Source: Byssothecium circinans
Taxonomy: Eukaryota; Ascomycota; Dothideomycetes; Pleosporales; Massarinaceae
Direction of reading: 5' to 3'
Length of the DNA: 64,000 nt
Assembly (NCBI GenBank): GCA_010015675.1
Contig: ML977029.1
Span: 246,218-310,217, forward strand
The notes beneath the pieces are model-generated. The model saw nothing but the letters and a program-made list of their open reading frames with translations, had not been told where the DNA came from and did no database searches. A program made the position numbers and the translations under genes. Shown here piece by piece: positions 1 to 64,000 of the stretch; the first letter of the stretch is position 1; each line of letters starts with the position of its first letter.

Positions 1-1406
1 GAGACCTCTATCTTAGGCCTCAGCACTAAATACGCTGCGCAGGCCACATCATTAACCTGGTCGTCAAGTCCATCATCTACGGTAGTAGAGTAAGTAAGTG
101 GGAGGCTAAGCTAGCTCAGGCAGCTCCTCAGGACCAATTTTAGCTCTTTTAAAGGCATGGAGTCGTCAGCAAGCTACACAACTTCGTCAACGCTGTCTGC
201 GCATCTCACAAGTGCTAAGAGCTATTCCTAACTGTCCAGAAGGAGCTTAGTGAGACTGACGCCCTCTAGGCCTTTAGCACCCTTAACCTCCACTAGGACG
301 GCGGCGTGAGGTGGCACTTAGTATATTTAATGCTTCTTCGTTACAGAGAGCTTAAAGAGCCTATCTGACGCTTTATCCGCAAGCTCCAGGACGCCACTGA
401 TCTAGACAACGACGAGTCTGATGACGATAATAAGATAGCGACTGCGCCTCTCGCCCGCGACTATGACCCACTACTTGACTCGCTCTTAGAGGATGAATAG
501 GATGAGGTGGATATAATAATTGACCTCTTGCAAGAGTTCTATAAGATGTGCCGGCGTCTTGAGGGCTCCGTCGGCGTCTCTAGGTTCGGGTCTCTCTGGC
601 AGACTATTGTTAACTTGCAGGAGCTCTACGACTCACTCTTGGAGCGTCGCGACGCCCTGGCGGGTGAGTCAGACAGCTCCTTTATCAAGAACGGCGTCAA
701 GTTTAGGCTTAAGAAGCTCATATCATATTGGACCCGGATAGTAATGGACCCAGAGCCGTCCTACTATTGTATCGCGACGATTTTACACCCAAAGCTCTAT
801 CTCACATGGTTCAAGGACCACTGGGCAAGGCACCCATCGTGGCACAAGAAGGCCGAGCAGTCAGCGCGTAAGGTCTTCAAGCAATACCTCGAGGCTGAGA
901 GCGATCCTGAGGAGCTAGCTGTCTCTCAGCCATCCTGGCGGAAGCTTCCTGAGGGTATTTTAGGCTCCCGTTACTCCAAAACAATGAGCGTTAATCCTAT
1001 GCTACTTACTAGGTCAAGGTCTCACAAGCGTCAAAAACGCCCGTCTCAACTTGACGAGTATTTCGACGACCTGAGAGAGGACCTTGACAACCCAAGTGAG
1101 GCCTATCAAGGGCTCCTTGATAACCCACAAGCTTAGTGGCTCTCCATGGGCCGTACCAAGTATCCCATCGTCTTTAAGATGTCCCTCAATTTCCTCTCAA
1201 TACCTGCCACCTCATGTGAGTGTGAGAGGGCCTTTTCAACTGTAAAACGCACAATTACAGACGACTGAAACCGCCTCTCTCCAACGACTATTAAGGCCTT
1301 ACAACTCCAGAAAAACTGGCTCCGGAGAGGCGTCGTCAAGAGCTACGTACTTGAGCTTCAAGAGTGGATATTACAGCGAGATTTACGTCAATTTCCAGCT
1401 CCCTAG
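1..1406 (+). pseudogene. hAT-family DNA transposase remnant (5' end outside window)
   Basis: One reading frame (CGC at 33-35 to TAG at 1404-1406) reads as a hAT transposase without any frameshift. It starts with the RCAGHIINLVVKSII block (33 onward), has an RWHLVYLMLLR block near 310, and ends with the dimerisation domain (YPIVFKMSLNFLSIPATSCE, then CERAFSTVKRTIT, 1161-1262; KALQLQKNW near 1300). The frame is broken by nonsense codons: TAG at 267, 294, 498 and 1134, TGA at 366 and 1266, and further ones near 140-150. Most are explained by CAG-to-TAG, the C-to-T change at CpA that RIP favours. The longest clean piece is 507-1136. The element cannot make a transposase. The 5' end lies off the window and no target-site duplication can be assigned. 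Confidence 0.85.
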
Positions 1407-1450
1407 GGGCCTAAGGACCTTCTCCCAGAGTGATGACAGGTATCACGTGT

Positions 1451-1482
1451 TTACGGGCCGTAGCTACGCCTACGGCCCGTAA
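1451..1482. repeat. perfect 13-bp inverted repeat with 6-nt loop
   Basis: Positions 1451-1463 (TTACGGGCCGTAG) and 1470-1482 are exact reverse complements separated by CTACGC. The palindrome lies 45 bp past the transposase stop, so it is probably part of the hAT element's subterminal repeats. That link is inferred from position only. A second short inverted pair, TGTTGGAC at 1572-1579 and GTCCAACA at 1615-1622, lies further out. Confidence 0.75.
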
Positions 1483-2007
1483 TCAGCTTTTTTTAAGCCC
1501 TCCGTACGTAAGTAGCTCTAATTTGACCCGTAACGTACACCTCATGAGCTCATACGTAGCGTAGTACGGACTGTTGGACACGCTGGCTGGGGTGGGCAGT
1601 GAGTAGCTGGAAGAGTCCAACAATCTCATGTAGACATTTGGTTTGAAAATAAGGATTGGGAGACATCAGGAACGAGAAAGGCTTCTTTGGTTTCGTGGTT
1701 GGAAGCTGGAAAATGACGAAATGGTGCCCTGGTTATCGGTCAGGGTCAAGTCGCTCGACATGCGTCAGGGTAGGTTCCATGTCCTCAGAACCTAATTCAT
1801 GTTGTCTTATCATTTATACGCCTACCATGAATTCTGTACAAAGTGAAGAAGTGTACAGACACCTTACAACAATCACAAACTAGTCTAATGTATCTCCTAA
1901 ATATCTTGTGCGTAGTCTTAGTCGGATGGTGGCATTCACTTGTAGAAGCACTTTTGAATATAGATAGCAGAATAAATATAAAGCTAAGAGCACTACAACC
2001 TTAATTT

Positions 2008-2085
2008 CCCTAAAATAGGGAGTTAGACACCCTAAATTAGGGCCTTTCTAGCCCCTATTTTAGGGAGTAAGCCCCTATTTTAGGG
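2008..2085. repeat. cluster of four CCCTA-TAGGG palindromic 13-mers
   Basis: CCCTAAAATAGGG (2008-2020), CCCTAAATTAGGG (2030-2042) and two copies of CCCTATTTTAGGG (2053-2065 and 2073-2085) lie within 78 bp. The last two are exact reverse complements of the first. Each contains a CCCTA half and a TAGGG half facing each other. The arrangement resembles a MITE-type end or clustered binding sites. It is not a head-to-tail telomere array. Confidence 0.7.
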
Positions 2086-2183
2086 TGACGTCGGGAAAGA
2101 AAAAAATCCGCAACAGGAGAGAAGAAATAGGTGAAGGAACCCAACAACAATACAACCCACAATCCAATCCAACCACCCCATCC

Positions 2184-2903
2184 CTAGCCCTCCTCCTTCC
2201 CCTCCCGCCTCCCCTCCCCCCACAACCGCGCCTGCGCCCCCATAATCTCCCAAAACCTGTCGACATCCCACCCAAACTCGCCCTCCGCAAACACCTTCAC
2301 ACTGACCCACACCTCCTCCCCAACCAGCATGGCATACACCTGACTGAAGAAGAACGAGATATCCGGCGGTAACCATGACTCCCCATACGTAATCTCCCTC
2401 ACCATTCTCCCGTCCTCTTTCGTGACGAGTTTCCCGTACATTTCCCCCTTGACTTTTTTGACCTCTTCCATGTGCGTGTTGAGGTACGCGTGCACGTGTG
2501 AGACGAACTGTCCCAGTGTGATCGCGCTGCCATCGTCATTGGTGATGGTCAGCGCGGGAGGCGGTTTATAGCGGTATTCCTCGGGCATGAAGAGTTCTTG
2601 ATCCGTTTTGCCCCAGCAGTCGGCGAGTAGGACTTTGTCGATGCGGCTGAGTGGTGGTTGGGCGAGGGATTCATCCGCGAAGGCGTGCGTGAGGAAGGGG
2701 ACGGTGGTGGTGGGAGTGGTGGTTTGGTTTTGGTTGAGAGGCCCGGTTGCGATTTCGATCGAGTCTGGGCTCGTTAGGATGTTCTAGCGGAGTCGGTAGA
2801 GGAGGTCTCGTCTGAGCTGAGCGGTTATCTCGCGTCTTTTGGGCCGTACGACTTCGGCGGGGGCGGAGGACATTTTGGAATTTGGGAGGGTTGGGGTTGG
2901 CAT
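2184..2903 (-). CDS. hypothetical protein with one in-frame TAG (decayed gene or 66-nt intron)
   Basis: I do not recognise this protein. Reading from the ATG at 2903, or the in-frame ATG at 2873, a single frame runs to the stop at 2184 except for a TAG at 2786-2784 in the context LLYRLR-stop-NILTSPDS. The downstream part (from Met 2588, 134 codons) contains YGESWLPPDISFFF and reads like ordinary folded protein. There are two explanations. First, CAG became TAG, since glutamine fits the context and a mutated transposon lies 800 bp away. Second, a 66-nt GT-AG intron (2849-2784) ends exactly on that TAG and keeps the frame. The intron version would remove residues that look coding and lacks a clear branch site, so I favour the nonsense mutation. 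If the mutation is real, the gene is probably inactive. Confidence 0.5.
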
Positions 2904-3503
2904 GGTGAAGATGGAGCTTGGGTGGTGTGCGGCGTAGTCGTAGCTTTATGGTGAACCTTGCCCATGAAATATGGACTTGGCGGGATACATATACATATAC
3001 ACTACATATACAGCACACAGCAGTGCGGTGCAGTACGTTGTACTAAAAGCTTCACCAAGTTCAAGTCCATGCCATACTCAGAAACCTGCGACAGTCTTTC
3101 CTTCAACCCCCCCAATGACAACAACAGAAAGCACAAACACGTAAAACAGTAGTCCAGAGTCTGAGTTCGAAATTATACACGTCTACTCCAAATATCGCCA
3201 TTGACCCTGTCTCTATCTGAAACCGGTTATCCAGCACCATCCCCCTCCCTCCATCTACCAAGCCCAAATCCCAACCACACACCCCACCCCCTCATCTCAG
3301 AAGGGTGTGCGTGTGTGTGGAGAGAAGAAAAAGAAAGAAGAATGGGGGAAATGATTTGCTCAAAAAAAAGAAAAACGCCTTGGAAATGCCCTTCATCACC
3401 GTCGATCCGAATTCGGTCTTTACGTGCGTCCACCACCCAACTCCATATCCATACTGTTGACTACCCCGAAGAAAGCGAAAAGAACTTGTGAATAAAGGTT
3501 GAC
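2904..3503. other. intergenic between the 2184-2903 gene and SEC63
   Basis: This is the promoter side of the reverse-strand gene ending at 2184 and the 3' flank of SEC63. It contains a short TATACATATACA-type alternating run near 2990-3008. No gene was found. Confidence 0.6.
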
Positions 3504-5785
3504 CTAGTCCTCATCACTATCCGTATCCGTATCCGTCTCGCTCTCCGAGTCGACGTCGCCCTCAGTGTCACTCCCATCGCTCGAATCGTCGTCGTTCTTG
3601 CCGCGTTTCTTAGCCGACGCACCGCCCTTAAGTGTGCGCATTTGGCCGGCAATGGTATCTGAAGCATGACCGTTAGCTCTCCTGTTCTGTAGCGAGTAGG
3701 CTGGGGTTGGGAAATGCACTCACCCTCATCCGGCTCGCTGATCTCACCCTCCTCTTCTACCTCTTCGGCGTGGCTCGCGTCCTCGACTACAAGCGTGACC
3801 TCCATCTTCGTGTCCATGTCGATGTAGCTGTCGCAGATCATGTGCATGACGAACGTGTAGCTTCCAGGTTGCGGAGGCGCGCCGAATTGCATCTTCAGAG
3901 TCTGCACGTTGTAGGTCGGCTTGCCGCCCTCGTCTAATATGGGCTTGTCGAATGTGGTGAATGTGAACGGTGGGACAGCGATACGACCTTGCTTGCTGTC
4001 GGCGAGGAAAATTTGCCATCGAGGAGCATGGTCACGAGCGTAGTACGGAGCGTGTGCAAGGGGCGGTTGGATGGGCTTCTCATCTGAGCGATCATCCTTG
4101 CGACCGGAGATGGCTGCCACGTCGCCCTCATCGGGGTCAATGTCCAGAAGATCCTTGGGGTCAACGGCAGGTGCGTCAGTGGCGCCAGGTGGGACGAAGC
4201 GGGCCTTGACGACGAATTGAACCAGACTATTGGGGGTAACGAAACGCTCTCCTACGACCTTGAAGAATGCCTTCTCAACCTGGAGGACCAGAAGCTGCGA
4301 AGCAACAGAGATGGCTTGGTTATACTGTTCTTGAGTCAAAAGTCCCGGGGCAACGACGCGGGCCTTGCGTTGTTCAGAGGGGAGACGCATGAATTCTTGG
4401 ACGGAGATGTGGGTCTTGGACCGCTCGGCCTCCGCAGCGGCGGCGACGGCGGGGGTGAAGTAAGGCAGCTGTTCTAGCGGAGAGGCTCCAGGTCGCAGGG
4501 CTTGAATCAGGTTTTGCGACGTGTGATATGTTGAGAGTACTCCCTTGGTGAAGCCATATGCCAAAGCAATTGAAGAATATGCCTCGTTCAGCTTATGTGC
4601 GATGGGCGCAATCTCAAACTTCTCTTCGTTGAGGGCGGCATCATCGAGCTCGATACGTCCAAGGTAAGCCCATAGTAGCGTCAAGACCTTCCTTCGTTGG
4701 CTGTCGTCAAGCTCCTCAATCTTCTTGCGGTCTGCCTTCGTCAATGCTGAGGGTACCGGAGAGTCCTCGGAGAGAACCTTCTGTTCGATCTTGGAAAGCC
4801 CATTCTCGGCCTTGTGGCCCTCCAGTACCTCAATAAACTCGTCGCCGCAACTGAGAGCTCCCACAACGCCACTTTCGCCCTGATCGCTGTCGTACTCGCG
4901 GAACAACTTGCCAGCGCTCTGTAGCAGAATCTTGTCCTTTGTCATGCGTTGCGTTCCGTACCACCATTTTCCGACAGTCCAGGGGAGAATAACACCGAGC
5001 GCGAGCGCGTACATGAGCAGAACGTATTTGCCGTTGCCCTCGGTAACGATCCACTGGGGTAGCGCGATACCGATGCTGAAGCTCTGCTTGCCGTCGGGAT
5101 GTCCATACTGTAGGTAATTGTTGCGAATATCCTCATCGGTAAGCGACTTGAATGCTTTTACGACCTCCACCCAGTGATTGTTGATGACATCGGCGGTGAT
5201 GTTGTTCGCGGGATCTTCGCGACGCTTGTCGGGGTGATCGGTGAGGGACAGTTTTCGGTAGCGGGACTTGATCTCTTTTTCGCTCGCCGACTGTTTTGAG
5301 GTCAGACTTCGTTTCAAACGCCAAGTGGTGCATGTGTGCATACCGTTGAGATACCCAAGACATCATATGGACTCCATATCTTCGGTGCTGTCCGCGCAGT
5401 CACCGAGATCAGGTAAATCATGCCCGCAATGACAGACCATCCGAACAAGCTAGTGATGGCGCGCTTTATCCTCCTCTCTCGCCTCTTCTGCTTCTTACGC
5501 TGCTTGTCGATCAGGTCGGCATGTTCCGGAGTGAAGTCTGACGGTATCCGCGTCGCCGTATTCTCTAGCTCTGTCCAGGAATTAGACCAGTCCAGTAATT
5601 GAGTTCCGCGGATGCAAACCTTTGCTCGGCTTCAACAGAGAGTATGTGACTGGTATGGTGACGAAACTCGTGAGTGTGACAATGAAGTAGGGAAAGAATT
5701 GGCCCTGTGTGGTGGTTAGAGCAGTGCACTTTTGTATACACAATATACCCACCTGTTCATCGTAGGCGTAGTCCGTGCCGGACAT
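3504..5785 (-). CDS. SEC63: Sec63, ER translocon J-domain subunit
   Basis: Five exons join in frame to 688 residues: 5785-5753, 5704-5620, 5570-5344, 5290-3724 and 3658-3504 (introns of 48-65 nt). The start MSGTDYAYDEQ matches the family's short lumenal N-terminus. TM1 is near residues 13-35 and TM2 near 77-98. A lumenal J domain follows, starting WSPYDVLGIS, with HPD at about 134-136, the motif that stimulates Hsp70 (Kar2) at the translocon. TM3 is near 205-226, then the cytosolic Sec63/Brl region. The last exon encodes an acidic tail of D/E/S/T repeats, usual for binding Sec62. Length agrees with fungal Sec63. Without the last intron the frame would end in a basic non-homologous tail, so that splice is well supported. 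Confidence 0.95.
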
Positions 5786-6556
5786 GTTGAACAATTGTCC
5801 TCAACCAAGCGGCCGGCAAGCAGGGTGGGTTGCGGAAAGCCAAAGCGCGGGTCGAGTAGTAGAATTCGCCAGCCGAAGTCGAAGAAAAGAGTGACAAGTG
5901 GAAATATAGGAGAAAGTTTCCAGAGGGCAAACGGTGAAGTAAAATTGTTGGTTGGCGTGGCCTCAAAGAAAGCCCGTTTGTGTTGAATAAAGTTCCGACC
6001 GGGAGGACACAGTCGCAGTCTTGGCATCCCGCGGGCAATTGCATCACGTGCCAGCGCGTCTACCCCATGGAGTGCTAATGATGTAAGAGCGCCTAATTGC
6101 AACATCCGGAGTGGCAGTGAGCTTCACAAAGCTTTTGACAATACATGTATGTAATCCCACTACCACCTGTGCATCACATCACTTGCATTTGACTGGAGAC
6201 GAATACCTAGGTAGATTATGCAGCACCTGCCAGTTCCTTTCATCCTGTCTACCTAGGTCCATATGTATGCCAGCCCCAATGCTCTCATTCATGCCTCAAA
6301 AATGGGTATGCGCCAACATGCTAAACATCTCACAAGCGAGTCTTTGGGCGCCGTAACTCCTTCGTAACAAAGTATCGGGGCAACATGCAAAACAAGGGAA
6401 ACTTCGTATATACGGAGAAGTCAAGTTTGACCAAGGCGGAAAAGCAAGCGCGCCTAGACTGGTATAACTGAACCAGCTGAAAATCCTACACTTCCCAACG
6501 ATGAAAGGACAGAGTCTGGGTAGGAGGACCGCTCGGGCTGGTAGATTCCTGCTAGT
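5786..6556. other. SEC63 promoter and PBS2 3' flank
   Basis: Open frames run through this stretch on both strands but have no protein-like features. ACCTAGGTAGA (6205-6215) and TCTACCTAGGT (6248-6258) form an exact 11-bp inverted repeat. A CACGTG lies near 6049, upstream of SEC63. Confidence 0.55.
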
Positions 6557-8633
6557 TCATGTGCTCACTGTTGTTTCAGCGGGCGGCTGATCTAGCTTGT
6601 TGTCTCCATTGAGCGGAGGGCTGGAGACAGCGTCCAATGGCGCAGCATGCAATGCAGGTTTCTGCGCTGCCTTTCCCAGCGTTCCATTCTTCTTCTTCTC
6701 AAGGATAAGCTTTACCCAATCTGCAACTTCATCATCGACCACGGCTTCAATTGGCTGCGGGGAACCTTTGGGACTGGCGCCCACTTCAGGTGAGGCGACT
6801 GCCTCGGCCTCTGCCTCTTCCTCATCTTCTTCCGTTATCGTCTCGGGCTTGATCAAGGGTGCAAGCCATGCATGTTGGAGAAGCATTGCGTATGTAGGAC
6901 GGAGCTTGGGGATTTTGTTCAGACAACCGCTGACAAAGTTTCTCGCGACATCAGAATATCCATCCTGCGGCAGATCCGGTGGTTCGCCATCTACAATAGC
7001 CTGGACACATAGTTAGCAAGGCAAGCGGAAGGATAGATTAGTGCCATACGCTGAGCTGACTGAAGATGTTGTTGTACGTTTCCGGCGGATATGGATATCG
7101 CCCCAACGCACACTCAATGATGGTGAGACCTAGACTCCAGATATCGCTCTGCACACTGTAAGTGCCGCCTCCGGGATTTGCGCCTGCCTGCGCCATGCCG
7201 CCTGACGAGATTCGCTCGGGCGCCATGTAGCTCTGGCAACCAATGTTTGTCTTCGCAATACTCGCTACAAGGTTGCCACTGACTCCGAAATCGCATATCT
7301 TGACGTTGCCTTTGGTGTTGACCAAGATGTTGGTAGGCTTCACATCTCGGTGGATGATGTTGTGCTCGTCCTTTAACGACTTCAAGCCCATGGTCGTGGC
7401 CAAGGTGATTTTGCGCAGGACGTTCTCCGGTATTCCTTCGTGGTACAACTTGTCTATGGAGCCACCGTCCATGAATTCCATGCATATGTAAACAGCGCCT
7501 TCCTGAAAGAAGGCTCCGTAGAAGTCGACAATGTATGGCGATGTGCAGCGGTGAAGAACGTCAAGCTCCATGATAATGGTCGCAAACTTGGCGTCGTCGA
7601 GTTCCAGTCGCATCTCCTTCATCGCCATGACGATACCGGTACCTCCGCTAGTTTTGAGGGTGTTTGGACTTGACTCGTCACCTTCAAAGCTTTTCCTGGA
7701 CGGCGAGTCTGGAGCCGCGGCTTTGTTGCCCGCAAGCCCTTGGCCGGGTTTCCGCATTCGAGGTCGGCTATGCCTAACCTTGTATACAGTGCCGTAATTG
7801 CCCTTACCCAGCTCATCGAGCGTGTCCACCTCGTCCAGCGAGATGTTGAACGACATGCCATTGGCGAACTGCACACCCTCCGAGTTAAGAACAGCTTTGC
7901 CTTTGAACTTCAAACTCCCAGTTTTGGCGTCGAGGAACTCGGCGTACTTGTCCATCATAGTCTCCTGCTTAGGGGGTTCCTGGGACGAGCTCCCTCCATT
8001 CATCTGAGATAGGGATAGGCCTGGCTTCTTTCTGCCCGCGGGAGCACCCGGACCGGTCGCCGGGGGAGCTGCGCCAGGTAAGCCGCCGGGGAGTTTGAGA
8101 CCCCGCTTCTCGGCGAGGGAAGGTTTTGCACCAGCCCGACCTGGGATTGCAGGAGCGGACTGAAAGTTGGGCGCATTCGGTCTTGTAGGGAGTCGAAAGT
8201 TGGCAGGCACGCCACCTGGGCTGCCCAGCATAGGACCACTAGGTGGTGCAGGACCTACGCCGGGCGACATGATATTCGGCCGTGTTTGAGCGGCACCTGG
8301 CGGTGCGCCTTGCCGACCGAGGTGAACGGCCTGTATTCTTGCCATAATATCTCGCGACACGTTGAGTCCACTGCTTCGGCTGGATATGGATGGAGCATTT
8401 GCACGCGGATTCCTCGCAGCGTTGATATTGCCTAGCGGTGTGGACGAAGGAGTCATATTGGTAGCACCGGTCGATACAGAGCGAATTGACGGACGCGGAG
8501 GCTCGAGAGAGGACAGGACGGGGCTGGGTGTAGGATCGGAAGCAGCTGCTGGTGACGACGGGGACGGAGAGCCAAAGGGACTATCATTGTCATAGTCTTC
8601 GCCGGGCGTGGAGCTGGCCGAATCCAAATCCAT
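6557..8633 (-). CDS. PBS2: MAP kinase kinase of the HOG osmostress pathway (Pbs2)
   Basis: Two exons (8633-7050 and 7000-6557, 49-nt intron) give 675 residues. The start MDLDSASSTPGEDY lies 37 codons inside a longer open frame. I chose it because the upstream residues look like translated UTR. The first ~270 residues are Pro/Ser-rich, as in Pbs2, where they dock Ssk2 and Sho1. The kinase domain shows GKGNYGTVYKV, then a Ser/Gly-rich insert of about 50 residues before VMAMKEM, HRDVKPTN near 428, DFG near 448, and the activation loop SIAKTNIGCQSYMAPERI with the S-x-A-K-T phosphosites of Pbs2-type MAPKKs. The C-terminal tail is Glu/Ala-rich. The activation loop and tail favour Pbs2 over the Ste7 and Mkk1/2 classes. 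Confidence 0.93.
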
Positions 8634-9729
8634 GGCGGGCAGTATAGGAGGGAGCACACTGAAAAGGATAGGATAGGATAGGAAGAGTATTGAGGGATTG
8701 CAGCGTGCCGGACTGCGCGCGTCGAAGAATTCAGTGAATGGCACCGATGGAGCTTTCTTGGCGGGGTACGAGTTTAGTATGATGTAATGGGTCGACAGCC
8801 GGCTTATGCAGCGCGCGACTGGAGCATGGCCAGCAGGTGGGTGAGGCAGGGAAGCAGAAATTACCGGCAGAAATGGCGGCGCCGATGACGATTTGGAATA
8901 ATGGTGGAAGCTACAAGATCTGAATACCAGTATCTTGCTTGCGTCCAGAGCTTCCGATGTTGCGACTATCTGCTTTCACGTGCACGGCCGGAGACTTTCC
9001 CATAACCTTCGACCCACGTAAACTCCAGACCATTGCAGTTCTCCGAGTCTTGGGGACTCCAAGCCTATAGAGTCCCGCTGTCCAGTGTTTATGTTGGAAA
9101 AGAAATTAAAAAGAATCAGGCAGGAGGAATGGCCGAACACGGCTGTTGTCCAAGTCCGGCGGTGCACACTGCAATCCACGGATTTGATGTTTAGATGTTT
9201 GTGAACGAAGGCGAATTAGCTCCCGCGGTATCGAGATGGGGAAATGGGATACTCTGTAAACTTCATCCAAAGGGTCTACAACACGTATTGCCTTGGACAG
9301 ACGTCTTCGAGGTTCCATACCATACGACACCCGGTTTTCTCGTGGCGGTGCTGCCAGTGCCAACAAAGCCGTCGTCGTCGCCGTCGCCGCGGGTCCTGAG
9401 TGGGCAATCAGATAACACACAGATTGCGCAGTCCGTCACACCAGTTGATTGTTGGGTCCTGCTCATGGCTTGCCTCTGCCCACCGCTGCACGCTCATCAA
9501 CAATAAATATGCCTCTCCTCTCCGCCCGCGTCCGCAGTGACACTGCTGCGGTGCTCTCCTAAACCTGCCCTCCTCGTTCCGCTCGTGCCTGTACCCGCGC
9601 CCGGCCGTGACGCACCCATTGCCATCACAGAACATTGAAACGCCAGCCCCAAAACATCTCCCGCCTCACCAGCAACCGCGCCCACTCGCCGCGGTCAGCG
9701 CGATAGAACCCCGACGACCAGGCCTCAAC
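8634..9729. other. divergent promoter region, PBS2 / AEC permease
   Basis: These 1.1 kb separate two divergently transcribed genes and should carry both promoters. The section close to 9730 is rich in C and short CTCC runs, as in many fungal 5'UTRs. Small open frames on both strands do not look coding. Confidence 0.55.
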
Positions 9730-11618
9730 ATGCCTTTCTTCTCCGAGGTGCAGTCGCTGCGTCTTCGAAACCTCGCTCCCTCTTCCAACGATTTCCTGGT
9801 CATGTCTCCCGATGGCGCCGCCAATACCTTCATGGACGCCTTCAAGCACAAGACGCCGCCGCACAGCTCGCACCCCGACTTCGCAAACCTCACGCTGCTT
9901 GTATTCGAGGCTGTCATGGAGGTCGTTTGCGTCAGCTTGCCGGGCTACATCGTTGCGCGAATGGGCATGTTCGACGCCAACGCTCAGAAGTTCGTCGCAA
10001 ACCTCAACACCCAACTGTTCACTCCTTGCCTCAGTAAGTCGCCTCAACCTATGAATATGTGTCATTGGCAGCGTCCGCCGCGATTGCGTTTTAGTGGATT
10101 TCCGGCAAGGCTTCAATTGCTATTGCGATGGCAAACTCGAGGACCATTGTCCGCCTTCTGACATCATTCTTCACAATATGCTAACATCCACCAGTCTTTA
10201 CAAAACTCGCGTCGCAACTCAGCGCAGACAAGCTCGTCGAACTCGGAGTCATACCAGTCATCTTCCTCGTCCAATTGATCGTGTCGTACCTCGCCGCCGC
10301 CGTGGTTTCTCGGATATGCAAGTTTGGCAAAAGAGGGAAGAACTTTGTAATTGCCATGGCCGTCTTTGGAAACTCAAACTCGCTCCCCATCTCTCTCGTC
10401 ATATCGCTCTCGAAAACGCTATCTGGATTACATTGGGACAGGGTACCGGGCGATAACGATAATGAAGTTGCCGCTCGCGGTATCTTGTACCTGCTCATCT
10501 TCCAGCAGCTCGGCCAGCTCGTGAGATGGACCTGGGGCTTCAACGTCCTGCTTGCACCTGCCAGCGCATACGACGACGACGATGACGGAAGGAATAGTAT
10601 CTTGGAACACGGGGAATACAGCGATGGGGAGGCTGAGCGTCTGCTGGACGACTCACATTCTGACTACGAATCTGGAAATGCAACTGCCGAGGCGAGTTAT
10701 GCGACTTCTTGTTCTACTACTTCACAAAGCGACGCGGACTCGATACACCAACGTGAAGCGGCATACGCTTCTGCGACCCCCACCAATGGAAACGCAGTGG
10801 TCAAAGGCCCGGGTAACATGAATCGCAACGACTCCATAGCCAATGGCGACATGAACGGCTTCTTCTTCCCCCACGAAATTGACGATCCTCCGCGGGGCGC
10901 CAAAGGCGTACTGTTCCGCACAAAGAGAGCCACCAACCGTTCAGTAAAGACTGTTCGGGACGGTGTGGCGAGGGTTGCCAGACGCGCGTTCGTCGCACTA
11001 CCCTCATGGCTGCAGCGAACCTTGAGAAAGACCAACTCTCTCCTCTCTAAATTCCTCGCCGGATGCTGGGATTTCATGAACCCTCCGCTGTGGGCTATGT
11101 TGGCTGCCATCCTTGTGGCCTCGGTTCCTCCCGTACAACATGCCTTTTTCGACCCTGGAACCTTTCTCAGCAATTCTGTCACTCGCGCTGTCAGTCAAAG
11201 TGGAGGCGTCGCCGTCCCGCTTATTCTCGTTGTCCTCGGCGCCAACCTCGCTCGCAATACCCTTCCCCAGGAAGACTCACACTCCATTGAGGATTCAAAG
11301 GTGGAGAAGAAGCTTGTTATCGCTTCGCTCCTCTGCCGAATGCTCATCCCAACGCTAATCATGGCGCCTCTCCTTGCTATCACAGCGAAGTTCGTCCCCG
11401 TCAGCATTTTAGACGACCCCATCTTTGTCATTGTTTGTTTCCTACTCACCGGAGCCCCGAGTGCACTACAGTTGGCACAGATTTGCCAGATCAACAACGT
11501 CTACATGGGTGCCATGTCTAGTCTGTTGTTCCAGAGCTATGTGGTATGGATTCTGCCATCAACGCTGGTTCTTGTGATGCTTGCATTGGAGACGGTCGAG
11601 TGGGCTTCGCAGTCGTAA
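9730..11618 (+). CDS. auxin efflux carrier (AEC) family membrane transporter
   Basis: Two exons (9730-10033 and 10195-11618) give 575 residues. The 161-nt intron has GTAAGT at its start and GCTAAC upstream of CCAG. Splicing restores TPCLIFTKLASQLS, a conserved block of the N-terminal transmembrane half. Pairs of hydrophobic helices occur at both ends (for example VFEAVMEVVCVSLPGYIV, VIPVIFLVQLIVSYL and, at the C-terminus, LLFQSYVVWILPSTLVLVM). They are separated by a long polar loop rich in D/E/S (residues ~215-330). This N-TM, loop, C-TM plan is that of the fungal AEC/PIN-like family, such as yeast Ecm3-type proteins. Substrate is unknown. The ATG at 9730 was preferred over an in-frame upstream one at 9607 because the latter's residues resemble UTR. 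Confidence 0.88.
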
Positions 11619-12737
11619 TATATTTGGGGCAAAAAAATCCGTTCCGGGCAGGTTAGATTGGGCGTTTTTAGAGTACATCTGTATTAGGGGGCCTGCATCG
11701 TTCACATTGCAGGGTGTACACATATTGTAACAACGGGATCATGATGGTTGACTTGCTTTGGACTATCGGTATGGATGCTGTGAGCATCTTTGGTTTCTGC
11801 TCTAGGATACCCAACGTTCATTGTTTCCTTCCTCGTATATACTCATAGACTTCACGTGTTCGAAATACATTGTATACTGTACTCAGACATCAACTGCACT
11901 GTCTTGCTCGGCGACACGTAATTCAAGGGGCGACTCCGCAGCTCCCTCGTGTGAATTTATTCGGGGCGATATCTCATGTAGATAGCACGCGATTGAAACG
12001 ATTCGCCGCACACCGAAAAACTTCAGCTCATACCCAACGAAGCCCTTTCAACCTCTTCCTACTCCTACGTAAAACACCAGGCCTAGCTTTACAATTCTAT
12101 ATTTTATTAAAATTAAAGGAGAGTGACTAACGTGTTAGTTGTTGTAGGTGGTCTTTGGTGAGAGAGTATTATGTGCGGGGAATTCTTTCAACTGCGTGGA
12201 TGGCTACGTAGCCAGCACGCTATCCCTTATTGAGCCGGGCATCAAAAACGCCGCTGATAGCGCGCCCGGCTGCAAGGCAAGGGCACGACTGCCCAGGTGG
12301 ATCAATAACCTGATCGCAAGGAAGCCGTGACCACCACCTCTTCTTGCAAATACGTGTCCAAAGGCTCAGCGTTTGGTTGCAATCAAGCCTTGACCTCTTC
12401 TCTTCTTCTCAGCTGCGCCCTACGATTGAACTTTACCTTGCAGCCTTCTTTGTCCCCTGCCTTTCACAAGCATCTCGTTTACACCAATCGCCTTGGCACG
12501 TGAACCTACCTAGGTTGAACATTGAAACGGGTTACGCTCCAGCCACACCCACACCGCACGCACGAAACAGCCCATTCCCTGATTTCCAAATCTCGAACCA
12601 CGACCACTGACGAACGAGCGCTGGGGAAATTCAATTTACCTGTCCGGGACCCACTGCGTCATTCTCGAATTATTGCTTCGACTGCCCCTCAATCTGGGTG
12701 CGAGACATCGGTGGTCTACCTGCCTGGAGCCTCAGCC
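11619..12737. other. intergenic, AEC permease 3' flank and choline kinase promoter
   Basis: No gene is visible. One copy of the recurring decamer CTACCTAGGT lies at 12506-12515. The open frame 12522-12737 is continuous with the choline kinase start but reads like UTR. Confidence 0.55.
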
Positions 12738-15700
12738 ATGACGGAGCCTTTGTCCAATGAACATGGAGGGCAACGGAAATCCAACGACCTCGATGGGAAC
12801 ATGAAGAGCAGTGATGCTGCGGAGAAGGTCATGTCCCCTAGACCGAATCCGAAAGGTTCGTTTGCTTTTACTTTTTAGGTGTATTGCTCTCTACTTTTAT
12901 ACTGCTGAACAACACTTTTTCCATTGCCTCAACATCTGGTGTGCTACTGAACTTCGTGTCAATTTTGCATGCCGCAAGCTTTTGCGAGTCGCTCAGTGTT
13001 CTGCTCTTATCAGAAGATGCAGACATCGAATGACAAATTCATGACGAGTTGAGAAATCTTGTCTCGATTCAACTTTGGAATGAGGTCCAAGGCGTTGAAG
13101 CACCGACAGAACGCATTTCACCATCATCTTGAAAGAAAATTGCTTACACCTCACTACAGTTGTTTCTATTGCCGACCCAGAAATTGACAGAATCTCGCCG
13201 TTGATGAAATCCAAGCACAAGGACCTTGACCAGGGAGATTACTTCGACCTTGATAGAGCCGCGAGGCAATATCGTGCCAGTGTGTCCGGTAAACGCTTGT
13301 CAGGTCGGCCGTCTTCAGAGCGTCTCAGTACTTACTCAAAGGCACAGAGCCAAGACGGTAATCCTTCTCTATCGTCTCTCGTTTTTGAAGCTTCGGATCC
13401 TTCCACTTCGCACCATCATGAAAATTTTGTCAAGCACGTTACCGCATGGCTGAAGAATGAGAAAGCCAGGCGAGTAGCCCGGAAGGCAAAACGAAAGGGC
13501 GCCAAACAAGTTCAGCCTCCTGCTGAGAATGTCGAACATACAACTGATGAGCTCGGTCAGTTGTCGCCGGAGAGGAGGAAGAGCATCTCTGAATCCTCGG
13601 AAGGCTCGGTAGCACTGGAGCAGCTGGCCGATATCCTCGGAAGGACCATGTCGTCTATCAAGTCAGAAGGCTCCCCTCGTCACCATAGGCACTCTCATCA
13701 TCGCAAACTTTCTGCGATCATGAAGCGCCATTCGACGATATCTTCTGGCGAAGACTATTTCGACTCCATCGACCAGCTCGTTCCCAGCTGTGAGGCTACG
13801 CTGGACAACTCGAAGACATTTTCATACAGCGCTGGAGGCCCAGAGTGTGAAAGCACCGCCGACCTGTCCCAGACGGGCAGTAAACGCGCCAGGGAAGAGA
13901 AGGAGGCATGGACTACATTCAAGCATGAGATTGTTCGACTAGCGCACACATTGAAGCTGAAGGGGTGGCGGCGTGTGCCTTTGGACCACAGTAGCGAGAT
14001 CGACGTGAAACGACTAAGTGGTGCGTTGACAAATGCTGTCTATGTGGTCTCGCCGCCCAAAGAGCTGCCCTCGCAGGAGCCTCGCGAGGATGGTTTGCCA
14101 GCGCCGAAGAATCCTCCTCCGTAAGACATATCCTTGCTAGGGTCGCAACCATACTCACAACTTCTAGGAAATTGCTTCTACGTATTTATGGTCCGCAGGT
14201 CGAGCACTTGATTGATCGAGAAGCTGAGCTCCAGATTCTCCGGCGACTTGCACGCAAGCGAATCGGCCCTCGAATGCTCGGTACTTTCACCAACGGACGA
14301 TTTGAAGAATACTTTGAAGCTGAACCGCTCCAACCGCAGGAACTCCGCCTTGCAGATACTTCAAGGCAAATTGCAAAGCGGATGCGAGAACTCCACGAAG
14401 GGATCGACCTGCTGCCGAACGAGCGTGAAGCAGGTCCATTTGTCTGGCAGAACTGGGACAAATGGGTCAAACGCGTAGAGCAAGTCATCACGTGGCTTGA
14501 CAAACAGATCATCAAAGGGAAGCAAGGCCCTGTGCTGTCTCCTGCCGACAAGTGGAAGAATCGAGGCTTGATTTGTGGAGTGGAATGGCCTGTGTTCAAG
14601 AAGGTGATTTACCAGTACCGCCAGTGGTTGGACGAGCAGTATGGAGGCAAAGCTATGGTCAACGAGCGGCTGGTCTTTGCCCACAACGATGTAGGTCCTC
14701 CATCGCACAACGCAACTGGGTGAAACTAACACTTGAAAGACTCAATACGGTAACATCCTCCGCATGAAACCATCAGGAGAGTCGCCTCTCCTGTTGCCCG
14801 CGAATGAACACAAGCAACTCGTCGTCATTGACTTCGAGTATTCCAGCGCAAACCTTCCCGGCTTGGAGTTTGCTAACCACTTTGTGAGATGACCAATTTC
14901 TGGCTGAACAGCCCCACAGTTAGGACCTTGCTGATTTCTTGACAGACTGAATGGTGCTACAATTATCACGACCCTGAATTTTCCTACCGTTGCAACACGT
15001 CTTTCTACCCGACTCCTGAGGAGCAACACCGCTTTATCTGCGCCTACCTCCTGCATAACCCCAGCTACAAGGCGCCCGGCGGCTCAGCTTCAAACCCTCC
15101 CACGCCATCGCTCGCCGCTCTTCACACTTCTGGCAGTAGCACTGCTCTCACGGCTTGTGCGGCGCCAAGTACTATCTCGGCGTTCATGCTTGATTCGAGG
15201 GCACCGGCAGGCGGGAAGAGCTATGAAGAGCGAGAGGCACAGGCGGAGAGGAAGGTCGAAGAGGAAGCGCTAAGGCTCATGGCCGAAACAAGGCTATGGC
15301 GCTTGGCCAACAGCGCCATGTGGGTAGCTTGGGGCATTGTCCAAGCCGAGGTTCCTGGCATGCCCAAGTTCGACAACGACGGCAAGGTCCAACCCGAAAC
15401 AGCAGCGACAAGAGCAGAATCAGCTGAAGCAGCGGCCATCAGTGAAGAAGACAAGGAGGATGAAGATGAAGAGAAGAAGGAAGACGTGGGTAAAAGAGAA
15501 AACAAGGAAGGAAAAGTCTCCACCACCACAAGCGGCACTGTTGAACAAACTCAGAATGAAACCACCCAGGCTGACCAGTCTGAATCGCAGGGAGAGGGAG
15601 AGGCAGAAGCAGAGTTTGACTACTTGGCATACGCGCAGGATAGGGCCATGTTCCTGTGGGGCGATGCGATTCGTTTGGGCATCATCAAGGCGGAGGAGTT

Positions 15701-15743
15701 GCCCGAGGAGGTCAGGAAGAGGGTTAAGATGGTGGAGTATTAG
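12738..15743 (+). CDS. CKI1: choline kinase (CDP-choline pathway)
   Basis: Five exons (12738-12855, 13160-14120, 14168-14690, 14740-14883, 14946-15743) give 847 residues. The enzyme phosphorylates choline in the first step of the Kennedy pathway. The ATP/choline kinase fold begins near residue 280 (WRRVPLDHSSEIDVKRLSGA). Splicing between exons 3 and 4 builds the catalytic loop FAHNDTQYGN, and exon 4 carries VVIDFEYSSAN, the metal-binding segment. GLEFANHF joins TEWCYNYHDPEF across the fourth intron. The N-terminal ~280 residues are Ser-rich with a KARRVARKAKRK basic patch, and an acidic E/D/K-rich insert lies near residues 695-745. Both are longer than in yeast Cki1. The first intron (304 nt) is unusually long and is the least certain part of the model. 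Confidence 0.92.
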
Positions 15744-16389
15744 AAGGAGGGTCACGGGTGATGGTGATGGTGATGTGGGGGAGGAGATGTGCGTGGAGGA
15801 ATGCGTTGGTGATGGGTGCGGGTGCGGGTGCGTGGTAGAGACTCGAGGTGCATGGATGCAAGGATGCAGGGATATAATAAGGTATATCGGGGCTCGGTTC
15901 AAAATGGTCGGTCAACGTACGAGGGCGACTCTGGTGAGGGATATATATGGACGGTCCTTTAGGTGGGTGGTTGAGCTTGGGGATCATGCTGGTGAGGAGA
16001 TACTGGAACAGGTTATGGCTGGCTTGTATTTAGTATGCGAGTGCTTCAGATGTCAAGTAGTTGAATGATAGCTTGTATGGATACTTGAGCTTATTATTAA
16101 TTGTTGTGCATTAAAGCGGAAATCAGTTGTGCATCGGATCATAACTGGCGTGTAGTCCTGTGTCGCAACGCTTTCCAAATCTTAGATTTTAGTCAAGTTT
16201 TGCACGACGTATGGCTTAGTACTGCAAACCACATCACGTCGCCATGCATGAACAAGTCATATTTCCACGTGAATATTTTCGTCATTCATCTATCATGACC
16301 ACCCTAGTTGGACTACCTAGGTAACCAAACACATGGCTAGGTGCCGGGTATACGACCACGTCTACCAACCCGTCATGACCACAGGGTAT
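15744..16389. other. intergenic between convergent choline kinase and RPS22
   Basis: This is the shared 3' flank of two convergent genes. The decamer CTACCTAGGT occurs at 16313-16322. No gene was found. Confidence 0.6.
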
Positions 16390-17046
16390 CTAGTAGAAGA
16401 AACCAAGGATCTTGCCAGCAACGTGCTTCCTCCTAGCCTCCTCGTGGTCCATGATACCGGCCGAGGTGGTGAGGACGATGTAACCGAACTGACGCGAAGG
16501 GAGCAGCTTGACGACCCACTTCTCAAGATCACGGAGCTGGATGTTGTAGCGGGGGGAGATGACGCCAGTCTTGTTGACCTGTAGAATTTATTAGATGATG
16601 GTTCTGAGCCGGATAGAGTGAGGCATTATGGGAACGTACGCGGCCGTTGAGCTGAATAATGACCTTGCCGTTGCGGTGGTCATCGACCTCCTCGAACTCG
16701 CCAATGTAGCCTGCAGGTGGAAATCAGCATGTTGCGAAGAAATAAACATCAGACGTCATGTAAAAGAATCCGAAGACGTGTAAGTTCTTCGCAGGATCGC
16801 TCTATCGGGCACTTAAAGGGCGAAAGGTCGTGGAGAGAACGAGACCATTGCCTAGTTATCAACCCGAAGAAAAGAAAAACGTAAATAGACAGATACGAGA
16901 AATAGGTGCGTACCGTGCTTCTGCATGACGGTCAAGAACTTGATGATGACCTTGGACGACGGGCGGATGAGGACCTGGCGCTTGCCCGATTTCTCGGCGT
17001 TGTTGATGGCGTTGAGCGCATCGTTGAGGACGGAAGTCTTGACCAT
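16390..17046 (-). CDS. RPS22: 40S ribosomal protein uS8 (S22/S15a)
   Basis: Three exons (17046-16914, 16710-16640, 16578-16390) encode 130 residues, the exact universal length of eukaryotic uS8. The protein starts [20 protein letters not shown], contains [16 protein letters not shown] built across intron 1, and ends [22 protein letters not shown]. It binds 18S rRNA in the 40S body. Intron 1 is 203 nt and intron 2 is 61 nt. A further intron probably lies in the 5'UTR (17305-17103). Three introns crowded at the 5' end are typical of fungal ribosomal protein genes. Confidence 0.97.
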
Positions 17047-17102
17047 GTTGTCGGTGGTGGAGAGAGATTCTCAATGGCGCGGGGGATGGGCAACTGAGGT
17101 AT

Positions 17103-17305
17103 CTGTAGACACACACACAAGGACATTGGTTAGCCTTCAGTAGCCAGAGCTAGGAGAGTGCCCTCAGTCTGCCAACATGGGGGGTCTTCAGCTCTTGTCG
17201 CGGTCTGGGAGGGCAGTGTCGCGCATGGCTCCGAGAAAGAGAGCCAGGCGATTGCAGTCCCGGGCTATCTGAAGGGCACTCTTGGGGAGGAGATGAGCGA
17301 CATAC
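17103..17305 (-). other. probable 5'UTR intron of RPS22 with a strong internal stem
   Basis: On the RPS22 strand, GTATGT starts at 17305, GGCTAAC lies about 25 nt before the end, and TGTCTACAG ends at 17103, 56 nt upstream of the ATG. Inside, AGAGTGCCCT (17155-17164 on +) and AGGGCACTCT (17273-17282) are exact reverse complements, and the pairing extends to 13 bp with a one-base bulge. A hairpin (TGGCTC 17226-17231 with GAGCCA 17241-17246) sits in the enclosed 108 nt. The splice signals are strong. The role of the fold is unknown. Confidence 0.65.
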
Positions 17306-17723
17306 CTCGTGAGGATGCTGGTGTGGTGGGTGAGAGTGGTTGGCGAGGCTGCTGGAAAAGTTCGCGGCGGGAATGTTCGAAGTGCTTGGTTTGTGGGCTC
17401 GGCTAGGGAGTCGGGCCGATGTGGCCTGTGTGCCCGATCTTACTTCACTGAAAATGTTGGCCATCTCACAGCTTGGGGAAACTATCATTACTCTTTACTT
17501 ATCACGGACGATGCGCTTTCAGGAAGAATAGTGTAAGATGTTTGATCTAGAAAGATCAATTACTATATTGTCCTACGCGTCTCTCACAGCACGTGAGCTC
17601 GCGGATCTTAGTCATGACGTAGCATCTCCAGATAACTCCGACTAGCAATTTGCCTCTCTATCTCGCATTAATCCTCTGGCACTCACGACTCTTATATCTT
17701 CTACTCACTTACACAGCACTATC
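17306..17723. other. divergent promoter, RPS22 / LysM protein
   Basis: These 418 bp separate the RPS22 first UTR exon from the ATG of the forward gene. I see no clear TATA box for either gene. Confidence 0.5.
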
Positions 17724-18572
17724 ATGGCCGAAGCCTGCTGCACCTGCGCCGCTCTCCTCACGTCCGTACCTCCAACCTACGATGAGAAGACCGAGAAGCC
17801 CTCACAGTACGAACGCCGCCTCGAGTGCTGCAATCGCGCGATATGCGCCCGTTGCATAACAGATAACCCCCGATTCGCAACCTACTGTCCCTTTTGTCAA
17901 GTCTCCATTGTACCATCCCCCTTACCACAAGGTCTACGAGACCCGCCCGCATACTCTCCACCAGCAGAGCAAGCCGGGGACGAGCTACCACCGTACTCGG
18001 CGCACGACTCATTGCAGCCTTCATCAGAAAAGTCTAAGAGCGGCGAAGCAGCGCCAGACGTTCTGCACTTTGTCGATACGAACAACGACTCAATCTCGTC
18101 ATTGTCCCTACGATACGCTGTGCCCGCCGATGCATTGCGGAGAACAAATAGTCTCTATGCGGACCATCTGCTAGCAGCGCGTAGAACCATCTTGATACCG
18201 GGGGAATACTACAGGGGCGGCGTGAGTCTAAGCCCTCGACCGCTAGAAGGGGAGGAGGAAGAGATTCGGAAAGGCAAGGTCAGGAAGTTCATGGTGGGAT
18301 GTAAACTTGCAGAGTATGTACGCCCAGAAGCGAGCGACTTGTAGGGGACATGGCTGATCGGAGCGAGCATTGCGCCTCGTAATAGGTATGATGTCGCGCT
18401 ACTATACTTGCAACAGGCAGACTACAATCTCGACGACGCTATTTCGGCGTACAAAGCCGATGAACGGTGGGAGAGGGAGCATCCTTTGGAGGCAGCTAAG
18501 AAAGGGAAGAAGCCTTCCGGAAGACGGTGGTGGGGCGGCGGCAGTGGAGGGGGATTGACAGGCCAGATCTAA
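17724..18572 (+). CDS. intracellular LysM protein with N-terminal zinc-finger-like motif
   Basis: Two exons (17724-18313, 18386-18572) give 258 residues. Cysteine pairs CCTC at 5-8, then CC...C..C and CPFC near residues 37-58, form a RING/treble-clef-like finger. A Pro-rich linker follows. Next is a LysM domain (VLHFVDTNNDSISSLSLRYA ... ILIPGEYYRGG, about residues 112-165), then a UBA/CUE-like helix (ALLYLQQADYNLDDAISAYK) and a WWGGGSGGG tail. There is no signal peptide, so this is not a secreted chitin-binding LysM effector. It belongs with cytosolic LysM proteins of unknown role. The intron is supported because the tail homologous to other fungal LysM proteins appears only after splicing. 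Confidence 0.8.
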
Positions 18573-20036
18573 TAGCCCGCAGCGCTTCGAATGCAATCAT
18601 CTATTTCAGGTGGTGCCGGTCCCCGAAAACCATTGCCGTGGGCTCTCAAAAGCTCAAAGTTGGAGCTTTTTCATCCGATCGAGGTGTTGGGTATCATCAT
18701 TGCAGTTCGACAAGCTCTTCTAATGCACACCGGCTCCATACAGCCACATCCAAGGACTACATGAGTCAAGCTTCAGCATGCAGCAAGTTTGTACCGTTTC
18801 GCACGCTTGTATTAGCGTATCGCTGACCGAAGAAACCCATGGTCGGCTTTCTGGCGTTTGGAAACAATTGCAACACGGGTGTCCAGAAACATGCAGGCAT
18901 TGGACGCCTCTTTCGATCTTGCCCAGCGGAATCACTCTTTCAATTTGTACGTTGATGGTGAAAACAACATACCCGGCAGTCTAGTGTAAGATACAGAAAC
19001 GCTGCGCCTGGTGTTAGGATCCTGAAACTTGAAAGCATGTAAAACCTATTTATCATCAACTCTATCATACAGCAGTTTGGTCCAGATGTTGTTCCTTTCC
19101 TTTTTCTCACTGCGTGGCTTTTTCTTTACAAAGTTTCTCCGTTTTTTGACCAAATTCACAATCTTGGCGCGTCAACCAATCAGACCCCCGCGTCCAGGTC
19201 GCATGAATTTAGGCGCCGAAATGTCAATCAATCATTCAGCACCACGATATCTCGAAGCGCCCAGGATCTGCATCTCCCGTTTCAGGGCGATTGTGCACCT
19301 GCATATGCCTCATTCTCACGTCTCATTCGTCATCTTCTAGCCAAACATCGCCAAAGCATGGAAAAGAGTGCAAAAAGGCTGCAAGCCGGGTGCTTAACGG
19401 CACAGTCGTAGCCGTCCTCAGGCTGCCCATTGGCAGAGTACATGCGTACGACAGTATTGGTGGCCGCTAATATGCCAGTTTTAGGAAGTCATGCAGGTAA
19501 GGGGAGTAAAATAACTTCTATTTTTCGAGGCTCTGTGCAGCATACGCGCCCACGACAGTTCTGCCCACCACCCCTTCGCCATACCATCTCCAGCTGCTAA
19601 TCCAAGAATGGCGATCTCTGTTCCTTAATGCTCTCCAAGCAGGCGGCTATGATAGGTACCTCATTTCAACAAGTCTATTTTTGATGCCTGAGCGGTAGGG
19701 CGGGCGGCTGGCTGTGGGGCAGAATGCATGAAACGCTTATCCCGCGACCAAGATTGTTTTAAAGGCAAGGTAATCCCTTCGATCACCTCTCTCCTTTAGT
19801 GTTTCCAAGCAATCAAGACTCGAGGCTCTTATACCGAACACTGCTCTTCGCTTCTTCGTCCTTCTTGTTTCATTAATTCCTTCTTTTTCAAGGGTAAGGG
19901 TGCTCCTGGTTGTGTGCCCTCCTTTCTTCTACAACAAGTCTATCCTTTACATATACGCATATACCTCTCTCCACTTCCCCTCCTTCGATACCGTACTACA
20001 ACTCGGTTCTTCAAGAGAAAGAAAAGAATAGCCAAA
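18573..20036. other. intergenic, promoter side of the four-TM protein gene
   Basis: In 1.46 kb I see no gene. The last ~250 bp before 20037 are C/T-rich, as in a fungal 5'UTR. An open frame at 19914 is in phase with the next gene but has no coding character before its ATG. Confidence 0.55.
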
Positions 20037-20721
20037 ATGAAGATCAATCCCGCACCGCTCCACCTCGCCCAGACAGTCATCACTGGACTTGTCGTTGCCA
20101 TGAGCATATGCATCTTGGGCACCGCAGCACACACACTTGATGTCTTCAACAAGCAACAGTCGATAAACCCATGGTGGCTTCCGCTCTGGCATGACCATTT
20201 CGATGTCCACGGTACCAAGGCGCTGATCGCATCTGCCGTCGTCACATTCGTTTTCTCAGCTGTCTTCCTTATCATGTCTATCATTCCCAAAGTAAGTCCC
20301 TACCTTTTTCTGCAGTCTCTATCAGAAAGCAAGTGCTAATATACAGCAGTTCAACCTCCCCTCCAAGCCCACACTCCGCGCTCTCCTCGCGCTCGGGTCT
20401 TCCGCCCCCTCGGCCGTTCTCTGCCTCGCCACCATCATCTACGCACACATCCTCAACAACGACGCACCCGAGCTCGATACCATCCAAACATGGACCTGCA
20501 AGTACAAGAACGGCCGCGCGCTGCAGCAGAACCTTGCGCCGGGTTCGAGCATGGGCAACGGCAATTTTGGCAGCTTGTGCATGGAGAGCAAGTTTGCGCT
20601 GTATGGGACCTTGGTTATATTTTTGTTGTTGGTGGGGAGCTCGGGGTTGGGTGTCTTAAGTTGGTGTGCGGACAAGTGGGCGAGCAGGCAGGAGAGGAAG
20701 GAAATGGAGTCCGTTTCGTAG
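20037..20721 (+). CDS. four-transmembrane (MARVEL-like) membrane protein
   Basis: Two exons: 20037-20291 and from 20347 (or 20350) to 20721, about 208 residues. Four hydrophobic segments are visible: VITGLVVAMSICILGTA, LIASAVVTFVFSAVFLIMSI, LGSSAPSAVLCLATIIYAHI and LYGTLVIFLLLVGSSGLGVL. An extracellular-type loop with two Cys lies before the last. The plan matches small fungal tetraspan/MARVEL-like proteins of the plasma membrane. I cannot name a specific family member. The intron ends in a tandem acceptor TACAGCAG, so one glutamine may be included or skipped. Confidence 0.75.
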
Positions 20722-21911
20722 ATGGGGCTCGGATGGGGAGAGAAGGAAAGGAAGTATGAGGTGGGAGAATGTGTAATGATCGAACGATGAAGACTGGGCA
20801 TGATTGGGGCATATGGCGGGGACTTTGGCGTTGAATGATTCACCAAGCTGTATTCACTATTCGGGAGGTTTATGCTAGAAAGATGGGCGTAATGCCCTTC
20901 TCACTATATCGTATAGCGTCAAATAAACTTATTTTTTATTGCATTGCCCACTGTTTGTTAACGGAGGACTACTCGCCGTTGTCTTAGAGGTACATAGAGT
21001 CTTGTCGATCTATCATTTGCCTACTCTAATTGTTCTCTGCCTTTTCCAAATATTGTTGCCCTTCTAACAAACCGCCTAGAACAAGCATTGTCGTGAGTTT
21101 GCTGCCCATGAATGAAGTACGATCTGCTTCTTTCGGTTGCTCTTTCCGTCATCCTCTCGCCCACGCAATTTCCTCATCGTACATCATCCACTCGACACGC
21201 CCCCCCGCGACTACATCACTACCCCGAAGCCGAGAAGTGAGGTGGTGACTATTTTAAGACACAGCTACTCTACTTTAACCCCGACGACCAAAGCTAAGCC
21301 TTGATGGGTGGCCGCTGATTTCACTTTGATCATTGACCGATCTTCTCGCCTAATCAACACCAGTCGTGACCAACGACGGGCGGCGGGCGCGTGGATGTCT
21401 CCGCTGGACGCCAAACCAGCGCGTTACTCCCGCGACGTTTAACTTTCCGGATCAGCGACGCGCTTTAGCACGTTAGGAGAGCGTCATTTGTCCGTGACAT
21501 CCGCTCCTCATTCCGCTTTCCTCTCCTTCTCCTCCTTTCTCTTTTACTAATCACAAGGCGGTTCGACTGCGTCTGACTTACATCCACCGGAGGTTATTCT
21601 GCTCGCCAAAGCCCACCACGCGCTCTATAAATTAGAGATTACGGTATTGATTACGGCGAAGCGAACTTGAACGGCGCACACCCCCGGCAATTCACCACCA
21701 ACGCATAGACGTTCTCCCATTTCAGCTCCCGAAGGAGCTAGGGTCTCGTCGTGTCCCCGTCGTTGGGCCAAACCAACAGACGACAGCCAAAGCGTGCACA
21801 GGGCGAGTCTGAGCGACAAGCCCCTCCTTCAACCTTCGAGAGACTTGCCCGAGCGTTGACGTGTCTCACCTTTCTACCCCCTTCCTTCACAAGTCGCGCA
21901 ACACCTGGATA
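20722..21911. other. intergenic, promoter of the RNR-inhibitor gene
   Basis: The left part is the 3' flank of the four-TM gene. The right part carries the ACGCGC cluster and TATA listed separately. No other gene is visible. Confidence 0.55.
21387..21634 (+). promoter_or_regulatory. cluster of ACGCGC (MCB-like) hexamers plus TATA box
   Basis: GCGCGT occurs at 21387-21392 and 21419-21424, and ACGCGC at 21458-21463 and 21618-21623. They are followed by TATAAATTA at 21626-21634, about 280 bp before the ATG at 21912. ACGCG cores are the sites of MBF-type G1/S regulators in fungi. Their presence fits a gene whose product should act on ribonucleotide reductase in S phase. Binding is inferred. Confidence 0.45.
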
Positions 21912-22985
21912 ATGCGATCGGGATCCGCACCCGCTCTCGACAGCACCACCGACTCCTCGCACAGGACCAAGAGAAAATATCAGCCCCCGATCACGAGTTT
22001 CTTTGCCTACAGGGATCTGGATAGCGATAGCGACACCGACTCTGAAGGCTATCACAACAGCGAGCGGGGTCTGGGCCCGATTACCCGATCACAACACCAG
22101 CAAATTCACGCCACTGGCACTTCCCCGCCTGCGAGACGCACTCCACACCCACAAGACACTGTTGTTCCCAGTGTCCCCGGCCGCGTGCAGGCTGATTTAC
22201 TCAGTGTCGGGATGAGGGTCAGGAAGAGCGTGCCCGAGGGCTACAAGACTCACAAAACAATGGCGCTGCCGTCGATTCAAACCACACTCGCTATTTCAGG
22301 AAATGGGAACTCGACCACAACGACAATGACAACGACACAGTATAGTGTGAAGCCCCCGCAAGACGCCGTTCCAGATGATTATCAACATCAGAGGGAGTTG
22401 CTGCCGTTCTGCGGCTTACAGAAGATCGGTGGCTATGCAGAGCAACCAGTCACCAACGTGCATCTCTACGGCGGCACCTCAGCATCCGGCGAACGCGCTC
22501 TAAACTTCTTCCCACTCCCCGCCGAAGCCTTCACACAACCCTTCTCCTCGCAATCGTCCACCGACTCTTCGCTCTCGACCTCGTCGCTGCGACCGAACCC
22601 TACGAACCCATACAAACGCTCATGGGACGATGAGGATGACAAGCCGGTGAAACTGAACTCGGATTTCTTCTTCAAGGTCCCTGTTAAAGTCAGCGAGGAC
22701 GACGTCCCCGTATCACCACTATCAGAGACACCGCCGATGTCTATCCATAGCTTCCCACAAGCTGCCCTGCGACCCTTTGCGCAGCCCAGGACACGGCGGC
22801 AGGGCGCTGGCCGCGCAATGGATCTCGATGGCATGGTGGTGAAGGAGACTGATGTCGATATGGATCTCGAGAATGCGGACCGGGCTGAGGGACGGATACT
22901 CGTTGGCAGCCCAGGCGACTTTGGCGAAGCCGGGTTTCTGCAACCCTGGGCTGGGAATCGGGAGATCGATATGAGTGGCGTGTGA
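21912..22985 (+). CDS. ribonucleotide reductase inhibitor-domain protein (Spd1/Sml1-like)
   Basis: This is a single exon of 357 residues. The signature blocks KRKYQPPITSFF (near 21-32) and VGMRVRKSVPEGYKT (near 99-113) match the fungal RNR-inhibitor domain family, whose members restrain ribonucleotide reductase or retain its small subunit. A basic-acidic Ser-rich linker, the PYKRSWDDEDDKPVKL segment and the C-terminal FLQPW motif follow. An open frame extends to 21861 but starts there with GTG, so the first ATG at 21912 (MRSGSAPALD) is used. The family assignment rests on the two motifs remembered from the family. The biochemical role is inferred. Confidence 0.75.
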   Translation: MRSGSAPALDSTTDSSHRTKRKYQPPITSFFAYRDLDSDSDTDSEGYHNSERGLGPITRSQHQQIHATGTSPPARRTPHPQDTVVPSVPGRVQADLLSVGMRVRKSVPEGYKTHKTMALPSIQTTLAISGNGNSTTTTMTTTQYSVKPPQDAVPDDYQHQRELLPFCGLQKIGGYAEQPVTNVHLYGGTSASGERALNFFPLPAEAFTQPFSSQSSTDSSLSTSSLRPNPTNPYKRSWDDEDDKPVKLNSDFFFKVPVKVSEDDVPVSPLSETPPMSIHSFPQAALRPFAQPRTRRQGAGRAMDLDGMVVKETDVDMDLENADRAEGRILVGSPGDFGEAGFLQPWAGNREIDMSGV

Positions 22986-24629
22986 AGGACCAAACCGAAT
23001 GGTCTTGGTACGGATTCGAAAGACTATGAAGGGTGGGTAGGATGACTGGCGATGATGATGATGATGATGATGTTGATGACTAGTCTGCGCGGAACTGGAA
23101 TTCGTGGTGGTGGTGTGCTTACTTTCTTACGTTGTTTTGATATCCCCGCTTTTTGACTTTGGTCACTTTCTTTTTTCTTTCTTTTCCTTTGTCGGATACT
23201 TGCTCTCGGTCCGAATGACCGCACATTGCGTCACGCACGCACGCATACTCATTTCCTTTTCCAGCGATTTTGGCACCATGGCTACAGCGACGGTGTTCTC
23301 GTTTTTTCTCGAGCGAATGGATGGTGGATGGATGGCGTAGTCCGATTGAATGTGTATACCCTGCTTTTCCCTTCTTGTTCTTCACCTTCACCTTCTCCTT
23401 TACTTCCTTCATGTACGCTTTTCTTTCTGCTTCCAAGGGTTTCTAGATTGGAGCTTGATTTCTTTCGTCTCCTTCTGTACTGTTGTGTTGTGTTGTGTTC
23501 CTTTCCTGTTCCTGCTCTTGTTCATGTTCTTCAAGTGTGTATATCTAGATGGGATGGGATGGGATAGCGTATGCATATGAGGGTTGTAGATGGATAGCCG
23601 GGATTTGGGATTATGGGATTCTTTGGAATATACGAATTACTATACTTACTCGATGGATAACTATGTATGATACAACATACATGTTGTTTTTCTTCTTGGG
23701 TTCTGCATGTGGGGTGTTGGGTTTAAATGTGATTGCGTGGGGCTTGTGAAGGCGCGTTTTGCGCGCTTGGCTTGGGGGGTATGGGTTTTGTTTACATTTT
23801 TTAAGGTGGAGGCTGTGGGATTTGCTGGGCTGGGATATTTCCAGCGTGGTGAGGGTGTAAATGTTACCTGGTAGGTTGGTTAGAGAGACGGAGGACCTCT
23901 TAGGAGGAGGGTATGAGTACAGTATTCCAGCATCACAATCTCTTAACAGAGGCCCAAAAGCTACGATTCAACCAACCAGCACAAACGTATACGTTAAGCG
24001 GAGTAATCCTTTCCCTACGATAAGTGTATGTATTCTAGGAAAAATCAGGTAAGGATTAGTACCATGGGTGTTGGAATAGTATTCTGTAAATATTGCTGTA
24101 GATGGTGGAGTGATGCTTAGAAGATTGCCTTCCCGTTCCAACTTCTGTTTTCTCTCTTCTTATTAATTTTATTATAGGGCTCCGTAAACGTAAACGTAAA
24201 CGTAAACTTCACGATTTGCTTGATAAGGACGGTTTTAAGATTTCGATGGATTTATAATGAGGTTGTATCCTTTTAGGGGGACGCAGTGGTTCAGTTGCGA
24301 CGTAATTTAACTCGTAGGTTTCTCCCTCGAGACTCTCGGCGCGTATTAGAAGATAATGACCCAGTGTTTCCCATGCCCTTGCCAATCCACCTACCCAATT
24401 GTCTGCCTACCCATTGATGTATTCACATGAAGAACGTTTAGAAACAACAGTGCCACTCAAGTATCCACGGGTCGAACCTTCATCCTCCGCCCCAAGCTCT
24501 GCTATTCCATCCCGAACGCAAAGCAGGCAGGCGGGCCCGACCTCCCACGCAACCCTCCCGATCCCAACAGGCGACCCAAACCCATAACCCATCCACGCAA
24601 GCCCCATAAACAACCCCCCACCCTCCCGG
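22986..24629. other. intergenic with simple repeats, between convergent genes
   Basis: These 1.6 kb hold no gene I can support. Much of 23100-23540 is T/C-rich on the + strand, as in 3'UTR-type sequence. Simple repeats are (GAT)7 at about 23051-23072 and CGTAAA x4 at 24183-24207. GGATG runs occur near 23550. Confidence 0.6.
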
Positions 24630-26270
24630 CTACTTCCCATACCCCGCGACGCCCATAAACGGACTCCTCGCCCTAATCCTCGCCCCAAACCGCCACAGCA
24701 CCAGGGGCACGCAACTCAGCGCCAACGCGACAAACCCCAGCAGCGACCCCGCCCACCTCAGCCCCAACGCACGATACATACTCTGCGCAGCGAGCGGCAT
24801 CAGCGCGGCGAAGACGTTCTCCAGGAACGCGATCCCCGCGATCGCGCTCGCCGCATACCGGGCGTAGCTGTCGAGGATATAAGTCGTCACGGCCGTGGTG
24901 GCGCAGAACATGCCGAAGCCGACGAACAGCAGCGCCGTGCTGGGGACCAGCCAGTGCAGTGCCGGCGACGACGTCCATGCGAACCAGAACAGCCCGCCGC
25001 TGAGCCCGAGGAAGGACGCGGGGATGCTGAGGTAGAGACGCGCTTCTGGGATCGGGGAGTGCGGGGTTTCGAGATTGCGGGACGCGGAGGCGAAGTAGAG
25101 AGTGTCGTTGTAGAGGGAGGCGAGGAGGCCGAGGGTTTCGCCCACCACGATGGCGCTTTGGATCAGCCCTGTGTTGTAGAAGGTCCAGGCGTAGAGCGTG
25201 GTGTAGACTTGTGGCAGGGATTGCGTGAAGGTGAAGGCTGTGCCGATGCAGAAGGCGGACCAGAGGCCGAAGGAGAGGACGACGGCTTCGGTAGCGAGCA
25301 TGCGCGTTGGGCGGAGGAGGGTTTCGCGGAGGATGGTGCGGAGGTTTGGGGGTGGAGGGGAGGGGGCGGCGGGGATGGTGGGTTGGCGGGTGGCGAGGTG
25401 GAGGTGGTGTGCGCGTTGGGCGAGGAGGACGTCCGGGCGGACTTCTGGGAGGAGGAGGTAGAGGGGTGGGAGGAGGGTGGTGTAGAAGATTATTTGGGAG
25501 AGGAAGATCCTGTATTATCAGTTAGAGAGAGGGTTAGCGAGGACGGTGGAGGAACGTACCAGCGCCAGGAAGTGTATTGGACGATTGCACTGCCAATCAC
25601 CGGGCCCATGCTTAGTCCTGCTAACAAGCCCCAGATGTACAATGAAGTGCTGAAGCTCTTGGCTCGTCCTTCTCTCCAGATATCGCTTACGATTCCACTG
25701 GTGATGTTGGCTAGGATACCAGAACAGCCACCTGTGATGATGCGTGTTATGATCAGTGTAGCGAAGTTTTGCGCGAGGGCTTGGGGGATAATCATTATGA
25801 TCATTGTTGCGTAGATGATCTGTTATTAGTTAGTCTCGTATGCAAACCCATCCTTTCCACTAACATGAGAAAGAAGAGAAAAGGCATACCAAGTAACTCC
25901 ACCGCACGCCAAATCCCTCCATGAGCGGCAACCCCAGTAACGGCGCCGCAGCACCGCCTAGGTTCCATGACAACACGGGCCAATACGAGTGTGGGAACTC
26001 TTCGTCACTGATATGAAAGCTGTCGTTGATTTGTTCCGCCGCGCTCGTCATGGCTGTCCCGTTGATCTCAACGACGAAGGTCATGAAGCATGCTAGAAGC
26101 GTGACTCGCCATTTCTTGAGCTGTGGCCAGTTGAAGGGATTTGAGGGATCGTCTAGACCGTCCCAATCAATTAACTTTTCTTCTAATGCCGGTTGGAGGT
26201 TTGCATGTCCAGAAGACGAGGAGTGCGGGAGTTGATCGGGAGGAGGGGCCACTTCGGGATCGTTGGGCAT
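24630..26270 (-). CDS. MFS transporter, DHA1 family (polyamine/drug exporter type)
   Basis: Three exons (26270-25890, 25819-25560, 25509-24630; introns 70 and 50 nt) give 506 residues. A cytosolic N-terminus with DWDGLDDPSNPFNWP precedes the first helix, the usual lead-in for fungal DHA1 proteins of the Tpo/Flu1 group. Twelve hydrophobic segments can be traced, with GGCSGILANITSGIVSDIW and WGLLAGLSMGPVIGSAIVQY for the motif A/C region, and RPTRMLATEAVVLSFGLW at the start of the second half. The stop at 24630 follows a short basic tail. Substrate cannot be read from sequence. No biosynthetic genes flank it. Confidence 0.88.
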
Positions 26271-27521
26271 GGTGACGGTTGCTATATGATGATGCTATTT
26301 GTTGAGCATCAACAAAGGTCTCCGATTTTTAGGGAAGGCAGCGATGGAAATGGTGTGACTGTCGGTGGTGCGATCACGTAACTCTTAGCGTAGAGGCGGA
26401 GTGTTGAAAGTCAGGCCAAACAGAGAGTTCGGCTACGATCGGTTTGGGGCTTACACTGTCGTCCTTAGGTGACAGTTTGGGACTGAAAGAGGCAATATTC
26501 CCGCCGTGGCAGTGAGGTCGTGATTGTGTTTGTTTGTCATTGACTAAACATAAGTTTTCTCCACGTATCGATCGGATTCCTAGAGCCCATACTATCTCTT
26601 TCTTTCTGTAAAGCAAAGTCTTGGGAAGTTACGCGCCAGCAGGTACTACGGCACAGCAAGCACACATAATCTGTAAGCAATTGCGACGCCGCGTGTCGCT
26701 ACTCAAAAAGGCCGTGGATATGGATGTGCTAACGTTATGTGTGCTGTAGAGGAAAGTGCCGAAAAGATCGTGAAAGACCCAGATCCAGATCTGTGAAAGA
26801 AGCACCTACCCACGGCATCGGGTCGCCATGACGCCGTTTGGTCACCGCTTCTTTGACGGCTCCGATCGTGGAAGTAACCGACATCATTCATGAAAATATG
26901 TGAACAGCAATTGACTAAACAGAATGACTTTGTTGCTGGCTAGGGCGCGTGAGTACGTAAGAGAAATGTGAGGAACAGAAGCGCCGAGGGTGCCGGACTA
27001 ACCCTTACTGGTATAGTGCATTCCCTGTTCGTACTTCAAAGCGTCAATGGGTGTACTTACACGCAGTATCGCATTGTATCGAACAGGAGGTAGGATACTA
27101 AGAATATGGATAGCGGATGATAATCATTTCCGTAGAAGAAATATTCGCTTTTTGCTTAACATGAACGGGGACCATTCTCTCCTTCATCACTGGTTGCTAT
27201 TGGAATGCGTAGGAGTATATTCGGAGGTGCACTTCGATCGTAAGGGAGAGGAGTGTGGCTTGCGAGGGTTTTAGTATCTATATTACCGTCAGACTCCATG
27301 TATGCGGTCTTTGCCCAGAAATTTCCCTGCCGATGAAGAAGTGAGAAACAGCCGTGTCGTCACGGTGGGAATGACGTATCGGAAGTTGTGCAACCGTTAC
27401 ACAAGCCCACATTTTCCAGGCAGCGGGCGGTAAGGAATGTTGAGACTGATCGATTCAAGCGTATAAAGATGGAACAGCAGGGACATAGAGGTAGAAGGCA
27501 TGATGATGCCTTCCATCAGCC
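26271..27521. other. divergent promoter region, MFS exporter / 2EXR protein
   Basis: These 1.25 kb lie between two divergently transcribed genes. I find no additional gene, repeat or RNA. Confidence 0.55.
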
Positions 27522-28430
27522 ATGGCCACCCCATCAGCCTCACTCCAAGCCCATCTCCGCTCGCAAACATTCCCCATCCGAAGCCCGCTTCAATTATTAC
27601 GTCCGCCATGCCCACTCCTGAAACTTCCAGCAGAAATCCGACTACGCATCTACGAATACTCTTTCGCTGGTACTGCTTCGGTTCGTAGTCGATTAGCACT
27701 CCCAATCGTCTGCAGGCAGATCTACAATGAGAGTCACAAGCTCGCCCTAGCCAGTCCCATGAGCTTCGGCAGCGCACCACACTTCATCGATTTCTGGCGT
27801 CGAAACGAGCCAGAATCGAGAGCGCATATACGACACATCCAGGTCCGCATTACAAACCCGTGTCAAATTTATCGCGCTGCGGAAGAGTTGCAAGCCAAAT
27901 GCGCAGAAATCCCCGGAGAGTGTCGTGGACTGAGACTGGAGACGTTGACCCTTGCGACCTATTGCGACTTGGAACTCTTTTGCTGGCTACTGGCGGGGAC
28001 AACAGAGTTGGAGACGATTAAGACTATGAGACTGGTCGACAGAATTGATGAAATTCGTATTAGGGATCCATTTAAGAAGAACATCTACCATCTCGTTGGC
28101 ATCTTCAAGGGTTTGCAGGGAGCAGCTCAAGAGGAATGGGGCCGTATGCCGTGGATGGCCGGGTTCTATGAGGAAGTTGACTATACGGGAAAGGATTTTG
28201 TTGGGTGTCGGTTCGTAAGGAAGGAAGTCCTGCCGAGGGTTTTGGGCTTGGGTTTGACTGAAGATGTTGACGAAACGGATCTGGAGCGGTTGTTTGTTGA
28301 GCGGTCGCAAAGTGTGTTGGACAAGGTGGAGATCCCGAAGTTTCATCAGGTTTTGAGGCGAGGAGTGCCAACTCTTGTGTTCCATGATAGAGATAACGAT
28401 AGAATATTCGAGCTTCGTGGTATCCGCTGA
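27522..28430 (+). CDS. F-box-like / 2EXR-type protein of unknown function
   Basis: A single exon encodes 302 residues. LLKLPAEIRLRIYEYSF near residues 32-48 is the opening of the short F-box-like (2EXR) domain very common in large fungal families. LPIVCRQIYNES follows as the usual second motif. The rest has no motif that I know. Members of this family are numerous and lineage-expanded, and their partners are unknown. The ATG at 27522 lies 30 codons before the domain, a normal spacing. Confidence 0.7.
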   Translation: MATPSASLQAHLRSQTFPIRSPLQLLRPPCPLLKLPAEIRLRIYEYSFAGTASVRSRLALPIVCRQIYNESHKLALASPMSFGSAPHFIDFWRRNEPESRAHIRHIQVRITNPCQIYRAAEELQAKCAEIPGECRGLRLETLTLATYCDLELFCWLLAGTTELETIKTMRLVDRIDEIRIRDPFKKNIYHLVGIFKGLQGAAQEEWGRMPWMAGFYEEVDYTGKDFVGCRFVRKEVLPRVLGLGLTEDVDETDLERLFVERSQSVLDKVEIPKFHQVLRRGVPTLVFHDRDNDRIFELRGIR

Positions 28431-29039
28431 GCTTGCAATGGCCTTTGCTGTTGGTGTTTTGAGCTGATTGAACCGCCAAGCGTAGAGTGGTAACCTCAGC
28501 TCCGCAAAGTTGTCTGATAAGTTCTGCACGTCATTATTTTGTGGGTATATAGTGGATATACGATCGCTTTGTGACTATCTCTTTGCCTGTGGTGCCTGCG
28601 ATGTGAATGTTGACTCTTGCGCTGTGGTGGAAGAAACCGGCGGACAGGAGCTGTTAGGATCGCCGCCAAAAGTCTGGTAGAGGAGCTTTCTATAGTATCT
28701 TGTAGGGCAGCATCGATCTTCTCTTTGGCCTGAATGCTCATTTCCCCCCATAGGAGGTGGTGTAGGCAGCGCAGAGTGAGTCTGAGGCTTCGGATTATTT
28801 GCGGCGCTACTCCTTCCCGTTCGGAGCGAGACGGCGATCTCAGGGATGCCATCATCCCACGGCTTTCACGCCGCACAGATGTTTGTACCCATGTGTTCGT
28901 ACGATTTTTGCAGCGTCTGTTCCCCGATGGCATCCATAATTTTTCATTCTATCCATCGAGAGACTTGTTGTCTCAACTTATCGCGCCGACCCCTGAGTTC
29001 TGGCAAAGTTCGCGGCAACACCACCACCTCTCAACGATC
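28431..29039. other. intergenic, promoter of the Ldh2-family gene
   Basis: An open frame from 28734 continues in phase into the next gene, but its residues before 29040 lack coding character. A 145-codon antisense frame (28496-28933) is also not convincing. I see no RNA gene. Confidence 0.55.
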
Positions 29040-30128
29040 ATGGCCGAACAGCAATTGCTGAACGTCAATGCGGCAGATGCAATAACTTTCGTTGAAAATG
29101 TCCTCACCAGCAATGGCGTCCCCAAAAATAACGCAACCATCGTCGCGCAATGCCTCGTCGAAGCAGACCTCCGCGGTGTAGATACGCATGGCATCAACCG
29201 TATCCCAAGCTACATTGCGCGTATACGGGAAGGCGTCCTCGACCCCAAAGCCTCGCCGACTGTCCGCCATATCTCGCCCGTCGTCGCTCAGGTGGACGGA
29301 CACAATGCATTTGGGTTCGTCGCGGCGCATATGGCCATGGAGGCGGCGATAAATATGGCAGATGCCATGCCGGGGATCGGACTGGTGTCGGTAAAGAACT
29401 CGAACCATTTCGGCATGTCGGCCTGGCTGGTGCAGCAGGCCATCGATGCGGGCATGATGAGTCTGGTCTTCACCAATTCCTCGCCTGCGCTGCCTGTGTG
29501 GGGAGCCAAGTCCAAGCTCATGGGAGTGTCGCCCATCGCGTGCGGAGCCCCGGCTGGGAAGACTCCACCGTTTATCATGGATATGGCACCAAGTGTTGCC
29601 GCGCGGGGGAAGGTGTACAAGGCGCTACGCAGGGGAGAGAAGATACCCGACGGTTGGGCGTTGGACAAGGATGGCAAGCCGACAGACGATCCCGCAAAGG
29701 CGCTGGAAGGCGTTATGCTGCCGATGGGCGGGCCTAAAGGCTCTGCACTGTCAATCATGATGGACGTCTTCTCCGGCGTGCTATCAGGCAGTGCCTTCGC
29801 CGGCCACGTGACGAATCCCTACGATCCCTCGAAGCCTGCGAACGTTGGCCACTTCATTGTGGTGATCCGGCCAGACCTGTTCATGAGCATCGAGCAATTC
29901 AAAAAGCGCATGGATTATCTCTACGAGCGCGTTGTGGGGTCTGAGAAAATGGACGGCGTGGAGCGCATCTACTTCCCGGGGGAAATTGAACAGCTAACCA
30001 AGGAGAAGCGCTTAAAGCACGGCATCCCGCTCGTCGATGCCGAGGTTCGGGCACTCAACGACGAAGCGAAAAAGGTTGGAGCTGCGAGCATCAAGGCCTC
30101 ACCGCCTGCAGTGTCTTCACGTCTGTAG
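29040..30128 (+). CDS. malate/L-lactate dehydrogenase family (Ldh2) oxidoreductase
   Basis: This is a single exon of 362 residues, the usual family length (330-370). The start MAEQQLLNVNAADAITFVEN was chosen because alignable sequence begins there. Diagnostic blocks are ADLRGVDTHGINRIPSY (catalytic His near residue 50), VKNSNHFGMSAWLVQQA near 120, and GPKGSALSIMMDVFSGVLSG in the second half. The family uses NAD(P)H to reduce 2-oxo acids or related imines (malate, ureidoglycolate, diketogulonate, piperideine-2-carboxylate). The substrate cannot be told from motifs. It is followed by a quinate/sugar-type transporter in the same orientation, which may hint at a shared catabolic role. Confidence 0.88.
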   Translation: MAEQQLLNVNAADAITFVENVLTSNGVPKNNATIVAQCLVEADLRGVDTHGINRIPSYIARIREGVLDPKASPTVRHISPVVAQVDGHNAFGFVAAHMAMEAAINMADAMPGIGLVSVKNSNHFGMSAWLVQQAIDAGMMSLVFTNSSPALPVWGAKSKLMGVSPIACGAPAGKTPPFIMDMAPSVAARGKVYKALRRGEKIPDGWALDKDGKPTDDPAKALEGVMLPMGGPKGSALSIMMDVFSGVLSGSAFAGHVTNPYDPSKPANVGHFIVVIRPDLFMSIEQFKKRMDYLYERVVGSEKMDGVERIYFPGEIEQLTKEKRLKHGIPLVDAEVRALNDEAKKVGAASIKASPPAVSSRL

Positions 30129-31013
30129 ACTGAAATCAGACCATTTTCATTCGCCAAGTCGCCCGGTATACCCTTTCACGATGAACTTCCGCGGTAGCTG
30201 CTCTTGGGACGTTCTTAGAACACTTGGAGACGAAATATCGATAGTCTAGTTTTGTGAATCGACCCTGTACTACGCGCCCCCGAAGTCAGTATCCGTCACG
30301 TGAAGCCCTCGCAAAATAGCGGTTCAATCAGAGCTTATAGATGTCGAGGTTCTGTCATGTGACGGACACTGGTCTCAGGGGCGGGTAGAGAGTCTAGAGA
30401 CACTGTCGGCCGAAGGTCCCGGCCGGTCACTCTCGTGAGTTTGCGGGCTTTCGAAGAGCGAAAAACGCGAAGCATGCGGGGCCATGGCGCCGGTGCGCTG
30501 CCAAATCTGACCCCGGATAGATGATAGATCTGACCTATCAAGACTCTCGGTTTCCAGCAAACTCTGCTTGGTTCCGGGGTCAAGCTCCACAAGTGCACGT
30601 CCCGAGAAAGCTTCCCCACACTTGGATGCGCCATCGCTGGGCATTGTAACATTGCCGTCAAACCACAACTTGGGACGTGGTAATCGGCCAGTAAAAGGCG
30701 GACGGGTCGCGAAAAGACGGGTTGTTTGCCTCGTAACACGGAGAGCATCGTACCAATCCTTGCCGGTATCTGCGTGCAACTACCTACTTCGCACTGGTCA
30801 GATGCCGATCAACCTGGGGTAGGTGGTAGTAGGACGGGGACAGATCAAGACCATGGGGTATATGTAGGTCGTGCCGGTGCGCCTTTCAATGTGGTCTAGA
30901 AGGTTGTGCGTCCTATTTCTCGCAGTCGCTGGCAACGTCTCCTTTCTTTGGCTTCCATTGTTTCACCCACTACCATCTGTACTTTTCCCGCGTTTCTACA
31001 CACTGCAATCACC
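30129..31013. other. intergenic, promoter of the sugar/quinate transporter
   Basis: Two overlapping antisense frames of about 135 codons (30335-30779) are GC-driven and not convincing. The E-box inverted pair at 30292-30366 is listed separately. Confidence 0.55.
30292..30366. promoter_or_regulatory. inverted pair of E-box-like 12-mers
   Basis: TCCGTCACGTGA (30292-30303) and TCATGTGACGGA (30355-30366) are reverse complements at 11 of 12 positions. The first contains the bHLH core CACGTG. They lie 160 bp after the Ldh2 stop and 650 bp before the transporter ATG, so they could serve the transporter. This is inferred from sequence symmetry only. Confidence 0.35.
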
Positions 31014-32941
31014 ATGTGGAATCCCTGGCGCGAGAACTTGAAGGAGACACCCAAGGAGGCTCTGAATGGGCGGCTGTGGTATGGTGTCTTTGGTAAGAAA
31101 CCCTAACAATATGCAGTACCTAGACATGTCCATTCTCTGACTTTCTTTTCTAGTCTTTGGCCTGATGGGTGCTGCCCGAGGCATTGACGAAGGTCTCATC
31201 GGCACTACCGCAGAGCTCGAGCCGTTTATCAAGAAGTTCGGCCTCGACGACCCTTCGAAATCGGACAAGCAGATCGCCGACCTACTTTCGAACATCACTT
31301 CAATGGTTCAGATGGGCTCCATACTTGGCGCTCTCGTCGCTTTCTTCCTGTGTGACAAGATCGGCCGTATTTGGTCTACCCGGTTCCTGTGTCTTCTTTG
31401 GATGGGCGGAATCTCCATCTTTCTAGGTAGTGCGGCGACTGGCAACATCGGGATGGTTTACGCTGGTCGCTTCATTGCGGGTATTGGAATCGGTCAGACT
31501 ACTGTCGTCGCTCCTACGTATTTGGCGGAAACGGCGCCTAGGGCTATCCGTGGCCTTTGCGTGTGCGCTTTTGCCGGTGCAGTTTACGTGTAAGTGCATT
31601 TCTACTATCATTGTATGAAAGCCCACATGCTGACTAAGACAGTGGAATTATGCTTGCATACTTTGCTTCTTGGGGTTCTTCCATCCACATCTCCTCCGAG
31701 ACGGATGCCCAATGGCTCGTTCCAAATAGCATGCACCTCATGTTCGCCGGCATCATCCTCAGTCTCTCTTTCTTCAGTAAAGAGTCGCCTCGTTGGCTCA
31801 TCAAGGTCGGACGACACGAAGAAGCTCTCGAGGTTCTCTCTCAACTGCGCCATTTGCCGCCGGACCATACCTATGTCACTTCGGAAATCGTCGACATCAA
31901 CGACCAGCTGAACCGCGAGCGTGAGGCCACTATGGGCACCAGTTGGCTCGGACCCGTCCGTGAACTGTTCTCGAGCAAAGCGAACTTGTACCGCATTCAG
32001 CTCAGTGTTATGTCGCAGCTGCTCTCCCAGTGGTCCGGCGCGAACAGCATCACCATCTACGCTCCCCAGTACTTTGCCATGATGTAAGTCCCTACACACT
32101 CCCCTCACCACAAGAAAAAATCCGTCTTACTAACCCACAACAGGGGCACCACCGGCCAACGCGAAAAGCTCTTCGCAACCGCCATCTTCGGCCTCGTGAA
32201 ATTCATCTCCTCGATCCTCTGCGCCTTCTTCCTAATCGACTTCATCGGCCGCAAGCGCGCCCTCTCGACGGGCATCACCATCCAGCTCACCTCCATGCTC
32301 TACATGGCCATCTTCCTACTCATCGACACGGGCGTCTCCGACAAATCCATCCCGCAGACGTCGAGCCAGAAACACGCCGCCATGGGCGCCATCGTCATGA
32401 TATACTTCAGCGGCTTCGGCTGGGCGCTGGGATGGAATTCGCTGCAGTATCTGATCAATTCGGAGATTTATCCGCTGCGGCTGCGGGCGCTCGGGGGCAG
32501 CTTCGCTATGGCGTTTCATTTTGTTAATCAGTATGGGAATTCCAAGGTATGTCTCTTTCTCTCTTCCTCCCTTCCATCCCTCTTTCTCCTTCCCCTTCCC
32601 CCACAAAAACCACAACTCAACACAACATAACTAACCCCCCACAGGCGGTCCCCCTAATGTTCATCTCCATGACCCACGGCGGCACCATGCTCTTCTTCTC
32701 CGTCGTCACCTCCATCGGCCTCGTATGGGTGTGGTTCTTCCTCCCCGAGACCACGGGCAAGAGCCTCGAGGCGCTCGACGAGATCTTTAATCTCCCCTGG
32801 CATCTTATCGGCAGGAAGGGCGCGGCGCTTACGAAGGGGAGCGGCGCTATGTCCGAGGTGCTGGATACGGCGGGGGAGAAGAGTGTTAGGGTGCAGATGG
32901 AGGAGGAGGGCGCGGGGCGTGCGGCGGAGAGGCGGGGGTAG
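31014..32941 (+). CDS. MFS sugar/quinate-type transporter
   Basis: Five exons (31014-31092, 31154-31589, 31643-32083, 32144-32546, 32645-32941; introns 53-98 nt) give 551 residues. Sugar-porter signatures are visible: GRFIAGIGIGQTTVVAPTYL with AETAPRAIRG after TM4, KESPRWLIKVGR ending the first half, DFIGRKRAL in the second half, and FFLPETTGKSLEALDEIF at the C-terminus. The start MWNPWRENLKETP and the segment FGLMGAARGIDEG resemble the fungal quinate permease (QutD-like) branch, but transport of another sugar acid is equally possible. Charged residues dominate the last 40 positions. Confidence 0.88.
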
Positions 32942-33826
32942 AGTGTTGGGTGCAGTGAGGGAACGGGGGAAAGAGGGGAAGAGGGAAAGAGGAGGGGAGG
33001 TCTGGGGTAAGAGCGACGAGGTTATGTTATATTCCGACTACCCTGGGAAAATAGAAGGTACCGAGATAGATAGATACATCAACGACGCAATGAATTGAAA
33101 TTGAATTTCACCTGAAACGTTGTCTTCCTTTCTGAACTATCAAGTTGAAACAGCGCAGGAGCCGTCGAGACAACTGTAGATTTGGAAGTCTCGAGTCTAC
33201 TACTTCATTACCAGCTAGAGAGGATACATCATTGGAGGCGGGGTGGACAGACTCGATTCATCCATCCATCGATTCCAACCAACTCTCATTCTTTACACTA
33301 TACTATACATACTTTGTTAAACTAACTCCACCAAAGGTTTTCTTTTCTTTTTCCACAACGATAGATGTAATTACTCTCCACCTCGCAGCTTCAAAAGGAA
33401 AGCTACGCGTTACAAGTGTTACAAGTTCAGTTCTCTCTTACATACATACATATCTTCCACCCATCCATCCATCCTACTAGTTTGAAAAATCACGGGACGG
33501 TGTCTCTAGACACAACATGATCACGATTCACCGAAACAACCAAAAAAAAAGCACTCTTTTTAAAATATAATATAGTTAGACGCATTCCTATTATCGCTAC
33601 ATACACTCACTCAGTCATTTTCCATCCAATAACGCCTGTCCAGCGAGCGGCAATCGCCTGGTGTGATATTCATAACTCATGACTCATGCCCCCATGTACA
33701 AGAAAAGAGCTAGAAAATGCAAAGGGAAAAGGAACCCATAAAACGCCATGCAGAAAGAAACACTGAACAACCACTCGCTCACCCATCTCCTCCCCTCCCC
33801 TCCCTAAACTACCAACCTCCACCCAT
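32942..33826. other. intergenic between convergent transporter and HSP104
   Basis: This is the shared 3' flank of two convergent genes. It is AT-rich around 33280-33620 with short CATC and TACA repeats. No gene is visible. Confidence 0.6.
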
Positions 33827-36586
33827 CTAATCATAAAGATCCATATGAGCCTCATCATCTTCCAGCTCAGCTACAGCATCAGACTCATCATACATCTCCG
33901 AATCCTCCTCACTGTCTGTATGATTCGGCAGAACTTGAATATGACCTTCGTCCAGCACCACCCTCGCCGTCTCCCCATCCTTAATACTACCCCGCAGGAT
34001 CATAACCGCCATGCGGTTCAACACTTCCTTCTCGATCAACCTCGCAAGCGGCCTAGCACCGTATGCGGGCGAGTACCCAGCGGAGCCGAGGTAGTCGCGG
34101 ACTTCGTTGGTCATCTCGATGCGCACATTGCGACCGTTGGAATGGAGTCGTTTTTGGATTTCTATCATGCGCACGTCGACGATCTTGCGGATCTCGCGCT
34201 TGGTGAGACGGTTGAAGATGACGACCGAGGAGATGCGGTTGAGGAATTCGGGGAGGAAGTAGTTGCGTAGAGCGCCCATGACCATTTCGCGTGTCGCGGG
34301 GTCGATTTTGCCGTCGGCGGAGTTGGGGCGGGAAAGGTATTCGGCGCCTAGGTTGGACGTCATGACCACGATGCAGTTCTTTGCGTCTACGATTCTGCCT
34401 TGGCCGTCGGTGATGCGGCCGTCATCCATGAGCTGGAGGAGGACGGTGAGGACCTCCTTGGCGGCCTTCTCTACCTCGTCGAAGAGGAGGATGGAGAAGG
34501 GACGGCGGCGGAGAGCCTCGGTGAGTTGGCCTCCAGCGTCGTGTCCGACATAGCCGGGTGGTGCTCCGATCATCCTGCTGAGAGAGTGACGCTCTTGGTA
34601 TTCGGACATGTCGAAGCGGATCATTGCCTTGGGGTCGTCGAATAGGAACTCGGCTAGAGCCTTGGTGAGCAGCGTCTTACCGGTACCTGAGGGGCCGCAG
34701 AAGAGGAAGCTCGGAGGCTGGTTTGGATTGGAGAGACCGGAGCGCTGAAGTCGGATAGCGTTGGATACAGCGCCGACGGCTTCCTTCTGCCCAACAACAA
34801 TATGTCCTAGATGTCGCTCCATCTGCAGAAGTTTGTCCTTCTCCGTCGTCTTGAGGCGCGTTACGGGGATGCCAGTCCACCGAGCAACGATCTCGTTGAT
34901 TTGGTCTGGGCCAACAGAGTCGCTCTGAAGTGCCTCGCCCCCACCGGCTTGATGTGCCCACATCTCATTGTCGGCACGCTTCTTCTCTTGTTCAAGCTCG
35001 GTGATGCGCTGCTTGAGATCCGGAATAGCGTAGTAGGTCAGATCTGAAGCGGTTTGGAGGTCGCGAATACGCTCGGCTTCAGCAAGCTTGGTGTTGAGAG
35101 TTTCGAGCTTGATCTTCGCTTCCTGGATCTCCTTGCTTCGTCCCTTTTCGCGCTCGTACATTTCTCGTAGTGGAGCGAGCTCTTCTTGGATGTTGGCGGC
35201 TTCTGCCCTGGCCTCTTTGAGACGCTGCTGTGAAGCCTCGTCCTTTTCGCGGTCTAGAGCGTGGATTTCGATTTCGAGCTGGCGAAGGCGGCGTTCCATG
35301 TTGTCGAGAGCTTCTGGTTGTGATTCCCGCGTAACACGGACAGCTGCGGCAGCCTCATCGATGAGGTCGACTGCCGAGTCGGGAAGACGACGCTGCGTGA
35401 GGTAGCGAGCAGCGAGTGTAGCTGCAGACACAATGGCACCGTCCATGATGGTGACACCGTGATGTGTCTCGTAGCGCTCCTTCAGTCCACGCAGAATGGA
35501 GATGGTCTCGGGGATCGATGGCTCCTTGACCAGCACCTGCTGGAAACGTCGCTCGAAGGCCTGGTCCTTCTCGATGTACTTCCTGTATTCGCCGAGAGTA
35601 GTCGCGCCGATGCAGTGAAGTTGTCCGCGGGCAAGCATGGGCTTTAGAAGATTGGCAGCGTCCATGCCGCCCTCTCCGGAAGAACCAGCTCCCATGAGCA
35701 GATGGATCTCGTCCACGAACAATACTATCATCTCCCTGGACTCTTCAATCTCCTTCAGAACACCCTTCATGCGCTCCTCAAACTCTCCTCGGTATTTGCT
35801 GCCAGCGACCAAAGAACCCACGTCGAGCGAGAGCAGCTTGCAGGCTGCGAGTGTAGTCGGGACATCGGCGTCGACTATGCGGCGTGCAAGACCTTCGACG
35901 ACGGTGGTCTTGCCGACACCGGGCTCGCCGATGAGGACGGGGTTGTTCTTGGTTCGCCGTGACAGGATGCGGATGACTCGTCGAATCTCCTCCTCACGAC
36001 CAATGACTGGGTCGATCTTGCCTTCCCTAGCCATGGCTGTCATATCGATGGTGAACTTCTTGAGGTTCTCATTCTCCTCCTCTGCATCTGCCGTCTTCGA
36101 ATCGACCCGCTTCGTGCCGCGAATGGCCTGGACAGCCTGGTCGATTTGCTTCGAGTTCGGTATGTTGGACTCGGCTAGCATGCGCTGGACGGTGGAGTCC
36201 TGGCACACGCATTGGATAAGGTGCTCTACGGCGATGAAGCTGTCCTTTTGTGTTTTCGCAAGGTCTTCTGCCGAGCGCAGGACCTTGGCCATCTGTGGGG
36301 AGGGCGAGGTGCGTTCGGGCGGCGGGTCTTGACTCGGTAGTCGGACGAGGGCCTTCTTCAGCGCGCGCTCGAAGGCTTGGGCGTCGCCATTGGCGCGGTC
36401 GACGACCTGGCGGAAGAGCGGCTCCGGCGGGCGATCGACTTTGTTGGTCTCGTCGGGCGGCGGGCTGAAGAGGGAGACGGCGAGATGTACGGGCGAGAGT
36501 TGCGAGTGCCCGTAGTCTTTGGCAAGGTCAAAGCTGTCAGCGAGAGCCTTGGCTGCCCTGTCGGTATATGCGTCGAAAGAAGTCAT
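33827..36586 (-). CDS. HSP104: Hsp104/ClpB protein disaggregase
   Basis: A single exon encodes 919 residues, the expected length. It is an AAA+ hexamer that threads aggregated proteins with Hsp70 help. The N-domain starts MTSFDAYTDRAAKALADS with two Clp repeats. AAA1 has Walker A GEPGVGKT near residue 218 and Walker B VLFVDEIH. A coiled-coil middle domain spans about 405-530. AAA2 has GPSGTGKT near 628 and LLFDEVEKA. The C-terminus is acidic (DDEAHMDLYD), as in eukaryotic Hsp104. Both arginine-finger neighbourhoods are present (AFERRFQQV, LPEFLNRI). The upstream region has heat-shock elements and a TATA box. It is intronless, common for strongly heat-induced genes. Confidence 0.97.
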   Translation of the reverse strand: MTSFDAYTDRAAKALADSFDLAKDYGHSQLSPVHLAVSLFSPPPDETNKVDRPPEPLFRQVVDRANGDAQAFERALKKALVRLPSQDPPPERTSPSPQMAKVLRSAEDLAKTQKDSFIAVEHLIQCVCQDSTVQRMLAESNIPNSKQIDQAVQAIRGTKRVDSKTADAEEENENLKKFTIDMTAMAREGKIDPVIGREEEIRRVIRILSRRTKNNPVLIGEPGVGKTTVVEGLARRIVDADVPTTLAACKLLSLDVGSLVAGSKYRGEFEERMKGVLKEIEESREMIVLFVDEIHLLMGAGSSGEGGMDAANLLKPMLARGQLHCIGATTLGEYRKYIEKDQAFERRFQQVLVKEPSIPETISILRGLKERYETHHGVTIMDGAIVSAATLAARYLTQRRLPDSAVDLIDEAAAAVRVTRESQPEALDNMERRLRQLEIEIHALDREKDEASQQRLKEARAEAANIQEELAPLREMYEREKGRSKEIQEAKIKLETLNTKLAEAERIRDLQTASDLTYYAIPDLKQRITELEQEKKRADNEMWAHQAGGGEALQSDSVGPDQINEIVARWTGIPVTRLKTTEKDKLLQMERHLGHIVVGQKEAVGAVSNAIRLQRSGLSNPNQPPSFLFCGPSGTGKTLLTKALAEFLFDDPKAMIRFDMSEYQERHSLSRMIGAPPGYVGHDAGGQLTEALRRRPFSILLFDEVEKAAKEVLTVLLQLMDDGRITDGQGRIVDAKNCIVVMTSNLGAEYLSRPNSADGKIDPATREMVMGALRNYFLPEFLNRISSVVIFNRLTKREIRKIVDVRMIEIQKRLHSNGRNVRIEMTNEVRDYLGSAGYSPAYGARPLARLIEKEVLNRMAVMILRGSIKDGETARVVLDEGHIQVLPNHTDSEEDSEMYDESDAVAELEDDEAHMDLYD

Positions 36587-36732
36587 TTCGCGATCGGGGT
36601 ATCAGAAAGGAAGTGCAGTGACTCGAGAATAAGAGTGTGCAGAAACAACCTGGCGGTTGAGTGAATGTATCGAAGATTAAACTGTTGTTGATGTTACGCT
36701 GAGGAGGAGAAGTAAAGGTGGTGGCACACTTG

Positions 36733-36852
36733 AGAATTTATATACTCGAGCCCTGCCAACGCAGAAATCTCTTGAAGCAACCAGTTGTATCGCGAGATTT
36801 CGCGAGGAGTCAGGTTGTGTCGTGTTGCTCATAGAAGCTTCTCGGGACTTCG
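36733..36852 (-). promoter_or_regulatory. HSP104 promoter: TATA box and heat-shock elements
   Basis: Reading towards HSP104, TATATAAATTC lies at 36744-36734, about 150 bp before the ATG at 36586. An HSE made of alternating 5-bp units (AGAAG, CTTCT, CGGGA, CTTCG at 36833-36852) has three perfect units out of four. A looser gapped one (AGAAA at 36763-36767 and TGAAG at 36773-36777) lies between it and the TATA. This is the arrangement bound by Hsf1. Function is inferred from the motif. Confidence 0.6.
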
Positions 36853-37817
36853 CTGGTCAATCCTACGTCACTCCCCGCACTAGTCCAAAAGAAGTAACGT
36901 CCCGTCGAAGATCACCCCACTGCTCCTTCAAAGTTCAATAGCTGCATGGTTTTTTGGTGATGTTCGCCCTGATATATTTTCAATACATCATCTTGACTCT
37001 GCATCGTCCGATTGAGCATCCGTGGATCTTCTTGGGTGAAGCATCTCGAAGTCGATGGCCGCGGAGGAAGTAAAATTGAAGGTCTTGTAGATCGAGAGGC
37101 TGAATCCCACAGCGACTTTGCATATCGCAAAGTGCCTTGTTGTGGAAATAAAGCTTCAAATGCCTAAATACTCTAGACTTTCGCAAATCCTCGGTAGTAG
37201 ACTGTGACAGTCCTCGCTTTAAGTCTACAGGTGTCGTGGATTGATTAACCTCCCAACGTTGAACGTCCATCCGCAGGCAATCACGTGCTAATCATATTGA
37301 GGGCAACCAAAGCGCTATTCCATCGCAGCACCTAAAACTGTCCTTGGAAGTATCACGAATCCAATGGCAGACTCCTTTGAGTCGTTCTTGTAGCGTTTCA
37401 GCGATTTGCCAGTGCAGACACATTGTGTCCGTTTCTCTGCGCTCCTGGCCGTCGCGATTTTGAAGGAGCTGAATCTTACCATCAGACTCTCAATATTATA
37501 TTTCGAATGTAAAATTTCAGATATTCAAGTCTCCGTATATGGATGTTGCCACGTCCCATATAGTCGTGCGTGAGTATCAAGTGTCTCATGAGATCCTGTG
37601 AATGGTGGTACTGTACGACGGAACTGTTCCTCGGATCAGCTCCCTGTCTTATCTTTCTCGGCCAATCCACTCAATAGCCGCCCACACTGCTCCAAAATGC
37701 CCCGCTCTTGTACCAGCAGCGTTTCTCAGCGCTTCTGCTGCAAACTTACATGTTAGTACATATATGTAAAAATTTAGGAAAGTCCCAATAATCAACAAAT
37801 CAGACTTGGTCAAGCAA
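36853..37817. other. intergenic, AT-richer, upstream of tRNA-Thr
   Basis: This stretch is AT-richer than its neighbours. Reverse-strand frames at 36980-37270 and 37482-37670 are open but match nothing that I recognise and lack convincing starts. They could be remnants of a lost gene. Confidence 0.5.
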
Positions 37818-37959
37818 GCCAGCTTGGCGCAGTGGTAACGCGTTGCACTTGTATTCTCATACATAACATGCAAAGATCACGTAAGCATCTTCTTGTTCGA
37901 TTCCTAGAAGAACCCTTGACCTAATAAGTATTACAGTGGTTCAATTCCAGTAGTTGGCA
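37818..37959 (+). tRNA. tRNA-Thr(UGU) with an anticodon-loop intron and a GT-AG insert in the T-stem
   Basis: Acceptor stem 37818-37824 (GCCAGCT) pairs fully with 37952-37958 (AGTTGGC, one G-U), and the discriminator is A. The D-arm follows with box A TGGCGCAGTGG (37825-37835). The anticodon stem TTGCA/TGCAA is perfect. The loop reads CUUGUA then A once a 14-nt canonical intron (TTCTCATACATAAC) is removed, giving anticodon UGU. After AGATC the T-stem is split: AC at 37879-37880, a 56-nt insert (37881-37936), then TGG TTCAATT CCAGT. Removing the insert, which starts GTAAGC, carries CCTAAT and ends TTACAG, gives ACTGG/CCAGT, a perfect 5-bp stem, and a 72-nt mature tRNA. Box B GGTTCAATTCC (37938-37948) is intact. 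The gene may be functional, or a pseudogene if the insert is not removed. Confidence 0.85.
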
Positions 37960-37993
37960 TCAAAACTACACAACTCCACTCTGATAACACTTC

Positions 37994-38001
37994 TTTTTTT
38001 T
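37994..38001 (+). terminator. Pol III T-run terminator of tRNA-Thr
   Basis: Eight T residues on the + strand lie 35 bp after the tRNA 3' end, with a second T7 near 38010. This is enough to stop RNA polymerase III, though somewhat further away than usual. Confidence 0.55.
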
Positions 38002-38322
38002 GGCCCCCCCTTTTTTTGGGAGCCTTGGACTTTGGCTGTTTAAAGCTGTGCTTGTGGGCACGATCAAGATTACCAATTTCAGTTGTAAAAAGGGAGCTTC
38101 GCAGAAGATCCGATTGGTTTACCAGCTCCTTTCCATAATATATGCACATAGTCTTCAACTATGTCCGCGTAACAGGCTGCTCCAAACATCAACTGTTGGT
38201 CGACATCAATATTGAGAATAACGGTGCTCAACTCATCTTCCCCTGAGCCCTCTGTACATTCCCAGAGCGAAAGCGAACGTCAGGGTTGTGATTCAAGCGC
38301 ACTGATGAGTGAATGCTATGAC

Positions 38323-38450
38323 TGGAGTCATATATCCAGCAAAATTTACTGTTAGAGTAGTGAGTTAAGGGTGCCGATGAGTGAGGACTCACATATGACT
38401 CCAAAGCCCGTCGACTATCCTATGTATTGAGTCACGCTGCCATATAAAAG
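38323..38450 (+). promoter_or_regulatory. promoter of the 38561 gene: AP-1/CPC-1-like sites and TATA box
   Basis: TGGAGTCATAT (38323-38333) and ATATGACTCCA (38393-38403) form an exact 11-bp inverted repeat with TGACTC cores. ATGAGTGAGG lies at 38377-38386. A perfect TGAGTCA at 38428-38434 stands 8 bp before TATAAAAG (38443-38450), which is 118 bp before the ATG. TGA(C/G)TCA is the site of fungal bZIP factors of the Gcn4/CPC-1/AP-1 class. The same set of elements recurs in front of the small gene starting at 40192. Confidence 0.6.
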
Positions 38451-38560
38451 GCGCAGTCTTTCGCACCCACTGCCTTCTTCGACTTTACACCATCTCCGCG
38501 AAAGCTCAGTTTCCCACAAAAAGCTCCACCCTCTTTACTACCAACAAATCTCAACGAAAT

Positions 38561-39031
38561 ATGGCTGATACTACACCTGCGGCTGACGCGACAACTGCAT
38601 CTCAAACGACACCTACGCCGCAGACTGCCACCGATCCAGCTCGACAGATTGTCAAAATCACGGTGCTCCAGAACCATGACGAGATAGAAGTCTTCCCAAA
38701 CGACATAGGAACCGCCGAACGTCGTGTCCAGGATGTCCTTGTTGAAGAATTTCCGATAGGAAACTGGTGCAGGTGTCTCCGACGAACCGGTCGTGCTTGT
38801 ACGACAGGGACACATTGGATGAGATATAAAAGTGATGAGCCGCTCGCTCTCTCCGATGGGTACGAATATATAAGGATTGAAAATGACACCAACTTCCAGA
38901 ATATGTTCAAATACCTATACCCGGAGGAACGTGGGATTGGAGGTGCGGGTGTAAAAGGAGAAGATGCTGGTTCAAAGGCAGACAAGGGAAAGAAGAGAGA
39001 AAATGACGATGTTACCGGGACTGGCGGTTAG
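38561..39031 (+). CDS. small orphan protein, 156 residues
   Basis: I do not recognise this protein. It starts MADTTPAADATT, then a Thr/Ala/Pro-rich stretch (residues 1-28). A compact middle follows (VKITVLQNHDEIEVFPNDIG ... CRCLRRTGRACTTGTHW ... NFQNMFKYLYPEE, about 30-125) with four cysteines. It ends in a charged tail (KADKGKKRENDD). There is no signal peptide or TM segment. The ATG sits 118 bp after a good TATAAAAG, and the stop precedes ordinary non-coding sequence, so the gene model is believable without homology. It faces the small gene at 39875-40192, which has the same promoter layout. Confidence 0.65.
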   Translation: MADTTPAADATTASQTTPTPQTATDPARQIVKITVLQNHDEIEVFPNDIGTAERRVQDVLVEEFPIGNWCRCLRRTGRACTTGTHWMRYKSDEPLALSDGYEYIRIENDTNFQNMFKYLYPEERGIGGAGVKGEDAGSKADKGKKRENDDVTGTGG

Positions 39032-39874
39032 GGAAACAGCGGAAGTTGGTGGAGGGAAGCTCGGCGGAGTAAGACCGAGACTGTAGCACTGAACTTGGAT
39101 TTCTTGGGCCTCGTGAATTAGGCCTCGTGGTGGACTGGGGAGAGAAGCTATGGGTAAACACATATTCATTTGGCGATTATTTTTGTATCTGCTTTTATTG
39201 TTGCGGTCCATTATTAGGTGGTTGTTTTGATAGTGTATATGTATCCAGCGTATTATCATCCACTCAGCTCGCCATTCTGAAATTCTTGAGAAACTTAACT
39301 TTCGGCGATTCAATAATAAGTGATGCCGAGGTTCAGATTGTCTGGAGTCTCACTGAGCTCGTATCTAGACTCGCGGGAAGATATTCCAAGACAATCACGA
39401 GACTGCAAAGGCTGACCTTTTGGGCAAGATATTAGGTACTGAACTTAGCTTGGATGAGTTTTACAACGTACTTTATTATGCCCATCCTCCTGGATTTTGC
39501 TACCGTGAGAGCTTGAATTATCCGACGCCTTTTCTTCCAACCCTTTACCCACAATCACTGACAGTATAGGGCATAACATATTCGCTTTACGTGTTTTGGC
39601 TGCGCAGAGCGTAAATCCTGCTCATTTTGTAAGTTTATCCCTTCTATATTATTATTACTTCACTCTACGCGAATCTAGACTTAAGATGGCAGAAATACCG
39701 ATAAAACAGGCATTTATGCATTTAATCTACCAAATCCAATCCCCATCTCAGCAAGTCCCGTTCCAGGCATTTAAGGTTCCCACTTCTATGCCGAGGCCCC
39801 GACATGTTTAATTTTTATTTTTATACCCTTCTCTTCCACCACGTCCCCAAAAACATGATACACTAGTAAATCAC
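39032..39874. other. intergenic between two convergent small orphan genes
   Basis: This is AT-rich. Forward frames at 39127-39435 and 39596-39811 show no conserved features and have no promoter-like lead. I see nothing else. Confidence 0.5.
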
Positions 39875-40192
39875 TTAGTACAGCTCGTAAAAAAACCTCA
39901 GGAACGACTTACAACCATCAGTAGTAAACCTGTCCTTTACCCAGTCCCCATCATCTACCATGAAAAAATCCAAAAACTCCGACTCGGTTTTTGCTTGGAA
40001 GTAGGATCATTTCAAGCCCTTCTCGTCATAGAAGATGGATTTATTTTCATCGAGAGTATTCCCCACATCTTTATTTGTAGTATGTCCTCGACAAGTTGCA
40101 CCGAGTTTGTCTTTGTAGTAGACTTTCCAGAAATCCGTGAAGTCTATTCCGTTAACCTCAGTTCTGGGAGGCTTTGCGTTGGATCCGGCCAT
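39875..40192 (-). pseudogene. small orphan gene with one internal TGA
   Basis: From the ATG at 40192 (MAGSNAKPPRTEVNG) the frame reads 61 codons to a TGA at 40009-40007. It then continues in the same frame for 43 more codons, ending FLRFFYELY and a TAA at 39877-39875. The part after the TGA looks coding (DFFMVDDGDWVKDRF). CGA-to-TGA would explain the break. Alternatively the real protein ends after 61 residues, or the TGA is read through. TATAAAAG lies 115 bp upstream. I recognise no family. The composition (many D, K, F, Y) resembles a small cytosolic protein. Confidence 0.5.
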
Positions 40193-41302
40193 GTTGGGAG
40201 GAAGGTTTGAACGTAAAAATTGAAGTGAACTGTTTGCAGTATATTGTGGAAGAAGTGTAGAGTAGGAGGAGGAGAAGTTTGCGGGGAGGAATACGTTGGC
40301 TTTTATACCTTCTCGTGGTGACTCGATCGCTGGTGTGACACTTCTTTCCATCGCAGTCATCCAAAGCAGCCCTCACTCATACACGAAAGACTCACACGTT
40401 TCCACAACCCTCAATCTAAATAGTCAAACGCGCGAAGGAACGCATCTACACTTAAGAACATCGACAGCATGAATCCCTCAAGCACCACCCATCGTGAGCA
40501 TCACACTTCCAAGTTTCAAGGTTCCCGTCCAATCCCCCTCTAGCCCAAACTCTACTTCACCACCTTCTTCCGCACACCTTCAAATCCCAGCCCTCAACTG
40601 CATCCAACCCATTCAAGAGGTCCATATCATCATTCCTCAACAATCGTCGAGCTCATATTGTCAAGCCGAGGTTGGAGACAGAAGCGCACGCCATCCGCGC
40701 CTACGTAACACCCAGCTGCCCGTGCCGACTCACCACCTCCATCCAACTCATCATGAAAGTATCATCGAACAGGATAACAAAGGACGTAGAGGCAACTCTA
40801 CCTCCCTCATACAACGTTTACCATCGTCCTCCAACAATCGTCATGTCTATATCGTCATGTTAGAAACAAAAAGCGTACGCGCACGCGTATCCCTCCCCGT
40901 CGCCGCGCGTCTGACTCAACCTGGTGTTAGCTCAACCTGGTGTCAAATCAACCACCTTTTTCACGATCTCGTGGAACAGCATCATTGAATGTGGCGCAAA
41001 AGGAGGTAAAGACACCAAACGAGACTCGGACTCATGGCGCTGTGCCAGAAATCCGCCATCCCCACGCAATACCATGGTACCTACTTAACCGTTAACGAAA
41101 ACTGCATCCAACCCATCCAAAACGCCCCCAACATGTTTCCCCCACAACCGCCGAGTCCAAATCGCTGAGTCAGGGCTGCAGCTACGCCGCTTCACAGCCT
41201 TACCATGGTACGTACACCTACCCCGCCTCCCCTTTCCCCGACATACGCACTGCTCCACCACACCACCCTCCCGTTCACTAAAAGCCATATCCACTTAAGA
41301 AA
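40193..41302. other. intergenic, promoter side of two divergent genes
   Basis: A 164-codon forward frame (40494-40988) is Ser/Pro/His-rich with repetitive CA and CCTC composition, and I do not accept it as a gene. ACCATGGTAC occurs twice, near 41071 and 41202. Confidence 0.5.
40300..40380 (-). promoter_or_regulatory. promoter of the 40192 gene, same layout as the 38561 promoter
   Basis: On the reverse strand, TATAAAAG (40307-40300) is preceded by a TGACTC/GAGTCA core (40319-40324) 11 bp away and by ATGAGTGAGG (40380-40371). The 38561 gene has the same octamer, a TGAGTCA 8 bp away and the same decamer at nearly the same distances. Common regulation is inferred. Confidence 0.55.
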
Positions 41303-42078
41303 ATGGAGCAAACGAAAATGGAGCAAACAACCAGCACCCCCGTCTCACCCAAAATATCCCCCGACGAAGACACCCACGCCGTCGTAAAGAAAGAGATAGA
41401 AGCCCTGCACCGCAACGGATGGGCACGCGGCACCACCACCATAACCGACACCATGGACGGGGAGGACGACGGAGAAAAAATAGTCAAAGAGAAATTGGAG
41501 AAGACGTATCATCTCAAAACGTATACTAAAGTCCTCGTAAGCAGATAACCATATCCCCCACCCAGCTACCTGCCTACCTAATCCCTACCCACCTTCGGAT
41601 CAACGATTTTTTCCCCATAATGAGTGTGGTCTGACATGGTGAATGTGAATGTCAAGGACCTCCACACAATCATAGGCATAGCGAGTAAATCGAAAAACCA
41701 CCATGCGAAAATCATCACCGTAACTCTCCCCTCCTTTCCCCGATCCCTCTCTCCTTCCCCACTCCCTCTCTCCTTCCCCACTCCCTCTCTCCTTCCCCAC
41801 TCCCTCACTTCTCACCCCTCCCAGCCCCTCCCACTCCCTCCCACTCCCTCCCCTCCTTTCCTCCCTCCCCCCTCCCCCCTTCGTCACCCCCAAGTTTCTA
41901 AAACACCACCCAGGACATCTCCTCCCTAACCGTAATCTGGACAACCCACCACCCGCGCGGCATCTCCCTAAAAGACACCGCTATGGCGCGCTACTGCGAC
42001 GAACAAGCCGCGCTGATCGGGACTGTGGAGAAGGGCGAGGGGAAGAAGTGCGGGCCTTCGCCTTCGGATGGGAAGTAG
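41303..42078 (+). CDS. pterin-4a-carbinolamine dehydratase-like protein
   Basis: Three exons (41303-41536, 41657-41719, 41914-42078), all phase 0, give 153 residues. The layout follows the PCD/DCoH fold: IEALHRNGWA at the first helix, KLEKTYHLKTYTKV then the helix DLHTIIGIASKSKNHHAK, then LTVIWTTHHPRGISLKDTAM, matching the family's ...HHPxW... and ...TTHDxxGLTxxD... blocks. PCD enzymes dehydrate 4a-hydroxytetrahydrobiopterin. Here the second block reads NHHAK instead of HHPEW, so activity is uncertain. Intron 2 (194 nt) carries a 19-nt tandem repeat. Only the spliced product aligns to the family, which supports the introns. Confidence 0.72.
41743..41806. repeat. 19-nt tandem repeat, about 3.3 copies
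   Basis: The unit CCCTCTCTCCTTCCCCACT repeats head to tail inside intron 2 of the pterin dehydratase-like gene. More C/T-rich degenerate repeats continue to about 41880. The repeat enlarges an otherwise short intron and is likely length-variable between strains. Confidence 0.8.
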
Positions 42079-42467
42079 GGTAGGTCGGTTGGGGGAGGTG
42101 GATAGAAGGGAGATGGAGGGGGAAGGGAGAGGAGGGGCTGACTGACTGACTGCGCTGATTGGAGATGGGAAGAATTTGATGTGGAGGGAATTTTCCATGT
42201 TGGTTTCGTGGTATTTACTTACTACCTACCCACCTACCTAGTACCTAGCTCATAAAACTCCTTTGAAAGATGCTTGCTCCCACAAAGCACGTGTTTGCGC
42301 GCTTGTTCGCTTGCTAGCTTGATATACACTCTCGCCTCCCTCTCCCTCTCCGTCTCATCCACCCGATCCAAACTCCCCTCCCCTCATCACCTCTCCAACC
42401 TTTCCCTCCTCTCTCTCACCACCCCCGATCACACACCCCACACCCCACCACACCCCTCCATCGCCAT
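42079..42467. other. intergenic between convergent genes
   Basis: This 389-bp stretch is C/T-rich on the right (CTCCC runs) with CTACC/ACCTAG words near 42220-42245. No gene is seen. Confidence 0.6.
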
Positions 42468-45400
42468 CTACAACTCATCCCTATCCCCCGTCCTCCCCTT
42501 CCCACCCTTCTCCCTCTCCAACGCCTCCCTCCCCTCCCTCGTCGCCTTCTCAATCGCCGCCTTAATATCCTCCTCAGTCGCCCCCTCCTCCAACTCCAAC
42601 TGCGTCAACAGCTTCCCATCCTTATCCCTCACCTCCTTCCTGTCCCCCATATTCTGCAGCTTAATGCCATCGGCCTTGATCCCCGCTTTAGCGAGCGCCT
42701 CTTCGAGCTCAGCCTGCGTAGGTTCCTTCGCGGGCTTTTCACCCTTGGCGTCTTTCTTAGACGAGGTTTTGTCTTTCTTAGAAGAGGGTTTCTTGGCTTT
42801 GGGCTTGGAGGCTTTGGGCTTCGCTTTCTGCGGTTTAGGCGCGTTGTAGTACCGCGCTTTCTTCATCATCATCTGCATGATGATCGTGTTGAGTTTCTCC
42901 GTTTCGGCTTGGAGGTCTTTGGTCGTGAGCGCCGGGTCCTCGTGCTGTTTGAGCTTGGTCTGCGCCGCTTGCTTCTCCTCGAGCCATTTGGACGCCTTCT
43001 CGTGTGCTTCTTCTGTGCTCTTCAGGTCCTCTTCTGTGTAGATGATTGGGACCTCGGTGGGCTCGTTGGTAGCAGCGGTCTCGGATGAGGACGCCTTGAG
43101 CATTTCATCCTCTTCAAGATCATCGAGGATATCGGCAGAAGCAGAAGGGGGGGGGGCTTCGGTGCTGGAAGCAGAGGCTTTGCTAGCAGACTCCGCTGAT
43201 TTGGAGAGCTGGACATTTTGCTCTGCGATTTGTGTTTTGATCATGTCGATGGCGGTCTTCACGTCGGCGAGATTAGCTTCAAAAGCTTTGATGGCTTCCG
43301 GGCGGTCGATGGATTCTTGCTTGCGCTTAAGGACTGGCTTGACAATATCTTCAAGCTCTTTGAGCTTGGACTTGAGGGTGTCTAGGTTAGCGTTCGGGCC
43401 GTCGGAGTAAATCCAGTCAGAGGCAGCGCTGAGCTTCTCCTCGAGAGACGTGCGAATAGCGGCGGTGGAAGAAGTGATGAAGGATTCGTCCTCGAGGTAG
43501 TCGCGAGATTTGTAGGTAAAAGCCTCAAGAGAATTAAGAATCTCTTCGCGGGTACGGCGAGCTTTGTCAGAGGCATCGAAATCCGCAAGCCTAACACTAT
43601 CAGTACAGAAAATACATCACATGACAGAATAACTCACCTATCCTGCATCCTCTTAAACTCCTTCCTCGGGTGCTTCTCATACCCCTTCTGCGAAACCGTA
43701 AACGTAATCGCAGACGTAACAGTCTTCTTCTTGGGTCCCGCCTTTGCGTCTTCAGAAGCCTCAGCCGTAGCCGAGCTCGACGACGATGATTTGGAAGCCT
43801 TTGTCGACTTAGAGGAGGACGAAGAAGAAGACGAAGTAGACTCAGAAGCACTCTCGCCCTCTTTCAATGGTTCCTGGTCCTTCTTGTCGCCCATACCGAA
43901 GAAGTTCTTAACTCCATCAACGATTCCCGGCTTGGCCTCTTCAGTCTCGCAGGTGACCCATGCAGACAGGACTTCAGGGGTGCCAGTAACCGGGCTCAAG
44001 CGAACCTGAACGTAGTTGTTAAAGGAGTCGCGGTCGCAGCCATCGGTATCGATCAACTTGGTGACAGCGCGGGTCAAGTTACCGCTGGCGAAATGAAGAA
44101 CGGGGTCCTTGACAACGTCACCCTTAGCGTTGGGAGTAGATTGGTAGATGGTGAATTCGAACTCGCCCATCATCTGGAAGGGCAGATCCTTGGTTGCTCC
44201 GATCTTTGTTGCCGGTGTGAAGATCTTCTGGTCGCGGTCCTTCATGTTGAACATGTACTGGATGCCATGGTTGTAGCCTTGCAAATCGGTATCGCGGATT
44301 TCCTTGACGCGGAACGAGGGGCTTAGATCCGCAGCCTTGAAAGCAGCGCCGAACACGGCAGCTTCATCAGAATTGACATTAGCCTTGATCTTGGCCTTTC
44401 CCACCAGAGCCTCAAGACGTTGTTGAACGAATGGAGTACGAGAAGCGCCGCCGTGGACAATAAGGGAGTCGATGTCGGCCAAAGTGAGACCCGCGGCTTC
44501 AAGTGCGCGCTTGATAGGTCCCTCAACTCGCGCAGCATGTCCAGCAGCAAGTTCTTCAAAAGTAGAGCGCTTGATCTTGTAGTTGAAGTTCTTATCATCG
44601 AAGAAGCTCTCAAAGTAGGCACCCGTCCCGGTGTTGGCGCTGAGAACCTGCCTGACCTTTTCCGCCTCTTTCCAGAGCTTCGCGGCCGTTCGTCCATGAG
44701 TCTTGACCTTCTCCGCCGTGATACCTAGGGAAGCAACGATAGCGTCCTCGGTGAATTCGGCAACCATGTTATCGACGATGAGCTGATTCAGCGCATCACC
44801 ACCAAGCGTCCTGTCCCATCCCGTTCCCAGGACCTGGACTTCCTGAACCGTCTTGTTCCTCTTGCCCACATCCTTGACCGTACGGCCCTGGAACCTCAAA
44901 ACAGTCGCGGAAGCCGACCCAGCGCCCATATCGAACACAAGGTTGACCTCGGGCTTGCCTCCATCATTGACGTTCGGGAACGTGCGACTCGTCGCATAGT
45001 TCAGCCCAACAGCCAACCCATCGCTGACCATACTAAGGACCTTGAAGCCAGCCAACTGAGCCGCAACCTCCAACGCGCGCCTCTCCTCGACAGTATAAAA
45101 CGGCGGAACAGTGAACACGACATCCGTAATCTCCACACCCTTTCCAGCCAACGCCTTCGCATTATCCTTGACGTTCTTCAGCTCCATAGCCAGCAGTTCC
45201 TCGACGGAAAACGGCTTTTCGCTCTCGGCAAAAACACCACTCTTCAACGCAACCGTCTTCCTGTCCTCGAGCCCCTCCGTCTTGAGCGCAGGATACCTGC
45301 TCGTGTAAACCTGTACTGCATCCCCTCCGCTACTAACACCCAGTAATTGTTTTATATTCGGGTACACTTCGCCAGGGAATCTAGCTGCCAGCGCAACAGC

Positions 45401-45682
45401 ATCACTGCCGTAGAACCGCTCGGGGAACTCTCCTGCGGGCAGAGGTCCGCTCTTCGAGGGCTTGAATGCGACCGCCGATACTTCTTTACGTTTCGAGTCC
45501 TTTGTGAGAACAATTTCGAGCGGGATACCGGGTTTCACGAGCGCGGCTTTGATGTATTCGGTTCCGATGTCGATTCCTAGGACAGCTGACGCGGCGGACG
45601 CGGTGTGTGTGAAGAAGAAAACGAGCCCGAAGAGGACGGCGGCGGGTGAGAGACCGTGTCTCCGGCGTCCTGGAGGCGCCAT
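42468..45682 (-). CDS. LHS1: ER lumenal Hsp70-like chaperone Lhs1/GRP170
   Basis: Two exons (45682-43638, 43590-42468; 47-nt intron) give 1055 residues. The start MAPPGRRRHGL leads a signal peptide (AAVLFGLVFFFTHTASA). The ATPase domain begins VLGIDIGTEYIKAALVKPG and contains VFDMGAGSASATVLRF and IVHGGASRTPFVQQRLEALV. A Ser/Lys-rich, low-complexity loop and a large alpha-helical C-terminal half follow, ending in a KP-rich stretch and the ER retrieval signal RDEL. Lhs1 acts as nucleotide exchange factor for Kar2 at the translocon, the same machine that uses Sec63. A C10 run (43147-43156 on +, as G) lies in codons for APPPS. Confidence 0.95.
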
Positions 45683-46328
45683 CGTGTGCGATGTGTGAGG
45701 TTGTGGTGTGGTGGAGAGAAAGGCGGAAGTGGGATGGCTCGCCGGTGGGTAGGTAGATGGTCGCGGTAGCGAGTTGTCGGGTCCCGCGAACAATGCAAAG
45801 TCCTATCCGTCTATCTATTCGTGAAAGGAAATGTGGTATCTAGGGAAGAGAAAAGTAGAGGGAAAAACTCGTAAGACGTGGAAAATCGTGAGGCAGCGTA
45901 TGCATAAATATCGGAGCTACCCTGTTCGCAGCGGAAGTGACCAAGTGTCAAAAATGCTCCCCCGAGAGGACACCTTCGCCTTTGACATACACGCGCCACG
46001 CCCGCCTGAGCGCCGATAATTAATTTCATAGAGGCCATGTGTCAATTCGATTTCACGTGTACTCTTCGGTTACTATCTTGCTGCCTTGGACAATCTATCT
46101 ATGATGTTCCTGGGATGCTCCTCTTCGTGGAGCTTCCGTGACCTTGAAGCTTTTTGACCAATCAGTGCCCCGCTTCCCCGAAGAGGCACCAAAGACGATA
46201 TTCACTCTCTATAGCCTTTGTTCAGCGCACACCCCTCCTCGCCTCATCAGGGTACTCCGATCATGAGTAAAGATACTCTGAGATGCCCAATCGATGAATG
46301 ACGTCAATATGAATTGTCCATCCAGCAC
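45683..46328. other. LHS1 promoter and sideroflexin 3' flank
   Basis: GACGTGG at 45875-45881 resembles the UPR element core TGACGTGG and would suit an ER chaperone gene, but one 7-mer is weak evidence. No gene is seen. Confidence 0.5.
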
Positions 46329-47672
46329 TCATATCCCACGATTAAATTCCACCAACCCATCTCTTCCCCCACGCCCATGGAACTCCTTCTCAAGGCTCTG
46401 CGCGCTGACGGCCTGTCTCTGTGGGAACGCCCCAAGAGCAAGCGGCAGAGCAAAGATACTCGTCGTAAGAATGAGACCTGATGAAACCTGCAGTCAGCAA
46501 AACTATCATCCCATCGCCGTCTTACTGTCAAACGAAAGTGACTCACCAAGATTCAGCGGCAGCGTCATCTTCGGCCTCCTCTTCAGCCACTCAGTCTTCT
46601 GTAACCTAACGAGAACGAGGGGCGGAATAACCATGATCGGCGTAGCATTGAATACGCGGCTCAGCGCTGTTTCTCCCACGGCTAGTGTTGCCGCTTTCTT
46701 GCTCTTGCCTAGGGGCTTGACTTCGAGCTCACCGGCCTCCACCTTATTCTTTTCCTCCTCTGTGAGGACTGGGTAGATGTATATGCCCTGTCTGATCTCT
46801 TCTCCGCGCATAAGGAAGACGTTCAGAACACCTGCACATGCTACGGCGGCGAAGGGAACAAGACGACCAGCGATGAGCTTCGCGTTGGGGGAGAGGCTTT
46901 TCAATCGCGGAACAAGGGCATTAAGACCGAGGGCGACGCCGCAGGATGCGCTTACGGCGAGGCAGTAGGATTTTACGATCGTTTGGGTAGATAGCGGTGT
47001 CGATTTATTCGCATTCGAGGAGTTGATAGCGACATTGAGGGATTGATTCGCGACCTGCCATCCCAGCGTTCCTGCCGTCTATATACCATCAGTATCCGCC
47101 CCTCATCTTATGTTGTAGTCTTGCGTACCTTGAGCCCTGGCGTGAGCATACCCCCAGTAACGACCAAGTTCGAGATGACAAACGCCGACATTCTGAACGG
47201 TAGAAAGACAGGCTGTCCCGTATCTTGTGCCTCAACATCAGCATATTGCCCTGCTCACATCGTCCGCCAACCACTAGAACAGGCGCATACCAGGATGTAT
47301 CGTCGAATCTATTATCTTCTTCGCCTGCCACAGCTCCGGCGTCATATCCCGTATCTTGCCCGTCTTGTACGCAGTGATGAGTTGTTTCGCATTTTCGAGG
47401 CCGGCCGAGGAGGTGAATAGAGTTCTGTATATCGCATATAATGTTAGCCGTCATCCCATCTTCCTTCAAAATCCCCAGACTCAAAAAATGGGGAAAGCTA
47501 ACGGTAGTGGTATACTCACCACACCCAGCGCCACCAAAGCAATCGATTCTGAGCGGCTGCTATCTCACCTCGGGTCTGATATATTTGCTGAATGCCGCAC
47601 GCGTCCCCAGTACGTGCTTAGGTCATACTGGGAGACGGGCAGGTCGCGATTGCCGGGGAGAGAGGACGTCAT
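46329..47672 (-). CDS. FSF1: sideroflexin, mitochondrial inner-membrane amino-acid carrier
   Basis: Five exons (47672-47569, 47424-47291, 47223-47129, 47078-46547, 46477-46329) give 337 residues. Sideroflexins carry serine and related compounds into mitochondria. Seen in order: LPVSQYDLSTYWGRVRHSAN near the N-terminus, TSSAGLENAKQLI, the motif IHPDTGQPVFLPFRMSAFVI built across intron 2, the helix block VPFAAVACAGVLNVFLMRG, and ALSRVFNATPIMVIPPLVL. The last exon gives ILTTSIFALPLALGAFPQR. For the last exon the acceptor at 46478 was chosen over the nearby CTGCAG at about 46490 because only it gives that helix. Intron 1 (144 nt) is the longest. Confidence 0.92.
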
Positions 47673-48167
47673 GATCGAAATTAAGCTACTAAAAGTGGGA
47701 GGAGAAAGGATAGGAGGTGAATTGAGTCTCCAGCTAGTCCGCGCAGCTCAGCGAAGAGCTCGGCAGACCTTGTTGTAAAGAGAGAGAGCACTTGTGCGGT
47801 GTGGAGCCATGCCGCTATCGGAGCGTGGGCGGTGTGATATTGCCGCTAGTCGACGGCCAACATCACGACAAGTATTTCAGGCACGATGATAAGATATGGA
47901 CGATCGTGTCTTCGTCGTATTTACAGTCCTCTATCTTCTATCTACGAACCATACTTTTTCGAACCGTCTTCCTGAATTATTGTTTCACATACAAACATTT
48001 GAAACAAGAAGAGCCGTCAAACAGAAACCGACGGCATGAAACTCCCAAGCTATCAAAAACACCCAGGTAGGAAAACCGCAATGCTATGCTGATCCAACCA
48101 TTTTAAAGAGTAAATACATAAAATCGAAGCCCCAGAAACGCCGGGTAGGGGTTGAGACAATCGTACC
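47673..48167. other. sideroflexin promoter and 3' flank of next gene
   Basis: These 495 bp are AT-rich towards 48000. Nothing else was recognised. Confidence 0.55.
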
Positions 48168-50820
48168 TCATTTCTTCTTCTTTTTCTTGTCTTTACCAGC
48201 ATCGGGCACAGAGCCCAGGATGGAGTCAAACGTCTTGGTAGGGTCATGCGCAGAAACGGGGCGTAGACCAGGCGAGCCCGAAGTAGGAGGATGGATACCA
48301 GGTGGCAGAGGCAGTGCCTCAAGACCTAGATTCATGACGCTCTCACGCCGGCGGTCGGGGCTTTCTGAGCGTGAACGGTCGCCCGCTGCGCTATAAGGAT
48401 CGAGCATGCCAGGCGGTGGAAGTGGTGCAGCACCCATCTCGTTCATAGCAGCCGTCAACATGATATCATTCTGCGCCCAGACCGACGCCATGATCCAACA
48501 GTGAGAGCGGCGGAAGACGCCGTCAACTCCGTGGTCGACCACGTCAGTTGGTAGACTAACAACTTTGCTTCCTCCGTCCACTCCGAACCATCGTCGGTTG
48601 CGGGAGGTGTCCTCGCGACACCATGGCGCTCCAGATCGCGGAACCTCGCATAGGAAGTACTCTACACCGTCGGTAAACCTCAAGCCGGGGGCGTCGACCG
48701 TCAACATGGGAAGGGATTGAATGACAGCATAAAGGAATAGCCAGTGGCCGGCTCGCTGCTCCCACATTTCTTCCATTGTGCATCCAGAAGCTTGTTTGAG
48801 CTCCCAGCGGCGGAAAGAGTCTAAGAAAGGCGTGCTCTTTTGTGCATCTTGGTTGTGAGACTGCTTAATCATCTGACCGACTTCTTCCTTGCGGACTTTC
48901 TTTGACCGAGCTTTTTGATCTGCTTTCTTGTCTTCCGACGGGTAATTCTTTCCTATGCTCTTCAATGTAGGGAATAGAGGAACATCAAAGGGGATGGGGG
49001 GCTGTACAGGAGGCGTACTACGGTCGTACTCGCTGAGGACCATACGCATGGCGCGTATAGCCACGGACTCGAAGTCTTTGTTCTTCTCTTCATTCATAAA
49101 ACCATCCTGGGTACGATCGGTGAGTTTTGTCCGGTCTACCAACATGTCGTAAAGGTCGGCCAGTTCACGGTACACATCCTGCAGCACCAACCGGTTAAGA
49201 CCATCTGTGGTTAAATCGTTCTTCTTTGATCGCGCTCTAGGTAGCCAGCTCCCGTATTTGCTCTTGAGATAGTCCAATGTGAACGATCGCATGCTCATGA
49301 AATTGCTCTTCCAGTTCTTGAACCTGACGGTTTTCCTCTCATCCGCCATGGCGCTGTTCATAAGACCGGCGAACATGGCCTGGAACTCAAAGTCTTTCAG
49401 CTTCATCTTGATGTTCTGCTCCCTATTGTCCAGGTCTAGCGCGGCGCGTGCTAGCCGTGTCGTGGTCACATGGCTGATCAACTCGTACTTAGGGTGTTGT
49501 AGCTCCTTGATGTCGTCGTACTTTCCAACAGCATGCACAAAGCCTTCCGTGTATAGAGTCATGGAGCGCATTTTCTCGCCGAGGACAATCGCCTCAATGG
49601 TTTTTTCGCGACTGTTCCTGACATCAGCCAGGTGCAGCTCATCAACATAGCTGTCGAAGCTGGATGCAGCGACTTCGCCAAAAGTAGATCCATCAACATT
49701 TGAAAAATTATAATTTGCCAAAATGTCGGAAATCCGCATGAATATATCAAAGATTTCAGAATGTCTCGGCGTAGCGACAAGAGATTGGCCCACGAGAAAT
49801 GCGAAGAAATTGCGGAACGCGATGAGGGTGTCGATATCTTTGGCCGATAGCCTTGGGTCCTGGCTCGTCGGGGTAATGGGCGTCTGATCTGTACTGAGAG
49901 CAATCGGCACGTAGAGGTGCTTTTCTGTGTGGTCATCCTCTACCGCATCGCTCAGCGCTCTGGAACCTTTGGAGCCATCTGAGCTTTCTCCGTCGGGGGA
50001 TGCCGTCCTTGAAGGCGGAAAGGTGCCAGAGGAGCTGCGGATCGTACGATCGGGTAATTCATTCGGTACAAATGTGGATTCGCTGTACAGTCTGCCGTGA
50101 ACGAGGCGGGTCATGTATTGCGACGATGCGTAAGCGGAGGAATCTATGCGGAAGGAGGGACCCTTGTTCGATGTCCGCGGGTAGAGATAGACGAAGGTGT
50201 CGCCCTGGTCGTCCCACAGCTCAGGCACCTAATTCCTATTGTAAACATGATTTGCATTTCCATCCTCCGAATTGACTACTCACAGGCTCGCCGTTCAATA
50301 ACATGGTCAAATTGTAAGGCACCTTCCCGCTGTGCCCGACCACCCACGCCAAAGGAGTGTTCTGCCCCGCGTTGGCCTTGTCATCGCTGCTCTTGCCTCC
50401 GCCGAACAACCTGCTGGTCCGCCGCGCTTTTTTCACCGTAGCATCACCGGGTGCCAACAATCCATTCGCATCGGATGCGGTCGACGGCCGGCTCTTATTC
50501 AGTCGACTAGGAGAAGAGCTTCGGGAGCGGGGATTGTTGATGTTCGCGAGCGAAGGAGGAGGCTCGAGTACGGGAGGAGCGGGTTCTACAGGCTGTATTG
50601 TTGGCGGCTTTGCGGGCGAGACTTGTGGGGGAGCTGGAGGTGGGTATTCGGGGGACAGATGGGCGGCCGACGACACGCGGTTTTTGAATTTGGAGAGGCG
50701 GTTCGGACCCGAGCTCACAGACGACGAGGCGAGTGACGATGTTTCGTTGGAGTCTGCGGAGCTGGATGAAAACAGCGAAGAGAGCCGATGGCTAGACTTC
50801 TTCTTGTTGCTGTTCAGCAT
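48168..50820 (-). CDS. large fungal protein of unknown function (DUF8004-like)
   Basis: Two exons (50820-50284, 50228-48168; 55-nt intron) give 865 residues. The N-terminal ~175 residues are Ser/Pro-rich and basic (SSHRLSSLFSSSSADS, PPPAPPQVSPAKPP). Then comes a conserved core starting VPYNLTMLLNGEPVPELWDD-QGDTFVYLYPRT, where the intron falls inside EPVPELW. Blocks such as KDIDTLIAFRNFFAFLVGQS and the C-terminal CWIMASVWAQNDIMLTAAMN repeat across filamentous fungi as I remember them. The extreme C-terminus is KDKKKKKK. I recall this family under DUF8004 but could not check it. There is no signal peptide or TM segment. Function is unknown. Confidence 0.82.
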
Positions 50821-51973
50821 GGCGAACAGCAAGTGAAGATTGCAGATACAATGATGAGACAAAGCGTGGGGAGGGCGGGGCGCGGGTGAAGCGGGTGGTA
50901 GCGGAAAGTGGTGCGGTCCAAGAGTCTGTTGTATAAACAAGAAACAACAAACAAAGAGCACAGGTCACCGCAGAGACATAGACAGAGGCAGAGGTATGTA
51001 GGAGGAAAGGCGCGAGAGATGTCTGGGAGACTAGAGGAGCCACCACAGAATATACGCGCGCCATTATTGTGTTCTGGCTGCTTAGGTTTGACGGTTGGCC
51101 CACCTGGAGCCCGTGCATGACTTCACTGACACGTGCTACGACGCATTCGCTCCCAGATATCTGCGTCCAGGGGTTTCGCCATGACTGATCGGGACAGGCC
51201 TGCGTCGTCAGTTTTGCATTGGGAGGCAACTCGGCCGTCAGCCTGTTAGGTCGTAGAGGGAACGATCGACCGAGCGGCGTCGTAACATTATTATTTCGGG
51301 CGAGAGTCTGCGCCACGCATAAGGCGGGCCGTCAGGACTCCGTTGGCCACGCCTTTTTTGACCACTCCACACTTCACTGCCTGGCCATTGGCGCCTGGAA
51401 CGAAGACACGTACGAGCGTACAGTACATATGTACGACTGAGAACACGTCTCTCACAACAGCTTCACCGGTGAAAATGGAGCTGAAACCCCCGTGCCACTT
51501 TGTGGTCTTTTTTCACGTAAAAGGTAGCCGTCTAAGCTTTTCAAGCATGACGTACGCCTATCGATAACTAAGCGGGAGGGGACGGTCACGCAATACCGGT
51601 AGGCGAAGGGTTCATCACTCATGGCCATCCCCATCACCATCACAGCACCACACTCAACCCTGAAGCGCTCGTCGGTCGCAGTTGTGTGCAAGAATAAGAA
51701 ACCTGTTGCTGGCCTGCGGCGTCTTCTAGTTCCTGCTGCAGAGCGTCGTCCTGACAACTCAGCCACCTGCAGCCACTGCTCGCTGTTCAGCGGAAGGCAC
51801 AACATCGGCGGCTGACGGCTACTCTTACCCCATCCAGTCCTCCCAGCACTCCTCCAATACTTCGCCAACGCTCCCGAAGTCAATAACGATTCGTCTCATC
51901 AGCTCGTATTCCTACACGTTCGCCCGCATCACGCCTACATATTCACCCGTCGTACAAGAAAGACAAAAGGGGT
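50821..51973. other. divergent promoter region
   Basis: These 1.15 kb lie between the reverse-strand DUF8004-like gene and the forward aminotransferase gene. Frames on both strands are open by chance. No RNA or repeat was recognised. Confidence 0.5.
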
Positions 51974-54250
51974 ATGGGTACGCTCAACTTCTCGGAAGTC
52001 AGCGGGTCGGCTAGCTCTTCGAAAAAATTGATCAATTTATTGAGAGGGCACGTCAGCCCTTTCCTCATCCCCTAAAATTTACTTTTTCCTGCCCGAGTCT
52101 ATGTATAGCTATTTTTAAACTGCACCTCGCCCGATGCACATACGTACAATTACCAAGACGTCTTCAGCCACCGAAGATGATGGCTCTGGGTTCCTTGCTG
52201 ACTCGGTCTCCGCTTCAGATGGCCTAATACCTCGCTTCTGCCCACTCCACTTCTCGAAAAGGGAGCGCAGAAGGTATTTCAGAATCCGAGTTCAAGCAAC
52301 TCGGCTCTGCTGTACGGCCCAGGCAACGGGGATGGAAAGTTGAGAGTCAACTTAGCATCATGGCTCACGCAGTTCTACCAACCATCCGCTCCAGTCACAG
52401 AGCATCGGATATGCATCACAGGCGGAGCGTCCCAGAATTTAGCATGTCTGCTCCAGGTGTTCACTGACCCAGTGTACACGCGTAATGTGTGGATGGTATC
52501 GCCAACGTACATGCTGGCCTTCCGCATCTTTGAAGATAGCGCTTTGAAGCTGCGGGCTGTGCCAGAGGATGACGAGGGTATCGACATTGAATATTTGAGG
52601 AGGGAGATCAAGAAGAGCGAAGAGGATGCGCAAGCGCAGGGGAATACTGAGCCGGTGAGTTCGCTGTCAGCCATCACCCAGAGCAGAAGTTGGGCGACAC
52701 TTTCAACCTCAAAAACTGGACGAGTCCAGACTTTCGACACTACTGTACCCTTGTACCCGGTCTTCGCAGCGAATCATTCTCTTGAGATGATATTTGCATG
52801 CTCACTGAGATTTCGACTTCGCTCCGTTTGCGGCGTTGCTGTGAAAGGCACCGTGCTGATCAATGTCAAGTTTCGGTGGAGCTAAGACTCATCATTCACT
52901 CATGACCGTTTCGTTCAACTTGAGATAGTAACTAACATGCACTAGCGCATCAAGCCTCCACGTCCATGGTCCAAGATCTACCGCCACGTCATCTATGCCG
53001 TCCCAACCTTCTCCAACCCGTCGTTCAAGACGATGACTCTGGAAAGGAGGGAAGAGCTAGTGAGGTTGGCAAGAGAGTACGATGCCTTGGTCATCACGGA
53101 CGATGTCTACGACTTCCTACAATGGCCGGCGAGTCTCACTGCACAGACACTTCCTGTAGAGAAGGCCATTTTACCTCGGATCGTGGATGTTGGTAGGAAT
53201 GCCACTGTACGAACTGCGTGTGAGACATACTAACGTCGAACTTCAACCTTATAGATCGGTATCTAGATGGCGGCACCGAGAGAGACGGCGCAGACGGATT
53301 CGGAAACGCTGCTTCAAACGCAACGTTCACTAAGATTTGCGGCCCAGGCCTACGCACTGGATGGTGCGAGGGAACAGAGAAGCTGGCTTTTGGTGTCTCC
53401 CAAACGTACGTGGGTTCTGCAAAATCTTCGATCTCACGGCAGTTTGACATGTGGCTGCCACCGTCCCTCAGCTTCTTCCATTGTGCGCCGTTCTAGACGG
53501 ACACATACCAGCTCATGAAAGGCAGCAGCTAACGTCATTGCAGAGGCTCCACCCGCTCTGGCGGTTGCCCCTCGCAGCTGGCAGCTACATTTCTAGCAGA
53601 GACGTTAGAGACAGGAGAACTCCAGCGTCACCTCTATGACACCTTACAACCAGCCTATGGGCGACGCTACCAAAAGATGCTAACGGCGATCAACGAGGAG
53701 CTGATTCCGCTGGGCGTCCGCCTTCCTCAAACGGACCGCGATATCGTCGGAGGGTATTTCATCTGGCTAACCTTACCGTCCCCACTCAAGGGCGCCATCG
53801 TCGCACAGCGCGCCAAAGAAGAGGAAAACGTCGTAGTTGCACAGGTGAGTGAGGACGAAATCGATCCCAACACCACGCTCCGGGGGCGCTAACGGCTTTG
53901 TGTAACTCAGGGCGAGATCTTCCAAGTTCCCGGCGATTCCGAGCACGACGGCACTCACTTTGAGAATGATATAAGGTAGGCGCACGCCTTGTCTCGAAGC
54001 CATTGCTGTATCGAGTTGTTTGCCATGCTGTTCCCACCCGCGGCTGCAATCTCTCCATCATGTGTGAATTTTGCGTTCGACATGTGCTAACCAGCATAGG
54101 ATATGCTTTGCCTGGGAAGAGGAAGAGATGCTGGCCGAAGGAATACAGCGCCTAGGACGTGTGATTCGCACACTCCGAGATGAGCACCAAAGAGGCAGCC
54201 GACAAGCAACGCGGCAAGCCTCGGAAAGCAGCGCGCAAGACTTTTGGTGA
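51974..54250 (+). CDS. PLP-dependent class I/II aminotransferase
   Basis: Seven exons (51974-52047, 52219-52654, 52946-53192, 53255-53405, 53544-53844, 53911-53975, 54100-54250) give 474 residues. Fold-type I blocks appear in order: LINLLRGWPNTSLLP, ALLYGPGNGDGKLR, ICITGGASQNLACLLQVF, WMVSPTYMLAFRIFED, YAVPTFSNPSFKTM, ALVITDDVYDFLQWP (cofactor Asp/Tyr), ATFTKICGPGLRTGW (the PLP lysine), GGYFIWLTLP and ICFAWEEEEMLAEG. This is the 2-aminoadipate/aromatic (Aro8/YER152C-like) group; the amino donor is not predictable. Intron 1 must start with GC (GG|GCACGT, 52048-52218) for the conserved RGWPN to form. Several introns are long (291, 138, 124 nt), unlike neighbouring genes. Confidence 0.85.
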
Positions 54251-56180
54251 TGGCTTTACTACAATCAGACGATGGGGTACTGTAGGTATCCATCGGAGCA
54301 TTAGATGAAGATTAAGCCCTAACGCCCTCAATCTCCGATGCATGCGAGGTTAAAATAATCATGCACATCGTGGAGGCTCTGGACAGTGGAGAGGCGCACG
54401 AGCTAGGTTTATCTTCGGTGTGGAAAAGGAAGGCGAAGGTCGTTGCTTGTGGTTCTTATTGGTTGAGACGGGATGAATGATAGTGTTTTAGAGCATGAAT
54501 GATCAACATGGAGCCACCTCCTCGATGTTTACCGTCGGTACTGTACCTGAAGTACTGGACCCTTCTTTTAGCCTATACTTCCCTGTGGAGTGTTCCTTGA
54601 CCAGTCCGATCGCAGGCGCTGATTCGCAGGCTATGAATAGGTGGCTAAAGCATATTGAGATGAAGGATAGCGGGTCGGTTGGCGGCTTAAGAAAGAATAT
54701 GCGGGTCTCGCCATCACTACCACGGTGATAATGCGGCGGTGATAGAGGATTCCATGATTACCAAAGGACTTCAATCGTCTCTGCTTCAACGGCACATGTG
54801 AAGGGTGGGGTTGTCAGTGTCTGTGCGTTCGAGACATTCAAGACAGCTTCCTGTATCCGTTAGGCGGTTGCCACAGCCTCGCCGCACTTCCACATTAGGT
54901 AGTTTTACAGTGACACTCTTGCAGGTGTTACACCTATCCTCTGATGCAAAACCGTGATTGGAGAAATGAAGGGTGGCGGTAGGATTGCGGTCCAGGTCTG
55001 ACGGACAGTTTTGCGCAGGCGGCGTGGGAGTCGCGCCTTGGGTGAGTCCGTCAACGTGTGGGTATGAATAGCATAGACGACGCGCGCGACACTTACTTTC
55101 TTGCTCTCCATCGACCCGTTGCGACAGATGCGCTGGCGGGCCGTCGCGAGATGGCGATTCTAGCACGTATAGTAGGTCGACAGACGCTGCCACTGAGGCG
55201 CCGGCAGTGGGAATCTCTCCGGCAGCCAGTCAGCACACACGTACCACTGGGCAGCAAGGCGCCCTGAAACTAGACTTGTTTCATCCAGAGCTCTGCGGGC
55301 GCCTCGGTTGTGGCACTAGACCGTCGCTTGGCTGCCGGTACAGAACCTCATCACTCAAGTCCTCGAACCGCGAGTGACCAGTCAACCCTTTAACCGGCCA
55401 CTGACCTATTACCGAAAAGTGTTTCAAACACCACCCTAGACAGCAGAACGCCCTGGCCTGGAGAGACACAACGCCTCCCCTGCTTCGCGCGAACCCCGCC
55501 AATTTTGAATTTGGACCTGCGTCTGGCAGCCACACGTGCATTCCTCACCTCCCTGGACGGCCGCCGTAGACCGCTATGGTCCAGGGCCGGCATCATGAGG
55601 CCAGGGAGAATGAGGGCTTGCTGGCACTCTCGGGGGGCGCGGTTGGGCGCAATGAGGCGCCAGCAGAGCGCTGGTATAACCCCAGCATGCTGCATATAAA
55701 AAGTCGATGTTATGCCGATTGTAAATCCGCCAGACGACAGCAACAAACGCATTGTGCCGATCAGAAACTTGAAACAAAGTGTTCTAGAAACACGCAGGCC
55801 TATTGGTGCGTACCCTGGGTGAGTCTAATTTCATTGTGTCTGTCCCTATATGAGCAACAACAGCCTCCCTTCCTCGAGCCTCTTCACGCACCTTCCAGTT
55901 GCTCACAGTGCCGTGACATTGTTTCTATTCAACTCTTTTGTTCTATTGTCACTCATTTCTATCTGGGCTTGAAGTCCCCCTATAAAAACTCCCACCTTCG
56001 TTGCTACACCAACAACCACAACCAAACGCCGCCTGCATTTTTCGCGCCCACGCAACAAACGGCATTCCAGCATCATCATAACAACACCATCTTGTCCGGC
56101 ACTAACGTATCGACTTTCAGTTCTGCCCTTCTTTACACCATCTTTTTCAACACCGCACATTCAACCTTTGCATAGCCACC
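54251..56180. other. intergenic, long promoter region of the GH55 gene
   Basis: These 1.9 kb are the longest gap in the window. TATAAAA at 55981-55987 stands 200 bp before the ATG at 56181, and a C/A-rich leader follows. Another TATAAAAA lies near 55694. A reverse frame 54786-55193 is Cys-containing but has no further support. No gene was accepted. Confidence 0.55.
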
Positions 56181-58517
56181 ATGGTTACATTCGGCGTGAG
56201 TGCGCTGCTACTGGCGCTGGGCGCCTTCTCTTCGTTCGGTCCTTCGTCTGCCGCGCCGGTCGCACAGGCTGGGACTCCTGCAACGGCCGCATCCAGCTAC
56301 TGGCTTGCCAATATTAAGCACCAGGGCGTGGCCGCGTTCAACCCCAACGCCGCGGGCTACAAGGTCTTCCGCAACGTCAAGGACTACGGAGCCACGGGTG
56401 ATGGCTCCACTGACGACACCGCTGCCATCAACAAGGCCGTCGCAGAGGGTAATCGATGTGGAGAGAAGTGCGACTCTACAACCACTTCCCCTGCACTCGT
56501 CTACTTCCCTCCCGGTACATACATGATCAGCGAGCCGATCATTCAGTACTACTACACCTCCTTCATCGGTGATGCCGTCCAGCTGCCCACCTTGAAAGCT
56601 ACGGCCGGCTTCAAGGGCATGGGTCTCATCGATGCGGACCCTTATATCCCCGGCGGAAACGGCGCCAACTGGTACACCAACCAGAACAACTTCTACCGCC
56701 AGATCCGCAACTTCGTCATCGACATCTCTGCTCCCGAACAAGCTGCTGGTGTCCATTGGCAAGTCTCTCAGGCCACGAGCATCCAGAATGTCATCTTCAA
56801 CATGGCCAAGGGTGCTAAAGGCGCCGGCCAGAAGGGTATCTTCCAGGACAACGGCTCCGGTGGTTTCATGACCGACCTCGTCTTCAATGGTGGTGCTATT
56901 GGCGCTTTCCTCGGTAGCCAGCAGTTCACCACTCGCAACATGACGTTCAACGACTGCGACGTTGGCATCTACATGAACTGGAACTGGCTGTGGACCATGA
57001 AGTCCAACACCTTCAACAACTGCAAGGTCGGACTTGACATGGCCAACGCTCCTCAGAACCAGACTGTCGGCTCTGTCATCATGCTCGACAGCAAGTTCGT
57101 CAACACGCCCATCGGTGTCAACACCTCATTCTCGGATAACAGCATCCCCACTACCGGTGGCTCTCTCATCCTGGACCGCGTTGACTTTGCTGGCGCTAAG
57201 ACAGCCGTCCAGGACTTCAAGGGAACTTCGCTGCTTGCTGGTGGCAAGACCGTCACCGGTTGGGCTCAGGGTCATGCCCTCGCTGCTGGTGGCTCTCAGG
57301 GCCGTGTTCAGGGTGACATCTCCGGTGCTCCTCAAAAGCCCGCCAGCCTTCTCGGCAAGGACGGCGGCTTCTTCGAGCGCAGCAAGCCCCAATACGAGAA
57401 CGTCGATGTTAGCAAGTTCGTCAGCCTCAAGACTGCTGGCGCCAAGGGTGACGGAAAGACTGACGACACTGAAGCCATCAAGAAGGCAATCTCCGGTCTC
57501 AAGGAGGGCGACATCCTCTTCGCCGACCACGGCAACTACGTGGTTTCAGATACCATCACCATCCCCGCTGAGAAGAACGTCAAGATTGTTGGTGAGGTTT
57601 ACTCCACCTTCTTGGTCACTGGTGCCAACTTCGCCGACATGAACGCGCCCAAGCCTGCTTTCCAGATCGGTGCCAAGAGCGGCGACAAGGGTTCTTTCGA
57701 GATGTCCGATGCCATCATCACCACCCAAGGTCCTGCTCCTGGTGCGATCCTGATGGAGTGGAACATCAACGCCGAGAATGGCGCGGCTGGTCTTTGGGAC
57801 GTCCACTTCCGTGTCGGCGGTTTCGAAGGCACCAAGCTCCAGTCCTCCAACTGCAAGAAGAACCCCGACACTGTGCATGGTGCCAACAAAGACTGCATCG
57901 GTTCCTTCATGCAGCTCCACGTCACCAAGAGCTCCAACGGCTACTTCGAGAACGTCTGGCTATGGACTGCGGACCACGAGCTCGACCAGGGCGACCACGC
58001 CCAGATCGACATCTACAACGGGCGCGGCATGCTCGTCGAGTCGCAAGGACCCGTCTGGTTCTACGGCACTGCATCCGAGCACTCGCAGCTCTACCAGTAC
58101 CAGTTCCAAGGAGCCAAGGACATCTTCTACGGCGCCATCCAGACCGAGACGCCGTACTACCAGCCCAACCCCGACGCGACCACGCCCTTCACCACCAACA
58201 CCAAGTTCTTCGACCCCGACATGACCAAGAAATCCGACAAGACCGCCTGGGCCGTGCGCATCATTGACTCGTCGTCCATCTGGAGCTACGGCGCCGGGAC
58301 CTACAGCTTCTTCCAAAACTACGGACAGACGTGCGTCCAGGGCCAGAACTGCCAGACCGATATCAACGAGATTGAGAACTCGACCAATGTCAACATCTTT
58401 GGTCTGTCGACGAAGGCTTCGGTCAACATGATCACGTCGGGCGGTAAGGGGCTTGCTCTGGACGCGGATAATCGGTCCAACTTCTGCGCTACCTTGGCGA
58501 TCTTTGCTCAGGCATGA
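56181..58517 (+). CDS. secreted GH55 exo-beta-1,3-glucanase
   Basis: A single exon encodes 778 residues. A signal peptide (MVTFGVSALLLALGAFSSFG ... SSAAPVA) is followed by two right-handed beta-helix (pectate-lyase-3-like) domains. These open with VKDYGATGDGSTDDTAAINK (near 66-85) and KTAGAKGDGKTDDTEAIKKA (near 415-434), the duplicated hallmark of GH55. Later blocks FENVWLWTADHELD and QGPVWFYGTASEHSQLYQYQ are characteristic. GH55 enzymes release glucose from the ends of beta-1,3-glucan, in fungal wall turnover or in attack on other glucans. Codons are strongly C-ending, more than in neighbours, which suggests high expression. A TATA box is at 55981. Confidence 0.93.
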   Translation: MVTFGVSALLLALGAFSSFGPSSAAPVAQAGTPATAASSYWLANIKHQGVAAFNPNAAGYKVFRNVKDYGATGDGSTDDTAAINKAVAEGNRCGEKCDSTTTSPALVYFPPGTYMISEPIIQYYYTSFIGDAVQLPTLKATAGFKGMGLIDADPYIPGGNGANWYTNQNNFYRQIRNFVIDISAPEQAAGVHWQVSQATSIQNVIFNMAKGAKGAGQKGIFQDNGSGGFMTDLVFNGGAIGAFLGSQQFTTRNMTFNDCDVGIYMNWNWLWTMKSNTFNNCKVGLDMANAPQNQTVGSVIMLDSKFVNTPIGVNTSFSDNSIPTTGGSLILDRVDFAGAKTAVQDFKGTSLLAGGKTVTGWAQGHALAAGGSQGRVQGDISGAPQKPASLLGKDGGFFERSKPQYENVDVSKFVSLKTAGAKGDGKTDDTEAIKKAISGLKEGDILFADHGNYVVSDTITIPAEKNVKIVGEVYSTFLVTGANFADMNAPKPAFQIGAKSGDKGSFEMSDAIITTQGPAPGAILMEWNINAENGAAGLWDVHFRVGGFEGTKLQSSNCKKNPDTVHGANKDCIGSFMQLHVTKSSNGYFENVWLWTADHELDQGDHAQIDIYNGRGMLVESQGPVWFYGTASEHSQLYQYQFQGAKDIFYGAIQTETPYYQPNPDATTPFTTNTKFFDPDMTKKSDKTAWAVRIIDSSSIWSYGAGTYSFFQNYGQTCVQGQNCQTDINEIENSTNVNIFGLSTKASVNMITSGGKGLALDADNRSNFCATLAIFAQA

Positions 58518-59256
58518 TCTCCCCCCTCCCTTTCTCTCCGGGGACCGCAGGAGGAGTCCCGCGACGATATAGACGGCCCCCCCACACTCTTCACTTCTTT
58601 CCCTCGTCCCCGCCTTCCACTCGTGTAACGCATGACTGGAAGGGTGTGGATATGGGCCCTTAGTTATCTGCATGCACACTTTTTTTCCCTTTACCCTTTT
58701 TCCTCTCTACGTCTCTATCCCTTCTCTGGAAATTCTTGGTTTCTGGGGCTGGGTGAAGGCGAAGGAAATGGTGGAAGCATTTGTTATACCCCCCGGGATC
58801 GATGGAGTTTTTTTATGGAGGATTTTTTTCTTTGGACTGGACCTTGACTTGGCCTTGACCGACTGACCTTCCTTGCGGACCGTCTTTGGGTGTGGAATGG
58901 GAATGGGCGTGGGAGAGATGTATGAAACGAAACATTGGAATGAAATGAGATTGAATGAATTGAATTGAATGAACACTAAATCTGCAATATTTCGGTGCTT
59001 TGGACGTGATGTGAAAATGAAAGAGAAAGTGAAAGTACATGTAGTTGTTCTGAAGTCACATGTGATGATGAAGAAGCCCGACTGGACGGAGAGCCGCTAA
59101 AAGATACCCCACCTTGCCTCGCCTCGCTTAATCCTGCCCCGCAACGCCCTCACGCTCAAGAAAAACTCAACCTTCAACAACCTCACTACTCCCACCCTCC
59201 CACCCTCCCACCAACAACCACAACTGCCAATCCCATATCCCGTTGGACCTGTGAAT
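58518..59256. other. intergenic, GH55 3' flank and PUS7 promoter
   Basis: The left part is T-rich 3'UTR-like. The right part has CCTCC/CACC runs leading into PUS7. No gene is seen. Confidence 0.6.
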
Positions 59257-61692
59257 ATGGCAGATCCCCGCGAAGTCGACGCGCGTCCTACAAAACGCCC
59301 GCGCCTCGACTCTCCCCCTCCCTCTATCAACTCTCCCCCCACTTTCACCACCACAACGCCATCGAAAGCCCCCCTCAACTCTACAACCCCCAATGGCAAA
59401 GCTGCCGTCGACGAGGACCTGGTGAGGGAAGTCAGGGCGGGGATTGCGGAGTATGTGTGTCCGGGGAATCTGGGGTTTCGCGGCGTGTTGAAGCAGCGGT
59501 ACACGGATTTTATGGTTAATGAGATTGGGGTTGATGGGAGGGTTGTGAGGTTGGAGAGGTTGGGTGTGGGTAAGGAGGGGAGGGATGGTGTGGGCAAGGA
59601 GGAGAGTGATGGTGGGAAGATGAGGGAGAAAGATGGGGAGACGAAGGAGAGGAAGAGCAATGTGGGGATGGCAGAGGAAGATGGGAAGAAAAAAATGTTG
59701 CTGGTGGAGGAGGATGGGGAGGGATTGGTGCCTATTGGGCAGGATAAGAAGGTTGAGGCAGAGATAGAGGGCGCTGGGCCGAAAGATGACAAGAAGGCAG
59801 AAGGAAAACCTGAAGCAGAGGCGCCACTATCAGAGGAAGACCAAACGACCCTGCACTCTATCTTCGGCGAACAAACTACCAAAGAGGTCATCTCACTCGT
59901 CCGGAGTATACGAAGACATGACCACAAAAAAGCGAAAGATTTCAAAGCTGTGATAGCACCACCCATAACGGACAAGGAGATCCGCACACAGGCACACCGA
60001 TCACTTCGTCGCATATTCCCCAATTTACTTGAGAGCAGCATGGAAGCTGATCAATCAATTCGAATCAAGGCCGTTCCGCCAAAGGATCGCAAGGGCAAGA
60101 AGAACGACCGCGGTCGAAACGGAAGGGATGGGCACGATCCAGAGCGTCGCAGGGGCCAGCTGGGCTGGGAAGAGCTTGGCGGAGAATATCTACACTTCAC
60201 GCTGTACAAAGAGAACAAGGACACGATGGAGATCGTTGGCTTCCTAGGCAGTCAGCTAGGCAGCGGCGCAAGAGCGTTGAGTTTTGCGGGAACGAAGGAC
60301 AAGCGAGCATGCACAACACAGCGTGTCTGCGTGAAGCGTCAGACTGCAGGGCGGATGAACAACTTCAATCGCATGCTCTATAATGCAGCCATTGGCGACT
60401 TCTCGTACCACAACCGCGATCTCAAGCTGGGCGATCTGGGCGGCAACGAATTTAATATCACGCTTCGGGACTGTCATTTCCAAGGCGAGGATGGCTTGGG
60501 CTTTTCCGAGCGCGTGAAGCTTGCGAACAATATTGTCTCCAAGGCCATCACCGACTTCTCCGAGAAAGGATTTATCAACTACTACGGACTCCAACGCTTT
60601 GGTTCTTTTGCAGCCAGCACCGACACTGTAGGGCTGAAACTGCTCCAAGGAAATCTAAAAGGCGCCGTTGAGGACCTTCTCGCCTACACAGAAACCGCCC
60701 TTGCAGCCGCCCTCAGCAACGGCGAGCATCAATCCGTCTTGGTCTCCCAGGATGACAGGAATAGGGCGAAGGCCTTGTATCTTTGGAAGACTACTGGCGA
60801 AGCCAGTGACGCTCTTGCCATCCTTCCCAAGAAGTTCAACGCTGAGCGCAACATCATCCAGCACCTCGGCTCTAGGAATGGTAAAAGCGGTATCCGCGAC
60901 CGCAAATCCGACTGGCAAGGCGCGCTAATGTGCATACCGCGAAACTTACGCCTAATGTACGTTCACGCTTATCAGAGCCTCGTCTGGAACACAGTAGCGG
61001 GCAAGCGATGGACGACCTACGGCGACAAAGTCGTAGGAGGCGACCTCGTCCTCGCTCACGAACACAGAGACAAGGAGCCCAAGGCCTCCGTCGTCCCCGA
61101 CCAAATCATCGACCAAGATGGCGAAATCATCATCAACCCTGCCGGCGCCGACAGTGCTCTCCCTGACGATGATGAGTTCGAGCGCGCTCGTGCACTAACG
61201 GCTGAAGAAGCAGCGAGCGGCTTGTACAGCATCTACGACGTTGTACTCCCGCAACCAGGCTTCGACGTCGTGTACCCCGAAAACTCAATCGGGAATTTCT
61301 ACGAAGAATTCATGGGCAGCGAGCAAGGCGGCGGTCTGGATCCGCACAAAATGCAGCGGTCATGGAGGGAAGTCAGTCTCTCTGGCGGGTATAGAAAGCT
61401 TCTTGCGAAGCCGTTGGGGCCGCTGGAGTTCCAGGTCAGGGAGTATCGGAGGCCTGAGGAGCAGTTTGTTCAGACGGATCTGCAGAGGGCGAGGGGAGAG
61501 GAGATCGGTGGTGGGGAAGGGGAGGGGACCGTGGATGCGAAGGAGGAGGGTGAGACAGATGAGGGGAAGAAGATTGCGGTTGTGATCAAGTTGCAGTTGG
61601 GGAGTAGCCAATATGCTACTATTGCGCTCAGGGAGCTGTGTAAGGCGGGTGGGGTTCGGGCGTTTAAGCCTGAGTTCATGGGTGGGCGATAG
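59257..61692 (+). CDS. PUS7: tRNA/snRNA pseudouridine synthase Pus7 (TruD family)
   Basis: A single exon encodes 811 residues. The ATG at 59257 (MADPREVDARPTKRPRLDSP) is used because the open frame begins with GTG at 59251. The N-terminal KRPRLD is a likely nuclear signal. TruD blocks are GFRGVLKQRYTDFMVNEIG (near 70), the catalytic motif FAGTKDKRACTTQRVCVKR (Asp near 347), KLGDLGGNEFNITLRD, and NYYGLQRFGS near 442. The 95-residue acidic/lysine-rich insert (KEGRDGVGKEESDGGKMREK ... onward) and a C-terminal Glu/Gly stretch are low-complexity. Yeast Pus7 modifies U35 of tRNA-Tyr, U2 snRNA and mRNAs. Targets here are inferred. Confidence 0.94.
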   Translation: MADPREVDARPTKRPRLDSPPPSINSPPTFTTTTPSKAPLNSTTPNGKAAVDEDLVREVRAGIAEYVCPGNLGFRGVLKQRYTDFMVNEIGVDGRVVRLERLGVGKEGRDGVGKEESDGGKMREKDGETKERKSNVGMAEEDGKKKMLLVEEDGEGLVPIGQDKKVEAEIEGAGPKDDKKAEGKPEAEAPLSEEDQTTLHSIFGEQTTKEVISLVRSIRRHDHKKAKDFKAVIAPPITDKEIRTQAHRSLRRIFPNLLESSMEADQSIRIKAVPPKDRKGKKNDRGRNGRDGHDPERRRGQLGWEELGGEYLHFTLYKENKDTMEIVGFLGSQLGSGARALSFAGTKDKRACTTQRVCVKRQTAGRMNNFNRMLYNAAIGDFSYHNRDLKLGDLGGNEFNITLRDCHFQGEDGLGFSERVKLANNIVSKAITDFSEKGFINYYGLQRFGSFAASTDTVGLKLLQGNLKGAVEDLLAYTETALAAALSNGEHQSVLVSQDDRNRAKALYLWKTTGEASDALAILPKKFNAERNIIQHLGSRNGKSGIRDRKSDWQGALMCIPRNLRLMYVHAYQSLVWNTVAGKRWTTYGDKVVGGDLVLAHEHRDKEPKASVVPDQIIDQDGEIIINPAGADSALPDDDEFERARALTAEEAASGLYSIYDVVLPQPGFDVVYPENSIGNFYEEFMGSEQGGGLDPHKMQRSWREVSLSGGYRKLLAKPLGPLEFQVREYRRPEEQFVQTDLQRARGEEIGGGEGEGTVDAKEEGETDEGKKIAVVIKLQLGSSQYATIALRELCKAGGVRAFKPEFMGGR

Positions 61693-62310
61693 ATGGTTGG
61701 TGGAGTACGGCAGCTGCAAACCATAAGCCTTCCGGCGTTGCCAATATAACGAAAATAAAAATGGAAAGAACCCCGTTCGACGAGGTTGGGTTTGTCCCAC
61801 TTGATTCTTTCCGCGTCCTGGTGTAAGGTCAATCAGGCTGATGGACTAGTCAATGGTACAGCATCGGAGCAGGAAAATAGCGACACTTCCACGAACTCTA
61901 GTTTGGGAAAGCGTAGCCAGACTTTTGACACTATAGCGTGCGTTGTTACTTCAGACTTCATATCGACCCCCCATCAGACGTCGCCGCATGTTACAATTAA
62001 TCTTAGAACATGGCTAGCTTACTGGCTACATGCACGAGCAGCTTCGTTGAGTGTACACGACACCAGGACCAACAACGATTTGACAGAACCTCTGCCATAC
62101 CTCGCGGAGCGGTTCAGTTTGGTGAACCGGCAGCGAATCGATCTTCAGACGGGAGTAACTGTACCACATTCGTACGGTTTACCGCATAACTATTGTTACA
62201 ACCGTCATACACTGTGTATGCGGGTGAGAGAGGTACAGAAATAAACGGGCGGGGGCAACCTTTAGTTCGCCTAGCAGTATATAATACTGAATCCGAAGAC
62301 ACCACACGGG
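61693..62310. other. intergenic, promoter of the HET gene
   Basis: TATATAA at about 62278-62284 lies only ~30 bp before the ATG at 62311. Otherwise nothing was recognised. Confidence 0.55.
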
Positions 62311-64000
62311 ATGAATCGAACCCTTGAACTTCCAGTGAATGCCAACACGACAACCCCAACCATGAGTTCCGACGAAGAAGCCAATCTCCAAGCCTCCTCC
62401 TCCCCAAGCCAACCCAAACCATGCTGCGACCACCCGCACGCCAGCGCGCCCAAAAAGAAGCGCACGCTCCGCAAATACCTAACCTACGACTACGAGCCGC
62501 TCCCGCGCAAAGGCGGCGCCATCCGCCTGCTCAAGCTCGTCCCCAGCAACCCGCAGAACCCGGATATCGAATGCGAGCTCATCACCGTCACCGACAACAG
62601 CAGCGCGGAGCCGGTGTCGTACGAGGCGCTGTCGTGGTGCTGGGGCACGGACGCGAAGAATGCGTATATCAATGTGAGGAAGAAGGAGAGGCTGTATATG
62701 AAGTTCATCTCACCGAATCTGTTTGCGGCGTTGAAGGCCTTGAGGTTGGAGGATAAGGATCGGTATCTTTGGGTTGATGCTGTTTGTATTGATCAAGAGG
62801 GTATGTCTAACGTTTACGTTTGCGTTTGCGGGTCTTTTGCTCGCCCGCCCTTCCGTTCAGTGCACTATGATCGGTGACTCACTAACGTCTGCGTTTTTAT
62901 GCGAACAGTACTCGCGGAGAAAAACCATCAGGTCGAGATGATGTCGGAGATCTACGGGAATGCGAGCAAGGTGTGCGTGTGGTTGGGGGAGGCGAATGAG
63001 TCGAGTTGTATTGCGTTGAAGTTTATTAAGGAAGAGGTGCTGCTGCTGCAGGACTTTGACTCGTTGTGTGAGAGGCGCGATGCGAGTAAGAAGTGGGGCG
63101 CTTTATTAGAGCTTATGCAGAGGCCGTGGGTGAGTTTTGTGTTTCTGTATAGTCATCAAAGCAATTCACAGGCTAACTTTTCAGTTCTCACGTCGCTGGG
63201 TGGTTCAGGAGATTGCATTGGCCCGTGAAGCAACCATATACTGCGGTTCTGATGAGATATCCTGGAAGAACTTTGCCATCGCAGTTGAGCTGTTCGTCGA
63301 AGTCGAGACAGCTACTCATCGCCTATCAGAGGTCATGAGGAAAGCCTCAAAGCACAAACACGTCCCCGGACTCTTCGATCACGTCTCGGCCTTAGGCGCA
63401 AGCCTCCTCGTTGACGCGACGGACCGCCTCTTCAGAGACTATAAGCAAGAACATATCGCGCCTCAGACCGAAGCCGACGAAGAGGAAGAGTCTGAGAGAG
63501 ACGCACGGTCCAGTACCGAGTTTGACACAGACGATGAAGATGACGAAAGAGCGAATGCGGCGAAGAACAAGACAGCATCACAACTGCATCGAAAGCCTCA
63601 GAGGACCGACCCGAATGCTTCTGTAATCGCCAAGAGTAGAATGCAGCCGCTTCTAAGCCTTGAGTATCTGGTCACTAGCCTGACGATCTTCGACACGACC
63701 GTCCCGCACGATACTATCTACTCACTCCTTGCTATCGCCAAGGATACCACGCCCAGAGCTGCAAGGGGGTGGGTCAGCGATTCCAAGTCCTCTGACTTTT
63801 TTCATCAAGGGTTGGAGGTATTCACACAACGAAAGCGTTACAATGTTAACTACAAGCTCCCCTACGTTGACGTCTGCCGGGAATTCATTCAATTCGCCAT
63901 TGAACGCTCGCGGCAAATCGATCCTAGTCGAGCATTGGATGTTATCTGCCGCCCTTGGGCCACCGATGAAAGAAAACTCCAATCAAGAAGGGACCATGTG
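62311..64000 (+). CDS. HET-domain (heterokaryon incompatibility) protein, 3' end outside window
   Basis: Three exons are visible (62311-62800, 62909-63129, 63185-64000+), open to the right edge, at least 508 residues. The HET domain shows its three usual blocks: VSYEALSWCWGTD, RYLWVDAVCIDQE with VEMMSEIYGNASKVCVWLGE across intron 1, and RPWFSRRWVVQEIALA across intron 2. A highly acidic insert (EADEEEESERDARSSTEFDT onward, residues ~335-365) follows. Then comes the helical region with DTTVPHDTIYSLLAIAKDTT, common in this family. HET proteins trigger non-self recognition death or act as immune-like switches. The TATA near 62278 is so close to 62311 that the second Met (62362, MSSDEEANLQ) may be the true start. 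Confidence 0.88.

Follow-up and report, generated by a model that had tools for sequence, protein, structure and literature searches.

Probable spliceosomal introns in the nuclear tRNA genes of the fungus Byssothecium circinans

The genome of Byssothecium circinans has at least 14 tRNA genes that are interrupted by at least 15 short inserts, and judged from their sequence these inserts are very likely spliceosomal introns of the mRNA type, situated in nuclear Pol III genes and removed by the spliceosome. One of the interrupted genes, for tRNA-Thr(UGU), lies in the window, by which we mean the whole stretch of 64,000 nt that was analysed, and the genome searched was the window's own (48.4 Mb).

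The window gene has two introns, one ordinary and one not (Table 1), and its promoter boxes were labelled according to the box A and box B consensus. The RF00005 match to the gene has a cut-off of 29 bits, and the 56-nt insert is aligned as an insertion before the T-arm. When the insert was kept, ARAGORN with anticodon-loop introns allowed gave no tRNA at this locus; when it was removed the result was a tRNA-Thr(tgt) scoring 110.8, whose anticodon loop holds an intron of 14 nt. After splicing, 20 of the 21 stem pairs are standard, the exception being 13-22 in the D stem. The excision is also unique. We scanned both strands of the window for GT..AG segments of 40-75 nt with TRAY near the 3' end, and among the 3175 candidates (1394 on the plus and 1781 on the minus strand) only 37881-37936 gave a tRNA score of 110 or higher. 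A preliminary description of the window had claimed both introns, and they are found as it placed them: ARAGORN sets the 14-nt intron after position 37, and the 56-nt insert is located between T-stem positions 50 and 51 with its GTAAGC, CTAAT and TTACAG all present. Its claim that exact removal from GT to AG repairs the stem is borne out as well, the cloverleaf being obtained only without the insert. The second box-B-like motif, inside the insert, was absent from that description.

The preliminary description also proposed that the other tRNA genes be searched for such inserts, and this gave the set of 15 with GT or GC at the start and AG at the end; another 30 of the tRNA genes read are without an insert. 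The RF00005 search of the genome resulted in 50 matches, 46 of them above the cut-off, and all 50 were read. They consist of 28 ordinary genes (some of them with an anticodon-loop intron), 11 interrupted genes and 11 repeats or doubtful copies (L030, L036, L040, L041 and seven repeat copies). Three more interrupted genes came from pattern searches, for Ile (L079), initiator Met (L135) and Trp (L137 with L146, two inserts), together with two ordinary ones, Ala(UGC) (L136) and Asp (L156). The inserts are 48-64 nt long and occupy 12 distinct positions in the tRNA body, numbered by stem layout and partly by eye (for Ser wholly by eye). Canonical introns at 37/38 are present in several interrupted genes too, the window gene included. 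The initiator-Met gene has in addition five extra nucleotides, GAGTT, between A37 and A38; taken as an anticodon-loop intron, this insertion would be unusually short.

Table 1. Features of the window gene, with positions in the window, and inserts in the interrupted tRNA genes of the genome, with positions in the tRNA.
Feature	Coordinates	Strand	Insert position in tRNA	Basis or remark
tRNA-Thr(UGU) gene (L051), whole, two introns	37818..37959	+		RF00005 35.3 bits; ARAGORN tRNA-Thr(tgt) without the 56-nt insert
Box A, TGGCGCAGTGG	37825..37835	+		read by eye
Anticodon TGT	37850..37852	+		by eye, ARAGORN
Ordinary 14-nt tRNA intron after position 37	37854..37867	+		ARAGORN i(37,14)
56-nt spliceosomal-type intron	37881..37936	+	50/51 (T-stem)	by eye, ARAGORN, excision scan
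5' splice site GTAAGC	37881..37886	+
Box-B-like motif GTTCGATTCC inside 56-nt intron	37895..37904	+		motif search with shuffle control
Branch-site motif CTAAT	37921..37925	+		branch A at 37924, 12 nt from intron end
3' splice site AG (TTACAG)	37935..37936	+
T-arm box B, GGTTCAATTCC, intact 3' of 56-nt intron	37938..37948	+		read by eye
Eight-T run, probable Pol III terminator	37994..38001	+		read by eye; inference
L035 Thr(CGU)			3/4
L042 Arg(ACG)			4/5
L137 (+L146) Trp			9/10 and 45/46
L044 Arg(CCU)			17/18	the GC-AG insert; ARAGORN Arg(cct)
L049 Thr(AGU)			18/19
L079 Ile(AAU)			25/26
L135 initiator Met	G000:C16:963220-963460	-	29/30
L010 Ser(GCU)			variable arm
L051 (window) Thr(UGU)			50/51
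L034 Lys(CUU)			52/53
L050 Lys(CUU)			52/53
L038 His(GUG)			52/53
L047 Lys(UUU)			57/58
L048 Lys(CUU)			57/58

Removal of the inserts restores tRNA structure throughout the set. With the inserts kept, ARAGORN missed seven of the first 11 interrupted genes and gave the other four a wrong intron or isotype; with the inserts removed it found a tRNA in all 11, and in 14 of 14 when the later genes are included. For spliced L048 it misplaced the long anticodon intron and called Ser, where reading by eye gives Lys(CUU). The stem layout of 12 of the spliced genes (all except L010 and L050) has 19-21 standard pairs out of 21, and among the positions left unpaired are two in His L038, one each in Lys(UUU) L047 and Thr(CGU) L035, and A31-C39 in Trp. 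The boundaries could also be recovered blind. In 12 genes, with L044 outside the set, all GT-AG excisions passing a branch filter were scored with no boundaries given, and in 10 of them the best score fell exactly on the called excision; for Trp the called pair came out on top. In L010 a different 3' AG combined with the called 5' site scores 0.1 above the called excision, and L042 gave no tRNA because its branch motif, which is not CTRAY, fails the filter.

It is the splicing signals that are constant among the inserts. Their ends are GT-AG in 14 of 15 and GC-AG in the remaining one (L044), eight of them start with GTAAG, and 14 have CTRAY with its A placed 9-12 nt from the 3' end, L042 having CTAAA instead. 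For comparison we collected 21 candidate mRNA introns from the window, all of them sequence-based predictions from a heuristic scan for introns needed for long open reading frames. They are 45-109 nt long (median 61) with the branch A 6-20 nt from the end, a length range that covers all the inserts; the scan itself required GT, AG and CTRAY, so that the comparison is independent only for length, spacing and inner sequence. The mRNA-intron likeness noted in the preliminary description agrees with these heuristic candidates in the length and signal spacing of the window insert. The hallmark of group I introns, a T as the last base of exon 1, was present at only one of the 15 inserts, and the group I intron models gave no match at gathering score in the window; small degenerate group I introns of 56-81 nt are known (PMC3160393). 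As a check for an introner family the inserts were compared with one another, and they share only matches of 10-12 nt. No second copy of any of them was found in the window.

Canonical eukaryotic tRNA introns sit at 37/38, whereas none of the 15 inserts does (numbering partly by eye), and the inserts have spliceosomal signals. Ectopic tRNA introns are described (PMC3978253, PMC8450103) from the red alga Cyanidioschyzon merolae, the nucleomorph of Guillardia theta and Archaea. As here, these are scattered over the cloverleaf, T-loop sites included, with several per gene in some cases. Those of C. merolae and Archaea are, according to the same papers, defined by a bulge-helix-bulge that is cut by the tRNA endonuclease, while the constants here are GT-AG and the branch motif; many ectopic introns of G. 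theta form no defined bulge-helix-bulge. It could be argued that our inserts are also cut by this endonuclease, and that the splicing signals are incidental. Removal of ectopic and multiple tRNA introns in this way is known (PMC3978253), and a four-pair score for the bulge-helix-bulge, 0-3 for the inserts as compared to 2, 3 and 2 for three anticodon-loop controls, did not separate the two groups. However, an endonuclease intron has no need for GT-AG ends or a branch motif, each found in 14 of the 15, and the enzymes of other eukaryotes measure to position 37/38, according to the review PMC3978253. We consider removal by the endonuclease quite improbable.

Comparisons with paralogues, in which letters of the D-loop and variable loop were outside the count, point to selection on the spliced form. 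Over the positions compared, spliced Thr L049 is identical to the insert-free L004, and spliced Arg L042 to the insert-free L017; at the discriminator position L049 has C and L004 has A. Ile L079 differs from the insert-free L019 only in the pairs 6-67 and 52-62, with both partners replaced in each. The inserts of the Lys(CUU) genes L034 and L048 sit at different places; between these two genes both partners are changed in 5-68, 7-66 and 50-64 and one partner in 4-69, and no pair is broken. Against this stand a broken D-stem pair in L047 (compared to L034) and another in L035 (compared to L004), as well as the unpaired positions of His L038 and Trp. The preliminary description had left two options for the window gene, a spliced transcript or a freshly broken tRNA, and the 13 further interrupted genes together with these compensatory changes favour the former.

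The supply of tRNAs is of importance here, as the interrupted genes could be pseudogenes hit by insertions, with the tRNAs provided by intact copies elsewhere. Uninterrupted genes were indeed found for Thr(AGU), Arg(ACG), Ile(AAU) and His(GUG), and decayed copies exist: L138, L139 and L140 are tRNA-Ile(AAU) copies with damaged T-arms, unlike L079, which is interrupted but sound in structure, and they were not counted as genes. The census of tRNA genes is also partial. Of 1497 first-look candidates RF00005 scored 63, and it failed to pick up the ordinary genes L136 and L156, which were found later, so that unseen intact copies are possible. Still, insertions would not all start with GT or GC, end with AG and excise exactly, and the compensatory changes in L079 and in the two Lys(CUU) genes would not be expected. 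Among the genes read, moreover, Lys(CUU), Lys(UUU), Thr(UGU), Thr(CGU), Ser(GCU), Arg(CCU), initiator Met and Trp were found in interrupted form only; all four Lys genes have inserts, and so have the sole genes found for initiator Met and Trp. A supply from intact copies appears very improbable to us.

The D-arm searches agree with the reading that the interrupted genes are the working ones. The Lys(CUU) D-arm has three occurrences in the genome, all in interrupted genes (the Lys pattern gave 36 sites, of which 4 were read). In the D-arm search for initiator Met, Thr(UGU) and Trp, 11 of the 16 sites were read; the initiator-Met D-arm occurs once in the genome, in the interrupted gene, and none of the 16 sites listed is an uninterrupted Trp D-arm. 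A count of other tRNA-Thr(UGU) genes, suggested in the preliminary description, gave none, the D-arm being unique in the genome when as many as 2 mismatches are allowed, with the same 11 of 16 sites read. L160, which nearly matches the initiator D-arm, proved on reading not to be a tRNA. Other searches gave little. An initiator-Met anticodon-arm pattern gave 28 sites, and none of the 23 read was a tRNA; the pattern missed the initiator-Met gene itself because of the 5-nt insertion between A37 and A38. The box-B search gave 166 sites, and of the 10 otherwise unknown sites read among 100 listed one was a tRNA (L156). A search with ten tRNA sequences returned only the known Ala gene, and an A-box pattern matched 50 sites, fewer than the 152 matched by its reversed control; the 49 listed were mostly chance. 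Among the tRNA genes read we recognised none for Asn, Phe, Tyr, Val, Pro or elongator Met; these genes may be more heavily interrupted, or they may simply have been missed.

The inserts also have features that fit transcription by Pol III. TTTT is a stop signal for this polymerase, and it is found in none of the 15 inserts as compared to 6 of the 21 candidate mRNA introns (one-sided Fisher p 0.028), or 5 of 13 when only candidates up to 65 nt are considered (Fisher 0.013). The test is modest, since 126 of 5000 shuffles of the inserts were free of TTTT by chance. Both inserts at 57/58 (L047 and L048) split box B, and each carries GTTCGAATC inside; the window insert carries the box-B motif GTTCGATTC. 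GTTCRANYC is thus found in 3 of the 15 inserts, including both that split box B, and in none of the 21 candidate mRNA introns, while the shuffle control had a mean of 0.06 and reached three in none of 5000 sets. The three inserts at 52/53 end with their AG directly before GTTCGA, which means that box B stays whole. The absence of TTTT and the box-B motifs in inserts that split box B are, as far as sequence can tell, signs of selection.

It is also conceivable that the spliceosome removes the inserts but that Pol II, and not Pol III, transcribes the genes. Spliceosomal splicing normally goes with Pol II, according to PMC8527467. Several interrupted genes have, by eye, TATA-like stretches upstream. 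Upstream TATA elements occur at Pol III tRNA genes of fungi too. What speaks against Pol II is that boxes A and B are retained or almost restored, that box-B motifs are present in the inserts splitting box B, that T runs follow most of the interrupted genes (by eye) and that the inserts are free of TTTT. This is the least probable of the explanations that we considered.

A number of other tRNA-like loci were observed in the genome. Seven dispersed, similar copies of about 81 nt, GGTGGGATGGCTYAGT... (L032, L033, L037, L039, L043, L045 and L046), are perhaps a tRNA-derived repeat. L030 and L041 have sound acceptor, D and T arms and an apparent eight-base anticodon loop. L141 and L142 also have these three arms sound, with about 55-57 nt between the halves of the anticodon stem, and were not counted as tRNA genes. 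L148 and L151+L159 have tRNA-like ends but no GT-AG excision yields a tRNA, and L101 and L103 are longer Pol III-like loci; none of them was counted. These four have A-box-like or box-B ends, some with TATA-like or T-run flanks, and are too long for a tRNA, and they are candidates either for Pol III-type genes or for heavily interrupted tRNAs. No tRNA was recognised by eye in L081, L084, L143-L145, L147, L149, L150, L152-L155, L157, L158 and L160. In the window itself there is a borderline Rfam match to the H/ACA snoRNA snR44 (16727-16869, minus strand, 33.4 bits with a cut-off of 33), and the window's Hsp104 has as its best PDB match 5d4w, an entry from the filamentous ascomycete Chaetomium.

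We infer that Pol III would transcribe the whole Thr(UGU) gene from boxes A and B. The spliceosome would then recognise GTAAGC, the CTAAT branch site and TTACAG, and join AC to TGG so that the T-stem is restored. The 14-nt anticodon-loop intron would be taken out separately by tRNA endonuclease and ligase, and the order of the two splicing steps is part of this proposal. The missing CTRAY in L042, the GC start in L044, the rival AG in L010, the unpaired positions in some spliced genes, the discriminator difference between L049 and L004 and the intronless U6 gene count against this proposal.

In Schizosaccharomyces pombe and some other fungi an mRNA-type intron lies in the gene for U6 snRNA. 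It is similar to our inserts in being a spliceosomal intron in a Pol III gene, but there it is a single gene whose product is itself a part of the spliceosome, and the U6 gene of the present genome (L052, G000:C14, around 277621-278945) is one full copy with no intron. A box-B-like motif follows its terminator, and nearby are two incomplete copies of U6, one of them inverted. The nearest precedent for the inserts is the spliceosomal introns in the rDNA of lichens. The nuclear rDNA of ascomycetes, lichen-forming and others, is described as carrying such introns (Bhattacharya et al. 2000, cited in PMC6652019; PMC8527467), and a 57-bp Cladonia grayi rDNA intron is removed from Pol I transcripts in yeast (PMC8527467). 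The rDNA introns resemble the inserts in being short mRNA-type introns in a non-coding fungal gene with a polymerase other than Pol II (here probably Pol III). They are, however, in Pol I rRNA genes, while the inserts are spread over numerous individual tRNA genes, each with a small folded RNA as its product and a promoter that is partly inside the gene. We found no earlier report of spliceosomal introns in tRNA genes in the open-licence literature, which leaves most subscription papers outside. The element, an ectopic spliceosomal intron, is known; what is new, to the extent of our literature searches, is the class of host, namely many tRNA genes within a single genome.

Splicing of tRNA is described as independent of the spliceosome in a 2026 review (PMC13149111). 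If the inserts are spliceosomal introns, Pol III transcripts would be routinely spliceable without a cap and the Pol II tail, the usual recruiters of the spliceosome, and even where exon 1 contributes no more than 3-4 nt to the mature tRNA, besides the leader (L035 and L042). The occupied and empty sister genes have equal or nearly equal exons, which opens intron gain to direct study. Exon 2 starts with GT at 7 of the 15 inserts, so the empty site already had a GT there, and this may have a bearing on the mode of gain. Since ARAGORN missed or misread all of the first 11 genes, similar genes could be hidden in other fungal genomes with few called tRNAs. It is probable, although less certain than the nature of the inserts, that the initiator-Met, Lys and Trp tRNAs all come from spliceosome-dependent Pol III transcripts, in the case of Trp with two such introns and an anticodon-loop intron, and that the introns splitting box B carry a replacement for it. 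Protein synthesis in this fungus would then depend on the spliceosome.
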